A DNA stretch of 64,000 nucleotides from Acinetobacter pittii (lineage in GTDB: Bacteria > Pseudomonadota > Gammaproteobacteria > Pseudomonadales > Moraxellaceae): assembly GCF_034067285.1 (NCBI RefSeq), contig NZ_CP139286.1, forward strand, positions 1,612,001 through 1,676,000, in the 5' to 3' direction. The translations under genes and the position numbers were made by a program. Numbering within the stretch: position 1 is the first letter of the stretch; the number at the start of each line of letters is the position of its first letter. The notes below the pieces were generated by a model. That model searched no databases. It was not told where the DNA came from and saw nothing but the letters and a program-made list of their open reading frames with translations. Below, one piece after another: positions 1-64,000 of the stretch.

Positions 1-765
1 ATGTTACCCGAAGCCTTGAAAAACCGTGGTGAAAAAATTGCACAGGACTTGGCCGACTCAGTTGTTTTAGGCTGTGGTCAGTTCTGTACCAATCCGGGTT
101 TAATTTTGGGCATCAAATCAGCTGAGTTTAGCCAGCTTATTCGTAACCTAACTGAAATTATGGGTGGCAAACCTGCACAGACTATGCTGAATGCCGGAAC
201 CTTAAAAAGCTATACCGCGGGTCTTGAGCATTTAACCCAGCATCAAGGTGTTGAACATTTGGCAGGTCAAACCCAGCAAGGCAATCAGGCACAGCCACAA
301 CTGTTTAAAGCTGATGTGGAGCTGTTATTGGCAGGTGATCAGCTTTTACAAGAAGAAATCTTTGGGCCAGCGACTGTCATCATTGAGGTTGAAGATAAAG
401 CCCAACTCATTCAAGCCCTACAAAGCATGAATGGACAGCTGACTGCAACTTTAATTGCCGATGAAGCAGACTTAACCGAGTTTGCAGATGTGGTTCCTGT
501 GCTAGAAGAAAAAGCAGGCCGATTACTCATCAATGGCTACCCAACAGGTGTTGAAGTATGTGATGCCATGGTACACGGCGGACCATACCCAGCGACTTCT
601 GATGCAAGAGGTACATCAGTTGGAACCTTAGCCATTGACCGTTATTTGCGCCCAGTCTGTTACCAAAACTATCCGCAAAGTTTATTGCCGGAAGCCTTAA
701 AAGACAGCAACCCATTGCAGATTTTAAGACTGGTCAATGGTGAGATGACCAAAGCAGCGATCTAA
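1..765 (+). CDS. Aldehyde dehydrogenase (alpha-ketoglutarate semialdehyde dehydrogenase type), C-terminal 254 residues only
   Basis: The window opens inside this gene; the first ATG is an internal methionine, equivalent to residue 272 of the full-length copy on the minus strand at 57068-58645. The visible part holds the catalytic cysteine motif GQFCTNPG and the EEIFGPA motif of aldehyde dehydrogenases. It matches the other copy at 248 of 254 residues. The family oxidises 2-oxoglutarate semialdehyde (2,5-dioxovalerate) to 2-oxoglutarate with NAD(P)+, the last step of oxidative pentose or hexarate pathways. The similarity continues past the stop codon into the terminator, so the two genes are an inverted duplication. 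The missing N-terminal half cannot be judged. Confidence 0.93.
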   Translation: MLPEALKNRGEKIAQDLADSVVLGCGQFCTNPGLILGIKSAEFSQLIRNLTEIMGGKPAQTMLNAGTLKSYTAGLEHLTQHQGVEHLAGQTQQGNQAQPQLFKADVELLLAGDQLLQEEIFGPATVIIEVEDKAQLIQALQSMNGQLTATLIADEADLTEFADVVPVLEEKAGRLLINGYPTGVEVCDAMVHGGPYPATSDARGTSVGTLAIDRYLRPVCYQNYPQSLLPEALKDSNPLQILRLVNGEMTKAAI

Positions 766-770
766 TAAAA

Positions 771-805
771 TAAGAAAAGAGACCACTCGTTGGTCTCTTT
801 TCTTA
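771..805. terminator. Bidirectional terminator, GAGACC/GGTCTC type
   Basis: A perfect 15-bp stem (TAAGAAAAGAGACCA with its complement) around loop CTCGT lies between the convergent genes ending at 765 and 820. It has A- and T-tracts on both sides, so it can serve both strands. A near-identical hairpin follows the duplicate dehydrogenase at 57031-57060. Confidence 0.85.
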
Positions 806-819
806 TCCTAAAAATAAAT

Positions 820-1716
820 CTATAGCGGAGTAGGCAAATTAAGCACGACTTGAGCATCTTCAATAACATCTAAGCGGAGAATTCTTGAGGCACCTAGCTC
901 ATTTAGCAATGTAGTTAAAGGCCCTTCATTTTTCTCGAGTTGAACATTCTTTGGGAAAAGTTTTTGAGCGAAAGAAAGAATATTGGACTGAACTTCTGTT
1001 CGATGCCATTTCCCATCAACAACATGTAACATAGTGGCTTTGTTGATATGTGTTTCAGAAGCGACATGTTTTAAATTCGGTACTAAGGTTTTCAAGCTTA
1101 AATCTAATTTTCCATTAACATCGAAAATTTTAGCTTGAACCTCTTTTGAACTAATGTTGACGTCAATTTTAGTCAGCCATTTTGGAAGTTGGTAACCATA
1201 TACACCACGGACTCTAGCAATTTCTGTATCTACAGGCAAAGCTAAAACATGCGCATAAAAATGACGTTGATGCATCGATTTCATCAACTCAGCAATGTGT
1301 GGCCCGCGAGCGTTAGGTTGACGTACAACAATCGCAATCGACCCTTCGTTATAAGGGTCATTATCACAAACTGAATAGGTAAAGAACGTAACAGCGACCA
1401 ACCCATAACCCGGAAATGGTTGTAATGGAGTTAAAGCCGCAGGAAGTTTTGCCTTAATGAGCTTAATTGGAGCAAGCATTAAAAGCTGTACATTTGCACT
1501 GCGATAATAAAAGTTGGGTGCCCAGACAGGACCTACACGTGACTCTACAATTTTTTTAGGAATATGGCGGAAAAAATCGATGTTGCCCGCAGCAGGGTCT
1601 TGAGCGACTTCGTTTAGATCAGGGTTCATTCTAAAACGGTCATAATAACCATCTTTGGGTACTTTAACTTTTTGTTGCCCAAACTCAACCTCAGTAAACT
1701 GTTGTTTTATATTCAT
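820..1716 (-). CDS. Acetoacetate decarboxylase (ADC) family protein
   Basis: The 298-residue protein has features of the ADC superfamily: a YNEGSI segment (residues 122-127) and the YGYQLPKW segment, where Lys179 aligns with the Schiff-base lysine of acetoacetate decarboxylase. The neighbouring lysine that tunes the active site in classic ADC is Trp180 here, so decarboxylation of acetoacetate should not be assumed; ADC-like aldolase/dehydratases are an alternative. The gene has its own MerR-type promoter (1798-1828) and is divergent from the hydrolase at 2047, which has a matching promoter. It converges on the aldehyde dehydrogenase fragment. No signal peptide is evident. The substrate is unknown. 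Confidence 0.85.
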   Translation of the reverse strand: MNIKQQFTEVEFGQQKVKVPKDGYYDRFRMNPDLNEVAQDPAAGNIDFFRHIPKKIVESRVGPVWAPNFYYRSANVQLLMLAPIKLIKAKLPAALTPLQPFPGYGLVAVTFFTYSVCDNDPYNEGSIAIVVRQPNARGPHIAELMKSMHQRHFYAHVLALPVDTEIARVRGVYGYQLPKWLTKIDVNISSKEVQAKIFDVNGKLDLSLKTLVPNLKHVASETHINKATMLHVVDGKWHRTEVQSNILSFAQKLFPKNVQLEKNEGPLTTLLNELGASRILRLDVIEDAQVVLNLPTPL

Positions 1717-1797
1717 GAGAGTTCACCTTTAATATTTAATGACCGAGTAGCTACTTTTGTCTATATCCAGACATGTTAATTAATAGCCAATGTGGGC

Positions 1798-1828
1798 ACT
1801 ATAAGATTAAAGCTAACTTTAAGGTCAA
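1798..1828 (-). promoter_or_regulatory. MerR-type promoter/operator of the ADC-like gene
   Basis: Read on the minus strand, -35 TTGACC (1823-1828) and -10 TATAGT (1798-1803) are separated by 19 bp, the overlong spacing typical of MerR-activated promoters. The spacer is a TTAAAGTTAGCTTTAA-like dyad. The same arrangement recurs at 1961, 2981, 7040 and 7517. Confidence 0.8.
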
Positions 1829-1960
1829 GGCTTTAATTTTTGATATGTCAAATCTTTGACATTTAAAAGAAATAAAATAAAAACAATTCAAGATTAAAAA
1901 GATACAAAGTTGAGTAGAGTCTTCATATAAATTTTATTTTTAAAATATGATTTAAGATGA

Positions 1961-1991
1961 TTGACCTTAAAGTTAACTTCAAGCTTAGTAT
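1961..1991 (+). promoter_or_regulatory. MerR-type promoter/operator of the alpha/beta hydrolase gene
   Basis: -35 TTGACC (1961-1966) and -10 TAGTAT (1986-1991) are 19 bp apart and flank the dyad TTAAAGTTAACTTCAA. Together with the mirror-image site at 1798-1828 it makes this 330-bp divergent region a two-promoter control region. Nothing else was seen in the AT-rich sequence between the two sites. Confidence 0.8.
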
Positions 1992-2046
1992 AAATATTCA
2001 AACTTTTATAACGAATCTATAAACAGTTTTCAGCAGGAGAACAAAG

Positions 2047-2877
2047 ATGGGATATGTAACAACAAAAGACGGTGTAGAAATTTTTTATAAGGACTGGGGA
2101 CCACGCGATGCCCAAGTTTTATTTTTTCATCATGGTTGGCCTTTAAGTTCAGATGATTGGGACACACAATTGCTTTTTTTCCTTAAAGAAGGTTTTCGTG
2201 TAGTTGCTCATGACAGACGTGGGCATGGGCGTTCAAGTCAAGTGTGGGATGGTCATGATATGGACCACTATGCAGATGATGTCGCAGAAGTGGTTAAACA
2301 TCTGAACATTAAAAATGCAATTCATATTGGTCACTCAACGGGTGGTGGTGAAGTAGCTCACTACATTGCGCGTCATGGTGAAGAAAATGTTGCGAAAGCT
2401 GTACTTGTTAGTGCAGTACCACCGCTTATGGTTAAAACTGAGAATAATCCTGAAGGTTTACCAAAAGAAGTTTTTGATGACCTGCAAAATCAAGTTCTCA
2501 CAAACCGTGCGCAATTTTTCCGTGATTTGCCATCTGGTCCGTTTTATGGTTTTAACCGACCTGATGCGAAGCCATCTGAAGGCATCATTTCTAACTGGTG
2601 GCGTCAGGGCATGACGGGTAGTGCAAAAGCACATTACGACGGTATTGTGGCATTCTCACAAACTGACTTTACTGAAGATTTAAAGAAAATCACGGTTCCT
2701 GTTTTGGTGTTGCATGGTGACGATGATCAGATCGTGCCTTATAAAACTTCAGGCGTGAAATCTGCTGAGTTACTTCAAAATAGCCAACTCAAAATCTATC
2801 CAGGTTTTTCTCATGGCATGTTAACTGTTAACCATGAAGTAATTAATGCGGACTTGTTGGCTTTTATTCGTGAATAA
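2047..2877 (+). CDS. Alpha/beta hydrolase, non-heme chloroperoxidase/esterase-like
   Basis: The 276-residue cytosolic protein has a complete alpha/beta-hydrolase triad: nucleophile Ser97 in GHSTGGG, an acid in HGDDDQIVP and a histidine in GFSHGM. HHGW (residues 28-31) supplies the oxyanion-hole region. The size and motifs match the cofactor-free haloperoxidase/arylesterase group, which hydrolyses esters and can perhydrolyse short acids. The start follows a CAGGAG ribosome site. A MerR-type promoter precedes it and a strong terminator follows, so it is transcribed alone within the MerR regulon. The natural substrate cannot be read from the sequence. Confidence 0.9.
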   Translation: MGYVTTKDGVEIFYKDWGPRDAQVLFFHHGWPLSSDDWDTQLLFFLKEGFRVVAHDRRGHGRSSQVWDGHDMDHYADDVAEVVKHLNIKNAIHIGHSTGGGEVAHYIARHGEENVAKAVLVSAVPPLMVKTENNPEGLPKEVFDDLQNQVLTNRAQFFRDLPSGPFYGFNRPDAKPSEGIISNWWRQGMTGSAKAHYDGIVAFSQTDFTEDLKKITVPVLVLHGDDDQIVPYKTSGVKSAELLQNSQLKIYPGFSHGMLTVNHEVINADLLAFIRE

Positions 2878-2895
2878 TTAAAAGCGTTTAAACTT

Positions 2896-2928
2896 CAAAA
2901 AAGAGGCCTAAAGAGTGCCTCTTTTTTT
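2896..2928 (+). terminator. Rho-independent terminator after the hydrolase
   Basis: The stem AAAAGAGGC pairs with GCCTCTTTT and is followed by a T-run. It separates the hydrolase from the next MerR-type promoter at 2981. Confidence 0.8.
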
Positions 2929-2980
2929 ATATAAAAAATTAATAAAGTCAAAATATTAAATATAGAAATACTAAAAGGTA

Positions 2981-3011
2981 TTGACATTAAAGTTAGCTTT
3001 AATCTTAAAGT
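2981..3011 (+). promoter_or_regulatory. MerR-type promoter/operator of the OYE-enoyl reductase operon
   Basis: A consensus -35 TTGACA (2981-2986) and -10 TAAAGT (3006-3011) are separated by exactly 19 bp containing the palindrome ATTAAAGTTAGCTTTAAT. This is the most symmetrical of the five sites. Confidence 0.82.
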
Positions 3012-3038
3012 AAAGTCATACTGAATGAGGTCATTCCA

Positions 3039-4277
3039 ATGAAAGTTTTCGAAAAATTAGTATTCCCAAATGGCTCATATGTTCCTAACCGTATTGCTAA
3101 AGCGGCAATGGAAGAAAACATGGCTGATTTAAACCACGCACCATCAGAAGAATTAATGCGTCTATATCAAGCTTGGGCAAATGGTGGCGTAGGTTTAATC
3201 ATTACCGGAAATGTAATGGTAGATCGCCGCGCAATGACTGGACCGGGCGGTGTCGTGCTGGAAGATGAAAAACATCTAGGTACTTTTAAAAAATGGGCAC
3301 AAATTGGCCGTTCAAAAGGCGCTCAGGTTTGGCTTCAAATCAACCATCCTGGTCGTCAAATGCAGTCAAATTTAGGGCAACAAACATGGGCACCTTCTGC
3401 TGTTGCTTTAGATTTAGGAAAAATGTCAGACCGTTTTAATACACCAATCGAAATGACTGAATCTATGATTGCAGAGGTGATTCAGCGTTTTGCAAACACT
3501 GCGAGGTTAGGTGAAAAAGCAGGATTTACTGGTGTAGAAATTCATGCAGCGCATGGTTATTTATTAAGCCAGTTTCTTTCTCCACTCAGCAATAAACGCC
3601 AAGATCAGTGGGGTGGTTCTTTAGAAAACCGCGCTCGCATTTTAATTGAGATTGTAGAAGCAGTTCGTAAAGTGGTTTCACCTGAATTTACTGTGGCGGT
3701 AAAACTAAATTCAGCCGATTTCCAACGTGGTGGATTTAGTGCTGAAGACGCTCAACAAGTGGTTAAAATGTTAAATGAGCATGCAGTCGATTTGGTGGAG
3801 CTTTCAGGCGGTAGCTATGAAGCACCTGCGATGCAAGGTCAAGCGCGTGATGGCCGAACACTTGCTCGTGAAGCTTACTTTTTAGAATTTGCACAAGAAA
3901 TTCGTAAAGTTGCCAAAATGCCTGTTATGGTGACAGGTGGCATACGCCGTAAGCAGGTAGCAGAGCAAGTGATTGAAAGTGGTGTAGATATGGTCGGTAT
4001 TGCTACGGCTTTAGCGATTGAGCCTAATTTGCCAAATGCTTGGAAACAAGGCCACAATGTCACACCAGAGCTAAAACCAATTACATGGGAAAATAAAACA
4101 CTTGCTTCACTTGCGAATATGGCTGTGGTCAAATTCCAGTTACGTAATTTAAGTTCTGGTAAAAAAACAAAACCAAATGTTTCACCAGCTTGGGCTTTAA
4201 TTTTGCAACAATCAGCGATGTCATGCCGTACCCGCCAATACAAAAAAGGTATGCGTGATTATTCATTTGCTTCTTAA
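3039..4277 (+). CDS. NADH:flavin oxidoreductase / old yellow enzyme family
   Basis: The 412-residue protein is a single FMN-binding TIM barrel of the old-yellow-enzyme class, without the C-terminal FeS/FAD domains of 2,4-dienoyl-CoA reductase. Visible motifs are NHPGRQ, HAAHGYLLSQFLSP, the NKRxDxWGGSLENRAR signature and a C-terminal phosphate-binding VMVTGGIR segment. Such enzymes reduce activated C=C bonds of enals, enones or nitro-compounds with NAD(P)H. It is the first gene of a two-gene operon (15-bp gap to the next gene) behind a MerR-type promoter, which suggests a role against reactive electrophiles. The substrate is unknown. Confidence 0.9.
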   Translation: MKVFEKLVFPNGSYVPNRIAKAAMEENMADLNHAPSEELMRLYQAWANGGVGLIITGNVMVDRRAMTGPGGVVLEDEKHLGTFKKWAQIGRSKGAQVWLQINHPGRQMQSNLGQQTWAPSAVALDLGKMSDRFNTPIEMTESMIAEVIQRFANTARLGEKAGFTGVEIHAAHGYLLSQFLSPLSNKRQDQWGGSLENRARILIEIVEAVRKVVSPEFTVAVKLNSADFQRGGFSAEDAQQVVKMLNEHAVDLVELSGGSYEAPAMQGQARDGRTLAREAYFLEFAQEIRKVAKMPVMVTGGIRRKQVAEQVIESGVDMVGIATALAIEPNLPNAWKQGHNVTPELKPITWENKTLASLANMAVVKFQLRNLSSGKKTKPNVSPAWALILQQSAMSCRTRQYKKGMRDYSFAS

Positions 4278-4292
4278 TAAAAGAGTAGTGTT

Positions 4293-5360
4293 ATGACAAA
4301 TCCTAACGATTCAAATTGGATAATCTATGGAGCAAATGGCTACACGGGTGAGTTAATCGCTCGTGAAGCTGTACGCCAAGGTCTAAAACCAACTTTGGCT
4401 GGTCGTAACAAAGCCAAGGTTGAAACACTCGCTCAAGAGTTGGGGCTCAACTATAAAGCTTTTGGACTTGATAACGTAGATGCAGTAAGTGAGCAACTCC
4501 AAGGCTTTAAATTGGTTATGCACTGCGCAGGACCATTTTCAGCGACCTCGAAGCCTATGATGGAAGCTTGTATAAAAGCAGGTGCTCACTATCTCGATAT
4601 TACTGGTGAAATTGCGGTATTTGAATTAGCGCAGTCACTTAACAGCCAAGCCGAAAAAGCTGATATCGTGCTTTGTCCGGGTGTTGGTTTCGATGTGATT
4701 CCGACAGATTGTGTCGCTGCCGCTCTCAAAGAAGCACTGCCAGATGCGACTCATTTAGCACTTGGTTTCGACTCAAGAACAGGACTTTCACCAGGTACTG
4801 CCAAAACCAGTACAGAAGGTATGGCCGAAGGCGGAAAAATTCGTAAAAACGGAAAAATTACTACAGTTCCATTAGCACATTATGTTCGGACCATTGATTT
4901 TGGGGACGGTAAAAAAAGTGCTATGAGCGTTCCATGGGGAGACGTATCTACAGCGTTCTATACAACAGGTATTCCAAACATTGAAGTGTTTGTACCCGCA
5001 TTTCCCAAAATGATCGTGGGCGCGAAAATGATGAACTATGTACGCCCCGTATTAAAACTGAAAGCTGTGCAGAAGTTTATTAAGTCACGTATTGAAAAAA
5101 CGGTCGTTGGGCCAAATGAGGAACTCCGTGCGAAAGTACCAACCTATGTGTGGGGTGAAGCGAGAAACTCACGTGGGGAAATAAAAACCGCCCGTATCCA
5201 AACAGAAAATGCATATAGCCTTACCGTAAATGGCTCTCTGACTGTGGTGAATTATTTACTCAAAAATACCGTTAAAGGCGGTACATATACACCTGCAAAA
5301 CTAATGGGTTATAAGCTAGTGACCGAGCTGCCGGGTTCTGGTCCGCTGGTCATTAATTAA
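4293..5360 (+). CDS. Saccharopine dehydrogenase NADP-binding-domain protein (trans-acting enoyl reductase-like)
   Basis: The 355-residue protein opens with a Rossmann fold and the dinucleotide-binding motif GANGYTG (residues 13-19), followed by LAGRNKAK. This is the layout of the saccharopine-dehydrogenase-like family that includes mycobacterial trans-acting enoyl reductases. The family reduces or oxidises carbonyl/enoyl groups; lysine metabolism is not implied. It lies 15 bp downstream of the old-yellow-enzyme gene and is probably co-transcribed from the MerR-type promoter at 2981. A strong terminator follows. The pairing of two reductases suggests successive steps on one substrate, which is inference. 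Confidence 0.85.
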   Translation: MTNPNDSNWIIYGANGYTGELIAREAVRQGLKPTLAGRNKAKVETLAQELGLNYKAFGLDNVDAVSEQLQGFKLVMHCAGPFSATSKPMMEACIKAGAHYLDITGEIAVFELAQSLNSQAEKADIVLCPGVGFDVIPTDCVAAALKEALPDATHLALGFDSRTGLSPGTAKTSTEGMAEGGKIRKNGKITTVPLAHYVRTIDFGDGKKSAMSVPWGDVSTAFYTTGIPNIEVFVPAFPKMIVGAKMMNYVRPVLKLKAVQKFIKSRIEKTVVGPNEELRAKVPTYVWGEARNSRGEIKTARIQTENAYSLTVNGSLTVVNYLLKNTVKGGTYTPAKLMGYKLVTELPGSGPLVIN

Positions 5361-5395
5361 AAAGCCTTTATTAAAACACCATGTTTATAAATAGT

Positions 5396-5432
5396 CCCGA
5401 ACAAGGAGTCATTCATGTTCGGGTTATTTTTA
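5396..5432 (+). terminator. Terminator of the OYE operon
   Basis: The stem CCCGAACA (5396-5403) pairs with TGTTCGGG (5416-5423) and is followed by TTATTTTT. Confidence 0.8.
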
Positions 5433-5561
5433 AATATTTCAAGTAAATACAGCTTTATATAGATGAAAGAAAAACAGCAAACAAAACACTCCATAAGAAA
5501 TAATTCAAATTGAATATACTAAAAAGCGATAAATATTTTTCATAACAAAGGAATGAGAATA

Positions 5562-6137
5562 GTGAGAAAACTCATACTATTTCTACATGCATCGCTAGAT
5601 AGTTTTGTGGAAGGTCCAAATGGGGCAATGGACATAGGTTGGATTGCTTACGACGCCGATTTAGCAAATCATGCCAAAGAAGTTTTGAGTACTGCCGATA
5701 CTGTGATATGGGGGCGTGCAACTTACCAAATGATGCATAATTACTGGCCAACCATGCTTTCAAACCCAGAAGCTTCAGAGCACGAACGAAATCATGCAAA
5801 ATGGATTGAAAAGACAGAAAAAATTGTTTTTTCAACTACTTTAGATACAGTTGAATGGAATAACTCCAGACTTGTGAAAGACCATGTCGAAGAAGAAATT
5901 AATAAACTTAAACAGAAGCAGGGCAAGGATATGGTAATTCTGGGGAGTCCTCGCTTTGCGCATTATCTGATGCAACTTGGTTTAATTGATGAATACAAAA
6001 TTACGGTTTCGCCTGTGCTGATTGGTAGTGGCTTGCCACTATTCCAAGGTATTCAAGAAAAGACTAATCTTAAACTTATTGAAAATAAAACGTTTGCTTC
6101 AGGTGCAATAGGCCTTCACTATCAAAAGATTGGCTGA
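5562..6137 (+). CDS. Dihydrofolate-reductase-like (RibD C-terminal domain) protein
   Basis: The product, about 191 residues, begins RKLILFLHASLDSFV, typical of the RibD-C/DHFR-like family of NADPH-dependent reductases of unknown substrate. It also shows the TVIWGRATYQMM and VILGSPRFAHYLM segments of that fold. I prefer the GTG start at 5562: the AAGGA at 5548-5552 touches the ATG at 5553 but is 9 nt from the GTG, and family members normally start at this MRKL position. No MerR-type promoter was seen directly upstream, unlike the flanking genes. It ends just before a bidirectional terminator. Confidence 0.88.
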   Translation: MRKLILFLHASLDSFVEGPNGAMDIGWIAYDADLANHAKEVLSTADTVIWGRATYQMMHNYWPTMLSNPEASEHERNHAKWIEKTEKIVFSTTLDTVEWNNSRLVKDHVEEEINKLKQKQGKDMVILGSPRFAHYLMQLGLIDEYKITVSPVLIGSGLPLFQGIQEKTNLKLIENKTFASGAIGLHYQKIG

Positions 6138-6157
6138 TTTTTTATAGTATTTATATG

Positions 6158-6198
6158 AAAAAGACGAATTACAGAATAGGGCTGTAATTCGTCTTTTT
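6158..6198. terminator. Bidirectional terminator between convergent genes
   Basis: A perfect 17-bp stem, AAAAAGACGAATTACAG with its complement at 6182-6198, has A/T tracts on both sides. It serves both the DHFR-like gene and the convergent DJ-1/PfpI gene. Confidence 0.88.
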
Positions 6199-6202
6199 AG
6201 AT

Positions 6203-7009
6203 TTATTGAATGCTACTTAAACGCTTAACCACTGCCTCGGCAATTTCTTTACTCGACTGCGGATTTTGTCCTGTAATAATTCTGTCGTCTGAAACTACAT
6301 ACGACGTAAATGGAACAAATGCTTGTTTATATTTTGCTCCACGTTCAATGAGCCCATTTTGTAGAGAAAAAGGAACTTGAGACTTAATACCCGACAGCGT
6401 TTCTTCAATATTTGCGAAACCCGTAACGGTCCTATCTGCAATTAAAGGTTTGCCATTTTCATCCTGTAAAGGTAATAGACCACCTACGCCGTGACATACT
6501 GCTGAAACAATTCCACCTTGGCGATAGATCTGTTCACTAATGTTCTGCAAAGCTTTATTGGTTGGGAAATCCCACATGGTGCCGTGACCACCAGTATAGT
6601 AAATGGCTTTGTACTCCGAAGGATTAATCACACTCGGAGCTAACGTTGTTTTTAACCGCTGCATAAACGCTGGGTCAGCTAAATGATCTCGTGCTGATTT
6701 GTCTAAATAAATAGACTTTAAGCTACGTTCATCTAGAGGAACCTGACCGCCTAAAGGACTTACAAAATCCATATCATAGCCAGCAGCCAAAGCGACATCG
6801 TAAAAATGAGTGAGTTCAGTTAGCCAAAGTCCTGTTTTATCCGAACGTGAAGGGTAAGCCGAGTGATTGGTCATCACGACTAAAATTTTTCCATTTGCTT
6901 TGCTAAGGCTTTGAGTTTTATCTAACTCTGCAGCATGTGCAACATTGGCAGTCAAAAAAATAGCAAAAATAATGGTTAACCAACGCTGAAAATCCCAAAC
7001 TTTAAACAT
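6203..7009 (-). CDS. Exported DJ-1/PfpI family (type 1 glutamine amidotransferase-like) protein
   Basis: The 268-residue protein carries a signal peptide (hydrophobic residues 11-23, likely cleavage after AHAA near residue 27) and a DJ-1/PfpI domain with nucleophile Cys172 in AVCHG, nearby His173 and Glu65. Such proteins are chaperone-, glyoxalase- or protease-like in stress responses. I chose the ATG at 7009 because a GAGGAA ribosome site sits 7 nt upstream; the ATG at 7030 would lie within about 3 nt of the expected transcript start of the MerR-type promoter at 7040-7070 and would bury the signal peptide. A cytosolic paralogue lies at 14559-15251. Confidence 0.88.
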   Translation of the reverse strand: MFKVWDFQRWLTIIFAIFLTANVAHAAELDKTQSLSKANGKILVVMTNHSAYPSRSDKTGLWLTELTHFYDVALAAGYDMDFVSPLGGQVPLDERSLKSIYLDKSARDHLADPAFMQRLKTTLAPSVINPSEYKAIYYTGGHGTMWDFPTNKALQNISEQIYRQGGIVSAVCHGVGGLLPLQDENGKPLIADRTVTGFANIEETLSGIKSQVPFSLQNGLIERGAKYKQAFVPFTSYVVSDDRIITGQNPQSSKEIAEAVVKRLSSIQ

Positions 7010-7039
7010 CACAGGTTCCTCATCTATCACCTGTGATCC

Positions 7040-7070
7040 ATCGTATGTTTAAAGCGTACTTTAAGGTCAA
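7040..7070 (-). promoter_or_regulatory. MerR-type promoter/operator of the exported DJ-1/PfpI gene
   Basis: Read on the minus strand, -35 TTGACC (7065-7070) and -10 TACGAT (7040-7045) are 19 bp apart and flank the dyad TTAAAGTACGCTTTAAA. It lies between this gene and the merR-type gene directly upstream on the same strand. Confidence 0.8.
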
Positions 7071-7085
7071 TAGTTCTTTAAAAAA

Positions 7086-7502
7086 TTACGGTGTTTTTGC
7101 TTTGTCGTAATAGAGGTTCATGAGTCGTTCTGCATTTTCTTCGCAAGTAATTTCATCTGGTTTGTTATTAATTGCTTCAACCATGGTTCGTAAATTTTGC
7201 TTACTCACTTTTAGTTTTTGTTCTAAAAGTTCAATTTCCTGAATTTTTGATTCAAGTGTTTGGATGAGTGCGTCATGGTTCCAACTACTCACTTTTGAAG
7301 GGAGAAAAGCTTTAATTTCTGCTAAAGAAAATCCAACTTGCTGGGCTTGCTGAATTAAAGAAAGTTGCTTTAAATCGTTGTCGGTATATTCGCGGTAGCC
7401 ATTTGATTTTCTTTTGGCTTTAGGCAAGAGTTTGATTTGCTCGTAGTAACGAATTGTAGGGGTACTTAAACCGCTTAGTTTAGATAACTCGCTAATATTC
7501 AT
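7086..7502 (-). CDS. MerR family transcriptional regulator
   Basis: The product, about 138 residues, has an N-terminal MerR winged helix (MNISELSKLSGLSTPTIRYY, then the KRKSNGYREY wing) and a C-terminal dimerisation coiled coil (about residues 75-112). The only cysteine is Cys120 near the C-terminus. The linker-helix cysteine of NmlR/AdhR-type aldehyde sensors and the paired cysteines of metal sensors are absent, so the ligand is unknown. MerR proteins twist promoters with 19-bp spacers, exactly the type found five times around this gene, including at 7517-7547 next to its own start. The ATG at 7502 is preferred because the ATG at 7523 lies inside that operator. Confidence 0.88.
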   Translation of the reverse strand: MNISELSKLSGLSTPTIRYYEQIKLLPKAKRKSNGYREYTDNDLKQLSLIQQAQQVGFSLAEIKAFLPSKVSSWNHDALIQTLESKIQEIELLEQKLKVSKQNLRTMVEAINNKPDEITCEENAERLMNLYYDKAKTP

Positions 7503-7516
7503 AGCCACATACTCTA

Positions 7517-7547
7517 TCGACATTCAAGTTAACTTTAGACTTATAGT
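7517..7547 (+). promoter_or_regulatory. MerR-type promoter/operator facing away from the merR-type gene
   Basis: On the plus strand TCGACA (7517-7522) and TATAGT (7542-7547) are 19 bp apart and flank the dyad TTCAAGTTAACTTTAGA. It probably autoregulates the divergent merR-type gene. On the plus strand it now points at no sense gene, since the esterase that follows is on the other strand. Confidence 0.65.
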
Positions 7548-7553
7548 CATGTA

Positions 7554-7589
7554 AAAGCAAGGCTCATAACTTTATCAGGTACATACTTT
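7554..7589. repeat. Left copy of an imperfect 36-bp direct repeat
   Basis: This segment (starting AAAGCAAGGCTCATAACTTT) matches 14455-14490 at 31 of 36 positions. The two copies bracket the esterase-to-LysR block. The left copy directly follows the MerR-type promoter, and the right copy precedes the second DJ-1/PfpI gene. Confidence 0.6.
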
Positions 7590-7640
7590 AGTAATGGAAA
7601 TTGAATTACTGGTCAGAATCCTTTCTGGGCTATAAAAAAT

Positions 7641-7672
7641 ATAAAGAAAGCATGTAATCATGCTTTCTTTAA
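7641..7672 (-). terminator. Terminator of the esterase gene
   Basis: A perfect 12-bp stem, AAAGAAAGCATG around loop TAAT with its complement, lies just downstream of the minus-strand esterase. Confidence 0.8.
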
Positions 7673-7703
7673 AAAATATATGTTAAGCAGGCTGTATAAA
7701 GAA

Positions 7704-8714
7704 TTATTTCAAATGCTTTTGAAGTTCAGATCCAGCTTGTGATAAAGCAGTTTTAACAGAGGGTTCATTACTTAATGGATTTAAAAGACCATAGTCATGA
7801 ATCAAACCGTTATAACGAGTTACAGTCACTGGGACTCCCGCTTTATCTAAGTTGCGGCCAAATGCCTCGCCTTCATCGCGCAATACATCTAATTCAGCTG
7901 TTTGAATTAATGTGGGTGGGAAATCTTTTAGCTGTTCACTTGTAGCGCGAAGTGGTGATGCCAAAATATTATTGCGATCATTAGCATTAGTTGTGTAGTT
8001 ATCCCAGAACCATTTCATCATGTTCTTAGTTAAGAAATATCCTTTCTCATATTGATTGTAAGAAGCATTGTCGAAACCAGCGTTAGTAACAGGCCATAAC
8101 ATTACATTGTAACGAATTTTTGGACCACCCGATTGTTTAATCTGAAGAGCAACAGCAGCAACCATGTTGCCTCCAACACTATTACCTACTAAAGCTAGAC
8201 GACTGCCATCAACACCAATTTCTTTACCATGCTTAGCTACCCATTTGGTTGCTTCATATGATTGATTAATTGCTACAGGAAAGTGAGCTTCTGGGGAAGG
8301 AGTATAGTTAACGTATACAGCCGCTGCACCAGACTCTCGAACTAAATCACGAATTAAACGTTCATGAGTAGCAAAGTCGCCTAACACCCAACCGCCGCCA
8401 TGGAAGAACATAAATACAGGAAGAACACCTTTAGCATTTTCCGGTTTAACGATTTTTAGCTGAATGTTTTGTCCATTTATTTGAATTGTTTTTTCTGAAA
8501 CTTGTGCTGGTGGGAGTTTTGCTCCTTTCTGTGCACCTATTAAAACTTGACGAGCTTCGGTTGGAGTCATCAATTCCATTGGTTTGCCGTTACCCGAATT
8601 GAGCACGTTTAAGAATGCTTGTACACCCGCAGTAGGAGCAGGAGTATTGATAGCTTCAGCTGAAACAGCTGTAGTGAAAAGAGCAGATGTTAATAAAGCT
8701 GTTGCGATTTTCAT
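7704..8714 (-). CDS. Secreted alpha/beta hydrolase of the hormone-sensitive-lipase (GDXG) family
   Basis: The 336-residue protein starts with a signal peptide (hydrophobic to about residue 17, cleavage near VSA/EA). It has the family IV lipase/esterase oxyanion motif HGGGW (105-109) and nucleophile Ser179 in GNSVGG; the TAELDVLRDEG and GLIHDYG segments supply the acid and histidine. Such enzymes hydrolyse short-chain esters. It is divergent from an OhrR-like gene, with inverted repeats between them, so peroxide or organic-acid control is plausible. Its own terminator follows. The natural substrate and final location (periplasm or outside) are not determined by sequence. Confidence 0.9.
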   Translation of the reverse strand: MKIATALLTSALFTTAVSAEAINTPAPTAGVQAFLNVLNSGNGKPMELMTPTEARQVLIGAQKGAKLPPAQVSEKTIQINGQNIQLKIVKPENAKGVLPVFMFFHGGGWVLGDFATHERLIRDLVRESGAAAVYVNYTPSPEAHFPVAINQSYEATKWVAKHGKEIGVDGSRLALVGNSVGGNMVAAVALQIKQSGGPKIRYNVMLWPVTNAGFDNASYNQYEKGYFLTKNMMKWFWDNYTTNANDRNNILASPLRATSEQLKDFPPTLIQTAELDVLRDEGEAFGRNLDKAGVPVTVTRYNGLIHDYGLLNPLSNEPSVKTALSQAGSELQKHLK

Positions 8715-8811
8715 GGTGAAAACTCACTTTAAGTTAGAAATTTTAAATACAACTTTGAGCCAATGCTTTGCGTCCAATATGAAGCTGGTTCTATCGAAAG
8801 CTCAGTTCAAC

Positions 8812-8850
8812 AAGTATCTTGTGTATATAATACTTGCACGCAAGATACTT
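8812..8850. promoter_or_regulatory. Inverted-repeat operator between the esterase and OhrR-like genes
   Basis: The arms AAGTATCTTG (8812-8821) and CAAGATACTT (8841-8850) are perfect complements 19 nt apart. A nested palindrome CTTGCACGCAAG lies at the right arm. The position in the divergent intergenic region suits binding of the adjacent OhrR-like regulator. Confidence 0.6.
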
Positions 8851-8905
8851 ATGGTCAAGAATTATTTATAATTATTTTTAGATAATTTTGAATTTTGGTT
8901 TAAAG

Positions 8906-9328
8906 ATGAAAGAAAACAATATATTAGAGGGTCAACTCTGTTTTTCACTCTATTCAGTTGCTAATGCTCTTACACGGCAGTATCGACCATTACTTAAAAA
9001 TTTCGATTTAACTTACCCCCAATTCATTATTCTTTTAGCTTTATATGAAGAGGATGACATTTCCCTTAAAGAATTGGGTGAAAAGACTTTATTTGACTCG
9101 GGCACCTTAACGCCATTGGTCCAAAAACTTGAATCAAAAGATTTTTTAAAGAGGGTGTCGATCAAAGAAGATGAGCGTGTGAAAAAAGTTATATTGACGG
9201 AAAAAGCTTTAGAGATAAAAGAAAAAGTTATTGATCTACCGAATCAGTTGCGATGTTCAATGCATATGAATGATGAGGAGCTGACTATGCTTAGAAAGCT
9301 TTCTTTGAAGTTATTGGATGATCTGTAA
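8906..9328 (+). CDS. MarR family regulator, OhrR-like organic peroxide sensor
   Basis: The 140-residue winged-helix protein begins with the OhrR signature QLCFSLYSVANALTRQYRP; Cys12 lies where OhrR proteins carry the peroxide-sensing cysteine. The DNA-binding region (LKELGEKTLFDSGTLTPLVQKLE) is followed by the wing. OhrR normally represses the peroxidase gene ohr, but no ohr is adjacent here; the divergent gene is an esterase, as in some OhrR-controlled loci. The ATG at 8906 is used because an in-frame upstream codon is only a TTG without a ribosome site. An inverted repeat at 8812-8850 is its probable operator. Confidence 0.85.
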   Translation: MKENNILEGQLCFSLYSVANALTRQYRPLLKNFDLTYPQFIILLALYEEDDISLKELGEKTLFDSGTLTPLVQKLESKDFLKRVSIKEDERVKKVILTEKALEIKEKVIDLPNQLRCSMHMNDEELTMLRKLSLKLLDDL

Positions 9329-9384
9329 GTTTCTAATATAGAAAAAAGTGTAATTCTCAGCAGTAAAATTCGATTTGAGAAAAA

Positions 9385-9440
9385 AACTCAATCGCGATGG
9401 AAATTATATCAATATTCCAGATAAAGCATTTTGTGTAGTT
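9385..9440 (+). promoter_or_regulatory. Putative LysR-responsive motif upstream of the MHS transporter
   Basis: The sequence AAACTCAATCGCGATGGA followed by ATCAATATTC is closely related to one at 10941-10998 upstream of the porin. A shorter inverted match (AAAATACTCAACT) lies upstream of the LysR gene at 14415-14427. The shared element suggests one regulator for transporter, porin and LysR gene. Confidence 0.5.
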
Positions 9441-9479
9441 TTGATTTAACAAATAGATGTTAGGTCAGGAGAGGCCAAA

Positions 9480-10766
9480 ATGCTAAATGAGAACAAGTCT
9501 ATTAGTAAACGTTCATTTCTAGGATTATCAGCGGGTAATTTTCTTGAATGGCTTGATTTTACATTATATGGATATTTTGCACTTGCTATTGCACATAACT
9601 TTTTCCCCGCAGAAAATGAAATACTTTCTACCCTCGCTGCTATTACTACTTTTGCAGTTGGCTTCTTAGTCAGGCCTATTGGGGCTTATTTAATTGGAAA
9701 CTATGCTGATAAAAAAGGACGCAAGTCAGCAATGGTTTTGACTGTTATGTTAATGGGAGCAGGTACTTTACTTATTGCTTGTGCACCTTCATTTCAACAA
9801 GCAGGATATTGGGGAACAGCAATAGTTGTTCTAGGACGATTAGTCGCAGGACTTGCAGCATCAGGAGAGTTTGGTGCAGCTGTATCTTTAGTCATGGAAA
9901 GTTGTCCAAAGAACCGCCGTGGATATTATAGTGCACTATTTAATTCTTCCACCTATCTTGCTCTTGCTACAGGTTCAGGTATTGCATTACTTATTTATGG
10001 TGTATTGGGGCTACAGGCCACTTTAGATTGGGGATGGAGAATTGGTTTCCTTATCGGCTTGATTATTATTCCAGTGGGCCTATATCTTCGTCGGCATATG
10101 GAGGAAAGTCATGAATTAATACATGCTTCAAAAAAACAAAATTTTCAAACTAAGTTAAGTCGTGGACAATTTATCCAACGTATCATACTCGTTGCCTCTC
10201 TTTCAGGTTTTGGATCTGCAATTGTTTATCTTGTCATCATCTTTATGCCATCGTTTGCAAAGCAAGCAATGAGTATTGAACCAATTATAGGTTCGGCTAG
10301 CTCTATGTTGTCAGCTCTTGTTATTATTTTAGGAGCATTTATTGGTGGCTACTGGGCAGACAAATCTGGAAAAATTATTAAAGTCTTATTAACAGGTACA
10401 TTAATTACAACCTGTATAGGTATTCCTCTCTATGAATATTTATTGATTTCTCCTACGGCACCTCGTTTATTCTTATTTCAAATAGTCTGCTCGCTAGGGC
10501 TAGGTACGACAATAGGAGCATACTTTCCATTTATTACAGAGCAGTTCCCAACTCGACAAAGAGCTTTAGGTATTGGCTTGGGCTATAATATTGGTGTAAC
10601 ACTTTTTGGTGCTGTATCTCCAATTGTAACTACCTATGCACTTAGTAAGGGAATTTTACAGGCACCTGCTGTTTATTTATTATGTGCTGCAACGGTTTCT
10701 ATTGTGGTTCTTCTAATTTATAAAAATAAAGAGAAACCTGTTATGAAATCACAACCTGTAAGCTAA
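9480..10766 (+). CDS. MFS transporter, metabolite:H+ symporter (MHS) subfamily
   Basis: The 428-residue protein has about 12 hydrophobic segments and the hallmarks of MHS carriers (ProP, ShiA, KgtP type): GNFLEWLDFTLYGYFA at the start, FLVRPIGAYLIGNYADKKGRKSA in the loop between helices 2 and 3, and a second D-K-x-G-K loop. MHS members import carboxylates or betaines with protons. The gene follows a CAGGAGAGG ribosome site and is followed by a terminator. The porin, M24 hydrolase and LysR gene downstream suggest a small uptake-and-hydrolysis system for one substrate, perhaps an ectoine-, creatine- or peptide-like amide. That substrate is inference. Confidence 0.88.
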   Translation: MLNENKSISKRSFLGLSAGNFLEWLDFTLYGYFALAIAHNFFPAENEILSTLAAITTFAVGFLVRPIGAYLIGNYADKKGRKSAMVLTVMLMGAGTLLIACAPSFQQAGYWGTAIVVLGRLVAGLAASGEFGAAVSLVMESCPKNRRGYYSALFNSSTYLALATGSGIALLIYGVLGLQATLDWGWRIGFLIGLIIIPVGLYLRRHMEESHELIHASKKQNFQTKLSRGQFIQRIILVASLSGFGSAIVYLVIIFMPSFAKQAMSIEPIIGSASSMLSALVIILGAFIGGYWADKSGKIIKVLLTGTLITTCIGIPLYEYLLISPTAPRLFLFQIVCSLGLGTTIGAYFPFITEQFPTRQRALGIGLGYNIGVTLFGAVSPIVTTYALSKGILQAPAVYLLCAATVSIVVLLIYKNKEKPVMKSQPVS

Positions 10767-10837
10767 TAGTAAATTAATATTTTTCACTTTAATATCTATA
10801 AATAGACGTTATTAGATAAGCTATATAAATATTAAAT

Positions 10838-10868
10838 AAAAAACCTACTTTTAAATAGTAGGTTTTTT
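10838..10868 (+). terminator. Terminator after the MHS transporter
   Basis: An 11-bp stem, AAAAAACCTAC with GTAGGTTTTTT, is followed by a T-rich tract. Confidence 0.85.
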
Positions 10869-10940
10869 ATTTTTTAAGTCAGAAATTTAGGTTATATCTT
10901 TTATAAAATTGAGATTAAAAAAATTATAGAATCAATAGAA

Positions 10941-10998
10941 AAATACTCAACTGCAATGGAGAAATTATCAATATTCTAATGCAAAAATTTTATGTAAT
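10941..10998 (+). promoter_or_regulatory. Putative LysR-responsive motif upstream of the porin
   Basis: AAATACTCAACTGCAATGGA followed by ATCAATATTC matches the element at 9385-9440 upstream of the MHS transporter with a few differences. Both lie roughly 50-100 bp before the start codon. Confidence 0.5.
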
Positions 10999-11042
10999 TT
11001 AAATGGAGGAAATAAATAACAAAGGTCATGGAGTACCGAACA

Positions 11043-12116
11043 ATGTTGAAATATGTATTGATATCAAGTGCATGTATTTTACCAATTAAATCATTTGCTG
11101 ATATTCAAGTAGGGGATACAAACTCACCTTTTAAAATCTATGGTGTTTTTGACTATGGTTTAAATTATTCCCACTCTGGGGCTGTGAGTTCACATGAATT
11201 TCAAAGTGGGATGGATTATGCAAGTCGACTAGGACTCAAACTTAATCTTAATTTAAATGATGATCTTTCTATTATTGGGAATGCTGAATCTTGGATTGAT
11301 TTACATAAAATGGATTTTGTTCGAGATGAAACTTTTGCGCGTGGGGAATATATTGGTGTTAGCTCAAAAAAATATGGCACAGTATTATATGGGCGCCAAA
11401 TGTTAAATGTTTCTGGGGTATATGAGGAATTATTTGCATCATCATTTGCTCCAGCTACACTGAGTTATCAAGCATATGATTTAGGAACTGGCGCACCTAC
11501 ATTTGATTTTAGATCTAGTCGAGCAATTACCTATACCACTCCAAAGTTCAATAATACTACACTGAGTTTTCTTTATACGCCAAACCAGATGGTAGGAGAT
11601 GCTTCAAAAGTTCTAGATGCTAAAAACTATGGAGCCATGGCTGTTTATGATGACGGTGTTAATCGTATAAGTGCTTCATATAATGAATTAGTTAGTAATT
11701 ATTCTGTTAATTATAACGGTGTCATTTATGATGAAATTAAAACAAAAGATTATCGTTTATTTGCACTAAAAAGATTAAATAAAAACCTCTTTATTACTGG
11801 TACTGCGAATTACCTTAAACCTAATAGTCCCGATGCTGTTTCTGCTCAGATTTACGGCACAATGATAAATTTTGAACAGCCAAAATATAATCTAAAAGCG
11901 GCTTTATATCATAGACAAGTTAATAAACAAGATCTATCAGCCATGATTTATGCAGTCGGTGCTAATTATCATATTAATAAGTACCTAGATGCTTATGTAA
12001 GAGCTGAGTATATAGATAATAACAGTAAGGCTAAATACACAATGAATAATATTCCTATTGAAGGCCAAGGAGATAATCCTTCTAGTTATGGTATTGGACT
12101 TAAATTTATATTCTAG
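11043..12116 (+). CDS. Outer-membrane porin (general Gram-negative porin type)
   Basis: The 357-residue product starts with a signal peptide (MLKYVLISSACILPIKSFA, then D) and continues as alternating beta strands. It has the porin features FKIYGVFDYGLNY near the N-terminus, the RGEYIGVSSKKYGTVLYGRQ strand pair and a C-terminal phenylalanine (GIGLKFIF) for outer-membrane insertion. The ATG at 11043 is preferred because a GGAG site lies 9 nt upstream; the ATG at 11028 lacks one and would extend the signal peptide. It lies 59 bp before the M24 hydrolase gene and is likely in the same transcript. It probably admits the substrate of that enzyme. Confidence 0.88.
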   Translation: MLKYVLISSACILPIKSFADIQVGDTNSPFKIYGVFDYGLNYSHSGAVSSHEFQSGMDYASRLGLKLNLNLNDDLSIIGNAESWIDLHKMDFVRDETFARGEYIGVSSKKYGTVLYGRQMLNVSGVYEELFASSFAPATLSYQAYDLGTGAPTFDFRSSRAITYTTPKFNNTTLSFLYTPNQMVGDASKVLDAKNYGAMAVYDDGVNRISASYNELVSNYSVNYNGVIYDEIKTKDYRLFALKRLNKNLFITGTANYLKPNSPDAVSAQIYGTMINFEQPKYNLKAALYHRQVNKQDLSAMIYAVGANYHINKYLDAYVRAEYIDNNSKAKYTMNNIPIEGQGDNPSSYGIGLKFIF

Positions 12117-12175
12117 AAATAAAGCGATCTAATTAATTTCAATCTATTCATTTAAATCTACATAGGAGAACCAAG

Positions 12176-13354
12176 ATGAATATGGAACCAATTTGCTATT
12201 CACCAACAGAAAATGAAATTGAGCAACGTATAAAACGGGTGCAGGCTCGTATGGTAGAGGAAGGATTAGATCACTATGTGGCTTTTTGTCCAGATAATAT
12301 TTTTTATCTAACAAATTTTGCAAATGCTGTACATGAACGTCCTTTTGTTTTAGTCATACCAAGTAAAGGAATACCTCAATTCATCGTACCTCAATTAGAA
12401 ATTCCACATGTAAAGACACGTGTAGTAGGAAAAATTGAACTTATTTCATATTTCGAATTTCCTGCACCTCAGGGCCAAGCTTGGAGTGATCGATTTAAAG
12501 AACTATTTTCTGAAAATGAACGTGTGGGAGTTGAGTCAATTTGTCCGTTACAGATATATAGTGAAACTCCTGGAGAGCGTATTCGCAGTGATATTATTGA
12601 TGATATTCGTATGATTAAATCTGAATATGAAATAGGTCGCTTAATTTATTCTTGTGAACTGGCCACCAAAGCCCATGATTTGCTCTTAAAATCTGCTTAT
12701 CCAGGTATGTCTTTAACCGAAATGGCGACCAAAGTAAGAGGGTTCATCATGAATAAACTTGCAAAGGATAATAAGAGTTTGAATCCGCTTGCTACCCGTG
12801 TTACAGCTATTTTTCAACCACCGAGCGTATCTCATGATCCACACAACTTTACAAATATAGATATGGTTATGGAAGAAGGAGGGCCACACGTATCTATCAT
12901 CAATGCGGTAATGAATGGTTATGGGGCTGAGGTTGAAAGAACTTTTTTCCTTGGCAAAGTTCCAGAGAAAGCAAAGAAACCTTTTGAAATCATGTTAGAA
13001 GGGCGAAGAATTGCCTTTGAAATGGCTAAGCCCGGAGTTTTAATGAGTGAAGTTGATCAAAAAGTTAATAATTTTTTCCGTAAACAGGGAATGGGAGATT
13101 ATCTACTTCACAGAACTGGACATGGAATGGGCGTAACTGCACATGAAGCCCCTTTCTTTGCTGAAGGTTATGACCGTCCCCTTGAAAAAGGAATGTGTTT
13201 GACTATTGAGCCTGGACTTTATATTGAAGGAGTTGGAGGGTTTAGACATTCCGATACAGTTTTAATTGGAGAAAAAAATTCAGTTATGTTGACTGATGGC
13301 CCTATAGATATGGATGCGTTGACCATTCCTTTACATGAAGCTCAGGCTATATAG
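12176..13354 (+). CDS. M24 (creatinase/aminopeptidase P fold) hydrolase lacking canonical metal ligands
   Basis: The 392-residue protein has an N-terminal creatinase-type domain (to about residue 150) and a pita-bread catalytic domain. Aligned to the M24 pattern, HRTGHGMGVTAHEAPFF keeps the histidine and TIEPGLYIEG one glutamate. The first metal Asp is replaced by Ile (VSIINAVMNGY), the second Asp by Glu (AEVERTF) and the last Glu by Ser (FRHSDTV). Two of five ligands are lost and one is conservatively changed. This resembles metal-independent relatives such as creatinase or ectoine hydrolase rather than Xaa-Pro peptidases. An amide or amidine substrate imported by the neighbouring porin and MHS carrier is inferred. 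Confidence 0.85.
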   Translation: MNMEPICYSPTENEIEQRIKRVQARMVEEGLDHYVAFCPDNIFYLTNFANAVHERPFVLVIPSKGIPQFIVPQLEIPHVKTRVVGKIELISYFEFPAPQGQAWSDRFKELFSENERVGVESICPLQIYSETPGERIRSDIIDDIRMIKSEYEIGRLIYSCELATKAHDLLLKSAYPGMSLTEMATKVRGFIMNKLAKDNKSLNPLATRVTAIFQPPSVSHDPHNFTNIDMVMEEGGPHVSIINAVMNGYGAEVERTFFLGKVPEKAKKPFEIMLEGRRIAFEMAKPGVLMSEVDQKVNNFFRKQGMGDYLLHRTGHGMGVTAHEAPFFAEGYDRPLEKGMCLTIEPGLYIEGVGGFRHSDTVLIGEKNSVMLTDGPIDMDALTIPLHEAQAI

Positions 13355-13383
13355 TATAAAATTAGTATTTACTAGTATGCACA

Positions 13384-13420
13384 AAAATTAATACTCATAT
13401 TGTCTATGAGTATTAATTTT
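13384..13420. terminator. Bidirectional terminator between the M24 and LysR genes
   Basis: A perfect 16-bp stem, AAAATTAATACTCATA around loop TTGTC with its complement, lies between convergent genes. Confidence 0.85.
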
Positions 13421-13436
13421 GGAAATAAATTAAAAA

Positions 13437-14363
13437 TTAATGAGCCTCATAACATATAAAATCACGTAATTTTCTAACGTTTGTATTTAAAGGTACTTTG
13501 CTATTCCATATAATTATTTGCGGTTTTATATTAAAACTTAACTCACGATTAATTATTTTAACTTTATTTTGTCTTTGTAATTTTCTAGCTATATTACTTG
13601 AAGCGACAGTAATACATTCATAATTTTGCATAATAATACCTATTAAATTAATTGGATTATCAACTTCAATTATATTATTAGGCTGTTTCAATCCATTAGC
13701 CACTAAATTTGCATCAAAACATTGGCGTACTGGACAAGTTGGAGATGTGAGACACCACGGATATTGTAAAAGGCTTTTTAGATCCTTGTTCGAGTCGGGA
13801 ATATTTAAGTTGTTATTTGCAATAAAGAGCAATTGATGTTCATGTAGTAAAATCGCTCGTAAATCATTATTTAAATCATCTACTTCAGCTCGGCACATAA
13901 CTAAATCTAGTTCACCTGCACGTAAACTTGATAGAAGTGAATTTTTATCGCCTGCCTTAATACAGATTTCAGTTTCAGGAGAAATCTTTTTAAATCGAAT
14001 AATTGCATTAGCTAGAGCATTTTCTAAAGATGGAGCATGAACACCAATAGATATTCTGCTGGCTTTAACACCTCTTAATAGTGCAATCCTATCATGCCCT
14101 TCACGTAACTGAGCCTCAATCTTTAGATACGAATCAATTAAGATAAGACACTCTGGTAAAGGGACTAGTTGACCAACTTCTCTTCTGAATAGTTGTGCAC
14201 CATAATTAGTTTCAATTTCTGCCAAGGATTTAGATACGGCTGAAGTAGTCATATGCATGAGTTGAGCTACTTTAGTCAGTGATTTATGTTGGCCTAATAA
14301 AGATAAAATCTTTAAGTTTTTGAACTTGATCCTTGAGCTGAAAAATGAATCTAAATCTTCCAT
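13437..14363 (-). CDS. LysR family transcriptional regulator
   Basis: The 308-residue protein has an N-terminal LysR winged helix (about residues 15-75: LKILSLLGQHKSLTKVAQLMHMTTSAVSKSLAEIE) and a periplasmic-binding-like effector domain. It is convergent with the porin-M24 operon. An inverted copy of the AAAATACTCAACT element seen upstream of the MHS transporter and the porin lies about 50 bp before its start, so it probably controls both and itself. LysR regulators usually respond to a pathway intermediate; the inducer is unknown. Confidence 0.88.
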   Translation of the reverse strand: MEDLDSFFSSRIKFKNLKILSLLGQHKSLTKVAQLMHMTTSAVSKSLAEIETNYGAQLFRREVGQLVPLPECLILIDSYLKIEAQLREGHDRIALLRGVKASRISIGVHAPSLENALANAIIRFKKISPETEICIKAGDKNSLLSSLRAGELDLVMCRAEVDDLNNDLRAILLHEHQLLFIANNNLNIPDSNKDLKSLLQYPWCLTSPTCPVRQCFDANLVANGLKQPNNIIEVDNPINLIGIIMQNYECITVASSNIARKLQRQNKVKIINRELSFNIKPQIIIWNSKVPLNTNVRKLRDFICYEAH

Positions 14364-14412
14364 AATATTTTATATCCATAATCCCAATTTGATTGGAAGT
14401 CAGTTCTTGACT

Positions 14413-14429
14413 TAGTTGAGTATTTTACC
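14413..14429 (-). promoter_or_regulatory. LysR-motif copy upstream of the LysR gene
   Basis: Reverse-strand AAAATACTCAACT at 14415-14427 matches the core of the elements at 9385 and 10941. Its position upstream of the LysR gene suggests autoregulation. Confidence 0.4.
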
Positions 14430-14454
14430 TGATTTCTTTGTGGTGGAGAAAATT

Positions 14455-14490
14455 AAAGCAAGGTTCATAACTTTACCAAGCACACACTTT
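14455..14490. repeat. Right copy of an imperfect 36-bp direct repeat
   Basis: It matches 7554-7589 at 31 of 36 positions. It lies about 70 bp before the second DJ-1/PfpI gene and marks the right edge of the block that starts after the MerR-type promoter at 7517-7547. Confidence 0.6.
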
Positions 14491-14558
14491 CAGTAACAGC
14501 TTTCTATGTTTTGATAGATGAAAGATAAAATTATAAATATGAAAAATGAGGTGATGAA

Positions 14559-15251
14559 ATGTCTAAACGTATACTACACGTCGTGACCAATGTTTCACGC
14601 TATAAAGATATCGATGAACCAACAGGGCTGTGGCTAGGTGAGCTCACTCATGCCTATGATGAATTTGAAAAGCAAGGTTATATACAAGATATTGTTAGTC
14701 CCAATGGCGGAAAAACTCCGATTGAACCAAAATCATTAGGAGCTTTGGTTTCTGACAAGTCTGTAAAAGCGAGGGAAGATGATCAAGCTTTTATGACTTT
14801 ATTGGCAAACACTTTTAAACCTTCCGATATCAATTGGCAAGATTATGACGTGATCTATTACACAGGTGGTCACGGTGTCATGTGGGATTTTTTAGATAAT
14901 CCTGAACTGCAAGAAATCACCAAAAATATTTATGAAAAGGGTGGTATTGTTTCCAGTGTTTGTCATGGTTATTGCGGCTTGCTCAATGTACGACTTTCAA
15001 ATGGCGAACGACTGATAAAAGACAAAAAGTTAACTGGCTTTGCATGGAGTGAAGAGGTTTTGGCTGGGGTCGCGAAAAAGGTCCCATACAATGCTGAAGA
15101 GTTAGCTAAAGAATATGGTGCACATTATGATAAGGCCTTTATTCCATTTGCACCGCATGTAGTTCAAGATGGCAATTTAATTACAGGACAAAACCCGTTT
15201 TCTGCTAAAAAAACGGCTTTAGCGATAATAGAAGAGTTAGAAAAGTCATAA
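14559..15251 (+). CDS. Cytosolic DJ-1/PfpI family protein
   Basis: The 230-residue protein has no signal peptide and has nucleophile Cys135 in SVCHG, His136 and Glu28 (TGLWLGELT). It closely parallels the exported paralogue at 6203-7009, sharing GLWLxELTH, VSPxGG, YYTGGHGxMWDF and ITGQNP segments. Family members act as holdases, glyoxalases or proteases in electrophile stress. The start follows a GAGGTGA ribosome site. No MerR-type promoter lies directly upstream; the nearest one facing it is at 7517-7547, across a 6.9-kb block bounded by a short repeat, suggesting it was separated from its original promoter. Confidence 0.9.
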   Translation: MSKRILHVVTNVSRYKDIDEPTGLWLGELTHAYDEFEKQGYIQDIVSPNGGKTPIEPKSLGALVSDKSVKAREDDQAFMTLLANTFKPSDINWQDYDVIYYTGGHGVMWDFLDNPELQEITKNIYEKGGIVSSVCHGYCGLLNVRLSNGERLIKDKKLTGFAWSEEVLAGVAKKVPYNAEELAKEYGAHYDKAFIPFAPHVVQDGNLITGQNPFSAKKTALAIIEELEKS

Positions 15252-15270
15252 CTTAATGTCTCAAAAATAA

Positions 15271-15310
15271 ACCCTAAAAGCAAAACCAGCGACGGCTTTG
15301 CTTTTAGGGT
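15271..15310. terminator. Bidirectional terminator between convergent genes
   Basis: A perfect 14-bp stem, ACCCTAAAAGCAAA with TTTGCTTTTAGGGT, lies between the DJ-1/PfpI and oxidoreductase genes. Confidence 0.75.
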
Positions 15311-15344
15311 ATCTAAATAATAGTTTATCCTAGAAAAGCTAATA

Positions 15345-16550
15345 TTAAGGGACAATCACAAAATCAGGGTTTGCGATTGCAAAAATTGCTTCACGATCTG
15401 CAACTGGCGGATAAATCCAGACCGTATTAATTTCTTGTTTAATTTTTTTCGCCTCTTCACGTACAAACTGAACTTTTCGCTCCCATCCTTCAGTATAAAG
15501 TGCGCCCCATGGGCCTAAGTCAACACAAGTCACATACTTTGGTTGGCTATAGGCATGTAATGGTAAATCAACCAATTCTGCGGCAGCATTGTAACCAGCT
15601 ACACGGCCTAGGCTCATCGCATGCTGACATGACATCACGTTAAAATTACCTAAATCGTCGGTTGGAACTTTTACCGTATCACCCGTCACAAAAATATTTT
15701 TTGCCTCAGGTGCATGTAAATAAGCATCACCTAAAATACGGCCTAAATTATCTTTTTCACCTGCAATTTGAGAAGTAAGCGAGTTCGCTCGCATGCCCGC
15801 AGTCCAAATAACCGTCTCTGCTTCAATTCTTTCGCCGTTAGAAAGAGTTACACCAGAAGCATCAAGTGCAGTAACGCGTAGCCCAGCTTTACCTTCAACA
15901 CCAAGTTCCTCGAGAGCTTCACGAATGACAGCCGCAGCTTCGTTACCCAAGGCTGCACCAATTTCTGCTGATGAATCGACTAAAACCACACGAATATCAG
16001 GTTCACCTAAAATATTACGCAGACGCTCAGGCATTTCAGTCACTGTTTCAAGCCCAGTCAGGCCGCCACCAGCAACAACTACAGTATTACGAGCTGCATT
16101 TGCAGGTTTATTGGCTAAGTTCTTAAGGTGCTGGTCTAGTTTTTCGGCATTTTCTAATGTGCTTACGCTAAATCCATACTCGGTAAGACCTGGTATTGGT
16201 GGCATAAATGTGGTGCTTCCAGTTGCCAGAATAAAACGGTCATAGCTTAAAGTCTGTTTATCGCCCTGAGTTGTGGTAATCACAAGATTTTGGGCAGCAG
16301 CATCAATTTCATTTACCCAGCCAGCTACATATTTAACATCAACTACGCTTAATACTTCTGAAATATCAGGGTACATATTTTCAAGTACAGCTTCATAAAG
16401 ACGAGGACGAATATCCACATTTGGATTAGGGGAAACCAGCACTACTTCAATGTTTTGTTCTTGCGAAGCTAAGTAAATTGCCCGTTGTGCAGCAAGTGCA
16501 GCCCATAAACCAGCAAAGCCAGAACCTGCAATAATAATACGTTTACTCAT
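15345..16550 (-). CDS. FAD-dependent NAD(P)H oxidoreductase, type II NADH dehydrogenase-like
   Basis: The 401-residue protein has two Rossmann folds: FAD-binding GSGFAGLWAA near the N-terminus and NAD-binding VVAGGGLTGLE in the middle. The ATG motif (LATGSTTF) and the VTGDTVKVP segment are typical of NDH-2 and pyridine-nucleotide disulfide oxidoreductases without redox cysteines. It would pass electrons from NAD(P)H to a quinone or small acceptor. There is no clear C-terminal membrane anchor, so attachment would be peripheral. The Rrf2 regulator gene lies upstream on the same strand, with a 159-bp gap holding a 12-bp inverted repeat, so redox or iron-sulfur control is plausible. Confidence 0.88.
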   Translation of the reverse strand: MSKRIIIAGSGFAGLWAALAAQRAIYLASQEQNIEVVLVSPNPNVDIRPRLYEAVLENMYPDISEVLSVVDVKYVAGWVNEIDAAAQNLVITTTQGDKQTLSYDRFILATGSTTFMPPIPGLTEYGFSVSTLENAEKLDQHLKNLANKPANAARNTVVVAGGGLTGLETVTEMPERLRNILGEPDIRVVLVDSSAEIGAALGNEAAAVIREALEELGVEGKAGLRVTALDASGVTLSNGERIEAETVIWTAGMRANSLTSQIAGEKDNLGRILGDAYLHAPEAKNIFVTGDTVKVPTDDLGNFNVMSCQHAMSLGRVAGYNAAAELVDLPLHAYSQPKYVTCVDLGPWGALYTEGWERKVQFVREEAKKIKQEINTVWIYPPVADREAIFAIANPDFVIVP

Positions 16551-16570
16551 TTGATTATCCTTTTGATCTA

Positions 16571-16643
16571 TTTTTCGGACAACACATTCCAGCTCATCAC
16601 AAAATTTAGGGTGAGCGAATCCATTCTCTGATTGTCCGAAAAA
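16571..16643. promoter_or_regulatory. Inverted repeat between the Rrf2 and oxidoreductase genes
   Basis: TTTTTCGGACAA (16571-16582) and TTGTCCGAAAAA (16632-16643) are perfect 12-bp complements 49 nt apart, just upstream of the oxidoreductase start. They could be paired operator half-sites or a long-loop hairpin. Confidence 0.5.
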
Positions 16644-16709
16644 ATCTGAGAAGGCGTTTAAAAAGGATTAGGGGGAGTTTACTTTAGGGCGTGGAGCCCT
16701 ATCAGCTTA

Positions 16710-17258
16710 TTAGTCGGGCGTATCCCGTGATATTTTACTTTTTCGCATTTTTGCTGTTCTTCCTTCAATGCGTTCACTGATCCAACCATTTACATCACTA
16801 AAAAATACGTCGGGTGCATAACGGCCAAAACGGTCTGCAATATCGCCAAGTGTATGAGCACCTAAAGCGTCTCGCATGGCTTTTTCAGCCTGTAGCATGA
16901 CTGCATGTACTGCGCACACACCACTGGTTGCCCAATCTGGTGGGGCATTGTGAAAGACTGCACATTTTCCACGAACTTCTTGACACTCAAAAAGCGGTTT
17001 TTCACCCTCAATTGCATTCACGATATCTAAAAAACTAATTTCGTGCGCAGAGCGAGCCAGTAAATATCCGCCGCGAACACCTTCTTGTGCTACAACAAGT
17101 CCAGCCTTTTCAAGTTTAGGAAAAATCTTGGCCATAAAACTTGGAGAAACTCCTTGTAATTCGGCAAGATCCTTACTACTCAAAGGTTTATCTTCATTGT
17201 TCACAAGAAAAAGAAGACAGTGAATCGCATACTCGACGCTACTAGTGATATAAGCCAT
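16710..17258 (-). CDS. Rrf2 family transcriptional regulator
   Basis: The 182-residue protein has the Rrf2 winged helix (YAIHCLLFLVN, LAELQGVSPSFMAKIFPKLEKAGLV, RGGYLLAR). Downstream are Cys92, Cys99 and Cys115, the region that binds an iron-sulfur cluster in IscR and NsrR, but with wider spacing than in IscR. Iron-sulfur-based sensing is therefore plausible but unproven. A C-terminal basic tail follows. The NADH-dehydrogenase-like gene immediately downstream is its most likely target. The start has no strong ribosome site. Confidence 0.87.
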   Translation of the reverse strand: MAYITSSVEYAIHCLLFLVNNEDKPLSSKDLAELQGVSPSFMAKIFPKLEKAGLVVAQEGVRGGYLLARSAHEISFLDIVNAIEGEKPLFECQEVRGKCAVFHNAPPDWATSGVCAVHAVMLQAEKAMRDALGAHTLGDIADRFGRYAPDVFFSDVNGWISERIEGRTAKMRKSKISRDTPD

Positions 17259-17283
17259 TTAATTTCATAATTGATCAACTACA

Positions 17284-17307
17284 AACACAGACTAAAGCAG
17301 TCTGTGT
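17284..17307. promoter_or_regulatory. Hairpin/dyad upstream of the Rrf2 gene
   Basis: AACACAGACT and AGTCTGTGTT are perfect 10-bp arms around AAAGC, about 25 bp upstream of the Rrf2 start. It may be an operator or part of the upstream gene's terminator. Confidence 0.4.
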
Positions 17308-17318
17308 TTTAAGTCAAT

Positions 17319-17353
17319 AATAAAACTAAGACAAAGTTAGTCCTAGTTTTATT
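17319..17353 (-). terminator. Probable terminator of the MBL hydrolase gene
   Basis: AATAAAACTAAGAC pairs with GTCCTAGTTTTATT with one mismatch. It lies about 100 bp downstream of the minus-strand hydrolase stop codon. Confidence 0.5.
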
Positions 17354-17456
17354 TGGAATTATTGTAGAGAGTATAAATAGGTGATATATATCTGAATTTA
17401 AATACCTTTAAAGTAAAATTAGGGGCTATAAATAATTTAAAAAATATTGAAAAAAC

Positions 17457-18476
17457 TTACGAACGCCACCAATAATTTTCAACATTTGGCTCGTTTAAGT
17501 TTAAGAGTTCACCCATTTGAGGTGTACTAATCGCTAACTCGTTTTGTTGAGCCAAAGCGACGATACGTTCAAACGGGTCGTCCCAAGCATGAAGTGCCAA
17601 GTCAAAAGTACCATTGTGTATAGGCAACAAATAATGTCCTTTTAAATCGATATGTGCTTGCAGCGTTTGCTCGGGTTGCATATGAACATCGGGCCATTCA
17701 GGGTCATAAGCACCTGTTTCTAACATGGTGAGATCGAAGGGGCCATAGCGATGTCCAATCTCTTTAAACCCATCAAAATATCCTGTGTCACCGCTAAAAA
17801 ATACACGTAAGTCATTATCAATAATCACCCACGAGGCCCAAAGTGTTGCATTGCTATCGCCCATACCACGGCCTGAAAAATGATGGGCAGGGGTAGCAAC
17901 CAGTTCAAGTCCATCTACATGTGTGGTGTCCCACCAGTCGAGTTGCTGAACTTTTTCTGCTGGAATTCCCCATTTAATGAGTGTGTCACCCACGCCAAGC
18001 GGTGTTAAGAAATGCTCAACTTTATCGTTAAGTTGCATGACTGCGTGGTAGTCGAGGTGGTCGTAGTGGTTATGCGATAAAATCACGCCTTTAATAGGTG
18101 GTAAGTCAGCAATGTTAATCGGTGGCTGGTGGAAACGTTTTGGTCCAAGCCATTGAAAAGGTGATGCACGCTCTGAAAAAACTGGGTCGGTTAACCAAAA
18201 TTCATTTTGCAGTTTTAACAAGATGGTTGAGTGGCCCAAACGAAATAGAGAGCGGTCGGCTGCACTCAACAGTTGTTCTTTCGATAAACTTAAAACAGGA
18301 ATTTCTCTGTTTGGAACAGTGTCTTTTGGTTTGTTAAATAGAAATTTCCACATGAGCTGGAGCGTTTTGCCAAAAGAAGGCTTGTGTTGGTTCGGGCGTG
18401 TATTTCTAAATTTGCCATTGTGCTGCTGTGATGGCATTAAGGGATAAGGTAAGTCTGTTGTGTTTGAAATAGTCAT
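17457..18476 (-). CDS. MBL-fold metal-dependent hydrolase (NAPE-PLD/RomA-like)
   Basis: The 339-residue protein has the metallo-beta-lactamase metal motif HNHYDH (His135, His137, Asp139, His140), with FSGDTGYFDGF and LPIHNGTFDLALH further on. The FRLGHSTILLKL strand and the overall layout match the bacterial group related to NAPE-phospholipase D and RomA-type proteins. These hydrolyse phosphodiester or other ester bonds; the bacterial substrate is mostly unknown. No signal peptide is seen. A TetR gene lies upstream on the same strand, and a TetR-type operator (TGAGT-N4-ACTCA) lies about 80 bp before the start, matching the one at the TetR gene's own start. Confidence 0.87.
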   Translation of the reverse strand: MTISNTTDLPYPLMPSQQHNGKFRNTRPNQHKPSFGKTLQLMWKFLFNKPKDTVPNREIPVLSLSKEQLLSAADRSLFRLGHSTILLKLQNEFWLTDPVFSERASPFQWLGPKRFHQPPINIADLPPIKGVILSHNHYDHLDYHAVMQLNDKVEHFLTPLGVGDTLIKWGIPAEKVQQLDWWDTTHVDGLELVATPAHHFSGRGMGDSNATLWASWVIIDNDLRVFFSGDTGYFDGFKEIGHRYGPFDLTMLETGAYDPEWPDVHMQPEQTLQAHIDLKGHYLLPIHNGTFDLALHAWDDPFERIVALAQQNELAISTPQMGELLNLNEPNVENYWWRS

Positions 18477-18553
18477 CTTGTTTTTCCTTATTGGAACAAA
18501 CCTATATGTGCAAATAAGAACTTGGGCTAAGTGCTTATTTTGATTTATTTAAA

Positions 18554-18567
18554 TGAGTATTTACTCA
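18554..18567. promoter_or_regulatory. TetR operator candidate upstream of the MBL gene
   Basis: TGAGTATTTACTCA is a TGAGT-N4-ACTCA dyad shared with 19204-19217. It lies between the TetR gene and the hydrolase gene. Confidence 0.7.
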
Positions 18568-18582
18568 CTCATTAATTGGTTT

Positions 18583-18613
18583 AAAAATAAGGACGCCGTG
18601 CATCCTTATTTTT
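18583..18613 (-). terminator. Terminator of the TetR gene
   Basis: AAAAATAAGGA pairs with TCCTTATTTTT around CGCCGTGCA, directly after the TetR stop codon on the minus strand. Confidence 0.75.
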
Positions 18614-18617
18614 TTAT

Positions 18618-19187
18618 CTAAATTGAAACTGCATGCCAAAACGCTTCAAAACCAGATTTACGATAACGCTCGGTTTGAGAAGGGTCTTGGGCAATAAAAT
18701 TAAGTGTAACTTCTGCAAGCGCACCTAAAATTGAAGCAATAAATAACGGTGGATAATCTCTTAATTTGCCATCGTTAATTCTTTCTTGAATGTTTTGGGT
18801 GAGGTCACAAAAGGTTTGCATGCCAATTTGTTTGCTTTGCTCAGTAATTTGTTCTGAGGTTGAAAGCTGCGCCATCACTTTTCGTTTCAGAGGAGCTTCT
18901 AAACTCCAGTCCAAATAGCTTTGCCAGATATGCGACATTTGTGTTTGTAAGTCAGAATCGGCAGGGTAACCAAGCATCATGACCTGACGCAGTTCGGCCT
19001 TTAGTGAAAGGTATAACTGGTTCAGCAGTTCTTCTTTATTACTAAAATAGGTAAATAAAGTTCCTTCTGCCACGCCAGCAACTTTAGCAATTTTTGAGGT
19101 AGACGCACGCTCGCCAAGCTCAGCTAATATTTCAATAGCAGCGCTTAAAATTGCATTACGTTTATCTTCACTACGGGGACGAGCCAT
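18618..19187 (-). CDS. TetR family transcriptional regulator
   Basis: The 189-residue protein starts MARPRSEDKRNAILSAA and has the TetR helix-turn-helix (TSKIAKVAGVAEGTLFTYFSNKEELL). The ATG at 19187 is chosen over an in-frame TTG two codons upstream because TetR proteins of this type start MARP. The dyad TGAGTGATTACTCA lies 17 bp upstream of the start, and TGAGTATTTACTCA lies before the downstream MBL gene. It is therefore a likely autorepressor that also controls the hydrolase. The ligand is unknown. Confidence 0.9.
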   Translation of the reverse strand: MARPRSEDKRNAILSAAIEILAELGERASTSKIAKVAGVAEGTLFTYFSNKEELLNQLYLSLKAELRQVMMLGYPADSDLQTQMSHIWQSYLDWSLEAPLKRKVMAQLSTSEQITEQSKQIGMQTFCDLTQNIQERINDGKLRDYPPLFIASILGALAEVTLNFIAQDPSQTERYRKSGFEAFWHAVSI

Positions 19188-19201
19188 ATACAAACATATT
19201 A

Positions 19202-19219
19202 ATTGAGTGATTACTCAAT
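19202..19219. promoter_or_regulatory. TetR operator candidate at the TetR promoter
   Basis: ATTGAGTGATTACTCAAT is a perfect palindrome outside its central four bases. It shares TGAGT-N4-ACTCA with 18554-18567. Confidence 0.75.
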
Positions 19220-19558
19220 CATACATAAAAATAGTTAAAGCACAAGAAAGATTTTGTGAAGGTAAAAAGAAACATGGGTATTAATCAGAAGATATTTTTA
19301 CTAAAAAATATACTTATTTCTCCATTCATTAAGTGCTTTAGCGATGAGAGTTAAAGTAGATATAAGTCTAATAATCTATTGAAATTGTATAATATATTTA
19401 TAAAAAGTATAAAAATTGGCTCCTTCGATTGATCAAGAAATGGCCCTCGTTTATTCAGTTTAAAAAGTACACATTGAAGCCTAAAGATATATCCATTGTA
19501 TATCTTATTACGGCTGGGAAGCCGCTTAAACTTAATACAACTAAACAAGAAGGATATT
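19220..19558. other. Intergenic region without a recognisable gene
   Basis: This 339-bp AT-rich stretch lies between the TetR operator and the amidohydrolase gene. Open frames across 19429-19692 overlap the real gene and have no protein-like features. The AAGAAGGA ribosome site at its end sets the amidohydrolase start. No clear promoter was identified. Confidence 0.6.
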
Positions 19559-21286
19559 ATGAAAACAGTATTGAAAACGGCTTTATATCTAGCAATCTCA
19601 ATAGTATCAGTAGAAACATTCGCACAGTCTCAACAAGCAGATATGATTGTCTTGAATGCGGATATTCGTACTTCGAACCCAGCCCAACCTAAAGCACAAG
19701 CATTTGCAATCAAGGATGGTAAGTTTTTCGCAGTAGGAAATAATACATTCATAAAGAATATGGCCAGCAAAGAGACCCAAGTGGTTGATGCAAAAGGTAA
19801 GACTATATTGCCTGGTTTAACAGATGCTCATACTCATTTATTAGGTGGTTTAGAACTATGGGAAGGCGTAGATTTATATGGAATTACTGATCGTCAGCAA
19901 TGGTTCAAATTAATTGCTAAACGAGACAAAGAGTTGCCTAAAGGAGCATGGTTAACTGGTGGTCGATGGGATACCAGTATTTTAAAAGATTCAGCTATGC
20001 CGACAAAACAGGAACTTGATGCAATCATTCCAGATCGTCCCGTTGTTCTACAAGATATTGATTTCCATACTGTCTGGGTAAATAGTAAAACTCTACAATT
20101 ATTGGGTATTGATGAAAATACGCCAGTTCCACAAGGTGGAGAAATTATTAAAGATCCTAAAACAGGAAAATTAACAGGAATTTTTAAAGAAACAGCAGCG
20201 ACTCAATTAATTTTAAATAATCCAAAATATATTAAAGCTTTACCTTCAGGTGAAGCTGCGCTAGCCACATTAAAGAAAGTGGTAGCTCATTTCAATAGTT
20301 TAGGAATTACCTCTGTTCATGATATGTGGAACGAACTGTCAGACGTTTATCCTTCTATTTTAAACTCTAATCAACCATTGCCAATTAGAGTAAATTTCGG
20401 TCTTATGGCTGAAACAAGAGAAGGGCTAGCGACTGAAACTCAATTCCAAGCTTATTCAAATCAGCGCAATACGCTAAACCAACGTTTTCAACAAAAAGAG
20501 CAACAATGGCATCAGGGACCACAATTTCGTTTTGGCTACATTAAATATTTTGTTGATGGAACTTTGTTGAATTATACGGCAGCTTTAAATACTCCTTATG
20601 CAGATCGACATAACTTTAATGTAGAACCAGTAGCTAACCAAGCTCAGCTTAATAGCTTAGTAAAAAAAGCAAATGATGTAGGCTTTCCTGTCGCCATTCA
20701 TGCAATTGGTGATAGAAGTGTAGATATGGCCCTTAACGCAATTGAGAATAGTCCTAGTCATAAAAAGCTATTAAATCGTATTGAACATATCGAGGTTATG
20801 AGTAAAGAGGCCATGCCTCGTTTTGCACAAATAGGTGTGGTTGCTTCGATGCAGCCTGACCATGCGATCTCTGGTAATTACCAAGAGTCACGTTTAGGGG
20901 AAAAACGATTACCTTATAGTTATGCTTGGCAATCTTTATTGAGTAGTGGCGCTACGTTGGTTTTAGGCAGTGATTGGCCTACTGCACCAGAGAATCCAAT
21001 GCTTCAATTAAGTGATGCTGTATTTAGGGAATACAAGGGCAAAACACGCTATAGCGATAATGCCCTAAATTTAGATGAAGCTTTATATGCCTATACTCAG
21101 GCACCAGCAAATGTAGCGGGCTGGGGTAATGAAATTGGAAGTATAAGTGTCGGAAAATGGGCAGATTTTATTATTTTGCAAGATACCATGCGGACTCCAT
21201 TAAACAAAAATATTAAAGATTGGAAAGTTATCCAAACATGGTTCTCTGGAAAGAAAGTATACGACCAGAAAATTAATCACCAATAA
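19559..21286 (+). CDS. Exported amidohydrolase (YtcJ-like, metal-dependent)
   Basis: The 575-residue product begins with a signal peptide (cleavage near ETFA/QSQQ) and has the amidohydrolase layout: a beta-sandwich start (ADMIVLNADIRT), metal motif DAHTHLLGG, further ligands in AIHAIGDRS and HIEVM, and a late LGSDWPT aspartate. The closest recognised group is YtcJ/LAF3-like exoenzymes of unknown substrate, often cutting amides or carbamoyl compounds. The start at 19559 follows AAGAAGGA; in-frame methionine codons upstream lack a ribosome site. Periplasmic location fits the TorF-type porin gene that follows, but joint function is inferred. Confidence 0.88.
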   Translation: MKTVLKTALYLAISIVSVETFAQSQQADMIVLNADIRTSNPAQPKAQAFAIKDGKFFAVGNNTFIKNMASKETQVVDAKGKTILPGLTDAHTHLLGGLELWEGVDLYGITDRQQWFKLIAKRDKELPKGAWLTGGRWDTSILKDSAMPTKQELDAIIPDRPVVLQDIDFHTVWVNSKTLQLLGIDENTPVPQGGEIIKDPKTGKLTGIFKETAATQLILNNPKYIKALPSGEAALATLKKVVAHFNSLGITSVHDMWNELSDVYPSILNSNQPLPIRVNFGLMAETREGLATETQFQAYSNQRNTLNQRFQQKEQQWHQGPQFRFGYIKYFVDGTLLNYTAALNTPYADRHNFNVEPVANQAQLNSLVKKANDVGFPVAIHAIGDRSVDMALNAIENSPSHKKLLNRIEHIEVMSKEAMPRFAQIGVVASMQPDHAISGNYQESRLGEKRLPYSYAWQSLLSSGATLVLGSDWPTAPENPMLQLSDAVFREYKGKTRYSDNALNLDEALYAYTQAPANVAGWGNEIGSISVGKWADFIILQDTMRTPLNKNIKDWKVIQTWFSGKKVYDQKINHQ

Positions 21287-21301
21287 CACAAAGAGATAAA
21301 T

Positions 21302-21323
21302 AAAAAAGCCGAAAGGTTTTTTT
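21302..21323 (+). terminator. Terminator after the amidohydrolase
   Basis: AAAAAAGCC and GGTTTTTT around GAAA form a hairpin with one bulged base, followed by more T residues. Confidence 0.65.
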
Positions 21324-21433
21324 ATTTATCTAATTATATAAAAACACATAAATAAATAGGTCTTGTATTTTAGACAAGTTAATTTCTATTTATAAAAAAT
21401 ACAAGATAAGATCATGGAATGATAGGTTAATAT

Positions 21434-22192
21434 ATGAAATTAAATAAGTTGTTAATGGTTGCATTAATAATTTATTCTGCAGCAATGCCTGTGTATGCAG
21501 AAGTAAATAAAGATGACTCAGTAACTAATCCATTTTTAATAAGTGGGTCACTTACTTTTTTAACAGATTATTATTGGAGAGGAGTATCACAGACTAAAGG
21601 GAATCCTGCTCTACAAGGAATATTGAGGTTAGATCATGAGAGTGGTTTATATGCACAAGCTTTTGCCTCAAATATAGATTTAGAAATTGGTAGTTCTCTA
21701 GAGCTGGATTATTATATTGGCTACAATTATTTATTAAATGATTATTCGAAAATAAATATTCAGTATCTAGACGTAAACTATCCCGGAGCGGATAAGTCGT
21801 TACCGAATGTTAACTTTGAAGAGTATTCATTTAGCATCATAAATAACCAAATTCTGAAAAGTAATGATGAACTAAATTTTTCTATTTACTATTCACCAGA
21901 GTATTCAATGCAAACTGGGACAATGTTGCGCTATGAACTTGGTTATATCTATCCTATTAATAATTATTGGAATATTGTTGTACAGTTGGCTTATAACCAA
22001 TTTTCTAGCAAAACTGCCTATGATTTACTTTGGGGGACAGATCGTAAAGATGGTTTCTATGATTATAAATTAGGAGGAAATTTAACCTTTCAGGGGCTTA
22101 TTTTTGATTTATATTATGTCTCGTCGAATGTTAATAAAGAACTACCAGAAGCTGATCCAACTCTTGTTTTTAGTTTAACGAAAAACTTTTAA
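21434..22192 (+). CDS. TorF family putative outer-membrane porin
   Basis: The 252-residue protein has a signal peptide ending AMPVYA and the family signature near the N-terminus, SGSLTFLTDYYWRGVSQT, with GNPALQG and a DYYIGYNY strand following. It ends in phenylalanine (LTKNF), as expected of a beta-barrel. The family is conserved in proteobacteria; its transported solutes are not firmly known. It sits between an exported amidohydrolase and the agmatine-type catabolic genes and may serve uptake for either. A long-arm hairpin follows it. Confidence 0.85.
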   Translation: MKLNKLLMVALIIYSAAMPVYAEVNKDDSVTNPFLISGSLTFLTDYYWRGVSQTKGNPALQGILRLDHESGLYAQAFASNIDLEIGSSLELDYYIGYNYLLNDYSKINIQYLDVNYPGADKSLPNVNFEEYSFSIINNQILKSNDELNFSIYYSPEYSMQTGTMLRYELGYIYPINNYWNIVVQLAYNQFSSKTAYDLLWGTDRKDGFYDYKLGGNLTFQGLIFDLYYVSSNVNKELPEADPTLVFSLTKNF

Positions 22193-22222
22193 AAATATTA
22201 ATAATTATAAATATATTGGATT

Positions 22223-22285
22223 AACTCAATAAATTTGGTTTAATTAAATTTATCTAATTATTTTAATTGCTGAGTTTATTGAGTT
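22223..22285 (+). terminator. Long-loop inverted repeat, probable terminator of the porin gene
   Basis: AACTCAATAAA (22223-22233) and TTTATTGAGTT (22275-22285) are perfect complements around a 41-nt AT-rich loop, followed by TTTT. The long loop makes a terminator role tentative. Confidence 0.45.
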
Positions 22286-22454
22286 TTTAATAAAAGAAAT
22301 ATAATTACAAAAGGTTGAAGTTTTACAGGCAAAACAAAAAATGTTTAATGGTGCACATATTTAAATTTGCCTATTGTGGGGTTTTAATAATTGATATTTT
22401 TATATTTTACTTTTTGTTGATTTGATTTTTAGGTTGTATTTTTATTTTAGTTAA

Positions 22455-22492
22455 TTTTAAATTGGCACCTTTGAAAGTTTTAAAATTGGCAC
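22455..22492. promoter_or_regulatory. Direct repeat upstream of the M20 hydrolase gene
   Basis: TTTTAAATTGGCAC (22455-22468) and TTTTAAAATTGGCAC (22478-22492) are tandem copies about 24 bp apart. They lie about 80-120 bp before the first gene of the agmatine-type cluster and may bind a regulator. Nothing else was seen in the 366-bp gap beyond this and the inverted repeat at 22223. Confidence 0.4.
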
Positions 22493-22573
22493 TCGTTTTT
22501 AATAAAGAAATTTATCAAATTAGAGTGTATAAAAGCTGCACAAAAAATATATTTATAAATGGAAGTTAAAAAG

Positions 22574-23836
22574 ATGAAGAAAGTAAATGCAGAGCGGTTG
22601 TGGCAAATGTTAATGGAAATGGCAAAGATTGGCGCAACTGATAAAGGTGGTAATACACGGTTAGCTCTTACAGATGAGGATGTCGCTGGTCGAGCACTAT
22701 TAATAGAATGGGCAAAAAAAATTAATCTTTCTTGTCATTATGATGAGATTGGTAACTTAATTTTGCGTCGTTCAGGTCGTAATGAAACAGCCTTACCTAT
22801 TGTTATGGGAAGCCATTTAGATACTCAACCTAAAGGTGGTCGTTTTGATGGGATTTATGGTGTATTGGCTGGAATGGAAGTTTTACAGCGTTTAGCAGAA
22901 GAGCAGGTAACAACTTACCATCCCTTAGAACTCATCGTATGGATGAATGAAGAAGGCGCACGATTTACTCCAGCGATGATGGGATCTGCTGTATTTACAG
23001 GCACTTTGGCAAAGCAAGTAGCGTATGAAAATAAAGATAAGCAGGATATTTCTGTCTATTCTGAATTAGTGCGTACTGGTCAGCTCGGAGATTTATCTTT
23101 AGCACGCCCGTTTCAAGGCTACTATGAAGTTCATATAGAACAAGGTCCTGTATTAGAGACAAACCAAGTTGCTATTGGAGTTGTCACGGGTGGGCAAGCA
23201 ATTCTTTGGTTAGATATTCAAACCAAAGGTAAAGCGGCTCATGCGGGCACTACACCTATGAATGTTCGTAAAGATACGATGGTCGGTGTTGCAACTATGA
23301 TCGCTACACTTGAACAACTCATTTTAGAAAAATTTCCTGAAGGTTTAATTACTTTTGGTGAATTACAAGTACAAAATTCTTCACGCAATACTATTCCTGC
23401 CGAAATAAATTGGACAATTGATTTACGTCATCCTAATGATGCTTTATTAGCAGAAATGGAAACTGAAGTTCGAAAAACTTTGCAATTAATAGCATCAGAA
23501 AAATCTTTAGAAATATCGATTTCTCAGCATTGGTTAAGTCCAGCTACTTATTTCGATGAAGCTTGTGTTGAAACAGTACAAACAGCCGTTGATAAATTGG
23601 GTTATTCAAATCAACAAATCGTAAGTGGTGCAGGGCACGACGCTATTAATCTTGCTAAGCATTGTCCAACTACCATGATTTTTATCCCTTGTATTGACGG
23701 ATTAAGTCATAACGAAGCTGAAGATATTTATTTACAAGACGCCGCACAAGGTGCCGATGTTTTACTCAATGCAATTTTGAATTATGACGCTATGCAAGCG
23801 CAAAAAAATATTAAACAACATTCATTAGCCGTTTAA
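22574..23836 (+). CDS. Zn-dependent M20 hydrolase, hydantoinase/carbamoylase (N-carbamoylase) family
   Basis: The 420-residue protein shows the M20 N-carbamoyl hydrolase motifs: GSHLDTQPKGGRFDG with metal His/Asp, NEEGARF with the catalytic and metal glutamates, HIEQGPVLE and a late SGAGHDA segment. The family cuts N-carbamoyl amino acids, ureidopropionate or allantoate, releasing CO2 and ammonia. The ATG at 22574 is preferred because GGAAG lies 8 nt upstream. It is the first gene before a transaminase, aldehyde dehydrogenase, permease and agmatine deiminase. There it could take the place of N-carbamoylputrescine amidase AguB, which is missing; this is inference. Confidence 0.87.
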   Translation: MKKVNAERLWQMLMEMAKIGATDKGGNTRLALTDEDVAGRALLIEWAKKINLSCHYDEIGNLILRRSGRNETALPIVMGSHLDTQPKGGRFDGIYGVLAGMEVLQRLAEEQVTTYHPLELIVWMNEEGARFTPAMMGSAVFTGTLAKQVAYENKDKQDISVYSELVRTGQLGDLSLARPFQGYYEVHIEQGPVLETNQVAIGVVTGGQAILWLDIQTKGKAAHAGTTPMNVRKDTMVGVATMIATLEQLILEKFPEGLITFGELQVQNSSRNTIPAEINWTIDLRHPNDALLAEMETEVRKTLQLIASEKSLEISISQHWLSPATYFDEACVETVQTAVDKLGYSNQQIVSGAGHDAINLAKHCPTTMIFIPCIDGLSHNEAEDIYLQDAAQGADVLLNAILNYDAMQAQKNIKQHSLAV

Positions 23837-23906
23837 AAAATTAATTAACTGAAAAAAATACAAGCTTCCGGAGCGGAGTATTGTAATAAATGAGGATGGA
23901 AATAGT

Positions 23907-25307
23907 ATGAACTCTAAAATTGCTGTAAACGCTGAGATTCAAGATATTTGGCAAAAAGATAAAGATCATGTAATTCACCCTTGGACAGATTTTACGACTT
24001 TTAAAGACGAAGGGTCGTTGATCATGTCTAAAGGTGAAAATGTATATGTTTACGATGCCCAAGGTAATAAATATTTAGATGGCATTGGTGGTCTATGGTG
24101 CGTGAATGTTGGATATGGGCGTAAAGAAATTGCAGAGGCGGTTGCAGAACAGATCATGCAATTACCTTATTTTTCACCTTTTGGCCATCAAACAACTGCA
24201 CCTGCAGCAAGATTGGCAGCTAAATTGGCAGAGCTCGCACCAGGAAATCTGAATCATGTATTTTTTGGCTGTGGTGGTTCTGTAGCAAACGATACAGCTG
24301 TACGTTTAATTCATCATTATTTTCATCAAATTGGTAAACCGAGCAAGAAAAAACTCATATCACGTAAAGATGCATACCATGGTAGTACCTATATCAGTAT
24401 GACACTAACCGGAATTGAAGCCGATCATATTGGTTTTGAGATTCACAATGAGTTAGTTCATCATATTTCTTGCCCAAATCCTTACCGTAAGCCAGCTTCT
24501 CAATCAATGGAAGATTTCTGTAATGAGAAGGTTCAAGAACTAGAAGATACAATCTTGAAGCTTGGTCCAGATAATGTTGCGGCTTTCTTTGCAGAACCAA
24601 TTATGGGAGCAGGCGGCGTCATTGTTCCACCAGAAGGATATCATGCTAAAACCCTAGCAGTTTGTAAGAAATACAATGTTTTATATGTTTCTGATGAAGT
24701 CGTAACAGCCTTTGGCCGATTAGGACATATGTTTGCATCTGAAGCTGTCTTTGGCATTGTGCCCGACATTATTACTTGTGCTAAGGGGTTGTCTTCAGGA
24801 TATTTACCTTTAGGGGCAACAATTATTTCAGACGAAATTTATGAAGCTATTAGTAAACCACATCATAACGGCGGTTTATTAACGCATGGATTTACTTATT
24901 CTGGACATCCTGTTAGCTGTGTAGCTGCACTAAAAAATATTGAAATCATTGAAAAAGAAAATATTTGTGCGCATGTACAAGAAATGGGCGTCTATTTTGA
25001 AGAACAATTAAAAACTCTTTCTGATTTAGAAATAGTAGGCGAGGTACGCGGCAAAAAATTCATGATGTGTATTGAAAACCTACGTAATAAAGAAACGAAA
25101 GAGCTTTTTGATGGCGCCGTAGGAGTGGGTAAGCGTATTGCTAACCACTGTCAAAAACTTGGTCTTATTGTACGACCAGTTGGACATATGAATGTTTTAT
25201 CTCCACCTTTAATTCTAACTAAAGAAAATGTCGATTTTGCTGTAACGACTTTAAGACAAGCAATTCTGAACACGATTCAGGAGCTTAAGGCTGAAGGCCA
25301 TCTCTAA
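23907..25307 (+). CDS. Class III aminotransferase, putrescine/polyamine:pyruvate type
   Basis: The 466-residue PLP enzyme has SDEVVTAFGR before the PLP region and the Schiff-base lysine in CAKGLSSGYLPLGA. The N-terminal GIGGLWCVNVGYGR and the HGFTYSGHP segment are shared with omega-aminotransferases such as Pseudomonas SpuC, which converts putrescine plus pyruvate to 4-aminobutanal plus alanine. It lies 70 bp downstream of the M20 hydrolase and upstream of an aldehyde dehydrogenase, which fits that reaction in order. The exact amine donor is inferred from context and overall resemblance. Confidence 0.88.
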   Translation: MNSKIAVNAEIQDIWQKDKDHVIHPWTDFTTFKDEGSLIMSKGENVYVYDAQGNKYLDGIGGLWCVNVGYGRKEIAEAVAEQIMQLPYFSPFGHQTTAPAARLAAKLAELAPGNLNHVFFGCGGSVANDTAVRLIHHYFHQIGKPSKKKLISRKDAYHGSTYISMTLTGIEADHIGFEIHNELVHHISCPNPYRKPASQSMEDFCNEKVQELEDTILKLGPDNVAAFFAEPIMGAGGVIVPPEGYHAKTLAVCKKYNVLYVSDEVVTAFGRLGHMFASEAVFGIVPDIITCAKGLSSGYLPLGATIISDEIYEAISKPHHNGGLLTHGFTYSGHPVSCVAALKNIEIIEKENICAHVQEMGVYFEEQLKTLSDLEIVGEVRGKKFMMCIENLRNKETKELFDGAVGVGKRIANHCQKLGLIVRPVGHMNVLSPPLILTKENVDFAVTTLRQAILNTIQELKAEGHL

Positions 25308-25340
25308 ATTTTAGAGTTCACACCCCTATTACTTTTAACG

Positions 25341-25368
25341 TCAACCTGGTCTTATTTGGCCGGGTTGA
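25341..25368 (+). other. GC-rich hairpin between transaminase and dehydrogenase genes
   Basis: TCAACCTGG pairs with CCGGGTTGA through one G-T wobble around a 10-nt loop, with no T-run. It may stabilise or partly attenuate the transcript rather than terminate it. Confidence 0.45.
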
Positions 25369-25439
25369 TCAGACCTGCATAAAAGTAATTAAGGCCCTAT
25401 GAAAATAAGTCAAAGTAGTTAAGAAAAGGCGATCATTAA

Positions 25440-26855
25440 ATGAATAATTATATTAATGGAAAATGGAAATCCACTACTGGTAAATCACAAGTTGTAATTA
25501 TTAATCCGCGTACTGAAGAGGTGCTGGACTCTTATATTACAGCGTCTGTAGAAGATGTAGATGCCGCAGTAATGGCCGCGCATCAGGCGCTCACTTCGTG
25601 GAGCAATACTGAACCCGACGAAAGAGCCAGCTGGTTAAATAAAATTGCAGATGTACTTGAATCTTCAAGAGAAGTTTTAATCGAACTTTCTCATGCGAAT
25701 AATGGTAAATCACGTAATCAAGCTAAAGTTGATGTCGATAATAGTATTAAATGCTATCGCTACTATGCCGATCTGGTCAAAAAATTTGCTTTTAGCAAAA
25801 TTACAGATTGTGAAGATGGAGTGGAATTAACACACCATCAAAGCCCTGTCGGCGTGGTTGCACTTATTACGCCTTGGAATTTTCCTTTAATCACGAGTGC
25901 ATGGAAAATCGCACCCGCACTTGCAGCGGGTTGCTGTATCGTTTTTAAGCCGTCTGAACTTGTACCTCTTCCTGAAGTTGAATTTACGAAGCTGCTTGAT
26001 CAAATTAATTTTCCAGCAGGAGTATTTAATTTGATATTAGGAGACGCCGTTGCTGCTCAACATTTAGTGGCTCATAAAGACGTGCAAAAAGTCTCATTTA
26101 CAGGCAGTACTGAAATTGGCATACAAGTCATGCAAGAGGCTGCTAACTCTGTGAAGCGAGTGACTTTAGAGTTAGGCGGAAAATCTCCGATTTTAATTAT
26201 GGCTGATGCAGATTTGGATGATGCTGTAGAGAAGGCAGTTTCTGGAATGTTTTATAACTGCGGACAAATGTGCTCAGCAACGTCACGGTTATTAGTACAT
26301 GAATCTATAGCTGAGTCTTTCTATGAAAAACTAAAAAAGTCAGTTGAGTCAATCATTATCGGTCAAGAGCAGGTAGATGACTTTACTATTGGTCCTATTA
26401 CGACAAAAAAACAATTTAATAAAGTTCATGAATATTTAGAGATTGCCCAACAAGAACAATTAAATTCGCTTGTTGATTTAACAAAAATTTCATTACCAGA
26501 ACAGGGCTTCTTTATAAAACCCCATGTTTTTGTTGATGTTCCTACCACAAGTCGACTCTGGAGAGAGGAAATTTTTGGCCCGGTTTTATGCTGCCGAACA
26601 TTTAAAAATGAAGAGGAAGCAATTGCTTTAGCAAATGATTCTGAGTTTGGTCTCGCTGCAACAATTATGACGGGTTCAGTTTTACAAGGTAAACAAATCG
26701 CGAAAAGGCTTCGTTCGGGACATATCTGGATTAATTCATTCCAGATGATTCAACCTGGTTCCTTATGGGGTGGCTTTAAAAAAAGCGGTCTTGGCCGTGA
26801 GCTCGGTGAGTCAGGTATACGAAGTTATCTTGAAGAAAATGTAATCACTATCTAA
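25440..26855 (+). CDS. Aldehyde dehydrogenase, aminobutyraldehyde/betaine-aldehyde type
   Basis: The 471-residue protein carries standard ALDH motifs: PWNFPL, FTGSTEIG, catalytic glutamate in LELGGKSP and catalytic cysteine in NCGQMCSA, then EEIFGPVL. Size and motif spacing fit NAD-dependent gamma-aminobutyraldehyde or betaine-aldehyde dehydrogenases. In this cluster the obvious job is oxidising 4-aminobutanal from the transaminase to GABA; this is context-based. It is cytosolic. A hairpin-bearing 132-bp leader precedes it and the permease gene follows after 117 bp. Confidence 0.88.
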   Translation: MNNYINGKWKSTTGKSQVVIINPRTEEVLDSYITASVEDVDAAVMAAHQALTSWSNTEPDERASWLNKIADVLESSREVLIELSHANNGKSRNQAKVDVDNSIKCYRYYADLVKKFAFSKITDCEDGVELTHHQSPVGVVALITPWNFPLITSAWKIAPALAAGCCIVFKPSELVPLPEVEFTKLLDQINFPAGVFNLILGDAVAAQHLVAHKDVQKVSFTGSTEIGIQVMQEAANSVKRVTLELGGKSPILIMADADLDDAVEKAVSGMFYNCGQMCSATSRLLVHESIAESFYEKLKKSVESIIIGQEQVDDFTIGPITTKKQFNKVHEYLEIAQQEQLNSLVDLTKISLPEQGFFIKPHVFVDVPTTSRLWREEIFGPVLCCRTFKNEEEAIALANDSEFGLAATIMTGSVLQGKQIAKRLRSGHIWINSFQMIQPGSLWGGFKKSGLGRELGESGIRSYLEENVITI

Positions 26856-26972
26856 TAGCTCTTACATAACTATTGAAATAAGAAAGGGACGTCATTTTTC
26901 AATCTAGGCTCTGTTGAGTTAAGGAATTGACGCACTGAAAAAAGTGCTTGCATAGATGCAGGAGAAATAAGC

Positions 26973-28316
26973 ATGGAAGGCGAAAAAAATCGCAAAGGGC
27001 TGACCTTATGGCAAGTTGTTGTCATTGGGGTCGCTTATATGGCGCCAGCTACCGTATTTGATACTTTTGGAATTATCTCTCAGGTCACACAAGGTCGAGT
27101 ACCACTAGCCTATGTAATGGCGCTATTTGCTATGTTGCTGACAGCTTTTAGCTATGCTCGATTTAGCAAACAGTCGCCAAAATCAGGTTCTGCCTATACC
27201 TATACCACAGAAACTTGCGGTAAAACGGCAGGCTTTTTTGTGGGATGGTGTTCATTAATTGATTATTTACTCATACCACTGGTAAATGTTTTATTAGCCT
27301 CTTTTTATTTACATGCCTTAATGCCAGACGTTTCATATACCGTTTGGGTCATCATTATGGTGAGTATAATTACCCTAATAAATAGCTTTCATATCAATAT
27401 CTTGGCGAACTTTAGTTCAATATTAATTACTGCCACGATAGCAATGATGATGATATTTATTATTCTTGTGGTGACGGGCATAGGTAATTCACAAGGTTAT
27501 AGCAATTTATTAACCATGCGCCCCCTTTTAAATGGAAATACAGAATACTTAACCTTACTCACGGGCATATCTTTAGTATGTTTTTCTTATTTAGGTTTTG
27601 ATGCTGTTTCTACACTCGCACATGAAAGCCAAGATCCTACGAAAACCATACCCAAAGCAATTATGCTAACCACATTGTTGGGCGGGGCAATCTTTATCAC
27701 CGTATCGTGGTTTGTACAGTTATCTTTTCCATCACTTGATCAGTTTAAAAATCCTAATGAAGCATTGCCAGAAATTGCACTCTATGTAGGTGGCGCGTTA
27801 TTTCAATCTATTTTGTTAACAGTTCAGATTATGAATGCCTTTGCTTCTGGTCTAGCGTCCCATGCAAGTGCGTCAAGATTGCTATATATCATGGGTCGTG
27901 ACGGTGTCTTTCATAAAAAAATATTTGGTTCAATAAACTCCAAATTAGGAACGCCTCTCTACTCTATCTTTTTCGTAGGCTTAATTTCATTACTCGCTAT
28001 TTTTGTTGATTTAGCAATGGTGGTTAGCCTTGTCAGTTTTGGAGCTTTGATCGCTTTTACAATGGTGAATTTCTCTGTATTTATGAAATTTTACGTCATT
28101 CTTAAACAGCGTAATGGCTTTAAAAATATTTTTCTTAATTTACTTTTACCACTGGCTTCTGGAGTAGTCCTTTTAGGTTTATGGATACACCTAGAAAAAT
28201 CAGCTCTTGTCTTTGGTGGTATATGGCTTCTATCAGGAGGTTTGTTATTGCTGTACAGGAAAATTAAAAAACAGCCTGCCTCGCTAAATATAGCGACTCA
28301 AGAATTAGGAAAATAA
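26973..28316 (+). CDS. APC family amino acid/polyamine permease
   Basis: The 447-residue integral membrane protein has about 12 hydrophobic helices. It shows APC features such as GVAYMAPATVFDTFG in helix 1, SKQSPKSGSAYTYT, and SYLGFDAVSTLAHESQDPTKTIPKAI. It resembles the PuuP-like branch of amine and amino-acid importers. It sits between the aldehyde dehydrogenase and agmatine deiminase genes, 81 bp before the deiminase start used here, so uptake of agmatine or putrescine is the simplest reading. The substrate is inferred. Confidence 0.88.
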   Translation: MEGEKNRKGLTLWQVVVIGVAYMAPATVFDTFGIISQVTQGRVPLAYVMALFAMLLTAFSYARFSKQSPKSGSAYTYTTETCGKTAGFFVGWCSLIDYLLIPLVNVLLASFYLHALMPDVSYTVWVIIMVSIITLINSFHINILANFSSILITATIAMMMIFIILVVTGIGNSQGYSNLLTMRPLLNGNTEYLTLLTGISLVCFSYLGFDAVSTLAHESQDPTKTIPKAIMLTTLLGGAIFITVSWFVQLSFPSLDQFKNPNEALPEIALYVGGALFQSILLTVQIMNAFASGLASHASASRLLYIMGRDGVFHKKIFGSINSKLGTPLYSIFFVGLISLLAIFVDLAMVVSLVSFGALIAFTMVNFSVFMKFYVILKQRNGFKNIFLNLLLPLASGVVLLGLWIHLEKSALVFGGIWLLSGGLLLLYRKIKKQPASLNIATQELGK

Positions 28317-28397
28317 TACTCAACGTAAAAAATGAATGAATTAGGGAAACATTTAAACATGAGTCTTTTAGAAGTAGTTGCAAATAGAGATAGTCAT

Positions 28398-29492
28398 ATG
28401 GAACACACTATAAAATCACCTAAGCAAGAAGGTTTTGTTATGCCGGGTGAATGGGCACCTCAAGAGGCGGTCTGGATGATTTGGCCTTATCGTACAGATA
28501 ATTGGCGTGCGAATGGTCGACCTGCTCAACAGGCATTTGCGCAGGTTGCCGCAGCGATTTCCCAAACAACTCCAGTATTTATGGCTGTACCCAAAGCGGA
28601 AATGACTAATGCTCAACAAGTTATGCCTGAAAATATTACTTTAGTAGAAATGGAAAGTGATGATGCTTGGATGAGAGACACAGGCCCAAGTATTGTAAAA
28701 AATAATAAGGGTGAACGAATCGGAATTGACTGGGTATTTAATGCATGGGGAGGGGAAAAGGGCGGTTTATATTTCCCGTGGGACCAAGACCAGCTCATTG
28801 CCAAAAAAGTTTCAAAGTTTCATGATATTAAAACTTATTCAACCCCTCTTATTTTAGAAGGTGGTGCAATTCATGTGGATGGTGAGGGAACATTACTAAC
28901 CACATCAGAATGCTTGTTAAATGAAAATAGAAATTCACACTTAACTCAAGCTGAAATTGAAAACGTTTTAAAAGAATGTTTAGGCGTTTCAACATTTATT
29001 TGGTTGCCGCTTGGGGTATATAACGATGAAACAGATGGACATGTAGATAACATGTGCTGTTTTGTACGTCCTGGTGAGGTTGCTTTACATTGGACAGATG
29101 ATGTTAATGATCCACAGTATCCGCGTTCTCTTGCTGCCTTAAAAGTATTAGAAAATAGTCGTGATGCTTTAGGGCGTCAGTTAAAAGTTTGGAAACTACC
29201 AGCCCCAGGCCCACTATATGCGAGTGAAGATGAAACGATTGATGTTGAAAAAGGAAATGCAATTGAACGAATCGAAGGTAATCGTCTAGCGGGTTCATAT
29301 GTAAATTATCTCATTAGTAATAAACAGATTATTTTTCCATTACTAGATGAGCGTACAGACGATCAAGCAAAAGCAATATTGCAACAGATGTACCCAGACT
29401 ATTTAATTACAGGTGTTGAAGCCCGTGAAATTTTATTAGGCGGGGGGAATATTCATTGTATTACCCAACAGATTCCAGCCTCTGTTGCTTAA
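28398..29492 (+). CDS. aguA: Agmatine deiminase
   Basis: The protein is of the guanidino-group-modifying family: [21 protein letters not shown] near the start, WMRDTGPS, the [21 protein letters not shown] segment, DETDGHVDN and catalytic cysteine in GGGNIHC close to the C-terminus. It converts agmatine to N-carbamoylputrescine and ammonia. Starting at 28398 gives 364 residues with the cysteine at 354, close to characterised enzymes of about 365-368 residues. In-frame ATGs at 28332 and 28359 would add 22 or 13 residues; the latter has a distant AGGGA site. No aguB-type nitrilase gene is adjacent. Confidence 0.93.
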
Positions 29493-29534
29493 TATAATTA
29501 AGCTTATAAAGCGTTTAATCTAATAAAAAATGTA

Positions 29535-29570
29535 GGGTAAAAGCTATCTACGCGATATCTTTTACCCTTT
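29535..29570 (+). terminator. Terminator of the agmatine-type operon
   Basis: GGGTAAAAG pairs with CTTTTACCC around a 15-nt loop, followed by TTTATT. Confidence 0.65.
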
Positions 29571-29658
29571 ATTACATCAGTCAACTTGTTAGATCTCATA
29601 TTTCTGTGTCTCTAAATTTTTTTATCGTGTTGAAAAATATAATTTTATTATTTATTTG

Positions 29659-29674
29659 TGTGTGCATGCACATA
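29659..29674. promoter_or_regulatory. Operator copy 1 of the ubiX-like promoter
   Basis: TGTGTGCATGCACATA contains the perfect palindrome TGTGCATGCACA and lies just upstream of the -35 element. A near-copy lies at 29708-29723. The pair brackets the promoter as expected for the MarR-type repressor encoded at the end of the operon. Confidence 0.65.
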
Positions 29675-29680
29675 AATAAA

Positions 29681-29708
29681 TTGACATAGAGCTTTGCTAT
29701 ATTAATAT
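29681..29708 (+). promoter_or_regulatory. Promoter of the ubiX-ubiD-marR operon
   Basis: A consensus -35 TTGACA (29681-29686) and -10 TAATAT (29703-29708) are 16 bp apart and are flanked by the two operator copies. Confidence 0.7.
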
Positions 29709-29723
29709 GTGTGCACATGCATA
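29708..29723. promoter_or_regulatory. Operator copy 2 of the ubiX-like promoter
   Basis: TGTGTGCACATGCATA is a near-copy of the site at 29659-29674. It overlaps the end of the -10 element and the expected transcription start, a position suited to repression. Confidence 0.65.
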
Positions 29724-29737
29724 TATTTTGGTGGTTT

Positions 29738-30334
29738 ATGAAACGTATAGTAATTTGTATTACAGGCGCCACTGGAGTCGTTTACGGTATTAGGCTTTTA
29801 GAAAAGTTAGCTGAATTAAATATCGAAACTCATTTAGTGATGAGTAAATGGGCAAAAGTAACAATAAAACAAGAAACAGATTATTCATTAAAAGATCTGC
29901 AAAAGTTGGCAACTTATATTTATTCAGATGCAGATCAGTCGGCTCCAATAGCGAGTGGATCTTACCGTTATGATGGGGTCGTAATAGCCCCTTGTAGTAT
30001 GAAAACTTTAGCAGGAATTAGTAGTGGTTATGCTGAGAACTTAATTACAAGAACAGCAGATGTCGCTTTAAAAGAGCGTCGTAAGCTCGTACTTATGGTT
30101 CGTGAAACTCCGCTTAGTATCATTCATCTTGAAAATATGCTGACTGTTGCAAAGGCGGGAGCAATTATTTTTCCTGCAATGCCAGCTTTTTATCATCAGC
30201 CTTATACCTTAGACGATGTCATTAATCAGGGCGTGGGCAGAATATTAGATATGTTTGATATTGATGATCCTTCATTAAAACGTTGGGAAGGGTTAGATAA
30301 AAAACAAAATATTGAAAAAGGAATTGAATCATGA
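29738..30334 (+). CDS. UbiX-family flavin prenyltransferase
   Basis: The product, about 198 residues, starts MKRIVICITGATGVVYGIRLLEKL, the flavoprotein phosphate-binding start of UbiX/Pad1 proteins, and has SMKTLAGISSGYAENLITRTADV plus the MVRETPLSIIHLENM motif. UbiX prenylates FMN to make the cofactor prFMN for UbiD decarboxylases. The ATG at 29738 gives the normal family N-terminus; an in-frame ATG at 29711 lies inside operator 2. The gene overlaps the ubiD-like start by 4 bp. Because the pair sits with a MarR gene, it likely serves catabolic decarboxylation rather than ubiquinone synthesis. Confidence 0.92.
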   Translation: MKRIVICITGATGVVYGIRLLEKLAELNIETHLVMSKWAKVTIKQETDYSLKDLQKLATYIYSDADQSAPIASGSYRYDGVVIAPCSMKTLAGISSGYAENLITRTADVALKERRKLVLMVRETPLSIIHLENMLTVAKAGAIIFPAMPAFYHQPYTLDDVINQGVGRILDMFDIDDPSLKRWEGLDKKQNIEKGIES

Positions 30335-31818
30335 ACTTACTTGAAGCAGCATTAGATTTTCGAAAATTTTTAGAAGAATTAGCCCTACGCAAAGATCTTG
30401 TTGAAATTCACCATGAAGTATCTGCACATTTAGAAGTTGCTGCTATTACTCGTCGAGTGTATGAAGAAAAGTTACCAGCTCCGTTATTTTGTAATATTCG
30501 TGAAGGAATGGCAGGAGCAAAGATTTTAGGTGCGCCAGCCGGCATGGTTGCAACACCCGGTAAAGAATACTCCCGTCTTGCTTTACACTTTGGCTTACCT
30601 TCGGATAGCACTCCTAAAGATATTGTTAATAAAATTCGTGCCGCAGTGAAAGCGGATCCTGTAGAGCCTGAATATTGTACGACTGGACCAGTTAAAGAAA
30701 ATATTTGGTTGGGTGATGAGGTTGACCTAGCACAGTTTCCAGTTCCTTTATTGCATGAAAAAGATGGCGGAAGATATTTTGGGACCTATGGTTTTCATGT
30801 TGTCCAATCACCAGATGGAAAGTGGAACAGTTGGGGCATTGGACGCTTAATGTTAGTTGACCGAAACCGCTTAACGGGTCCTGCAATTTCAACTCAGCAT
30901 ATTGGAATCGTCCGTGAAATGTGGCGGCAACAAGGTAAGCCAACGCCGTGGGCAATGGTTTTAGGTGCACCACCGGCTGCGGTCGCTGTCGCTGGAATGC
31001 CTTTACCAGCTGGCGTAAGTGAGCCGGACTATATTGGTGCTTTGCTAGGTAAAAGCATTCCTTTAATTAAAACAGAGACCAATAATCTTTGGGTGCCTGC
31101 TCATGCAGAAATCATTTTAGAAGGAGAAATAAGCCTTACAGAAAAAGCATTAGAAGGGCCAATGGGGGAATATCATGGCTACCAGCATCATCAAGGAAAT
31201 GAACAACCTATCTTTCATGTTAAAGCCGTTACTTTCCGTAATAATCCGATATTACCCATTTGCGTGGCTGGAACACCGCCTGAAGAAAATCATACAATTT
31301 GGGGGACAATGATTTCGGCACAACTGCTGGAAATTACTCAGAAGACAGGTTTACCAGTCGACTTCGTATGGTGCTCATATGAGGCAGCGACATGTTGGGC
31401 TGTAATTTCAATAGATACTGCTAAATTGGCTTTAATGGAAACAAACGCTACCGATTTTGTAGAACTTATTGCTAATGTGGTTTTTAATTCACATCCGGGA
31501 TATTTAATTCCTAAATTAATACTTGTAAGTAATGATATTGATATTACCAATATTAATGAGGTAGTTTGGGCACTTGCTACTCGATCTCATCCTAAAAATG
31601 ATCATTTTATTTTCCCTAATGTGAGAGAATTTCCGATGGTTCCTTATCTATCGGCGGAAGATAAAAAGAAGGGATGTGGCGGCAAAGCAGTAATTAATTG
31701 TCTTTTCCCTGAACAATTCAAGGGACAAATCAGAGCCGAGACAGCTTCTTTTAAATATTCATATCCTCAACATATCAAAGATAAAGTTGTAGAGCATTGG
31801 GAGAGTTATGGCTACTGA
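30331..31818 (+). CDS. UbiD-family non-oxidative decarboxylase
   Basis: The 495-residue protein has UbiD-family landmarks: WGIGRLMLVDRNRLTG, QHIGIVREMWRQQGKPTPWAMVLGAPPA, EGEISLTEKALEGPMGEYHGY with the catalytic glutamates, and HPGYLIPKLILVSNDIDITN. UbiD enzymes use prenylated FMN to decarboxylate or carboxylate aromatic or unsaturated acids. It is translationally coupled to the UbiX-type gene (ATGA overlap) and overlaps the MarR gene by 11 bp. The third small subunit of some hydroxyarylate decarboxylases (BsdD/VdcD) is absent. A phenolic or heteroaromatic acid substrate is inferred. Confidence 0.9.
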   Translation: MNLLEAALDFRKFLEELALRKDLVEIHHEVSAHLEVAAITRRVYEEKLPAPLFCNIREGMAGAKILGAPAGMVATPGKEYSRLALHFGLPSDSTPKDIVNKIRAAVKADPVEPEYCTTGPVKENIWLGDEVDLAQFPVPLLHEKDGGRYFGTYGFHVVQSPDGKWNSWGIGRLMLVDRNRLTGPAISTQHIGIVREMWRQQGKPTPWAMVLGAPPAAVAVAGMPLPAGVSEPDYIGALLGKSIPLIKTETNNLWVPAHAEIILEGEISLTEKALEGPMGEYHGYQHHQGNEQPIFHVKAVTFRNNPILPICVAGTPPEENHTIWGTMISAQLLEITQKTGLPVDFVWCSYEAATCWAVISIDTAKLALMETNATDFVELIANVVFNSHPGYLIPKLILVSNDIDITNINEVVWALATRSHPKNDHFIFPNVREFPMVPYLSAEDKKKGCGGKAVINCLFPEQFKGQIRAETASFKYSYPQHIKDKVVEHWESYGY

Positions 31819-32296
31819 CGCGAACGTTAAACAAAAAATGAGTCAAGGGCTTGGTTTACCCCAAGACTCATTATATTTAATGACAGAAATTGTGCGTTAT
31901 CGTGAGAAACGTTTGAGTACGTTATTAAATCAGAAGGGTATTACTTTACATGAGTGGCGTGCTCTACGTATTTTGTACAGTTTTAAAGGCGATGTTCCGA
32001 TGGGTGAGTTAATTGCCCATTCGCAAACGGATAGAACAGCGTTAGGGCGAACAATAAATCAGCTTGTTCAACGTGGTTGGGTCGAGCGTTTTCCCGCGCC
32101 TGATGATAAACGTGCTTTATATTTAAGAGTGACGTCACAATCTCAAGAGACATTTGAGCAAGTATGGAAAATGGTAACTGAATTTGATCAACAATTTCAG
32201 GCGAGTCTTAGTGAAAGTGACCACTTAATTTTTAAGAAAATTTTAAAAAATATGATGGTGAATATGGATATTTCTGAACAAGGTTCGCAACTGTAA
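31808..32296 (+). CDS. MarR family transcriptional regulator
   Basis: The 162-residue protein has a MarR winged helix: LHEWRALRILYS, MGELIAHSQTDRTALGRTINQLVQRGWVERFPAPDDKRALYLRVT. It overlaps the end of the UbiD-type gene by 11 bp, so the three genes form one operon. MarR proteins often respond to phenolic acids. The paired TGTGTGCA-type operators around the operon promoter (29659-29723) are the likely binding sites, giving autoregulation plus control of the decarboxylase. Confidence 0.88.
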   Translation: MATDANVKQKMSQGLGLPQDSLYLMTEIVRYREKRLSTLLNQKGITLHEWRALRILYSFKGDVPMGELIAHSQTDRTALGRTINQLVQRGWVERFPAPDDKRALYLRVTSQSQETFEQVWKMVTEFDQQFQASLSESDHLIFKKILKNMMVNMDISEQGSQL

Positions 32297-32340
32297 AATC
32301 AAGTCATGAAAATGAGAGGAAAGTTAGTGTTTAATATTAT

Positions 32341-32367
32341 CTATAGCCGTTTCCTTTACGGCTATAG
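32341..32367 (+). terminator. Hairpin after the MarR gene
   Basis: CTATAGCCGT pairs perfectly with ACGGCTATAG around TTCCTTT. The T-run after it is weak (GATTTTGTTT), so termination may be partial. Confidence 0.6.
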
Positions 32368-32734
32368 AACGATTTTGTTTCACAATTAGTATAAATCTAT
32401 AAATTAGTATAACTTACACTTAAGATTTTCCTTAAATATGTAATTAAATGAAAAACAATAATTAATTAAATATTTTCTAGCCAATTTCACATTGACACCT
32501 TAAATATTGCAGATTACCATTTGCGGGCTGGCCTACATTGCCAGTCGGTTTTGACGGACCGTGTAGTAAGACCGCATCAGAGCTATTCCTTCTGAGGAAT
32601 ACTTTTATGCGTAGACTTCTCGTCCCCTCTCGTAGCGGTAGGACGGGAGTGGGACACCTTCGGGTGTGCTGGAGTCTTACCCAGTCCGTCAACCTGCTTC
32701 CGTTCTGCCACCATAATCTATAATGTTTCGGCAG

Positions 32735-32754
32735 AACTCCCAATAGAAGGAGTT
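32735..32754 (+). promoter_or_regulatory. Hairpin that sequesters a ribosome-binding site
   Basis: AACTCC (32735-32740) pairs with GGAGTT (32749-32754), covering the AAGGAG site of the 18-codon ORF at 32759. Its left arm shares AAC with the right arm of the stem GTTCTGCC/GGCAGAAC, so the two cannot both form fully. This is a switch-like layout. Confidence 0.45.
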
Positions 32755-32758
32755 GGCT

Positions 32759-32815
32759 ATGCACATTCATCATTTATTGGCAGACATTGCCAAGGTCTAC
32801 AACGACACAACTTAA
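32759..32815 (+). CDS. Possible 18-residue peptide inside the structured RNA
   Basis: An ATG 6 nt after a near-perfect AAGGAG ribosome site opens a short frame coding for MHIHHLLADIAKVYNDTT, ending in TAA at 32813-32815. The ribosome site lies in a hairpin, so translation could depend on RNA folding. It might be a leader peptide, or it might not be translated. I recognise no homologue. Part of the coding stretch itself forms a hairpin (TTGGCA with TGCCAA). Confidence 0.35.
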   Translation: MHIHHLLADIAKVYNDTT

Positions 32816-32906
32816 ATCACTTTAAAGCAGCTCGATCGCCGTTAGGCTTTTCAGGCTTTAAATCATTACGTCTAAAACTTAGCAACAATAAAACTTGAGA
32901 TGTGCC

Positions 32907-32942
32907 AAGCACAGTCTTTACGGCTTTGCTGTGCCTTTTTTT
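32907..32942 (+). terminator. Terminator of the structured RNA
   Basis: GCACAG (32909-32914) pairs with CTGTGC (32929-32934), followed by a seven-T run. Confidence 0.8.
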
Positions 32943-33008
32943 CTCCCAGAAAAGGCACAGGCTTTTTAATCTCTTTTAGAAACAACAAGAATTTATAACG
33001 GTAAAACT

Positions 33009-33560
33009 ATGCAAAATTTAAAAACTTCTTCCAAAAAATTACAGGTTATTCATACTGCTATACGTTTATTTGTTACTTATGGTTTTCATACGACGGGTGT
33101 AGACCTAATTATTAAAGAAGCCGAAATAACCAAGGCGACTTTTTATAATTACTTTCACTCAAAAGAAAGGTTAATTGAAGTGTGCATCGCTTTTCAAAAA
33201 AGCCTGCTGAAAGAAGAAGTACTTGCCATTATTTACTCAAGTCGTTACCGCACTTCAAAGGACAAGCTCAAAGAAATTATAAACTTACATGTTAACTTTA
33301 ATAGCCTGTATTACCTTTTGCTTAAAGCCATTTTTGAAATTAAGCAGATTTACCCGCAGGCCTACCGTATGGCAATTGAGTATAGAAAATGGCTGCTCCG
33401 AGAACTTTTTGATCTGGTTTTTAGTTTGGAAACTCATGCGCTAAAACCCGATGCCAACATGGTTTTAAACTTAATTGATGGTTTGATGTTTCAGATTTTA
33501 AGCTCCAACAGTTTGGATGATCGGGATATGGTAGTGGAGAGGTTTTTTTGGGGGAAATAA
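33009..33560 (+). CDS. TetR family transcriptional regulator
   Basis: The 183-residue protein has a TetR-type N-terminal helix-turn-helix (AIRLFVTYGFHTTGVDLIIKEAEITKATFYNYFHSKERLIEV). The C-terminal ligand domain is divergent, with many aromatic and basic residues. It follows the structured RNA by about 66 bp, and the ribosome site is weak. No adjacent target gene or clear palindrome was found, so its regulon is unknown. It starts a stretch of accessory genes. Confidence 0.83.
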   Translation: MQNLKTSSKKLQVIHTAIRLFVTYGFHTTGVDLIIKEAEITKATFYNYFHSKERLIEVCIAFQKSLLKEEVLAIIYSSRYRTSKDKLKEIINLHVNFNSLYYLLLKAIFEIKQIYPQAYRMAIEYRKWLLRELFDLVFSLETHALKPDANMVLNLIDGLMFQILSSNSLDDRDMVVERFFWGK

Positions 33561-33676
33561 AATAAGTAATTCCATAATGGTAAATTATAGTTTATAAAGC
33601 TAATTTTAAAGTAAAGCTAAAAGTATCAAATCTTTATAACTATTTTTAATGGATAGAAAGCCAATAAGGTTATTTT

Positions 33677-34519
33677 ATGAGAGAAATAAGAGAATTAAAT
33701 AAATTATTAAAATGTTATAAAACATATAGTGTTGAAAGTTTGATTCATTCATTAAAATTTGATCAAAAACATATACTAGATAGTTTAGATGGGGAAGATA
33801 TACTTTTTCCTCATCATATAGTGGGTATATCTATATCTTATGCCCAATTGGCATTCTTAAAAATTGAAAATAATAATTCAGATATAGAGGCTTTAAAAAA
33901 TTTAAATCTTGCTTTGATGTATGCAGAGGTGGGAAGAGAATTACAATTAAAAGATTTTAAAATAAAACCTTTAGATAAAATGAATGTACATGATTTAAAG
34001 AAGTATTTTTCAGAATTTTCTGCATTACTTTTTTGGGCAATTTTGTTAAATAATAAAAACTTAGCAAAGAAATTAGCACGCCAAGTAGAGTTTTGCTTAC
34101 AACAAAAATTTCTATCTGATTTTCCTTTAAGTTATGACTATTTTTCATTATGGGCTTATTACAAATGGATTAATGAAAAATTTACATTAGAATCAAAAAT
34201 AGATGGAAAATTTAAAGATTTGATAAATAATTGGTCATGTGACTCAGTATTTTTAGAACCATTACTCATAGATATAGCAAATTTACACTGCGAAGAATTA
34301 ATAGATAACGATTCACGTAAGTATCCTCCAAAATTTATTAACCCTCCGTTTACTTTATTGCCACTTGAAATTCATGTAATTAATAAATTACGTGCATTAG
34401 ATAAATTAGATGAAATATATTTAAACCATCCTTTAATGAAAACCTATTCAGCACAAATTACAGAATTTGAAGTGATAGGTGATAATTTGCTTGAAACGAT
34501 ACAGATAGATTTTTTGTAG
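33677..34519 (+). CDS. Hypothetical protein, mostly helical (possible immunity protein)
   Basis: I do not recognise this 280-residue protein. It is lysine-, asparagine- and leucine-rich, predicted largely helical, without signal peptide or membrane segment. A middle region (AILLNNKNLAKKLARQVEFC) resembles helical-repeat packing, and a late PPFTLLPLEIHVINKLR...HPLM segment resembles the ends of some polymorphic-toxin immunity proteins. It is very AT-rich compared with its neighbours, suggesting recent acquisition. The AAGG ribosome site before the ATG supports the start. The immunity idea is a weak inference. Confidence 0.7.
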   Translation: MREIRELNKLLKCYKTYSVESLIHSLKFDQKHILDSLDGEDILFPHHIVGISISYAQLAFLKIENNNSDIEALKNLNLALMYAEVGRELQLKDFKIKPLDKMNVHDLKKYFSEFSALLFWAILLNNKNLAKKLARQVEFCLQQKFLSDFPLSYDYFSLWAYYKWINEKFTLESKIDGKFKDLINNWSCDSVFLEPLLIDIANLHCEELIDNDSRKYPPKFINPPFTLLPLEIHVINKLRALDKLDEIYLNHPLMKTYSAQITEFEVIGDNLLETIQIDFL

Positions 34520-34670
34520 TTGAATAGACTAACGAAAGAATCCCAAAGATATACGCTTTGCTATTACACATTGCTTAAAAAATATACAGAAACCTCCCTA
34601 AAACAAGTTGGAACGCTACAAACGCGAATGATACTTTAAGTTTCACTCTTCCCAATAAGTGAGGTGAGCA

Positions 34671-34811
34671 ATGAAATTGTTAGCTTTGGTTAGCATGGGA
34701 GTTGCAGCGAGTTATTGGTATAAAACTATAAAAAATAGCAAGCTAACTCTCAGAAAATCAAATTTTGATGAAATAGTAAAAAACTTTGTATTAGCAGACT
34801 TTAAAGTCTAA
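34671..34811 (+). CDS. Small single-span membrane protein, 46 residues
   Basis: The frame starts after GAGGTGAGCA, a good ribosome site, and codes for a hydrophobic N-terminus (MKLLALVSMGVAASYWY) followed by a charged tail (KNSKLTLRKSNFDEIVKNF). It could be an inner-membrane peptide or a short exported protein. A terminator follows at 34839. No homologue is recognised; the ribosome site and the terminator support it as a real gene. Confidence 0.5.
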   Translation: MKLLALVSMGVAASYWYKTIKNSKLTLRKSNFDEIVKNFVLADFKV

Positions 34812-34838
34812 TGCATTTAATAATGTTAATTAAATAAG

Positions 34839-34864
34839 AAGCTCATCGGAAGATGGGCTTTTTT
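34839..34864 (+). terminator. Terminator, copy 1 of a repeated hairpin
   Basis: AAGCTCATC-GGAA-GATGGGCTT followed by T residues is identical over 26 bp to the hairpin at 36558-36583. Confidence 0.8.
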
Positions 34865-34939
34865 ATTGGAGTCGTATTTATTGCGTTTCGAGTTAGTCGG
34901 TATTTATAATTGCACCGAATTTTTAAATAAAAATGGCAA

Positions 34940-35383
34940 ATGACAACTACAGTAAGACTTAATCACACATCATCTTCTGGAACTAGAGGAGATGGACGTG
35001 ATCAGAAAGAAAAATTTATAGATTATTGTGAATATAAGTATTTTCTACCTGATAGTCAGAAATGGGGTGTTTCAGTGAAAACTGAATTAACTCAAGCAGA
35101 AATAATAGAAAAGCAAAAATGCAATGACGCTATCAATAATCCTTTCACATCAGAATACTATCTTTTGCTTTGTCTCATAATTATTACGATTATATTTTTC
35201 ACTTTTTGGAATATGAAAGGTTATCTTTCTATAAAAAGGAGAGAGCAAGAGACAGGAATTAAAGCGAATATATCATTTGAAATGAAAATCACATGTTTAG
35301 CTTCATTCTTTCTTACTCTTATTGTCGCGGGAGTATTGTACGTTCTCTATTTTCTATATCTTAATTATAAGTATCAGTACTGA
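34940..35383 (+). CDS. Hypothetical two-span membrane protein
   Basis: The 147-residue protein has a polar N-terminal half (about residues 1-72, rich in Thr, Ser and Lys) and two hydrophobic segments: YYLLLCLIIITIIFFTFW (near 74-91) and CLASFFLTLIVAGVLYVLYFLYL (near 119-141). It is probably an inner-membrane protein. The start is uncertain because no clear ribosome site precedes it. I recognise no family. It sits among other unplaced accessory genes; small membrane proteins of this kind are common in toxin-immunity regions, which is only a suggestion. Confidence 0.55.
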   Translation: MTTTVRLNHTSSSGTRGDGRDQKEKFIDYCEYKYFLPDSQKWGVSVKTELTQAEIIEKQKCNDAINNPFTSEYYLLLCLIIITIIFFTFWNMKGYLSIKRREQETGIKANISFEMKITCLASFFLTLIVAGVLYVLYFLYLNYKYQY

Positions 35384-35721
35384 AGTATCTAAGTTAGTCG
35401 AAAATATTTTGGCACATCAACCCCGATAAATGTATATTATTATTGGGGTTTTGTTTTATGGGCTAGGGGCTATTTTTAGTTCTTCTTAAAAAAAAACAAT
35501 AGTCCAAAACAGAAAATAAATACAATATACCAAATTTATATAAACGGTAACCTGTTTGAATTGGCTTTGCTAGAGGTTTTTGCTCAGAACCTTAATTTGG
35601 CTTAGTCTTAGCCTTGGCGGTTATTCTTTTATGAACATTGGTGTCATAGTTAAGAAATTTAAAGATATTTAAATTTATCATAGTGTTATTATAAGAAAGT
35701 TTAATATTAATTAACTGTAAT
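35384..35721. other. Intergenic region, 338 bp, without a recognisable gene
   Basis: Apart from the terminator-like hairpin near its start, this AT-rich stretch contains no frame with a ribosome site. A central part (35540-35640) is less AT-rich and might be a decayed gene, but no reading frame persuades me. Confidence 0.5.
35419..35455 (+). terminator. Terminator of the membrane protein gene
   Basis: AACCCC pairs with GGGGTT around a 24-nt AT-rich loop, followed by TTGTTTT. Confidence 0.6.
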
Positions 35722-36477
35722 ATGGATTATATGAATAAATTGCATAAGAATGAATCTCCAGAAATGATTCTAGCTTTTGAGAGTGCTATAAGTACATTTA
35801 AATATTTTTGGCGTGAACTTTATTGGGAATATCGACGAATTGTTCCTGCTCTAGAGCTGGCTTATGTGAAGTGTGCATTTATCCAAGAAAACCTTGAAGA
35901 TAAAAATGAACCTTTAATTGAGTATATGTGGATTGATCAAGTTGATTTTGATGGGAGTACAATTTCAGGAATTTTGTTAAATGAACCTTATATTATTGAT
36001 AATGTGCAAGCTGGTGAAACAGTAAGGCTCCAATTTGAGTCTATAGTTGATTGGATGTTTTTATGTAAAGGCACTGTTCATGGTGCGTTTACGATTCAAG
36101 AATATCGTAAGACTTTAAATGCATCAGGTCGTAAAGAATATGATGAGGCATGGGGGATTGATTTTGGTAATCCTGATGAAATTTTTCTAGTTTATGACCA
36201 GAAAAATTGTCCCGAAAATCTAGACGAACATCCCATGTGTAAGAATATGTTAGATCAGTTCATAAATATTATAAATACAGACTCCAAAATCATTAGTGAA
36301 AAAGATGAAAGTGGTAATCAATTGCTACATCGTGAAGTTTTAGCAGGTAACTATTTGTTTGTCCGAGAACTTTTAACCTTGAATGTCAATAAGTTAATAA
36401 TGAATAATCAATCAATGACTCCTTTAGATTTGGCTAATAAGATTGGATGGAACAATATTGTAAATTTACTTAAGTAG
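35722..36477 (+). CDS. DUF2314-like domain protein with C-terminal ankyrin repeats
   Basis: The 251-residue protein has a central DUF2314-like region (YMWIDQVDFDGSTISGILLNEP, then AGETVRLQFESIVDWMF) and a C-terminal ankyrin segment (DESGNQLLHREVLAGNYLFVRELLTLNVNKLIMNNQSMTPLDLANKIGWNNIVNLL). DUF2314 proteins of this pattern (YegJ-like) are small and their role is unknown; the ankyrin tail suggests protein binding. Such combinations occur among immunity-type proteins in toxin loci, but no toxin gene is visible here. The start (35722 or 35731) lacks a strong ribosome site. Confidence 0.7.
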   Translation: MDYMNKLHKNESPEMILAFESAISTFKYFWRELYWEYRRIVPALELAYVKCAFIQENLEDKNEPLIEYMWIDQVDFDGSTISGILLNEPYIIDNVQAGETVRLQFESIVDWMFLCKGTVHGAFTIQEYRKTLNASGRKEYDEAWGIDFGNPDEIFLVYDQKNCPENLDEHPMCKNMLDQFINIINTDSKIISEKDESGNQLLHREVLAGNYLFVRELLTLNVNKLIMNNQSMTPLDLANKIGWNNIVNLLK

Positions 36478-36557
36478 CTTTGAACCACGCCCTCTAATTG
36501 AGAACGTTTTCAAGTAATGAAATTTATAAAAAATAAAATTGGTTTTCATAAAAAGTT

Positions 36558-36583
36558 AAGCTCATCGGAAGATGGGCTTTTTT
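36558..36583 (+). terminator. Terminator, copy 2 of a repeated hairpin
   Basis: Identical over 26 bp to 34839-34864 (GCTCATC-GGAA-GATGGGC, then T residues). The duplication within 1.8 kb suggests that gene-terminator units were copied in this region. Confidence 0.8.
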
Positions 36584-36589
36584 GTGGTT

Positions 36590-36711
36590 ATGGATATTAA
36601 AATTACTTTACTGAAGAAGTCCTCTAATGAGTTGATCGATTTTTTAGTCATGAAAAAATAATACAGCTCAAAGACCAGCGTGATATGGTATGTGAACACC
36701 TCCAAAAATAA
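36590..36711 (+). pseudogene. Possible frameshifted small gene
   Basis: A frame from ATG at 36590 codes for a 23-residue product starting MDIKITLLKKSSNELIDF and stops just after a six-A run (36653-36658). One added A would join it to a second open stretch (IIQLKDQRDMVCEHLQK) ending at 36711, 10 bp before the next gene. This could be a broken gene of about 40 residues or chance; no homologue is recognised. Confidence 0.25.
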
Positions 36712-36720
36712 GGATTAGAG

Positions 36721-36957
36721 ATGTCAGACAATACAACGAAATGGCTTTGTGTAGGTGGTGTACTAAGTGGAGAGTGGAGAGAGCAGCAATTAGAAGCTTT
36801 TGATGTTGATCCTCATGATTTAAATACTCATAGTTATGAACCAATGAAACTTATTAATCCTGTTACCAAGATAGAACAGCACTTTTATGTATATACGGAG
36901 CTACAGGAACAGGCATATGAAAGGGCATTAAATTTTGCCTTATACAAAAATCAATAA
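36721..36957 (+). CDS. Hypothetical protein, 78 residues
   Basis: This small soluble protein begins MSDNTTKWLCVGGVLSGEWREQ and is preceded by a good AAGGA ribosome site, with a terminator immediately after. It is acidic and has no signal peptide, membrane span or recognised motif. Gene-plus-terminator spacing supports a real gene. It belongs to the run of accessory genes at 33.7-37.4 kb; its function is unknown. Confidence 0.65.
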   Translation: MSDNTTKWLCVGGVLSGEWREQQLEAFDVDPHDLNTHSYEPMKLINPVTKIEQHFYVYTELQEQAYERALNFALYKNQ

Positions 36958-36962
36958 AGATG

Positions 36963-36986
36963 AGAGAGCACTTAGGTGCTCTTTTT
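36963..36986 (+). terminator. Terminator of the 78-residue gene
   Basis: AGAGCAC pairs with GTGCTCT around TTAG, followed by TTTT. Confidence 0.75.
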
Positions 36987-37192
36987 AAATTTATTCTTAG
37001 TAATAGCTGAGTCGTAAAAATTAACTTTCAAATTATTGTTAATAATAAATTATTTGTTGTTAGAGTCAGGTTGATCATACTTCTCAGAGTGCATAATTTT
37101 TTAAAAATTAATTCGATCTAATTGCCTACAAAATATTGATAGTATAAAAGTTTCGTTACGCATAATATGTCCGATTAAATTGGAGCATTTTA

Positions 37193-37408
37193 ATGCTAAA
37201 AGACATTACAATTATTGATTTTCAAGGAAAAGAAATAAGAGCACAGGCAAACTATACAGAAGTAAAGACTAATAAAATCAATTATTCATCTCGAGTTCAG
37301 AGAGCTACCGTTGAATATATTTTGGTAAAAGGTGAATTTATTTATCCTACTTTAAATATGGTTTTCAATAGTTCCGATGGCAACAGCTATTATATAGAAT
37401 ATAAATGA
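37193..37408 (+). CDS. Hypothetical protein, 71 residues
   Basis: The frame follows a GGAG site 8 nt upstream and ends directly at a strong hairpin terminator. The product is probably beta-rich (MLKDITIIDFQGKEIRAQANY, YILVKGEFIYPTLNMVF) and soluble, without a recognised motif. It is the last gene of the accessory run before the convergent transporter operon. Function is unknown. Confidence 0.6.
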   Translation: MLKDITIIDFQGKEIRAQANYTEVKTNKINYSSRVQRATVEYILVKGEFIYPTLNMVFNSSDGNSYYIEYK

Positions 37409-37428
37409 CCCACTTCGGTGGGTTTTTT
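37408..37428 (+). terminator. Terminator of the 71-residue gene
   Basis: ACCCAC-TTCG-GTGGGT followed by TTTTT; the stem begins at the stop codon. Confidence 0.8.
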
Positions 37429-37460
37429 AATGAGCGATTTTAAATATGGATGTTATAAAT

Positions 37461-37490
37461 AAAAAAAGACCACTGAACTGGTCTCTTTTT
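37461..37490. terminator. Bidirectional terminator, GAGACC/GGTCTC type
   Basis: AAAAAGACCA pairs with TGGTCTCTTTTT around CTGAAC. It serves the minus-strand transporter operon and belongs to the same family as the hairpins at 771, 47881, 53485 and 57031. Confidence 0.75.
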
Positions 37491-37526
37491 CGCTACATGA
37501 GCTAGTGTGTTTCTAACCATTAAAGC

Positions 37527-38867
37527 TTAAATCACATTTTGAACTTTCTGTGCTTTTGGTAACGACGGTTTTCTTCCCAAATATAGCGCGATCATGGCAC
37601 CTGTAAATGTCAGCATACATAACGGTAAAAGAGAAATAGGGAAGCTACCCGAATAATCTTTCACAATGCCCATAATAGAGTTCATGAGGCCCGTACCAAT
37701 ATGTGCAATGGTGTTGACCGCTGCAATGCCTACAGCAACCAGAGTCGGTGGTAAGCGTTCAGAAACTAACGCCCAGAAAGGCCCTTTGATTGCGTAGTTA
37801 CCCATCAAAACGATAGAGAATAAAACTAAGCTCAAGGTTAAAGATGACGTAAAAATAGTAAGGAGCAAACCAAAACTGGTTACAAATAATGGAATCGCTG
37901 TATTTAAGCTCTTATTGCCACTTTTATCGGCATGTACGCCCCAAACAATCATGAAAACTGCAGCTAAGCCAAAAGGAATCATATTTAAGAGACCTGTTTC
38001 CATGGCAGTTAGATGGAAGGCTTTTAAAATTTGAGGCATCCATAACGATAAAATATTGCTGGTTGCTGAGCTTCCTGCATAAATAATTGCGAAGAACCAT
38101 AAATATTTATTGGTAATAAGAAGCTTAAACTTACTCTTTTTCTGCTCAGCACTGTCTTGTTTTTCAGAGTTTAACAACTGGTTTTTTTCAAAAGTTAAAG
38201 TGTTTGAGAGCCACTCCTTTTCTTCTTTACTTAACCATTTAACATTGTTTGCATTGTTAGGTAGCCATACGAGACACAATAAACCAAGAAGAATTGCGGG
38301 TAATGCTTCAAGAATTAAAAGCACTTGCCATCCACTTAACCCCAGTAAACCATGTAAACCTAACAATAAAGCAGATAAGGGCGAACCAATAAAGTTAGAT
38401 AAAGGAATGGCAACCATAAATACGGCAACAATTCGTGCCATATATCGTTTAGGGAACCAGAGCGTTAAATATAGTAATACGCCTGGGAAAAAACCAGCTT
38501 CGGCAGCGCCGAGTAAAAATCTTGAAATCGAATAAGAAATGGGGCCGGTAATAAAGGCGGTACAGCAACCCACAATTCCCCAAGTAATCATGATTCTAGC
38601 AATCCAGATACGTGCCCCCAGCTTTTCCATTGCCATGTTGCTGGGAATTTCAAATATAACGTAGGCAATAAAGAATAATGTCGCACCAAAGCCAAACGCG
38701 GTAGCAGTTAAACCAATTTCTTGGTTCATGGTTAAAGCGGCGAATCCAATATTCACCCGATCAATATAAGCGATGAAATAACAAAGAATGAGAAAGGGAA
38801 GAATACGAAAAGAAAGTTTACGGATCGTTGACTTTTCTACTTCCGATATAGATATATCATTTTTCAT
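37527..38867 (-). CDS. MFS transporter, anion:cation symporter (ACS) family
   Basis: The 446-residue membrane protein has about 12 helices and ACS-family features: ILCYFIAYIDRVNIGFAALTMNQEIGLTATAFG near the start, FEIPSNMAMEKLGAR, and RFLLGAAEAGFFPGVLLYLTLWFP. ACS carriers import organic anions such as tartrate, galactonate, phthalate or hydroxyphenylacetate. It is the last gene of a minus-strand operon with an amidohydrolase and a MatC-like carrier (9- and 1-bp gaps), controlled by a divergent GntR. The substrate is a carboxylate by family; its identity is unknown. Confidence 0.9.
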   Translation of the reverse strand: MKNDISISEVEKSTIRKLSFRILPFLILCYFIAYIDRVNIGFAALTMNQEIGLTATAFGFGATLFFIAYVIFEIPSNMAMEKLGARIWIARIMITWGIVGCCTAFITGPISYSISRFLLGAAEAGFFPGVLLYLTLWFPKRYMARIVAVFMVAIPLSNFIGSPLSALLLGLHGLLGLSGWQVLLILEALPAILLGLLCLVWLPNNANNVKWLSKEEKEWLSNTLTFEKNQLLNSEKQDSAEQKKSKFKLLITNKYLWFFAIIYAGSSATSNILSLWMPQILKAFHLTAMETGLLNMIPFGLAAVFMIVWGVHADKSGNKSLNTAIPLFVTSFGLLLTIFTSSLTLSLVLFSIVLMGNYAIKGPFWALVSERLPPTLVAVGIAAVNTIAHIGTGLMNSIMGIVKDYSGSFPISLLPLCMLTFTGAMIALYLGRKPSLPKAQKVQNVI

Positions 38868-38876
38868 ACATACTCC

Positions 38877-39695
38877 TTATGTACGTGAGAAATCAAACAG
38901 CTCGGTCGGGTTCTGATTTAAAATTAAACATTGCTCGTGTTTATCAAACACAATCTGTTTAAAAGTTTTAAATGCGTCCTCATAAGTTATTGAAGATTCA
39001 TGTTGGGTATGCGGCCAATCGCTTCCCCAAATGAGTTTTTGTAAAAAACCTTTTTCTTTAAAAATGTTATATGCCTGCTGGGCTATATTTATGTTGTTAG
39101 GCGTAGTACCTAAACGGTAGAAACCGGACACTTTAATCCAGTGCTGTTTTACGTTAAGTAAGCTTAGAAACTTCTGATAATCTGGATCTTCAATCCCTTT
39201 AACTGGATCAACTCGGCCAAAATGGTCAATCACGACATTAAAACTATAGTCACCCAGTTGTGGTAAAAGCTGGACCAGATATTTTGGTGGAGCGTGCAAT
39301 TCAACTTGCCAGTTGAGACTTTCCACATTTCGTAAAAACTTTTGCCATTCAGGCGTATTTAGCGAAGGTGGGTTAAGACCGAATAGATTTAAGCGAATAC
39401 CGACGATGCCTTGTTCTTTAAGTTGCAATAGCTCATCAAAAGTCGTCGTATGTTGAACAACGGCGATCCCTTTTAAACGGTCAGGGTATTGCTGAATTGC
39501 ATTTAACATTGCTTGGTTATTTGTACCCAAAAAGCTGGGTTGGACTAAAACGCCATGCGTGAAATTGTGTTGATCAAGATGAGAGACAAAGCTTTGTACA
39601 GTTGCATCGTAATCAGGTGCGTACCGTGCTGTTTCGATACTGTGGTCCTGAGTCGAAAAAACATGTGCATGTGTATCTATACAGTTCATTTTCAT
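38877..39695 (-). CDS. Amidohydrolase family 2 metal-dependent hydrolase/lactonase
   Basis: The 272-residue TIM-barrel protein starts with the metal motif DTHAHVF and has HAPPKYLV, VIDHFGRVDP and a late GSDWPHT aspartate, the pattern of the amidohydrolase-2 family (lactonases, 2-pyrone-4,6-dicarboxylate hydrolase, decarboxylases). It is cytosolic and lies between two carboxylate transporter genes in a tight operon. Hydrolysis of a lactone or similar cyclic acid imported by them is plausible; the exact reaction is not evident. Confidence 0.87.
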   Translation of the reverse strand: MKMNCIDTHAHVFSTQDHSIETARYAPDYDATVQSFVSHLDQHNFTHGVLVQPSFLGTNNQAMLNAIQQYPDRLKGIAVVQHTTTFDELLQLKEQGIVGIRLNLFGLNPPSLNTPEWQKFLRNVESLNWQVELHAPPKYLVQLLPQLGDYSFNVVIDHFGRVDPVKGIEDPDYQKFLSLLNVKQHWIKVSGFYRLGTTPNNINIAQQAYNIFKEKGFLQKLIWGSDWPHTQHESSITYEDAFKTFKQIVFDKHEQCLILNQNPTELFDFSRT

Positions 39696-39696
39696 C

Positions 39697-40986
39697 TCAC
39701 ATTACAAATTTTAAAGCGAAAATAGCGATTAAAGCAGCAATGACTCCTACAGGAATTGCTTTAAATAACAGTTGATTAAAGAATTTGGTTTTGTCGATGT
39801 CTGCTGGTGCTGAAGCCATAATGAGGCTACCGCCAGACGAGAAAGGTGAAATGGCCGTAGACTGAGCGCCAACCACAATACAAATGAACAGCACTAGCGG
39901 ATTTAGCCCAGAGGTAAGTGCAAGTGCTGGAACAATTGGGAATAAGGTAGGAGCAACTACGCCTAGAGTGCTTGAAAATACAGACATAATGGCACTGATG
40001 AGACATAACAATACTGGAATGACCCACACAGGAACATTGTTTGCTAACCATTCAGATAGGGTCGTAATAATGCCAAGCTTCACCCCTAATGCGATGAGCA
40101 TACCGACACCGCAAATCATGATCAGTGTTCCCCAAGGCACAAGTGCGATGACCCTTTTCTCATCAGCAAGTTTCATAAGTAAACTAATGAGCGAGAAGGT
40201 AATAGCAAGGAAGGCAATATCAATTTTGGAGTTTAAAAAGCTGATGGTTTTTACATCTGGAAATACAAGGTGCAAGATTGGAAAAACTAAAACAATCGAC
40301 ATCATTAAAATAATAAGGAAGATAGATTGTTTCTGTTTTTTGTCGAATGGCTCAGGCTTTTGATCTTCAATCACAATAGAATTACTTTTTCTATTCCAGA
40401 GGGTATAAATGCCCAACACTGCAATTGGAATAATTAAAGTTAAAATAAAAATGCCACTGCTATATGAAAAAGCTGTTTGTGAGCTAATGCCAGTATTTTC
40501 CATTAAGCTTCGGAAAATAATACCACTTTGCGATGTCATAAAATTTGCGCCCGCTAAAGCGCCGTAATTTGCAGCCATCCCACCAATAATCATATTCATA
40601 TTGGTTTTTTTACACAGCAGCAGGGTAATCGGTGCCATAAAAGCAAGCACCGTATAAAAACCTGCGCCGAGGCCTGCAATAATGGTTGCTGCGAAAAAAA
40701 TTGCTAAAGGTAAAAACTGAGGAAACTTACGGCACTTATATAAAAGATGGCTGGCAAGCTTTTCTAATGCGCCATTGGCCAAAGCAAAGTTATAAAACAG
40801 AGTGACAGATAAAATAATAAAGAAAATTTTGACAGGCCATAATTCAATAACTTCTGAAGGTTTAAGTCCCATGCCAAAGCAACCAATCAGGTAGGCAAAC
40901 GCTATCGTAAAAAATCCGATATTAATTTTCGTTTTATAACCTAAACCTATCGATACGACTAAAGCCATCAGCATCAATGCAGTCAT
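39697..40986 (-). CDS. MatC-like dicarboxylate carrier (SLC13/ion-transporter superfamily)
   Basis: The 429-residue membrane protein has 11-12 hydrophobic segments and matches the MatC N-terminal pattern: GMGLKPSEVIELWPVKIFFIILSVTLFYNFALANGALEKLA, then AGLGAGFYTVLAFMAPITLLL and AANYGALAGANFMTSQSGIIF. MatC-type proteins carry malonate or other dicarboxylates. It is the first gene of the operon, 1 bp before the amidohydrolase. A perfect palindrome in front of it probably binds the divergent GntR. Two different carboxylate carriers in one operon is unusual. Confidence 0.87.
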   Translation of the reverse strand: MTALMLMALVVSIGLGYKTKINIGFFTIAFAYLIGCFGMGLKPSEVIELWPVKIFFIILSVTLFYNFALANGALEKLASHLLYKCRKFPQFLPLAIFFAATIIAGLGAGFYTVLAFMAPITLLLCKKTNMNMIIGGMAANYGALAGANFMTSQSGIIFRSLMENTGISSQTAFSYSSGIFILTLIIPIAVLGIYTLWNRKSNSIVIEDQKPEPFDKKQKQSIFLIILMMSIVLVFPILHLVFPDVKTISFLNSKIDIAFLAITFSLISLLMKLADEKRVIALVPWGTLIMICGVGMLIALGVKLGIITTLSEWLANNVPVWVIPVLLCLISAIMSVFSSTLGVVAPTLFPIVPALALTSGLNPLVLFICIVVGAQSTAISPFSSGGSLIMASAPADIDKTKFFNQLLFKAIPVGVIAALIAIFALKFVM

Positions 40987-41017
40987 ATTATCTTCCTTGA
41001 TAAATATATAAACATCT

Positions 41018-41033
41018 AAACATATATATGTTT
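41018..41033. promoter_or_regulatory. Palindromic GntR operator candidate
   Basis: AAACATATATATGTTT is a perfect 16-bp palindrome in the 111-bp divergent region between the MatC-like operon and the GntR gene. Confidence 0.65.
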
Positions 41034-41097
41034 GGTTTTTTGTATTACACAGAACTATGCTAATATTGTCAAATCGATTTCATAATGTTTAACGCAA

Positions 41098-41829
41098 ATG
41101 CTTGATGAGACTGCATTTAAAAATTTTAAATTGCCAAGATATGAAAAGGTCCGTTGGGAACTTCAAAAACTACTGATCCAGTCAAAATGGACAGTTGAAG
41201 AGCCTATTCCAAGTGAACAAGAACTTGCGCAAATGTATAGCGTATCGGTAGGAACCGTTAGAAAGGCGGTTGAAGGACTGGTTGAAGACGGCTTATTAGT
41301 TAAACAGCAAGGAAAAGGAACTTTCCTAAAACAACCTAATTTTGAAAATTCGCTTATTCGTTTTTTTAGATTACGCAATAAAAAAGGCGAGTTCATTCAG
41401 CCTCAAGGCCAAATCAAAAAAGTAGAAGTGTGTGATGCAATATCGGAAGTAAATGCCGAGCTGGGGCTTGGGCTTACCGAAAAGTTACTTTATATCGAGC
41501 GTGTCCGTAAACATGAAGAAGTCGTTGTTTTAAGCGAGAAAATCTGGCTGCCTGAACGCTTATTTAAAAACCTGGAAGAAATTCCAATCGCTGATTTTGG
41601 TAACTTACTTTATCCATTTTATTATCAGCACTGCGGTCAGTTTGTTTCTTCTGCGACAGAACGGTTAACTTTTGAGAAAAATGTTAAAGACAGCTATCTA
41701 AATAATAATCTTGAAGACCCTTTAGTTAAGGTATGCCGTATTGCAAAGAATCTTGAAGGTGTAGCAGTCGAATACCGTGAGTCTTATGGTCTAGCCGATA
41801 ATTTTCATTATGAAATAACAATTAATTAA
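41098..41829 (+). CDS. GntR family regulator, HutC/UTRA type
   Basis: The 243-residue protein has an N-terminal GntR winged helix (RYEKVRWELQKLL, PIPSEQELAQMYSVSVGTVRKAVEGLVEDGLLVKQQGKGTFL) and a C-terminal UTRA effector domain (IERVRKHEEVVVLSEKIWLPERLF). Such regulators repress transport and catabolic operons until they bind a small carboxylate or sugar. It is divergent from the MatC-amidohydrolase-MFS operon with a shared palindrome, so that operon is the probable target. Confidence 0.9.
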   Translation: MLDETAFKNFKLPRYEKVRWELQKLLIQSKWTVEEPIPSEQELAQMYSVSVGTVRKAVEGLVEDGLLVKQQGKGTFLKQPNFENSLIRFFRLRNKKGEFIQPQGQIKKVEVCDAISEVNAELGLGLTEKLLYIERVRKHEEVVVLSEKIWLPERLFKNLEEIPIADFGNLLYPFYYQHCGQFVSSATERLTFEKNVKDSYLNNNLEDPLVKVCRIAKNLEGVAVEYRESYGLADNFHYEITIN

Positions 41830-41840
41830 TTTTTTATGCA

Positions 41841-41866
41841 GCTTAATAGAGATTTCCCCATTAAGC
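41841..41866 (+). terminator. Weak hairpin after the GntR gene
   Basis: GCTTAAT pairs with ATTAAGC around a 12-nt loop, without a T-run; the terminator role is uncertain. The following 170 bp up to the lipoprotein gene show nothing else. Confidence 0.35.
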
Positions 41867-42037
41867 GTCAAAAGTTGGTTCACTAACGTTAGGAAGCGAG
41901 TCATTACTCTATAAATCAAGCATCGGCTATTCCTTGAATGCCTATACTTTGCTGGTATTTATAAGGTATTGATAACAAATCCTTAGTTGTAAAAAACTTC
42001 AGCCCATTCTATTTTTAAATAGAAAAGGGAGTGAATT

Positions 42038-42223
42038 ATGAAAAATATTTTATTGATTTTGACTGTATTAAGTGGATTGAGTTTAACAGCTTGTGCTGTT
42101 CATACACGTGAAGGAAGCGTTGTGATCGATCCAGATGGTCGCTTGATTGATGGTGGTTATCATGATGGTGGTAGTCATGGCCGTTTCTGTCCTCCTGGAC
42201 AAGCAAAAAAAGGGAATTGCTAA
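42038..42223 (+). CDS. Small lipoprotein, 61 residues
   Basis: The protein has a lipoprotein signal peptide with lipobox LTAC (acylated Cys at residue 19) followed by a short polar, glycine- and histidine-rich mature region (DGGYHDGGSHGRFCPPGQAKKGNC) with two more cysteines. It is anchored in the periplasm by lipid. A ribosome site (AAAAGGGAG) precedes the ATG and a terminator follows. Function is unknown; the His/Cys content could bind metal, which is speculation. Confidence 0.75.
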   Translation: MKNILLILTVLSGLSLTACAVHTREGSVVIDPDGRLIDGGYHDGGSHGRFCPPGQAKKGNC

Positions 42224-42262
42224 AACTTAAAATAATTGCATGCATGACTAGGTTTTTCTTAG

Positions 42263-42283
42263 AACTTCCTTCGGGAAGTTTTT
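42263..42283 (+). terminator. Terminator of the lipoprotein gene
   Basis: AACTTCC-TTCG-GGAAGTT followed by TTT. Confidence 0.8.
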
Positions 42284-42380
42284 AGCTGTTAAGCACCCGC
42301 TTCTCAAGCATTTCCATAAAAGTTTTTAAATAATATTGTGGTTTTTGCCTTTATGAGTAATTAAGCAAAAGCGTATGCTA
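42282..42380 (-). pseudogene. Remnant of the 3' end of the LysR gene at 47912-48829
   Basis: On the minus strand this stretch reads as the last codons of the LysR gene (coding MLEKRVLNS then stop, against MLEKRIVGG then stop in the intact gene). Positions 42297-42380 match 47927-48011 at almost every base except one deletion, which breaks the frame, and a few substitutions. The rest of the gene is missing. The two copies bracket the adhesin gene, in direct orientation. Confidence 0.8.
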
Positions 42381-42498
42381 TATAGTTGTAGAGTTAATAG
42401 AAAATATATCAAATAATAAAATTATTATTATGAATTTTTATAGTTTTTATTATTTTTTGTGGTAAATTTTTTGCGTTATAAATAGGTGTTTTACAAAA

Positions 42499-45400
42499 AT
42501 GCAAAATATACTTACTTTTATTAAAAATGGTCAAAAAATTACTTTAGATGCAAGTAATATTAAAAGCGTAAAAGATACGGGAAATGGTTTTGAAATTACT
42601 CTTAAGAGTGGTGAGGTAATTCAAGCTGAATCATATAGTGTTACTCCTAATACTCAACCTGTGGAGCAAGTTTTTAGTCAACAAGTAGAAAATAATTCTG
42701 AGGCTGATGAGGAAGCTGAAAAGCAAGAGGTTCTAAAAGAAAAGAGTTTATGGGATTCACAAGCAATGTTATGGGGTGGTGCTGCGATTGCACTTGGTGG
42801 TATTGCGGTAGCGGCATCAAGTAGCGGCGGCAGTGATATTTCAACACCTTCTGATCAGACTCCTCCAGCGAGTTTAACTAAAATATTGTCTAAAGATGGT
42901 AAAACAGTAAGTGGTTTAACAGAAGCTGGAGCAACTGTTATAGTTGAAAACTCAGTTGGTAAAGTAATCGGTTCTGCCAAAGCTGGAGCAGATGGGGCAT
43001 ACTTAATTAATTTGGATAAAGCCTATATTAATGGTGAAACACTAAAAGTTTCTGCTCAAGATGCTGCTGGCAATAGTACCTTGAAACAAGAGATTGTCGC
43101 TTCTGATATTACGGCCCCTACTTTAGTACATGCTATTTCTTCTAACGGTAAAACTATTACAGGTTTGACAGAGGCTAATTCAACTGTCACCGTCAAAGAT
43201 TCATCTGGAAAAATTATTGGAACTTCAAAGTCTGATAATGATGGAAAATATACAATCATACTAGATAAAGCTTATTTAAATAGTGAAAAACTTACTATTT
43301 CTGCCGAAGATTTAGCTGGTAATAAATCAACAATTCAAACAATTTTGGCTGATGATAAAACTGCACCATCAAGTCTGACTGCAACGATTGATACCGCAGG
43401 TAAAGTTGTTGCTGGTGTAACTGAAGCAAATGCTGTTGTAACAGTTAAGAATGCTGTAGGAACTGTCGTTGGTACAGCTACAGCAGATGCCACTGGTAAA
43501 TATTCAATTACGCTAGATAAGGCTTATTTAAATGGTGAAAGCTTAAGTGCCACTGCAGCGGACAAATCGGGTAATGCTACAGCCGCGAAAATAATTATTG
43601 CACCAGATACCACGGCACCATCAAGTCTGACTGCAATGATTGATACAGCAGGTAAAGTAGTTGCGGGTGTGACCGAAGCGAATGCTGTTGTAACAGTTAA
43701 GAATGCTGTAGGAACTGTCGTCGGTACAGGTACTGCAGATGCCACAGGTAAATACTCGATTAGCCTAGATAAAGCTTATGTAAATGGTGAAAGCTTAAGT
43801 GCAATGGCTGCGGACAAATCTGGTAATGCCACAGCGCCGAAAACCATTGTTGCACCAGACACTACTGCACCTTCAAGCTTAACTGCAACGATTGATACAG
43901 CAGGTAAAGTGGTTGCAGGTGTGACCGAAGCGAATACTGTTGTAACAGTTAAGAATGCTGTAGGAACTGTCGTTGGTACAGCTACTGCAGATGCCACAGG
44001 TAAATATTCAGTTACCCTAGATAAAGCTTATGTAAATGGTGAAAGCTTAAGTGCAACGGCTGCAGACAAATCTGGTAATGCTACCGCACCAAAAACAATA
44101 GTTGCACCAGACACTACAGCACCATCAAGTCTGACTGCAACGATTGATACTGCAGGTAAAGTGGTTGCAGGTGTGACCGAAGCGAATACTGTTGTAACAG
44201 TTAAGAATGCTGTAGGAACTGTCGTTGGTACAGCTACTGCAGATGCCACAGGTAAATACTCGATTAGCCTAGATAAAGCATACCTAAATGGTGAAAGCTT
44301 AAGTGCAACGGCTGCAGACAAATCTGGTAATGCTACCGCACCAAAAACAATAGTTGCACCAGACACTACAGCACCTTCAAGTCTGACTGCAACGATTGAT
44401 ACTGCAGGTAAAGTGGTTGCAGGTGTAACTGAAGCGAATGCTGTTGTAACAGTTAAGAATGCTGTAGGAACTGTCGTTGGTACAGCTACTGCAGATGCCA
44501 CAGGTAAATACTCGATTACCCTAGATAAGGCTTATGTAAATGGTGAAAGCTTAAGTGCAATGGCTGCGGACAAATCTGGTAATGCTACAGCGCCGAAAAC
44601 CATTGTTGCACCAGATACCACGGCACCTTCAAGCTTAACTGCAACGATTGATACAGCAGGTAAAGTGGTTGCGGGTGTGACCGAAGCGAATGCTGTTGTA
44701 ACAATTAAAAATACTGCAGGAACCATAATCGGTACAGCTACTGCTGATGCCACAGGTAAATATTCAGTTACCCTAGATAAAGCATATTTAAATGGAGAAA
44801 GCTTAAGTGCTACAGCATCAGATCAATCTGGTAATGCTACAGCGCCGAAAACCATTAATGCACTGGATACCACGGCACCATCAAGTTTAACTGCAATTAT
44901 AGATGCTGCAGGTAAAGTGGTTGCGGGTGTGACCGAAGTAGGTGCAAGAGTGACAGTAGAACAAGTAACTGCTGTTTATAAAGAAGTAACTGTTTTAGAA
45001 ATCCAATCTGTTTTGAATGAGACAGTACAGTCAAATTATTTATCGAAAACATATTCTTTCGAAGTTACAGGTACAAATGCACATGTTTCTTTAAATTTGA
45101 ACTCTTCGACTAATTCACTTTCTGGTAGTTATAGCTCAACTCTTTCTGGTGCGAGTTTAAATACAAGTCTAACTGGTAGTATCTCTCAAGCTGGAAACGG
45201 AAATTACAGTATTGATCTAGCACAAGGTTCAGTATTAGCATCTGGAACCTATACTTTGACAGTAAATTATTCTAGTTCAATGGTCCCCGTTATAAATGTA
45301 AATGTAACGCAAGAAGTGCCAAAAACTATTTTAGAAGTAGACCATTACGAAACAAAAGTTGTAGGCACAACTAATGCAGATGAAGCAGGAAATTATTCTA

Positions 45401-47862
45401 TTACTCTTGATAAAGCTTACTTAAATGGCGAAAGCTTAAGCGTAACAGCAGCAGATCAATCGGATAATAAAACTGAAGCGAAAGAGGTTATTGCACCAGA
45501 TAGTACGCCACCAATTTTGCATCAACCAACTATTCAAGGTGGATGGGCTGAAGGGCAATCAGTACAAGGTACAACTGAAGCAAATGCCACAATAATTGTT
45601 AAAAATACTGCAGGTGATGTAATCGGTTCGGCAATAGCTGATGCATCCGGGTATTACAATGTAATTTTGAATATGGTTTACGAAGATGGTGAAGTATTAA
45701 AAGTAATTGCTGCGGATGCTAAAGGTAATGAAAGTTCAATTAATATAAATGCACCTGATACTACGGCACCTATATTGGCTAATTTGTTTAATTATGATGT
45801 GAGTACAGATAAAATTATTTTTAATGCGCCAAGTGATAGTTATGCTGTTGAGCAAAAAATTGATGGTGCTTGGGTTCACGTAAATATTGAGGAAAAATTC
45901 GATTGGTTAAATGTAGAATATAGGGTAACTGCTACAGATCAAGCTGGGAATAGTTCTCAACCACTAACCACTATAATTAATACTGTATCAGGAACTTACA
46001 AGCCAACAGACCCTACATTTACTCAAATTATTAAAGGATCTACAGGAAATGACTATCTATATGGTGGTGATGGAAACGATACTTTAATTTCTAATACAGG
46101 TTCGGACTATTTATATGCTGGGGCTGGTAATGACACGTTGATTTATGGTGGTAATTCAAATGCGTATACGGCTTTACTAGGTCAGGCAGGTAATGATACT
46201 TATATCATAGATAAAGGATTACTCACTTCATCAAGCTATATTCATATTTTAGATAATGCAGCTGAAGAAAATATTCTTCAATTAAAATCAGTGTCCTCTG
46301 GTGATATTTCACTTAGGCAGTCCGATTCATTAATCATAATATCATTCAATGATTCAGCATCAACAATACGTTTTGGTGAGGGAGAATTATCTTCTATTAT
46401 ATTTGATGACGGAACTGTTTGGGATAAAGCTCAAATTGAAGCTAATACGATTGGTAAATTATTAGGTACTGATGAGGCAGATGCTTTACAAGCAGATGCT
46501 GAGATTTCAACTATTTATGGTTTGGGAGGCAATGATACAATTCAAGGCAGTGTACAGAATGATTATCTGTATGGTGGTGATGGAGACGATACTTTAATTT
46601 CTAATACAGGTTCGGACTATCTATATGGTGGGGCTGGTAATGACACGTTGATTTATGGTGGTAATTCGAATGCGTATACGGCTTTACTAGGTCAGGCGGG
46701 TAATGATACTTATATCATAGATAAAGGATTACTCACTTCATCAAGCTATATTCATATTTTAGATAATGCAGGTGAAGAAAATACTCTTCAGTTAAAATCA
46801 GTGCTTTCTAGTGATATCTTACTTAAGCAATCCGATTCACTAATCATAATATCATTCAATGATTCAGCATCAACAATACGTTTTGGTAAGGATAATTTAT
46901 CTTCTATTGTATTTGATGACGGAACTGTTTGGGATAAAGCTCAAATTGAAGCTAATACGATTGGTAAATTATTAGGTACTGATGCAGCAGATAATCTTCA
47001 AGCAGATGCTGAGATTTCAACTATTTATGGTTTGGGAGGTAATGATACGATTCAAGGTGGTGTACAGAATGATTATTTATATGGTGGTAGTGGCGATGAC
47101 ACATTAATATCGAATACGGGTTCTGATCATTTATACGGTGGTTCAGGGAATGATACACTCATTTATGGTGGCAATTCCGCGAATGTATATACAGGATTAA
47201 TTGGTGAAACTGGTAATGATACCTATATTGTAGATAAAGCATTACTAGGGTCATTAAGTTATGTTCATATCCTAGATAATAACAATGAACAAAATATACT
47301 TTATTTAAAATCAGTTTCAGCTGATGAAATTATTTTAAAACAGGCTAGTGCGGATAGAGTTATTACGTTCAATGATTCAACTGCCAGCATTCATTTTGGT
47401 GAGGGACAATTATCATCTATTATATTTGACGATGGAACAGTCTGGGATAAGGCACAAATTGAGCAATATATTGCCAAAACTGTACTGGGTACAACTGGTA
47501 ATGACGTAATTGAGACAAGCATAGCAAATCAAACTTTCTCTTATATTCTCGGAGATGGTGCAGATACTGTGGTTTTTAATATTCTCGATAATACAGATAA
47601 TTTAGGTGGAAATGTTAAGAGTGAGTGGACTGATTTTAATCTCGTAGAGGATGATAAAATTGATTTGTCTCAATTACTTATAAATGAAAGTGGAAATCTT
47701 CAAGATTATATTTCGGTAAAAGATACTGAGGCGGGGCTAATTATTTCAGTTGATAGAGATGGGGCTAGTCAATCTACGTATCATTCGCAAGAATTAATTT
47801 TGCTTACTGATAAGCATGATACCTTAGAGAACTTAATAGTTTCAAATACCTTTATTTATTAA
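42499..47862 (+). CDS. BapA/LapA-like giant adhesin, type I secreted, with Ig-like and RTX repeats
   Basis: The 1787-residue protein has a BapA-prefix-like N-terminus (about residues 1-60), a hydrophobic AMLWGGAAIALGGIAVAASS stretch (near 90-110), then about ten Ig-like repeats of about 84 residues. Six (43360-44870) are nearly identical, a 252-bp DNA period; each starts TTAPSSLTA and contains VTLDKAYLNGESLSA. A seventh is split by a foreign domain (about residues 821-953). Three RTX calcium-binding units with a 510-bp period follow (GNDxLxGGxGNDTL), then a C-terminal type I secretion region. It should be a surface/biofilm adhesin. No secretion genes are adjacent. Repeat number probably varies between strains. 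Confidence 0.9.
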   Translation: MQNILTFIKNGQKITLDASNIKSVKDTGNGFEITLKSGEVIQAESYSVTPNTQPVEQVFSQQVENNSEADEEAEKQEVLKEKSLWDSQAMLWGGAAIALGGIAVAASSSGGSDISTPSDQTPPASLTKILSKDGKTVSGLTEAGATVIVENSVGKVIGSAKAGADGAYLINLDKAYINGETLKVSAQDAAGNSTLKQEIVASDITAPTLVHAISSNGKTITGLTEANSTVTVKDSSGKIIGTSKSDNDGKYTIILDKAYLNSEKLTISAEDLAGNKSTIQTILADDKTAPSSLTATIDTAGKVVAGVTEANAVVTVKNAVGTVVGTATADATGKYSITLDKAYLNGESLSATAADKSGNATAAKIIIAPDTTAPSSLTAMIDTAGKVVAGVTEANAVVTVKNAVGTVVGTGTADATGKYSISLDKAYVNGESLSAMAADKSGNATAPKTIVAPDTTAPSSLTATIDTAGKVVAGVTEANTVVTVKNAVGTVVGTATADATGKYSVTLDKAYVNGESLSATAADKSGNATAPKTIVAPDTTAPSSLTATIDTAGKVVAGVTEANTVVTVKNAVGTVVGTATADATGKYSISLDKAYLNGESLSATAADKSGNATAPKTIVAPDTTAPSSLTATIDTAGKVVAGVTEANAVVTVKNAVGTVVGTATADATGKYSITLDKAYVNGESLSAMAADKSGNATAPKTIVAPDTTAPSSLTATIDTAGKVVAGVTEANAVVTIKNTAGTIIGTATADATGKYSVTLDKAYLNGESLSATASDQSGNATAPKTINALDTTAPSSLTAIIDAAGKVVAGVTEVGARVTVEQVTAVYKEVTVLEIQSVLNETVQSNYLSKTYSFEVTGTNAHVSLNLNSSTNSLSGSYSSTLSGASLNTSLTGSISQAGNGNYSIDLAQGSVLASGTYTLTVNYSSSMVPVINVNVTQEVPKTILEVDHYETKVVGTTNADEAGNYSITLDKAYLNGESLSVTAADQSDNKTEAKEVIAPDSTPPILHQPTIQGGWAEGQSVQGTTEANATIIVKNTAGDVIGSAIADASGYYNVILNMVYEDGEVLKVIAADAKGNESSININAPDTTAPILANLFNYDVSTDKIIFNAPSDSYAVEQKIDGAWVHVNIEEKFDWLNVEYRVTATDQAGNSSQPLTTIINTVSGTYKPTDPTFTQIIKGSTGNDYLYGGDGNDTLISNTGSDYLYAGAGNDTLIYGGNSNAYTALLGQAGNDTYIIDKGLLTSSSYIHILDNAAEENILQLKSVSSGDISLRQSDSLIIISFNDSASTIRFGEGELSSIIFDDGTVWDKAQIEANTIGKLLGTDEADALQADAEISTIYGLGGNDTIQGSVQNDYLYGGDGDDTLISNTGSDYLYGGAGNDTLIYGGNSNAYTALLGQAGNDTYIIDKGLLTSSSYIHILDNAGEENTLQLKSVLSSDILLKQSDSLIIISFNDSASTIRFGKDNLSSIVFDDGTVWDKAQIEANTIGKLLGTDAADNLQADAEISTIYGLGGNDTIQGGVQNDYLYGGSGDDTLISNTGSDHLYGGSGNDTLIYGGNSANVYTGLIGETGNDTYIVDKALLGSLSYVHILDNNNEQNILYLKSVSADEIILKQASADRVITFNDSTASIHFGEGQLSSIIFDDGTVWDKAQIEQYIAKTVLGTTGNDVIETSIANQTFSYILGDGADTVVFNILDNTDNLGGNVKSEWTDFNLVEDDKIDLSQLLINESGNLQDYISVKDTEAGLIISVDRDGASQSTYHSQELILLTDKHDTLENLIVSNTFIY
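43360..44948 (+). repeat. 252-bp tandem repeat array within the adhesin gene
   Basis: Copies of GCACCATCAAGTCTGACTGC or close variants begin at 43363, 43615, 43867, 44119, 44371, 44623 and 44875, exactly 252 bp apart. The seventh is interrupted. Long near-identity favours slippage or recombination. Confidence 0.93.
46031..47480 (+). repeat. 510-bp repeat of RTX-type units within the adhesin gene
   Basis: Three units beginning near 46051, 46561 and 47071 are 510 bp apart; the first two are nearly identical. Each codes for glycine-aspartate nonapeptide turns followed by a beta-rich spacer ending in FDDGTVWDKAQIE. Confidence 0.88.
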
Positions 47863-47880
47863 GTTGTTTAGTAATAGACT

Positions 47881-47913
47881 AAAAAAAGAGACCATTTAAT
47901 GGTCTCTTTTTTT
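47881..47913. terminator. Bidirectional terminator, GAGACC/GGTCTC type
   Basis: AAAAAAAGAGACCAT pairs with ATGGTCTCTTTTTTT around the TTA loop between the convergent adhesin and LysR genes. Confidence 0.88.
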
Positions 47914-48829
47914 AACCCCCAACGATCCGCTTCTCAAGCATCTCCATAAAGGTTTTTAAAATAATATTGTGGTTTTTGCCTTTATGAGTAATTAAGCAAA
48001 TGGGTGTGCTGTAATGCATTTTTTCCTTTGAAACAGCTTGCATAAAACCATCTTCAACCCATTTTTTTGCATAGTGGTCGGGTAAAAAACCTAAGAATTT
48101 TCCTGTTAAAATTAGAAAGGCAATTCCTTCTCGGTCACTTGCAGTCGCTTTACAGTCTAAAAGCTGGTGTAACTTTGCCGCTTCCGATGTAATCGCATAA
48201 TTCGGAAGGATTGCTTGCCATTTTTTTAATTCATCTAAATCCATCTTGCTACATTTGCCAAACAAGGGATGGTTTTTGCCGCAATATAAAAACGAACTTT
48301 CACTATATAAATCAAAATAGTCCAAACCGGACAAAGGCGTAACAAGGGGAATAACGCCTGCATGCAAACGATTATCGAGCACACGGCATTCAATATCTGA
48401 CAGAGTACTCATACTAATGTTAATAATTACTTCAGAATGTTCTTCGGCGAGTTGTGTCAACGTGTTGGTGATATAGCCTCTAGGCATCGTTACAAGGTTA
48501 TTAATAATCCCGATATTAAACTCACCCTTAAGGCGGTTGTGCATTTGATTAACTTTAGAGCGAAAATCTTCGATAGAAGCAGTGAGTACTTCGATATATT
48601 CTAAAATTTCCCGTCCTTCATCGGTGAGGGCAAAGCCAGCGCGACCACGTTGGCATAGCCGAATACCCAAACGATTTTCTAAATCACTCATATGCAAACT
48701 AATTGCAGAGCGGCTAATACCAAGAATGCTTTCAGCGGATGTAAAGCTATGACAGTCACAAACTGTTTTGAAAATTTTAAGAAGTTTTATATCAAAATCA
48801 GTAACTTGATTTAATTTTTTCGGTTTCAT
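47912..48829 (-). CDS. LysR family regulator, probable control of beta-alanine catabolism
   Basis: The 305-residue protein has a LysR helix-turn-helix (LKIFKTVCDCHSFTSAESILGISRSAISLHMSDLENRLGIRLCQR) and effector domain. It is divergent, 103 bp away, from the transaminase-MmsA-permease genes, the arrangement expected of a BauR-like activator of beta-alanine use. Its terminal 85 bp are duplicated as a remnant on the far side of the adhesin gene (42282-42380), showing that DNA was inserted or rearranged next to its 3' end. The inducer is inferred from context. Confidence 0.87.
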   Translation of the reverse strand: MKPKKLNQVTDFDIKLLKIFKTVCDCHSFTSAESILGISRSAISLHMSDLENRLGIRLCQRGRAGFALTDEGREILEYIEVLTASIEDFRSKVNQMHNRLKGEFNIGIINNLVTMPRGYITNTLTQLAEEHSEVIINISMSTLSDIECRVLDNRLHAGVIPLVTPLSGLDYFDLYSESSFLYCGKNHPLFGKCSKMDLDELKKWQAILPNYAITSEAAKLHQLLDCKATASDREGIAFLILTGKFLGFLPDHYAKKWVEDGFMQAVSKEKMHYSTPICLITHKGKNHNIILKTFMEMLEKRIVGG

Positions 48830-48932
48830 TTAGTTTTGTTTTTTTAAATCTAAACTCAAGATAATTTGAATTTATCAAACTTATCACGCTATGTACACTC
48901 AAACCATAATTTGAAAATAAACAGGAATGGTT

Positions 48933-50309
48933 ATGTTTGATACGGATAAATTCAGCGAATCTGAGCATACTTCGGAAGCGATTCAAGCCAATAATAATAT
49001 GCATATAAATTATCAGGCACACTGGATGCCTTTCTCTGCAAATCGTAACTTTGCTAAAGACCCGCGCATGATTGTGGGCGCAAAAGGATCGTACCTGATT
49101 GATGATTCTGGCCGTGAAATTTATGACTCACTCTCAGGGCTATGGACTTGTGGTGCAGGTCATACCTTGCCTGAAATTCAGCAAGCGGTAAGTGCTCAGT
49201 TAGGTCAACTCGACTACTCACCAGCTTTTCAGTTCGGCCATCCGTTGTCTTTTAAACTGGCAGATAAAATTGTTCAGCATATGCCTGAAAAACTACAACA
49301 CGTTTTCTTTACCAACTCGGGTTCAGAGTCGGCAGATACATCTATCAAAATGGCACGTGCATATTGGCGTATTAAAGGTAAACCAAGTAAAACCAAATTG
49401 ATTGGCCGTGCCCGTGGCTATCATGGTGTAAACGTTGCAGGAACAAGCCTCGGTGGTATTGGCGGCAACCGTAAAATGTTTGGTCAACTTATGGATGTAG
49501 ACCATTTGCCGCATACCTTGCAGCCAAATTTAACATTTACCAAAGGCTGTGCAGAAACAGGTGGCGTAGAGCTTGCTAATGAAATGCTTAAGTTAATTGA
49601 GCTACACGATGCTTCAAATATTGCCGCCGTGATTATTGAACCTATTTCCGGATCAGCAGGTTGTATTGTACCGCCAACGGGTTATTTACAGCGTTTAAGA
49701 GAAATCTGTGATCAGCATGACATCTTGTTAATTTTTGATGAGGTGATTACAGGTTTTGGCCGTTTAGGAACTTGGACCGCAGCAGAATATTTTGGGGTTA
49801 CGCCTGATATTTTGAACTTTGCGAAACAAGTGACCAATGGTGCCATTCCTTTAGGTGGCGTGGTGGCAAGCCATGAAATTTACTCTGCTTTTATGCAGCA
49901 AGACTTACCGGAACATGCCATTGAATTTACTCACGGCTATACCTATTCGGCACATCCTGTTGCTTGTGCTGCCGCTTTAGCTGCGCTTGAAGTTTTAGAA
50001 AAGAAAAACCTATTCGCTCAATCTGCAGCATTGGCACCAAGTTTTGAAAAAATGCTACATGGCTTAAAAGGTGCACCGCACATTTTAGATATTCGTAACT
50101 GTGGTTTGATTGGTGCCCTACAGTTAGCTCCGCGTGATGGTGATGCCACCATTCGAGGCTTCGAGCTTGGTATGGAACTTTGGAAAGAAGGATTCTATGT
50201 TCGCTTTGGAGGCGACACCCTTCAGTTCGGGCCAATGTTCAACAGCACTGAGGCTGATATTGACCGCTTAATGAATGCTGTGGGTGATGCACTGCACCAA
50301 GTGAATTAA
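48933..50309 (+). CDS. Beta-alanine:pyruvate (omega-amino acid) aminotransferase
   Basis: The 458-residue class III PLP enzyme has SGLWTCGAGHTLPEI, FFTNSGSESADTSIKMARAYWR, FDEVITGFGRLGTW and the PLP lysine in NFAKQVTNGAIPLGG, closely following omega-amino acid:pyruvate transaminases. It turns beta-alanine and pyruvate into malonate semialdehyde and alanine. The ATG at 48933 is preferred because AGGA sits 6 nt upstream; the ATG at 48927 is too close to it. It is the first gene of a set with MmsA and a permease, matching the bauA role in Pseudomonas. Confidence 0.9.
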   Translation: MFDTDKFSESEHTSEAIQANNNMHINYQAHWMPFSANRNFAKDPRMIVGAKGSYLIDDSGREIYDSLSGLWTCGAGHTLPEIQQAVSAQLGQLDYSPAFQFGHPLSFKLADKIVQHMPEKLQHVFFTNSGSESADTSIKMARAYWRIKGKPSKTKLIGRARGYHGVNVAGTSLGGIGGNRKMFGQLMDVDHLPHTLQPNLTFTKGCAETGGVELANEMLKLIELHDASNIAAVIIEPISGSAGCIVPPTGYLQRLREICDQHDILLIFDEVITGFGRLGTWTAAEYFGVTPDILNFAKQVTNGAIPLGGVVASHEIYSAFMQQDLPEHAIEFTHGYTYSAHPVACAAALAALEVLEKKNLFAQSAALAPSFEKMLHGLKGAPHILDIRNCGLIGALQLAPRDGDATIRGFELGMELWKEGFYVRFGGDTLQFGPMFNSTEADIDRLMNAVGDALHQVN

Positions 50310-50326
50310 GGCTTATAGATATTTAT

Positions 50327-50353
50327 GAGCATCGGTAGGTTCTATAGATGCTC
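50327..50353 (+). terminator. Hairpin between transaminase and mmsA genes
   Basis: GAGCATC pairs with GATGCTC around a 13-nt loop, followed by only TTT. It may attenuate rather than end transcription. Confidence 0.4.
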
Positions 50354-50416
50354 TTTAAAAACCAAATCAAAAATACAGATTGATCTGAAAACCAATTGTA
50401 GTAAGGAGTAACAACA

Positions 50417-51985
50417 ATGACAAATGGCCTAGAAAATTTTAGCTATGACGAAGTTTCAACTGAAAATAGTACGCATAGCGAACAAGCCAAAAAAGTGCTA
50501 GGGCATTTCATTCAAGGAAGAATTGTATCTAAAACGGCAAGAAGACAGCCAGTTTACAATCCTGCGACGGGTGAAATTAGTAAAGAAGTCGAAATTGCAG
50601 ATGCACAGACGGTAAATGAAGCTGTTCAGGCAGCCGAGCAAGTATTTCCTGCATGGCGAGATACGCCTGTCATTAAACGTGCACGTGTCATGTTTAAATT
50701 TAAACAATTATTAGAACAAAATGCTGAAAAGATTTGCGCTTTGATTGGACAAGAGCACGGTAAAATTTCTCATGATGCTCAAGGTGAACTTCAACGCGGT
50801 ATTGAAAACGTTGAATATGCTTGCGGCGCGCCAGAGCTTTTAAAAGGGGAATATTCAAAAAATGTCGGCCCTGATATCGATTCATGGAGCGAGTTCCAAC
50901 CACTAGGTGTTGTGGCTGGTATTACACCATTTAACTTTCCAGCCATGGTGGCGTTGTGGATGTTCCCAATGGCGCTGGTTTGCGGTAACTGCTTTATTTT
51001 AAAACCTTCTGAAAAGGCACCTTCTGTGGTTTTATACCTTGCAGAACTATTAAAACAGGCAGGTTTACCCGACGGCGTATTTAATGTGGTAAATGGGGAT
51101 AAAGAAGCGGTAGATGCCTTATTGCATCATCCGCGCATTCAAGCAGTCAGCTTTGTGGGTTCAACACCAATTGCTGAATATATTTACCGCACAGCGACTT
51201 CAACGGGTAAACGTTGCCAAGCATTAGGCGGTGCAAAAAATCACGCGATTATCATGCCGGATGCCGATATTGATAACGTAGTAACTTCATTGCTAGGCGC
51301 AGCTTTTGGCTCTTCTGGCGAACGTTGTATGGCACTTTCGGTTGCGGTTGCTATTGGAGATGAAGTTGCCGATGTGGTGATTGATAAGCTGACTCAAGAA
51401 ATGAAAAAATTGAAGTTCGGCAACTATGCAGATGCAAGCAACGACTTTGGTCCACTCATTACCCAAGCACATAAAGACAAAGTGCAGGCTTATATTCAAA
51501 GTGCAGAACAACAAGGCGCAAAAATTGTGGTAGATGGCCGTGATGCAAAACCGGCAGGCTACGAAAAAGGTTTCTTTGTTGGGCCTACTTTAATTGACCA
51601 AGTCACACCAGCTATGACCAGTTACCAACAAGAGATTTTTGGACCTGTACTGCAAGTTATGCGTGTAAATACTATGCAAGAAGCCATGCAACTCATTAAT
51701 GACCATGAATATGGCAATGGGACATGTATTTATACCCGTGACGGTGAGGCAGCACGCTATTTTAGCAGTCACATTCAAGTCGGTATGGTGGGTATTAATG
51801 TTCCTTTACCTGTGCCTGTTGCTTACCATAGCTTTGGTGGTTGGAAACGTTCATTGTTTGGTGATTTACATGCGTATGGTCCAGATGGTGTCCGTTTTTA
51901 CACACGCCGTAAAACCATTACGCAACGCTGGCCATCTGCGCAAGTCCGTGAAGCAAAACAATTTTCAATGCCAACTCTAAATTAA
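50417..51985 (+). CDS. mmsA: CoA-acylating methylmalonate/malonate semialdehyde dehydrogenase
   Basis: The 522-residue protein is of the MmsA branch of aldehyde dehydrogenases: GITPFNFPAMVALWMFPMAL, FVGSTPIAEYIY, GGAKNHAIIMPDAD (no catalytic glutamate, as usual in CoA-dependent members) and catalytic cysteine in GSSGERCMAL. It converts malonate or methylmalonate semialdehyde, CoA and NAD+ to acetyl- or propionyl-CoA, CO2 and NADH. It lies between the transaminase and permease genes, completing beta-alanine breakdown to acetyl-CoA. The N-terminus is about 20 residues longer than common MmsA proteins. Confidence 0.93.
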   Translation: MTNGLENFSYDEVSTENSTHSEQAKKVLGHFIQGRIVSKTARRQPVYNPATGEISKEVEIADAQTVNEAVQAAEQVFPAWRDTPVIKRARVMFKFKQLLEQNAEKICALIGQEHGKISHDAQGELQRGIENVEYACGAPELLKGEYSKNVGPDIDSWSEFQPLGVVAGITPFNFPAMVALWMFPMALVCGNCFILKPSEKAPSVVLYLAELLKQAGLPDGVFNVVNGDKEAVDALLHHPRIQAVSFVGSTPIAEYIYRTATSTGKRCQALGGAKNHAIIMPDADIDNVVTSLLGAAFGSSGERCMALSVAVAIGDEVADVVIDKLTQEMKKLKFGNYADASNDFGPLITQAHKDKVQAYIQSAEQQGAKIVVDGRDAKPAGYEKGFFVGPTLIDQVTPAMTSYQQEIFGPVLQVMRVNTMQEAMQLINDHEYGNGTCIYTRDGEAARYFSSHIQVGMVGINVPLPVPVAYHSFGGWKRSLFGDLHAYGPDGVRFYTRRKTITQRWPSAQVREAKQFSMPTLN

Positions 51986-51995
51986 TTATTGCAAT

Positions 51996-52023
51996 AAGGG
52001 GAAGACATTAGTTTTCCCTTTTT
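51996..52023 (+). terminator. Probable terminator after mmsA
   Basis: AAGGGGAA pairs imperfectly with TTTCCCTT around a short loop, followed by T residues. Confidence 0.55.
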
Positions 52024-52088
52024 CATTACCGTAGGATTTTCAAACATGTAATAGATTTTTATATGGATATATTTTTAAGGATTGAAAT

Positions 52089-53480
52089 ATGAATAATGAT
52101 AGAACAAAAAAATTAGGCGAAGGACTTTCAAATCGCCATATCACAATGATTAGTATTGGCGGTGTTATTGGCGCAGGTTTATTTGTCGGTTCATCTTCTG
52201 CAATTGCCAAGGCAGGACCAGCGGTTATTCTCGCTTATTTAATTACCAGTATTATGGTATTTCTGGTGATGCGAATGTTGGGTGAAATGGCCGTTTTAGA
52301 GCCGGACACTGGTTCATTTTCTACCTATGCCCGCAAAGCGATTGGCCCGTGGGCAGGTTTTACAATTGGTTGGTTATATTGGTGGTTTTGGGTGCTCGCA
52401 ATTCCGGTAGAAGCTATTGCAGGTGCTGAAATTTTACATTCATGGTTTCCGAACGTTTCTGTTTCTATTTACGCATTTTGTTTTATTGTATTTCTAAGCT
52501 TAGCTAATTTTTTTAGTACCAAAAGTTTTGGTGAGTTTGAGTTCTGGTTTTCCTTAGTTAAAGTGGTTGCCATTATTGGCTTCATTATTATTGGTATTTT
52601 AGCAATTTCAGGTTTTTGGCCATTAGCTAAAAATGTAAGTGGGGTTGCCAATTTATACAATAATGCCGGTTTTATGCCACACGGTATGGGAGGAATTTTA
52701 TCGGCAATTTTAATTACTGCATTCTCATTTTTTGGCGTAGAAATTGTCTCGATTGCAGCAGCAGAGTCATCAAACCCTAAACAGAAAATTAGACGTGCAA
52801 CGAACCTCGTGTTGTACCGCATTATTCTTTTCTTTGTAGTCTCAATGTTTATTGCCGTTTCACTTGTTGATTGGCGTTCGCCAGACTTACAAAAATACGG
52901 AACATTCCAATACGTTTTAATGAGCTTGAACGTACCAGGTACTAAACTCATCATTGATACAGTCGTGTTCATTGCTGTGGCAAGTTGTATGAATGCCGCA
53001 ATTTATACATCTTCTCGAATGTTATTCCGTTTGGGTACCCGTAGTGAAGCACCTCAAGCAGTAACTAAAGTCAATTATGCAGGCGTACCTGCAATTGCGG
53101 TGTTCTCTTCAACTTTTATTGGTTTGATTTGTTGTATTATCAATTACGTATTCCCAGGAAAAGTATTTGGTTTATTGCTCTCAAGTACAGGGTCAATTGC
53201 GTTGCTTGTGTATTTAGTCATTGCATTCTCTCAACTGCGTTTACGACATAAACTGGAAGCTGCAGGAGCGGAAATTCCATTTAAAATGTGGCTATTTCCA
53301 TGGCTCACTTGGTTTGTAATTATTATTATTTTAAGTGTATTGGCTTATATGTTCTTCTCGCCAGCATACAGTTATGAAACCACTTTATCTTTAGGGGTAA
53401 CTTCGCTTGTGATTGTTTGTGGGTTGTTCGTCACGCGAAAGCGTAAAGCAACCAGAGCGGTTGCCATGAATCTAGATTAA
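52089..53480 (+). CDS. Amino acid permease (APC family, GabP/AnsP-like)
   Basis: The 463-residue protein has 12 hydrophobic helices and the amino-acid-transporter signature: RHITMISIGGVIGAGLFVGSSSAIAKAGPAV, MLGEMAVLEPDTGSFSTYARKAIGPWAGFTIGWLYWW. It resembles GABA, beta-alanine and D-serine/asparagine permeases. It follows the transaminase and mmsA genes on the same strand and most simply imports beta-alanine, like bauD in Pseudomonas. A terminator-like hairpin before it means it may also have its own promoter. Confidence 0.9.
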   Translation: MNNDRTKKLGEGLSNRHITMISIGGVIGAGLFVGSSSAIAKAGPAVILAYLITSIMVFLVMRMLGEMAVLEPDTGSFSTYARKAIGPWAGFTIGWLYWWFWVLAIPVEAIAGAEILHSWFPNVSVSIYAFCFIVFLSLANFFSTKSFGEFEFWFSLVKVVAIIGFIIIGILAISGFWPLAKNVSGVANLYNNAGFMPHGMGGILSAILITAFSFFGVEIVSIAAAESSNPKQKIRRATNLVLYRIILFFVVSMFIAVSLVDWRSPDLQKYGTFQYVLMSLNVPGTKLIIDTVVFIAVASCMNAAIYTSSRMLFRLGTRSEAPQAVTKVNYAGVPAIAVFSSTFIGLICCIINYVFPGKVFGLLLSSTGSIALLVYLVIAFSQLRLRHKLEAAGAEIPFKMWLFPWLTWFVIIIILSVLAYMFFSPAYSYETTLSLGVTSLVIVCGLFVTRKRKATRAVAMNLD

Positions 53481-53484
53481 ATTA

Positions 53485-53514
53485 AAAAAGAGACCGTAAA
53501 TGGTCTCTTTTTTC
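53485..53514. terminator. Bidirectional terminator, GAGACC/GGTCTC type
   Basis: AAAAAGAGACC pairs with GGTCTCTTTTT around GTAAAT, between the convergent permease and HlyD-type genes. Confidence 0.85.
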
Positions 53515-53539
53515 TCGTATGTCCCAAGATTTAAACGAT

Positions 53540-54628
53540 CTATTTTTGAGCCGTGTTAATAGACACTAAAACGGATAAGCCGGGACGCAATAATTTAACG
53601 TCTTTTTGATTTTCAATAAGCTTGATTCGTAAAGGAAGACGCTGAACAATCTTGGTAAAATTACCAGTCGCATTGGTTGCAGAGATTGGAGAGAAAAATG
53701 CACCAGTTGATGGTGAAAAACTATCTACCACACCTTTTAATTCAACGTTATAAGCATCTACATAGACAGTAACAGGTTGTCCGATTTTAATTTGTTTTAA
53801 CTCAATTTCACGGAAGTTTGCTTCTACATAGACTTGGTCTAAAGGCACAATTACCATTAAAGGATTCCCAGCACCTACAAAGTTACCCACGTTTGCAGAT
53901 TTTTGACCAATCATGCCATCAATAGGGGCACGAACTTCTGTATAGCTCAGATTCAGTTTTGCTTTATCAAGTGCTGCTTGAGCCTGTTTTAAAGCAGCTT
54001 GTTTGGCTTGCACCTGAATCTTGTATTGGTTGAGCTGATACTGTGCATCGATCACTTTTTCTTTACTGCTGTCTAAGTCAGCATATTGTTCAGTCAATGT
54101 GGTTTTTGACTGTTGCGTAATCAATCTAGATTCAGCACCAAGTGCCTGCAACTGCTCATAACGCGCCGTGTTGTCTTTGGTAAGTTTAATTCCGGCTTCT
54201 ACTTTTCTAAGCTGTGCTTCAGTTTCTCTAATAACGGTCGGTTGTCTTTCTACCGCCAGCATTGCTTCATTTAAGTCTGCTTGTGCTTTTGCATAATTAG
54301 ATTCAGCTTCTGCCAAAGCAGCTTGATAATCACGTGCATCGATTCGCGCTAAAAGTTGGCCTTTTTTTACGGTCTGATGATCTTTAATATAAATCTCTTC
54401 AATATTACCAGATACTTTAGGGGCAATGGTTGAGTACTCGACATCTACCCGTGCATCGTCAGTTTTAACAACTGAAGAGGGTAAAAATATAAGTTTTAAA
54501 ACCCATAAAATAGATGCCAAGACAATAATGAATGCAATAACCATAACCCAATGCTTTTTGAGATGTTGCACCTTTGTTAACTTGGGTGGTTCGATGTTAG
54601 TGGTATCTTGGGCTTCGAGAGTACTCAT
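53540..54628 (-). CDS. HlyD/EmrA-like membrane fusion protein
   Basis: The 362-residue protein has one N-terminal transmembrane helix (VMVIAFIIVLASILWVLKLIF), a biotinyl-lipoyl-like domain (SGNIEEIYIKDHQTVKKGQLLARID), a helical hairpin (about residues 90-220) and a beta-barrel with APIDGMIGQKSANVGNFVGAGNPLMVIVP. EmrA-type adaptors join an inner-membrane MFS pump to an outer-membrane channel. The start overlaps the stop of the upstream MFS pump gene by 4 bp, so the two are translationally coupled. No outer-membrane factor gene is adjacent. Confidence 0.92.
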   Translation of the reverse strand: MSTLEAQDTTNIEPPKLTKVQHLKKHWVMVIAFIIVLASILWVLKLIFLPSSVVKTDDARVDVEYSTIAPKVSGNIEEIYIKDHQTVKKGQLLARIDARDYQAALAEAESNYAKAQADLNEAMLAVERQPTVIRETEAQLRKVEAGIKLTKDNTARYEQLQALGAESRLITQQSKTTLTEQYADLDSSKEKVIDAQYQLNQYKIQVQAKQAALKQAQAALDKAKLNLSYTEVRAPIDGMIGQKSANVGNFVGAGNPLMVIVPLDQVYVEANFREIELKQIKIGQPVTVYVDAYNVELKGVVDSFSPSTGAFFSPISATNATGNFTKIVQRLPLRIKLIENQKDVKLLRPGLSVLVSINTAQK

Positions 54629-56202
54629 AAAGATTTTCCTGAGTTATGACTATTCATTAACTTAATGAGAGCAATACGTGGCGGATAAGTTCGAACTGGC
54701 AAAATCACCATTACAATGAATAAAATAGCGGTAAGACCAGCTAAGATAAGATATTGATCGCTAATGACTAAAACAGATTGTTGCGCTTGAATCGCAGAAT
54801 TTAGAGCAGATAAACCACCTGAAACACGATCTGCGCCATTTGCAGTGAGCACTGGTGGAGTAAGTGGATTAATAACAGGACCTTGAATATTTTGGAAAAC
54901 ATGTTGGGCGGTATTTTCAATCAGCCGTGTTGAATGGTATTCACCGCGTACTCGATTGATCCAGTCTAAAATACAAACACCCAGTACACCGCTAATAGCT
55001 CGCGGAGTGTTAATCATCGGTGATGCATAAATTGCCATGCTGGGGTGAACACTGTTTGTACCCATCATTAAGAGCGAGAGCACTACACAGGTTTGCCCCA
55101 AACATGAGATTGCATGCCAGAAATAAAATTGGTCTTGATTCCATGTGGTATCAAGTTGACTTGCACCTAGGCAACCAGCAATGACCAGAAGTAAACCAAA
55201 ACCGTGTACATAGCGGCTATCCACCCAAGCTTGATTTAAAAGCTTCACCACAATAGGAATATAGATAAATTGCAATGCCGCAATTTGTAAGCCAATCCAC
55301 ATGGTCTGGGTCGGTTTATAGCCATGCACAGCACTGAGGTAATTTAGTGGCAATGTGCTGGTGGACATACCAATAATGACAAAGCAAAAGAGAGCGAAAA
55401 CAGCGTAAGCAAAATTTCGTATTTCGAGCATTTGCGGCTTAATTAAGGGTGACGGATAACGCCATTCATGTATAAAAAACCAAGGTAAAGTAATTGCACT
55501 GATTAAAGCCAATACACAAATTAATTGAGAATGGAACCAGTCTAAATGATTGCCATGCAATAACATGGTGCTCAGGCTCGCTAAGCTAATAATCGCTAAA
55601 ATGGCGCCAGTCCAATCGTAAGTTTTTATTCTTGAATAATTTAATGGGTCTTGTGGAATACCAAAATAAACCAGTGCAGCGCTCAGTGCACAAAAAGGAA
55701 TGGTTTGGAAAAATATCATTTTCCAGCCAATCACATCTAAATAAAAAGCAGAGAGTGCAGCACTTAAGTTCGGAAAAAAAGTTGCAGTTAATGCATAGCA
55801 AGCGAGGCCCCATAGCCGAATGTCAGGTCCTAAAAATCTAAGTGCACAGGCCATGAGTAAAGGAATGGTTAAACCATTGGCGAGTCCTTGTAGGCCACGC
55901 AATACATAAAATATTTCGATGTTGGGGCTAAAAGGAATTAAAACGCTAGAGAAGAGGCAAAGTCCTATCGCAAAAAGAAGAACTCTGCGCATAGAAAAAA
56001 TAACGGCCCAACTGGTAGATAGGATCATGCCAATAATCATGGCACTTGCGTAAATACTGCTGACCCAATAACCAGAGTCGACACTAATTCCCATCGCGCC
56101 ACGAATATCGACCAAGGTAATGCTGGTGATTCGGTTGTTAAATTCAACAGTCATTGCTGCGAATATTGCACCTGCCAAACCGATGAGTGGTCGTATATTC
56201 AT
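54625..56202 (-). CDS. MFS multidrug efflux transporter, DHA2/EmrB-like
   Basis: The 525-residue protein has about 14 hydrophobic segments, the number of the DHA2 family, with LVDIRGAMGISVDSGYWVSSIYASAMIIGM and YVLRGLQGLANGLTIPLLM near the N-terminus. It would expel hydrophobic drugs or fatty-acid-like compounds using the proton gradient, through the adaptor encoded downstream (4-bp overlap). A TetR gene is divergent, with a perfect palindrome between them, so the pump is probably induced by a TetR ligand. The substrates are not predictable. Confidence 0.9.
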   Translation of the reverse strand: MNIRPLIGLAGAIFAAMTVEFNNRITSITLVDIRGAMGISVDSGYWVSSIYASAMIIGMILSTSWAVIFSMRRVLLFAIGLCLFSSVLIPFSPNIEIFYVLRGLQGLANGLTIPLLMACALRFLGPDIRLWGLACYALTATFFPNLSAALSAFYLDVIGWKMIFFQTIPFCALSAALVYFGIPQDPLNYSRIKTYDWTGAILAIISLASLSTMLLHGNHLDWFHSQLICVLALISAITLPWFFIHEWRYPSPLIKPQMLEIRNFAYAVFALFCFVIIGMSTSTLPLNYLSAVHGYKPTQTMWIGLQIAALQFIYIPIVVKLLNQAWVDSRYVHGFGLLLVIAGCLGASQLDTTWNQDQFYFWHAISCLGQTCVVLSLLMMGTNSVHPSMAIYASPMINTPRAISGVLGVCILDWINRVRGEYHSTRLIENTAQHVFQNIQGPVINPLTPPVLTANGADRVSGGLSALNSAIQAQQSVLVISDQYLILAGLTAILFIVMVILPVRTYPPRIALIKLMNSHNSGKSL

Positions 56203-56258
56203 CTTTTACCGTAAATTTTAAAATGAGCTTACTGCAATAGCAGTTATTTAGCCCAACT

Positions 56259-56272
56259 GTACCGATCGGTAC
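56259..56272. promoter_or_regulatory. TetR operator candidate for the efflux operon
   Basis: GTACCGATCGGTAC is a perfect 14-bp palindrome in the 165-bp divergent region between the pump and TetR genes. Confidence 0.7.
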
Positions 56273-56367
56273 TGTACTATCTTATTAAATTTACGTCAAT
56301 TCTCGATTTTGAACTTTTCGATGAGTTACACTAAGAATGAAATTGCTAAATATGTTTGTAGGTTCGT

Positions 56368-56988
56368 ATGTCTGATTGCACTAAAACGAATGAGAAAGAT
56401 CAAAAAATTCTTGATGCAGCAACAAAGTTTTTTTTGATCCACGGCTTTAGTGGTACAACCACAGACATGATTCAAAAGGAAGCAGGGGTTTCCAAAGCAA
56501 CCATGTATGGTTGTTTTAAAAATAAAGAAGCAATGTTTGCTGCCGTCATTGAACGTCAATGTACCAACATGCAAGAGCAAATTATTTTAGTCGAGACACA
56601 AGCTAAAAATTTACGCTCAGCTTTAACCGAGATTGGTAAAACTTATCTTTGTTTTATATTGTCGCATTCAGGATTGGCGTTTTTTAGAATTTGTATTGCA
56701 GAAGCAGTAAGGTTCCCAGAATTGTCCGAAAAGTTCTTTGAAGTGGGTCCACAACGGCTGGCAAATATTATTGCGGGCTATCTTGAAAAGTCTGTGAAAC
56801 AAGGAGAAATTGAATTAACTTCTTCTTCGGACGTTGCAGCAAATATATTTTTATCACTGTTAAGAAGTGATGCCCATCTAAAGTGTTTGACTCATCCTGA
56901 GTATTTAATATCAGCCGATGAAATTAGTGTTTGGGTTGAATATGCGGTCGATTTATTTTTAAAAAATATCAATTATAAACTAGATTAA
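56368..56988 (+). CDS. TetR/AcrR family regulator of the adjacent efflux operon
   Basis: The 206-residue protein has a TetR helix-turn-helix (ILDAATKFFLIHGFSGTTTDMIQKEAGVSKATMYGCFKNKEAMFAAV) and a C-terminal AefR-like domain. It is divergent from the EmrB-EmrA-like pair and probably binds the palindrome at 56259-56272, repressing the pump until a substrate binds. The start has only a weak ribosome site, but it gives the usual N-terminal length. Confidence 0.9.
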   Translation: MSDCTKTNEKDQKILDAATKFFLIHGFSGTTTDMIQKEAGVSKATMYGCFKNKEAMFAAVIERQCTNMQEQIILVETQAKNLRSALTEIGKTYLCFILSHSGLAFFRICIAEAVRFPELSEKFFEVGPQRLANIIAGYLEKSVKQGEIELTSSSDVAANIFLSLLRSDAHLKCLTHPEYLISADEISVWVEYAVDLFLKNINYKLD

Positions 56989-57030
56989 TTGGGGGAATTT
57001 GCTCCCTACAAAACCTTAAATGTAGAAGTA

Positions 57031-57060
57031 AAAAAGAGACCAACGAGTGGTCTCTTTTTT
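57031..57060. terminator. Bidirectional terminator, GAGACC/GGTCTC type
   Basis: AAAAAGAGACCA pairs with TGGTCTCTTTTT around ACGAG, between the TetR and aldehyde dehydrogenase genes. It is nearly the reverse complement of 771-805 as part of the inverted duplication. Confidence 0.88.
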
Positions 57061-57067
57061 TATTTTA

Positions 57068-58645
57068 TTAGATTGCTTCTTTGGTCATCTCACCATTGAC
57101 CAATCTTAAAATCTGCAATGGGTTGCTGTCTTTTAAGGCTTCCGGCAACAAACTTTGCGGGTAGTTCTGGTAACAGACTGGGCGTAAATAACGGTCTATT
57201 GCCAAAGTTCCAACTGATGTACCTCTTGCATCCGAGGTTGCTGGGTATGGTCCGCCGTGCACCATGGCATCACATACTTCAACACCTGTTGGGTAGCCAT
57301 TGATGAGTAAACGGCCTGCTTTTTCTTCTAGCACAGGAACCACATCTGCAAACTCGGTTAAGTCCGCTTCATCGGCAATTAAAGTTGCTGTCAGCTGTCC
57401 ATTCATGCTTTGTAGGGCTTGAAGGAGCTGGGCTTTATCTTCAACCTCAATGATGACAGTTGCTGGCCCAAAGATTTCTTCTTGCAGAAGCTGATCACCT
57501 ACAAGTAATAGTTCAACGTTGGCTTTAAAAAGTTGTGGCTGTGCCTGATTGCCTTGTTGGGTTTGACCTGCCAAATGTTCAATGCCTTGATGCTGGGTTA
57601 AATGCTCAAGACCTGCGGTATAACTTTTTAAGGTTCCGGCATTCAGCATAGTCTGTGCAGGTTTGCCACCCATAATTTCAGTTAGGTTGTTAATGAGCTG
57701 GCTAAATTCAGCTGATTTAATACCTAAAATTAAACCCGGATTGGTACAGAACTGACCACAGCCTAAAACAACTGAGTCGGCCAAGTCCTGTGCAATTTTT
57801 TCACCACGGTTTTTCAAGGCTTCCGGCAACATCAGCATCGGGTTAATACTGCTCATTTCCGCAAAGACCGGAATCGGTTGTGGACGGGCTGCGGCCATGT
57901 CACATAAAGCTCGTCCACCACGTAGTGAACCAGTAAAACCCACAGCCTGAATTAAAGGATGCTTAACCAGTGGTTCACCCACACCATTACCATAGATCAT
58001 GTTAAATACGCCTTTAGGCATATTTGATTTTTCTACGGCACGTTCAATTGCCTGAGCTACAAAGTCTGCTGTCGCCATGTGACCACTATGCGCTTTCACC
58101 ACTACAGAACAACCAGCAGCTAAAGCTGAAGCAGTATCACCACCTGCGGTTGAGAATGCTAAAGGAAAGTTACTTGCCCCAAAGACTGCCACAGGGCCAA
58201 CACCAATTTTAATCTGGCGTAGGTCTGGGCGAGGTAAAGGCTGACGCTCAGGTAAAGCTGTATCAATACGGGCCCCTAAAAAATCACCACGACGCAACAC
58301 TTTAGCGAACAGGCGCATTTGTCCACTGGTACGGCCACGTTCACCCTGTAAACGGGCAAGTGGCAAAGCGGTTTCTTGCGAAATAGTCTCTAGAAAATCG
58401 GTGCCCAAGGCATCGAGTTCATCGGCAATATTTTCTAAAAAAGTAGCACGCTGTTCAGGTGAAGTATGACGGTAAGTCTTAAAGGCTTGGCTTGCCGCTT
58501 CACAGGCCTGATTAATTTCCTGTTCGGTTGCATGGTGAAACTCATAAGGCAAAGCCTCACCAGTTGTTGCATTCACACTTTTCAATAAAGTTGTACTTTG
58601 TGCGCTACGTGAACCGCCAATAAAGTTGTGTCCGATAATGGTCAT
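57068..58645 (-). CDS. Alpha-ketoglutarate semialdehyde (2,5-dioxovalerate) dehydrogenase
   Basis: The 525-residue protein has the features of the long KGSADH branch of aldehyde dehydrogenases: NFIGGSRS at the start, VFGASNFPLAFSTAGGDTASALAAG, FTGSLRGGRAL, FAEMSSINPM with the general-base glutamate and GQFCTNPG with catalytic Cys300. It oxidises 2-oxoglutarate semialdehyde to 2-oxoglutarate. It is the last gene of an operon with an IlvD/Edd dehydratase (16-bp gap) and a keto-deoxy acid dehydratase, fitting a Weimberg-type pathway. Its C-terminal half and terminator are duplicated in inverted orientation at the window start. Confidence 0.92.
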   Translation of the reverse strand: MTIIGHNFIGGSRSAQSTTLLKSVNATTGEALPYEFHHATEQEINQACEAASQAFKTYRHTSPEQRATFLENIADELDALGTDFLETISQETALPLARLQGERGRTSGQMRLFAKVLRRGDFLGARIDTALPERQPLPRPDLRQIKIGVGPVAVFGASNFPLAFSTAGGDTASALAAGCSVVVKAHSGHMATADFVAQAIERAVEKSNMPKGVFNMIYGNGVGEPLVKHPLIQAVGFTGSLRGGRALCDMAAARPQPIPVFAEMSSINPMLMLPEALKNRGEKIAQDLADSVVLGCGQFCTNPGLILGIKSAEFSQLINNLTEIMGGKPAQTMLNAGTLKSYTAGLEHLTQHQGIEHLAGQTQQGNQAQPQLFKANVELLLVGDQLLQEEIFGPATVIIEVEDKAQLLQALQSMNGQLTATLIADEADLTEFADVVPVLEEKAGRLLINGYPTGVEVCDAMVHGGPYPATSDARGTSVGTLAIDRYLRPVCYQNYPQSLLPEALKDSNPLQILRLVNGEMTKEAI

Positions 58646-58661
58646 AACAAATATCCTGAAA

Positions 58662-60449
58662 TTAATGAGAGTGTCTTGGAAGGTTGTCTTGATTTATGAC
58701 TCGCATATATAAAGTTGCAGGTTCCAAACAACCGCCAGTAGATAATTGACCCACCATGTTGCGATACATTTCTTGCCAAGGTGTCTGAGAGGCAGAGACC
58801 GTCGGTTTCCACTCACGGCGGCGTTGTTCTAACTCTTCGTCAGAAATGAGTACGTTGACGGAGCGTTTATTGAGATCAATGCGTAAACGGTCATTGGTCT
58901 TTAATAATGCAATTCCACCGCCTACCGCCGCTTCGGGTGACATATTTAAAATAGAAGGGCTAGCAGATGTTCCGCTTTGACGGCCATCTCCTAAGCAAGG
59001 CAGTGAATCGATGCCTTTTTTAATTAACTCCGCTGGAGGAGCCATATTGACGACTTCTGCGCTGCCTGGATAACCAACAGTACCAGCACCACGGATGACC
59101 AAAATACAATGTTCATCAATGTTTAAAGCAGGATCATTAATTCGTGCGTGGTAGTCCTCGGGACCTTCAAAAACGATTGCACGTGCTTCAAAGCTATTTT
59201 CACTATTTGGGTCAGATAAATAGGTTTTCTTAAATGCTTCACCGACGACAGACATTTTCATAATGGCGCTGTCAAAGAAATTGCCGCTAAGCACGATAAA
59301 ACCTGCACCATGTTTCAATGGTTGTTCATAAGGGAAGATGACATCTGCATTTGAGGTTTTTGCATTTTTAGCAATTTCCCCAATTGTTTTACCGCTGACT
59401 GATGCACAGTCTTCATGTAAAACACCTGCTTTTTGTAATTCATGCAAAACAGCAGGAACACCTCCCGCACGGTGGAAACCTTCACCCAAATATTTGCCCG
59501 CCGGCATACAGTTCACAATCAGCGGAATGCTTTCTCCAACACGTTGCCAGTCTTCTAAACTCAGCTCAATCCCCATGTGACGGGCAATTGCAATGAGGTG
59601 AGGAGGGCAATTACTTGATGCCCCTAATGCTGAAGCTACCGCGATGGCATTTTCAAATGATTGTTTGTTCATGATTTTAGAAGGGCGTAAATCTTCTAAA
59701 ACCATTTCACAAATTCTTTTGCCTGTCATATAGGCCATTTGCCCACGTTCACGATACGGCGCTGGAATGCTTGCACATGTCGGTAAAGACATGCCCAAAG
59801 CTTCTGCTAATGCATTCATAGAAAGTGCAGTGCCCATGGTGTTGCAATGCCCGACCGAAGGCGATGCTGAAGTGGTCATTTCCATGAACCCTTCATAATC
59901 AATTTCACCTGTGGCAAGTAAATTTCTTGCATGCCAAAGCACAGTACCAGAACCAATTAACTCACCTTTAAAATGACCATCTAGCATTGGTCCACCAGAC
60001 AACACAATGGCTGGTATATCTGTTGTTGCGGCAGCCATTAAACAAGCAGGTGTAGTTTTGTCACAACCTGTGGTTAGCACCACACCATCAAGCGGATAAC
60101 CATGTAATATTTCAACTAAGCCTAAGTAAGCTAAATTTCTATCAAGTGCAGCAGTAGGGCGACGGGTTTGTTCTGCAATCGGGTGAACGGGGAATTCCAT
60201 GGGAATACCACCCGCATCTCGAATACCTGCTTTAACCCGTTCAGCAAGTTCTTTGTGGTGACGGTTACATGGAGTTAAATCACTGCCAGTTTGTGCAATA
60301 CCAATAATCGGGCGACCTGATTGTAGTTCGGCACGGGTCAGGCCATAATTCATATAACGCTCAACATAGAGTGCTGTCATGTCGGCATGTTCAGGATCAT
60401 CAAACCATTCTTGGCTACGTAAAAAAATCCGTTTATTTTGATCATTCAT
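58662..60449 (-). CDS. IlvD/Edd family sugar-acid dehydratase
   Basis: The 595-residue protein carries IlvD/Edd signatures: GIAQTGSDLTPCNRHH, LTTGCDKTTPACLMAAATTDIPAIVLSGGPMLDG and SVGHCNTMGTALSMNALAEALGMSLP, with cysteines for an iron-sulfur cluster. By size and context it is of the pentonate/hexonate dehydratase group (XylD/AraC-like, arabinonate or xylonate) rather than the branched-chain IlvD. It would convert an aldonate to a 2-keto-3-deoxy acid. It lies between the FAH-type dehydratase and the semialdehyde dehydrogenase genes. Which sugar acid is used is not decided by the sequence. Confidence 0.9.
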   Translation of the reverse strand: MNDQNKRIFLRSQEWFDDPEHADMTALYVERYMNYGLTRAELQSGRPIIGIAQTGSDLTPCNRHHKELAERVKAGIRDAGGIPMEFPVHPIAEQTRRPTAALDRNLAYLGLVEILHGYPLDGVVLTTGCDKTTPACLMAAATTDIPAIVLSGGPMLDGHFKGELIGSGTVLWHARNLLATGEIDYEGFMEMTTSASPSVGHCNTMGTALSMNALAEALGMSLPTCASIPAPYRERGQMAYMTGKRICEMVLEDLRPSKIMNKQSFENAIAVASALGASSNCPPHLIAIARHMGIELSLEDWQRVGESIPLIVNCMPAGKYLGEGFHRAGGVPAVLHELQKAGVLHEDCASVSGKTIGEIAKNAKTSNADVIFPYEQPLKHGAGFIVLSGNFFDSAIMKMSVVGEAFKKTYLSDPNSENSFEARAIVFEGPEDYHARINDPALNIDEHCILVIRGAGTVGYPGSAEVVNMAPPAELIKKGIDSLPCLGDGRQSGTSASPSILNMSPEAAVGGGIALLKTNDRLRIDLNKRSVNVLISDEELEQRRREWKPTVSASQTPWQEMYRNMVGQLSTGGCLEPATLYMRVINQDNLPRHSH

Positions 60450-60536
60450 TTTTTGATCCTTTCACTCATACTTTTTGAAATTTAGTTTATTCACGAGATG
60501 AATCTTACAATTCAGCCGATCGATAATACGTGAAAA

Positions 60537-61712
60537 CTATAGTAATTCACGTTGCTTTAAATTACGCATCAAAGCATTTATTCCAAAATTCCACGGCGTT
60601 GCTTTGTCACTGGTCATAACCGTGTTGTATAAAGTACCAAGTTTAGGTGAATGAATACGGACCACATCTCCGACTTTATGGGTAAAGCCAGCCCCAGCTT
60701 GCTCACGATCTTGAGTAGGTGCAAACAAAGTTCCCAAAAATAGCACAAAACCGTCTGGATATTGATGATTTTCATTCAGGGTTTGTTGAATTAAATCTTC
60801 CGGATCACGGCTAATTTGAGACATAGAACTCACGCCATTGAGCACAAAATTATCTGTACCTTCAATTTTCAGTTCAACATCACAAGCACGAATGTCATTT
60901 AAAGTAAAAGTATGATCAAAAAGGCGAATAAACGGTCCGATTGCACAAGATGCATTGTTATCTTTGGCTTTACTCAACAGTAAGGCGCTACGGCCTTCAA
61001 AGTCCCGTAAATTCACATCGTTTCCTAAAGTCGCGCCTAAAATTTTACCGTGGCTATTTGCAACCAATACAACTTCTGGTTCCGGATTATTCCATTCAGA
61101 TTTCGGGTGAATACCAATATTTTGACCAGTTCCCACAGCCGCTAAAACGGGTGCTTTAGTAAAAATTTCAGCGTCAGTACCAATGCCCACCTCAAGATAT
61201 TGAGACCACATTTTTTGCTCAATTAAATATTCTTTGAGTTGAAGGGCTTTTTCCGAGCCGGGTTCGATTGTTTTTAAATTATCACCGATTACCCCTTGTA
61301 CCACTTCACGGATCGATTGAGCTTTTTGTGCATCGCCACCAGCTTGTTCTTCAATCACACGCTCTAACATACTTGCTGCAAAAGTAACACCAGCCGCTTT
61401 AATCACTTGTAAATCAATAGGGGCTAAAAAATATGCCTTGTTTGTATCTGGTTCAGCGACTGTGTTGGCAAATAACTCATCAATTGACCCAACTAATTTT
61501 CCTTCAATTTCAGATAAAGCTTTTAAAGGATCTGTACTTTCAAGCAATTGGGAAATCGTGTGAAACTTTTCTGAAATATCAAAAACCTGATCACCTTTTA
61601 AAAGAATCGGAGATGGGCCGGAAATTTGATTTGGAATCCACGCGCGACCAATTAAGCATCCTTGAGTTGCATCGTCTGGTAATGAGTTCTGGGAATTTAA
61701 CGTAAAGTTCAT
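60537..61712 (-). CDS. Fumarylacetoacetate-hydrolase-family 2-keto-3-deoxy-pentonate dehydratase (XylX-like)
   Basis: The 391-residue protein has the C-terminal FAH fold, with EPEVVLVANSHGKILGATLGNDVNLRDFEGRSALLLSKAKDNNASCAIGP carrying metal-binding acidic residues. The length and N-terminal extension match the 2-keto-3-deoxy-D-xylonate/arabinonate dehydratases of the FAH superfamily, which release 2-oxoglutarate semialdehyde. It is the first gene of the operon, 87 bp before the IlvD/Edd gene, and is divergent from a LysR gene. In a Weimberg-type route it works between the two other enzymes. Confidence 0.88.
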   Translation of the reverse strand: MNFTLNSQNSLPDDATQGCLIGRAWIPNQISGPSPILLKGDQVFDISEKFHTISQLLESTDPLKALSEIEGKLVGSIDELFANTVAEPDTNKAYFLAPIDLQVIKAAGVTFAASMLERVIEEQAGGDAQKAQSIREVVQGVIGDNLKTIEPGSEKALQLKEYLIEQKMWSQYLEVGIGTDAEIFTKAPVLAAVGTGQNIGIHPKSEWNNPEPEVVLVANSHGKILGATLGNDVNLRDFEGRSALLLSKAKDNNASCAIGPFIRLFDHTFTLNDIRACDVELKIEGTDNFVLNGVSSMSQISRDPEDLIQQTLNENHQYPDGFVLFLGTLFAPTQDREQAGAGFTHKVGDVVRIHSPKLGTLYNTVMTSDKATPWNFGINALMRNLKQRELL

Positions 61713-61773
61713 TTAAAGCATCCTTCTTTTATTTGAAATCATGATATGTTTCTTATTTAATAAACACCAATCG

Positions 61774-61790
61774 TAATAATTTAATTATTA
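61774..61790. promoter_or_regulatory. Near-perfect dyad between the operon and its LysR gene
   Basis: TAATAATTTAATTATTA is palindromic apart from its centre, with outer TCGT and ACGA arms. Its place in the 111-bp divergent region suits LysR binding. Confidence 0.5.
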
Positions 61791-61823
61791 ATAACGAATA
61801 GTTATCAAAAAGGATTTTTATAA

Positions 61824-62759
61824 ATGGCGGATTTGACTTACACAAGCCTAAATAATTGGTTGAAATTCAAACATTTGGTTTTGTTGGAAACTTTAGCAAG
61901 AACCAATAATATGCATTTGGCAGCCGAGCAGATGAACTTAAGTCAGCCTGCGGTGAGTAAAATGCTAAAAGAAATTGAGAGCCTTCTCGGATTTCAGGTT
62001 TTTGAACGTCTGCCTCGCAATATGCCAGTAACAGCTTTGGGCGAGCAGGTGATTCGATATGCGCAGCGTGTTTTAAATGATGCAAAGCATTTTGTCGAAG
62101 ACATAGAAATTTTACGGTTAGGTGGTCACGGTTTTTTAAAAGTAGGCGGTATCTTTGCCGCAACCGCTGTGGTAATTCCAAACTCAATTATTGAGATTAA
62201 GAAACAATGGCCACTACTTTCTATCGATGTTGTTGAGCAAACCAGTGACCATTTAATGGAAATGCTAAGTGAACATACTCTAGATTTAGCCGTAGGTCGT
62301 TTTACCGCGGTGACGCAAAGTCAATTTTTTGATTTCCAACCTTTGGGCCCGGAGCCGTTTTGCATAGTGGTAAATAATGCTCATCCATGTGCCCATAAAA
62401 AGTTTTGTACATTAGAAGAATTACTAAATTGGCCATGGGTACTTTATCCGAAAGGCACGCCAATTCGAGAACGTATGGAAGGCGCATTTGCCCGAGCAAA
62501 AGTCAAAATTCCTTTAAATACGGTCAATACCATGTCGATGCAGACCTTTTTGCAGATCTTAAAAGGTGCACCTATGGTGGGAATGTTGCCCGAAGCGATG
62601 GTGATTGATCAGGTAAAAGAGGGACAATTACAGATTTTAGAAACAGATCTAATTTTAGATGCGCAGGATTATGGAATTTTGACGCGCAAAGATGAACCAG
62701 TGTCTGATATTGCAGCAGCGTTTATTAATATCTTACTTAAAAATGCAAAACGTAAATAA
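61824..62759 (+). CDS. LysR family regulator of the sugar-acid operon
   Basis: The 311-residue protein has a LysR helix-turn-helix (LKFKHLVLLETLARTNNMHLAAEQMNLSQPAVSKMLKEIESLLGFQVFERLPRNM) and an effector domain resembling GbpR/galactarate-type regulators (LDLAVGRFTAVTQSQFFDFQPLGPEPFCIVV). The AAGGA site before the ATG supports the start. It is divergent from the keto-deoxy acid dehydratase operon, shares the control region, and is followed by a terminator. A sugar acid or its keto-deoxy product is the likely inducer, by inference. Confidence 0.9.
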   Translation: MADLTYTSLNNWLKFKHLVLLETLARTNNMHLAAEQMNLSQPAVSKMLKEIESLLGFQVFERLPRNMPVTALGEQVIRYAQRVLNDAKHFVEDIEILRLGGHGFLKVGGIFAATAVVIPNSIIEIKKQWPLLSIDVVEQTSDHLMEMLSEHTLDLAVGRFTAVTQSQFFDFQPLGPEPFCIVVNNAHPCAHKKFCTLEELLNWPWVLYPKGTPIRERMEGAFARAKVKIPLNTVNTMSMQTFLQILKGAPMVGMLPEAMVIDQVKEGQLQILETDLILDAQDYGILTRKDEPVSDIAAAFINILLKNAKRK

Positions 62760-62766
62760 AATATTC

Positions 62767-62799
62767 AGCCTCAATCCATAGTCGGGTTTGAGGCTTTAA
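62767..62799 (+). terminator. Terminator of the LysR gene
   Basis: AGCCTCAA pairs with TTGAGGCT around a 13-nt loop, followed by TTAAAA; the T-run is weak. Confidence 0.6.
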
Positions 62800-62974
62800 A
62801 ATCAAAAAGAAAAACCTGCTTTGTTTAGTAAGTTTATAAACATAAAATTGATATTAAAAAGTTATCAATATTTAGAAATTATTCATTGGAAATTATTAAA
62901 AGGAGTCCTTATCGTTTAATTCACGACAATTACAAAAGTTTTTAAGTGAATAAAAACTAGGAAAGGACCTCTAT

Positions 62975-63946
62975 ATGAATGTGCTAATCACTGGTGGAAC
63001 AGGTTTTATTGGAAAACAAATCGCTAAAGAGATCTTAAAAACTGGCAGTTTGACTTTAGAGGACAATAAACCTGAGCCCATCGATAAAATTATTCTATTT
63101 GATGCTTTTGCAGGCGATGATTTGCCGCAAGACCCGAGAATTGAAGTGATTGTCGGTGATATTACCGATAAAACTACAGTTGCTCATATTACAGAAAATA
63201 TTGATGTCGTTTGGCATTTGGCCGCTGTGGTGAGCTCAGCAGCAGAAGCCGATTTTGATTTAGGTATGGATGTTAATTTATATGGACTCTTAAATTTATT
63301 AGAAGAATTAAGAAAGAAGCAAACTACCCCTCGAGTCATTTTTGCTAGTGGCTGTGCTGTATTTGGTGGTCAATTACCAGAAGTTGTGACAGATGAGACA
63401 GTGGTTACACCAAAGTCTTCTTACGGTATGCAAAAAGCAGTAGGAGAATTACTTGTTTCAGATTATTCACGTAAAGGCTTTATTGATGGCCGTGTTTTAA
63501 GACTACCAACTATTGTGGTTCGTCCCGGTAAACCGAATAAAGCTGCCTCGACATTTTTTAGCTCAATCATCCGTGAACCGTTAAAAGGCGAAACGGCTAT
63601 TTGCCCCGTACCTTCAGATACTCCAGTCTTTGTTACTTCACCGCGACGTTGCGTTGAATCAATGATTAAAGCAGCGTCACTTTCGTCAGATGTACTTCAA
63701 GATAATCGAATTATTCCTCTACCGGGATTAACAGTCACGGTTAAAGAAATGCTTGAGGCACTTGAAAAAGTTGCAGGCAAACAAGCAACTGATTTGGTGC
63801 AATGGCAAGAAGACAAAACCATTCAACGTATTGTTAAAAGTTGGCCTGTTCAGGTGAAAGCTGAATATGCCGAATCTTTAGGTTTCCAAGCAGATGAAAA
63901 TTTTGAAAGCGTGATTCAGGCACATATAGAAGATACCCAAAATTAA
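62975..63946 (+). CDS. NAD-dependent epimerase/dehydratase-fold SDR, D-erythronate dehydrogenase (DenD)-like
   Basis: The 323-residue extended SDR has the N-terminal NAD motif GGTGFIG (7-13), VVWHLAAVVSSAAEADF, catalytic region SGCAVFGGQLPEVV with YGMQKAVGE (Tyr-x3-Lys), and a C-terminal sugar-nucleotide-like domain. The GDITDKTTV and LRLPTIVVRPGKPNKAASTFFSSIIREPL segments match the DenD/uronate-type dehydrogenases of sugar-acid catabolism. It would oxidise a tetronate or related hydroxy acid. A good AAAGGAC site precedes it. The next gene starts 34 bp downstream on the same strand. Confidence 0.88.
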   Translation: MNVLITGGTGFIGKQIAKEILKTGSLTLEDNKPEPIDKIILFDAFAGDDLPQDPRIEVIVGDITDKTTVAHITENIDVVWHLAAVVSSAAEADFDLGMDVNLYGLLNLLEELRKKQTTPRVIFASGCAVFGGQLPEVVTDETVVTPKSSYGMQKAVGELLVSDYSRKGFIDGRVLRLPTIVVRPGKPNKAASTFFSSIIREPLKGETAICPVPSDTPVFVTSPRRCVESMIKAASLSSDVLQDNRIIPLPGLTVTVKEMLEALEKVAGKQATDLVQWQEDKTIQRIVKSWPVQVKAEYAESLGFQADENFESVIQAHIEDTQN

Positions 63947-63979
63947 TGGCAGTGATCGCCACTTAATGTGAGAGTTATT

Positions 63980-64000
63980 ATGGAAGATATCAAAAATGTA
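63980..64000 (+). CDS. Start of a further gene, truncated by the window end
   Basis: ATG at 63980 opens a frame coding for MEDIKNV that runs off the window. A purine-rich GAGAG lies 5-9 nt upstream. By position it would be the next gene after the DenD-like dehydrogenase, but seven residues do not allow identification. Confidence 0.4.

What the first reader, a model, noticed from the sequence alone, without database searches (positions are those of the whole stretch)
32521..32942. Large, well-folded candidate RNA with nested perfect stems and its own terminator
About 420 nt without a convincing long gene contain at least eight perfect or near-perfect stems, several nested as a multibranch domain (9-bp outer stem 32551/32684, 7-bp inner stem 32566/32674, UUCG-capped hairpin). 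It ends in a strong terminator. This density is far above that of neighbouring intergenic DNA. It might belong to the C4-like small RNAs reported in Acinetobacter or be an undescribed class; I cannot tell which.
Basis: partly seen in the sequence, partly recalled or inferred. Interest (0 to 1): 0.78.

Follow-up and report, generated by a model that had tools for sequence, protein, structure and literature searches.

The report
Self-addressed antisense leader of TetR gene
The folded RNA is a phage-type C4 antisense RNA that sits in front of a TetR regulator gene together with its own matching target; related Acinetobacter genomes carry many such units, nearly all with different addresses, and the regulators they precede appear to be the family that randomly switches colony type and virulence.

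Summary
32631-32715 is a C4 antisense RNA (Rfam RF01695, 57.1 bits, cut-off 45), a kind already reported in Acinetobacter. The 420 nt are the leader of the next gene, a TetR regulator (33009-33560): promoter, target, C4, 18-codon ORF, terminators.

New here. (1) In six genomes 116 of 126 C4 copies have a fitting upstream target; 115 of these precede a TetR (89) or small lipoprotein (26) gene. (2) Addresses are nearly all distinct within a genome (115 of 116) and can differ at one site while the TetR stays 97-99% identical. (3) One TetR class keeps the P1-type second target at the ribosome site; the window's class has lost it. (4) Mutually exclusive helices covary; in silico, blocking the target flips this leader to the C4 fold. 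(5) By published map positions the TetRs coincide with the A. baumannii 'TTTR' family, whose random activation drives opaque/translucent switching.

The role as autorepressing or bistable switch is inferred, not shown.

The parts
32420..33557 (+). dispersed repeat unit (promoter region to TetR stop codon)
   Evidence: blastn of window 29500-37000 against 80 related loci: in most of them similarity starts between about 32418 and 32530 (in some at 32599-32640) and ends between about 33180 and 33557; exceptions L065 (alike from 30010) and L071 (alike to 34525)
32492..32520 (+). promoter-like site TTGACA-N17-TACCAT
   Evidence: 10 of 12 matches (2 promoter-like sites found, 1.5 expected); TTGAC present in the 10 of 16 copies that were correctly oriented
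32526..32546 (+). 5' stem-loop (Weiss 'Region 1', loop CUACAUU); part of a weak c4-a1b1 match
   Evidence: fold; RF03163 20.2 bits, below cut-off 46.7, at 32514-32565
32551..32559 (+). target site a1 (named as in the P1 record), complementary to C4 32684-32692
32566..32572 (+). target site b1, complementary to the P3 loop of C4 (32674-32680)
32573..32611 (+). hairpin P0 between target and C4
   Evidence: MFE fold
32631..32715 (+). C4 antisense RNA; P1 stem 32637-32653/32693-32709, P2 32654-32667, P3 32668-32685, a' 32684-32692, b' 32674-32680
   Evidence: RF01695 57.1 bits, E 2.3e-8; covariation
32702..32737 (+). alternative helix: 3' strand of the C4 P1 stem (32702-32709) with 32730-32737, excludes the P1 stem
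   Evidence: 99.3% of 536 cells paired, 4 pairs changed on both sides
32735..32754 (+). hairpin AACTCC/GGAGTT that covers the Shine-Dalgarno site, excludes the alternative helix
   Evidence: 96.8% of cells paired (helix 4)
32759..32815 (+). 18-codon leader ORF
   Evidence: 18 codons in 67 of 80 unique class B leader ORFs although the start codon varies (52 TTG, 27 ATG, 1 GTG); no third-position excess of substitutions
32909..32942 (+). intrinsic terminator-like hairpin plus T7
   Evidence: sequence; its inner part 32919-32933 is listed
32929..32960 (+). second, overlapping terminator-like hairpin plus GCTTTTT
   Evidence: 13 pairs
33009..33560 (+). TetR-family regulator, 183 aa
   Evidence: PF00440 48.3 bits, cut-off 24

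Best explanation
The stretch is the regulatory leader of the TetR gene at 33009. It makes a C4 antisense RNA and carries, upstream of it, a two-part target (a1, b1) that best fits C4 RNAs of the same address. Most likely working: the leader transcript is processed to free C4 (reported for phage P1 and, from RNA-seq, for A. baumannii; not shown here). Free C4 pairs in trans with a1b1 of further copies of its own leader (complementarity and co-evolution shown; pairing in the cell inferred). An unbound leader pairs a1b1 with its own C4 loops, the C4 fold cannot form and its 3' strand pairs downstream (helices shown by covariation and energy; state in the cell inferred). A leader whose a1b1 is covered folds C4 instead, which yields more C4 and leaves less read-through into TetR (inferred). 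C4 thus represses its own gene by an address that paralogues mostly do not share. High C4 would keep itself high, so the unit could be bistable, which would explain random activation of single TetR genes (inferred).
For: C4 membership. Own target: C4 loops bind the own upstream 150 nt at -26.9 kcal/mol on average against -18.3 for the other 15 leaders of this genome, own target first for 14 of 16 and second for 2, 0 of 100000 permutations as good; 60 unique leaders -26.2 against -18.6, own first for 29 and within the top three for 44, 0 of 20000 permutations; within six genomes own target best for 84 of 116. Method control: on phage P1 it recovers both annotated target pairs. Linkage: 80 of 80 nearest TetR relatives (the best 80 of 245 found) have C4 starting 341-411 nt before the matched start; 115 of 116 target-bearing C4s precede TetR or lipoprotein genes. 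Counted once per unit: class A TetRs have a2 in 36 of 39 and b2 in 36 of 39 (35 overlapping the Shine-Dalgarno site); the window's class B keeps a1 in 86 of 86 and b1 in 80 of 86 but has a2 in 0 of 86 and b2 in 1 of 86. Exclusive helices covary. Blocking a1b1 in silico in the window leader: C4 P1 stem 0.01 to 0.90, alternative helix 0.89 to 0.11, SD hairpin 0.39 to 0.84; over 157 unique leaders the P1 stem rises by more than 0.2 in 85 and falls in 1, against rises in 12 and 7 with two control masks. Address distinctness: 115 distinct of 116 within genomes. Address change at one site: of 7 sites shared with both flanks by two genomes of one species, 5 have different loops, 4 of them with TetR 97-99% identical.
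Against: No experiment on this strain. The effect of a1b1 binding on read-through is not shown. Pairing of the Shine-Dalgarno bases with any partner hardly changes: 0.79 to 0.83 over 157 leaders (rise in 29, fall in 8), and for the window leader 0.78 in both states in the frame, although its SD hairpin itself rises. 72 of 157 leaders do not show the flip. The own-specific complementarity could serve pairing in cis only. Phage P1's leader shows no flip. Own target is not the best for 32 of 116, so cross-talk is predicted. In the alternative helix two of five covariation measures do not stand out from shuffles (16 of 500 and 347 of 500 reach them). The leader ORF shows no codon-level constraint.
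Confidence: 0.64

Rival explanations
1. Cis-only leader: C4 never acts in trans; a1b1 pairs only with C4 loops of the same molecule and the two folds decide processing or termination (an attenuator).
For: The same covariation is expected; the free window leader is predicted to be cis-paired (0.92).
Against: Homology to P1 C4, known to act in trans; PMC5320573 reports an abundant processed C4; C4 copies without own target exist, some in tandem, with loops that tend to fit other leaders (17 unique: mean z -1.2 against loop-shuffled controls; 7 of 17 reached by at most 6 of 100 controls, 10 of 17 by 12 or more).
Confidence: 0.18
2. Immunity or incompatibility unit of a mobile element: the C4 address keeps out or silences other units of the same address; TetR is passenger; target-less C4 arrays store further addresses.
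For: Unit is dispersed with fairly sharp ends; distinct addresses within a genome and within-genome pairs with the same loop differ in a' in 6 of 7; for 3 of 9 target-less C4s the own genome holds the weakest best target of six genomes.
Against: For the other 6 of 9 the own genome ranks 1 to 3; TetR is the only ORF of more than 100 aa in the unit; the TetR family has a phenotype of its own in A. baumannii (PMC9802203). Between-genome rates are inflated by orthologues, so the exclusion test is not clean.
Confidence: 0.11
3. C4 regulates unrelated chromosomal mRNAs through its variable loop (suggestion of Weiss et al. 2016).
For: Loops vary.
Against: The variation is explained by the co-varying own target (upstream b1 match of at least 6 nt in 38 of 39 class A, 80 of 86 class B, 24 of 24 lipoprotein units). 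Further targets are not excluded and were not searched for.
Confidence: 0.05

Closest known systems
C4 antisense RNA of phages P1/P7 (immI operon c4-icd-ant; Rfam RF01695, RF03163)
   Same: C4 fold and a target pair upstream; class A relatives also have the second target pair, at the Shine-Dalgarno site of a small ORF
   Different: window copy lacks a2b2; icd and ant are replaced by an 18-codon ORF, terminators and TetR; chromosomal, 16 copies; leader predicted to be self-paired, P1's not
Group 1 sRNAs of A. baumannii AB5075 (Weiss et al. 2016, PMC5320573)
   Same: same RNA family, Region 1 loop CUACAUU, 21 members of which 6 lack Region 1
   Different: there Region 1 is given only a possible auxiliary function and the variable loop was thought to aim at other RNAs; a text search for TetR in its main text found only the word tetraloop
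TTTR family controlling VIR-O/translucent switching (Perez-Varela et al. 2022, PMC9802203)
   Same: multi-copy, related TetR genes; map positions coincide with Group 1 sRNAs
   Different: no leader RNA described in the parts read; identity inferred from positions, the AB5075 chromosome was not held
CI RNA immunity of satellite P4 (recalled, no call)
   Same: antisense RNA cut from a leader that carries its own complementary sites
   Different: no sequence test made

Membership tests
C4 antisense RNA (RF01695) | score above the curated cut-off | tested here: met
   57.1 against 45 bits; all 16 copies of the genome above it; of the 126 C4s in six genomes two are below it (37.5 and 34.1 bits)
C4 antisense RNA (RF01695) | three-stem fold kept by compensatory changes | tested here: met
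   C4 stems plus SD hairpin: 98.3% of 2197 cells paired, 13 pairs changed on both sides, 0 of 500 shuffles as high
C4 antisense RNA (RF01695) | cut from a longer transcript by RNase P | not testable with these tools
   inferred for AB5075 from RNA-seq coverage (PMC5320573)
c4-a1b1 target (RF03163) | score above the curated cut-off | tested here: not met
   20.2 against 46.7 bits; 8 subthreshold matches in the genome, none over the cut-off; at that E-value 6 of 14 control genomes also ring
c4-a1b1 target (RF03163) | upstream site complementary to C4 loops | tested here: met
   works like it, not filed as a member
P1/P7 immI operon | second target a2b2 at the ribosome site of the next ORF | tested here: not met
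   window class 0 of 86 (a2) and 1 of 86 (b2); class A 36 of 39 and 36 of 39
P1/P7 immI operon | antirepressor gene downstream | tested here: not met
   TetR
TTTR family of A. baumannii | homology to ABUW_1645 and the 10 others | tested here: inconclusive
   only by map position: 12 of 12 tags (11 and a pseudogene) within 25 kb of a Group 1 sRNA, mean 10.8 kb, random 91 kb, 0 of 20000
TTTR family of A. baumannii | overexpression makes opaque cells translucent | not testable with these tools
   PMC9802203

The most novel reading that the evidence does not exclude
These genomes carry some 16-22 individually addressed, bistable antisense switches, each wired to its own TetR or lipoprotein gene. 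Chance loss of one C4 pool lets one TetR come on, which is the missing mechanism of stochastic TTTR activation; target-less C4 arrays are trans-silencers of other units, and addresses are exchanged by recombination, which keeps the switches apart.
Probability: 0.35. Interest if true: 0.9.

Novelty: new variant of a known kind. Interest (0 to 1): 0.77.

Why it matters
A phage immunity RNA has become the leader of a multigene regulator family, with up to 22 coexisting addresses in one genome: a natural set of largely distinct antisense regulators. It gives a concrete, testable mechanism for random activation of TetR genes that control colony type and virulence in Acinetobacter, which the 2022 study leaves open in the parts read, and it supports the P1 site a1b1 (annotated only as putative), since that is the only target kept in the window's class.

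Tried and rejected
Undescribed RNA class: rejected, C4 scores above cut-off. Matches to atoC, CyaR and CRISPR-DR30 below cut-off: taken as chance. A downstream second target for all units by duplex energy: no own preference (median rank 30 of 60); that test hid class A, found later by exact matches. One search counted some units twice (one locus under two handles); one search recounts them once (39 class A, 86 class B, 9 unclassified, 24 lipoprotein) and likewise (193 rows to 157 units); the recounted numbers are used. In one search the three class A rows without a2b2 (L114, G053 2374916, G150 1065174) have class B leaders by eye. Constrained folding did not take hold (all constraint rows gave the same structure), so only its pair probabilities are used. 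SrvS, the plasmid sRNA that raises switching, as a sponge for C4: the 375 nt before aadB are no better than other plasmid windows (16 of 60 windows are lower). General Shine-Dalgarno sequestration by target blocking: not supported. Codon-level selection on the leader peptide: not seen. Immunity reading of target-less C4s: mixed. 'Own target' in the set of 126 means -20.5 kcal/mol or better; I first used -22 (113 of 126) and lowered it after seeing two at -21.0 and -21.7; three P3 segments were not parsed automatically, two were set by hand and one (G054 C3:2369025) was left out of the target tests. For alignment A3 I gave 68 of 81 sequences (13 short-contig or near-duplicate loci left out). 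Confidence was lowered by 0.02 on checking, because the window's Shine-Dalgarno pairing with any partner does not change.

Full report
What was checked. Rfam gives one match above cut-off in the whole 64-kb window: C4 antisense RNA, 32631-32715. The c4-a1b1 family is matched below cut-off at 32514-32565.

Copies. The genome (3.69 Mb, one contig) holds 16 C4 copies, all above cut-off. Of 79 genomes drawn from the genus 66 have C4; 9 carry 15-24 copies, the other 70 carry 0-8 (stricter filters).

What lies downstream. In the window's genome every C4 is followed at about the same distance by a TetR-family gene (13 of 16) or a small lipoprotein-like gene (3 of 16). Pfam was run on two of the TetRs (both PF00440) and one of the lipoproteins (no match). 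The nearest TetR relatives, 80 kept of 245 found, all have a C4 starting 341-411 nt before the matched start. Six genomes were then enumerated (126 C4s, 124 above the Rfam cut-off): 116 have an own upstream target at -20.5 kcal/mol or better (113 at my first limit of -22); of these 89 precede TetR, 26 the lipoprotein family, 1 neither; 10 have no own target or were not tested. Of 37 best C4 loci from the genus and family searches, some from the same genomes, 8 precede TetR, 5 the lipoprotein family and 24 other genes; the proteins after two of these 24 are phage Rha regulators, in line with a phage origin. So the TetR link is a feature of the genomes with many copies, not of all C4s.

The nested stems are antisense and target. 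The 9-bp outer stem pairs a1 (32551-32559) with the C4 junction a' (32684-32692); the 7-bp inner stem pairs b1 (32566-32572) with the P3 loop b' (32674-32680). Names follow the P1 record, which lists a1, b1 upstream (putative) and a2, b2 downstream; my method recovers both pairs on P1 (-28.2 and -29.1 kcal/mol). Across the 16 copies each C4 fits its own leader best in 14 cases and second best in 2, with 0 of 100000 permutations as good. Over 60 unique leaders own pairing averages -26.2 against -18.6, first rank in 29, top three in 44, 0 of 20000 permutations. Within the six genomes the own target is best for 84 of 116. The junction has five versions in these 60; an exact own match of at least 7 nt exists in 60 of 60 for the junction (24% of foreign leaders) and 51 of 60 for the P3-loop part (5% of foreign leaders).

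Two classes. Counted once per unit, TetR class A (39) has a second pair: a2 right after C4 in 36 and b2 in 36, of which 35 overlap the Shine-Dalgarno site of the leader ORF, as in P1; the three exceptions look like misfiled class B. The window belongs to class B (86), where a2 is found in 0 and b2 in 1, while the upstream a1 is kept in 86 and b1 (6 nt or more) in 80. Lipoprotein units (24) keep the upstream pair in 24 and have a2 in 1 and b2 in 3. Nine units stayed unclassified. So in class B the function should lie in a1b1, a site that P1's record calls putative.

A switch in the leader. On 67 distinct sequences (68 of 81 available given) the C4 stems with the SD hairpin (98.3% of cells paired, 13 pairs changed on both sides, 0 of 500 shuffles as high) and an alternative helix between the 3' strand of the C4 P1 stem and 32730-32737 (99.3% paired, 4 pairs changed on both sides; cells paired, cells changed and covariation score 0 of 500, number of changed pairs 16 of 500, pair types 347 of 500) are both kept, though they use the same bases; the hairpin over the Shine-Dalgarno site excludes the alternative helix. 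In the window leader the unbound RNA is predicted to be self-paired (a1b1 with C4 0.92, alternative helix 0.89, P1 stem 0.01, SD hairpin 0.39); blocking a1b1, as a C4 bound in trans would, gives P1 stem 0.90, alternative helix 0.11 and SD hairpin 0.84. Over 157 unique leaders the P1 stem rises from 0.05 to 0.38 on average, by more than 0.2 in 85 and falling in 1, against rises in 12 and 7 for two control masks. But pairing of the Shine-Dalgarno bases with any partner hardly moves (0.79 to 0.83; for the window 0.78 and 0.78), so the last step of the model is not supported in general, and phage P1 shows no flip.

Addresses. Within genomes 115 of 116 target-bearing units have distinct addresses (16 of 16, 19 of 19, 22 of 22, 22 of 22, 17 of 18, 19 of 19; 70 different in all). 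Seven within-genome pairs share the P3 loop and six of these differ in a'; between genomes 79 of 109 same-loop pairs share a' too (pairs are not independent and many between-genome pairs are orthologues). At sites with one flank or both alike in two genomes 117 of 154 pairs have different loops; with both flanks alike 20 of 40, and in 8 of these 20 the downstream protein is still at least 85% identical. Between the two genomes of one species there are 7 such sites, 5 with different loops, 4 of them before TetRs 97-99% identical, each copy with its own fitting target. So antisense and target change together, most simply by recombination of the leader (inference).

Target-less copies. Seven of the 80 TetR loci have extra C4s upstream without target, in three loci three in a row. 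As a set their loops fit known leaders better than loop-shuffled controls (17 unique sequences, with those of two further genomes; mean z -1.2), individually 7 of 17 at 6% or less and 10 of 17 not. In six genomes the own genome is the weakest for 3 of 9 and ranks 1-3 for 6 of 9. This suggests action in trans but does not prove it. They resemble the six Group 1 sRNAs without Region 1 in AB5075, four of them in a row at 3.224 Mb (Tables 1 and 2 of PMC5320573).

Link to a phenotype. Perez-Varela et al. 2022 (PMC9802203: abstract, passages, sections 16 and 18 read) show that 11 related TetR genes can drive opaque, virulent A. baumannii cells to the translucent state and that four of them are activated at random in different combinations; autoregulation was not found for the three tested; how they come on is not explained in the parts read. 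Placing their locus tags on the map by one fitted slope, all 12 (11 and a pseudogene) fall within 25 kb of a Group 1 C4 sRNA of the same strain, mean 10.8 kb against 91 kb for random tags, 0 of 20000; Weiss et al. also call ABUW_0220 Group 1-like, next to ABUW_0222 by number. This is a map argument; the AB5075 chromosome was not available. In three A. baumannii records (L287-L289) a similar unit is followed by such a TetR in 3 of 3. Searches for papers that join C4 with these TetRs (open-licence PMC only, listings seen) showed none, and term searches in PMC12802169, PMC11472050 and PMC10878099 found no mention of C4 antisense RNA. The sRNA SrvS, which raises switching, shows no complementarity to C4 loops above background.

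Papers seen. PMC5320573: abstract, sections 11, 15-18, first part of 20, passages. PMC9802203: as above. PMC2864571, PMC12197685, PMC12802169, PMC11472050, PMC10878099: passages only. All others: search listings. P1 C4 acting in trans and P4 CI RNA: recalled or as told in these papers.

Conclusion. Membership in the C4 family is secure; so is the gene-leader architecture with a cognate target. That C4 represses its own leader in trans is likely. That this makes the TetR genes bistable and explains random switching is a hypothesis that a laboratory reporter can test.

Noticed in passing
L086, L131, L139, L186 (G150 C1:3346721-3346976): Tandem C4 units without target, about 85-115 nt apart, upstream of a C4-TetR unit, three in each, with mostly different loops.
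   Followed up: partly
phages collection, CAKLQF02/CAKLQH02 records: Records named 'Acinetobacter phage MD-2021a' (up to 378 kb, up to 5 C4 matches, a TetR-family regulator and a dihydroxyacetone kinase regulator annotated under matches) look like bacterial contigs, not phages.
   Followed up: no
NZ_CP064203, NZ_CP104448, NZ_CP077849: PLSDB 'plasmids' of 3.7-4.1 Mb with 13-16 matches are probably A. baumannii chromosomes.
   Followed up: no
L083: A contig of a MAG labelled Sphingobacterium carries an Acinetobacter-type C4-TetR unit; probably a binning error.
   Followed up: no
window 34541-34868 and 36558-36988: Stretches 90-98% alike in L065, L066 and L070, there at other distances from the TetR unit, which suggests a shuffled small-gene cluster downstream.
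   Followed up: no
window 32340-32368: Terminator-like hairpin with 11 pairs after the MarR-like gene.
   Followed up: no
L170, L181, G007 C1:280868: C4 copies before phage Rha genes (L170, L181) or an unclassified gene, apparently prophage-type C4 operons.
   Followed up: partly
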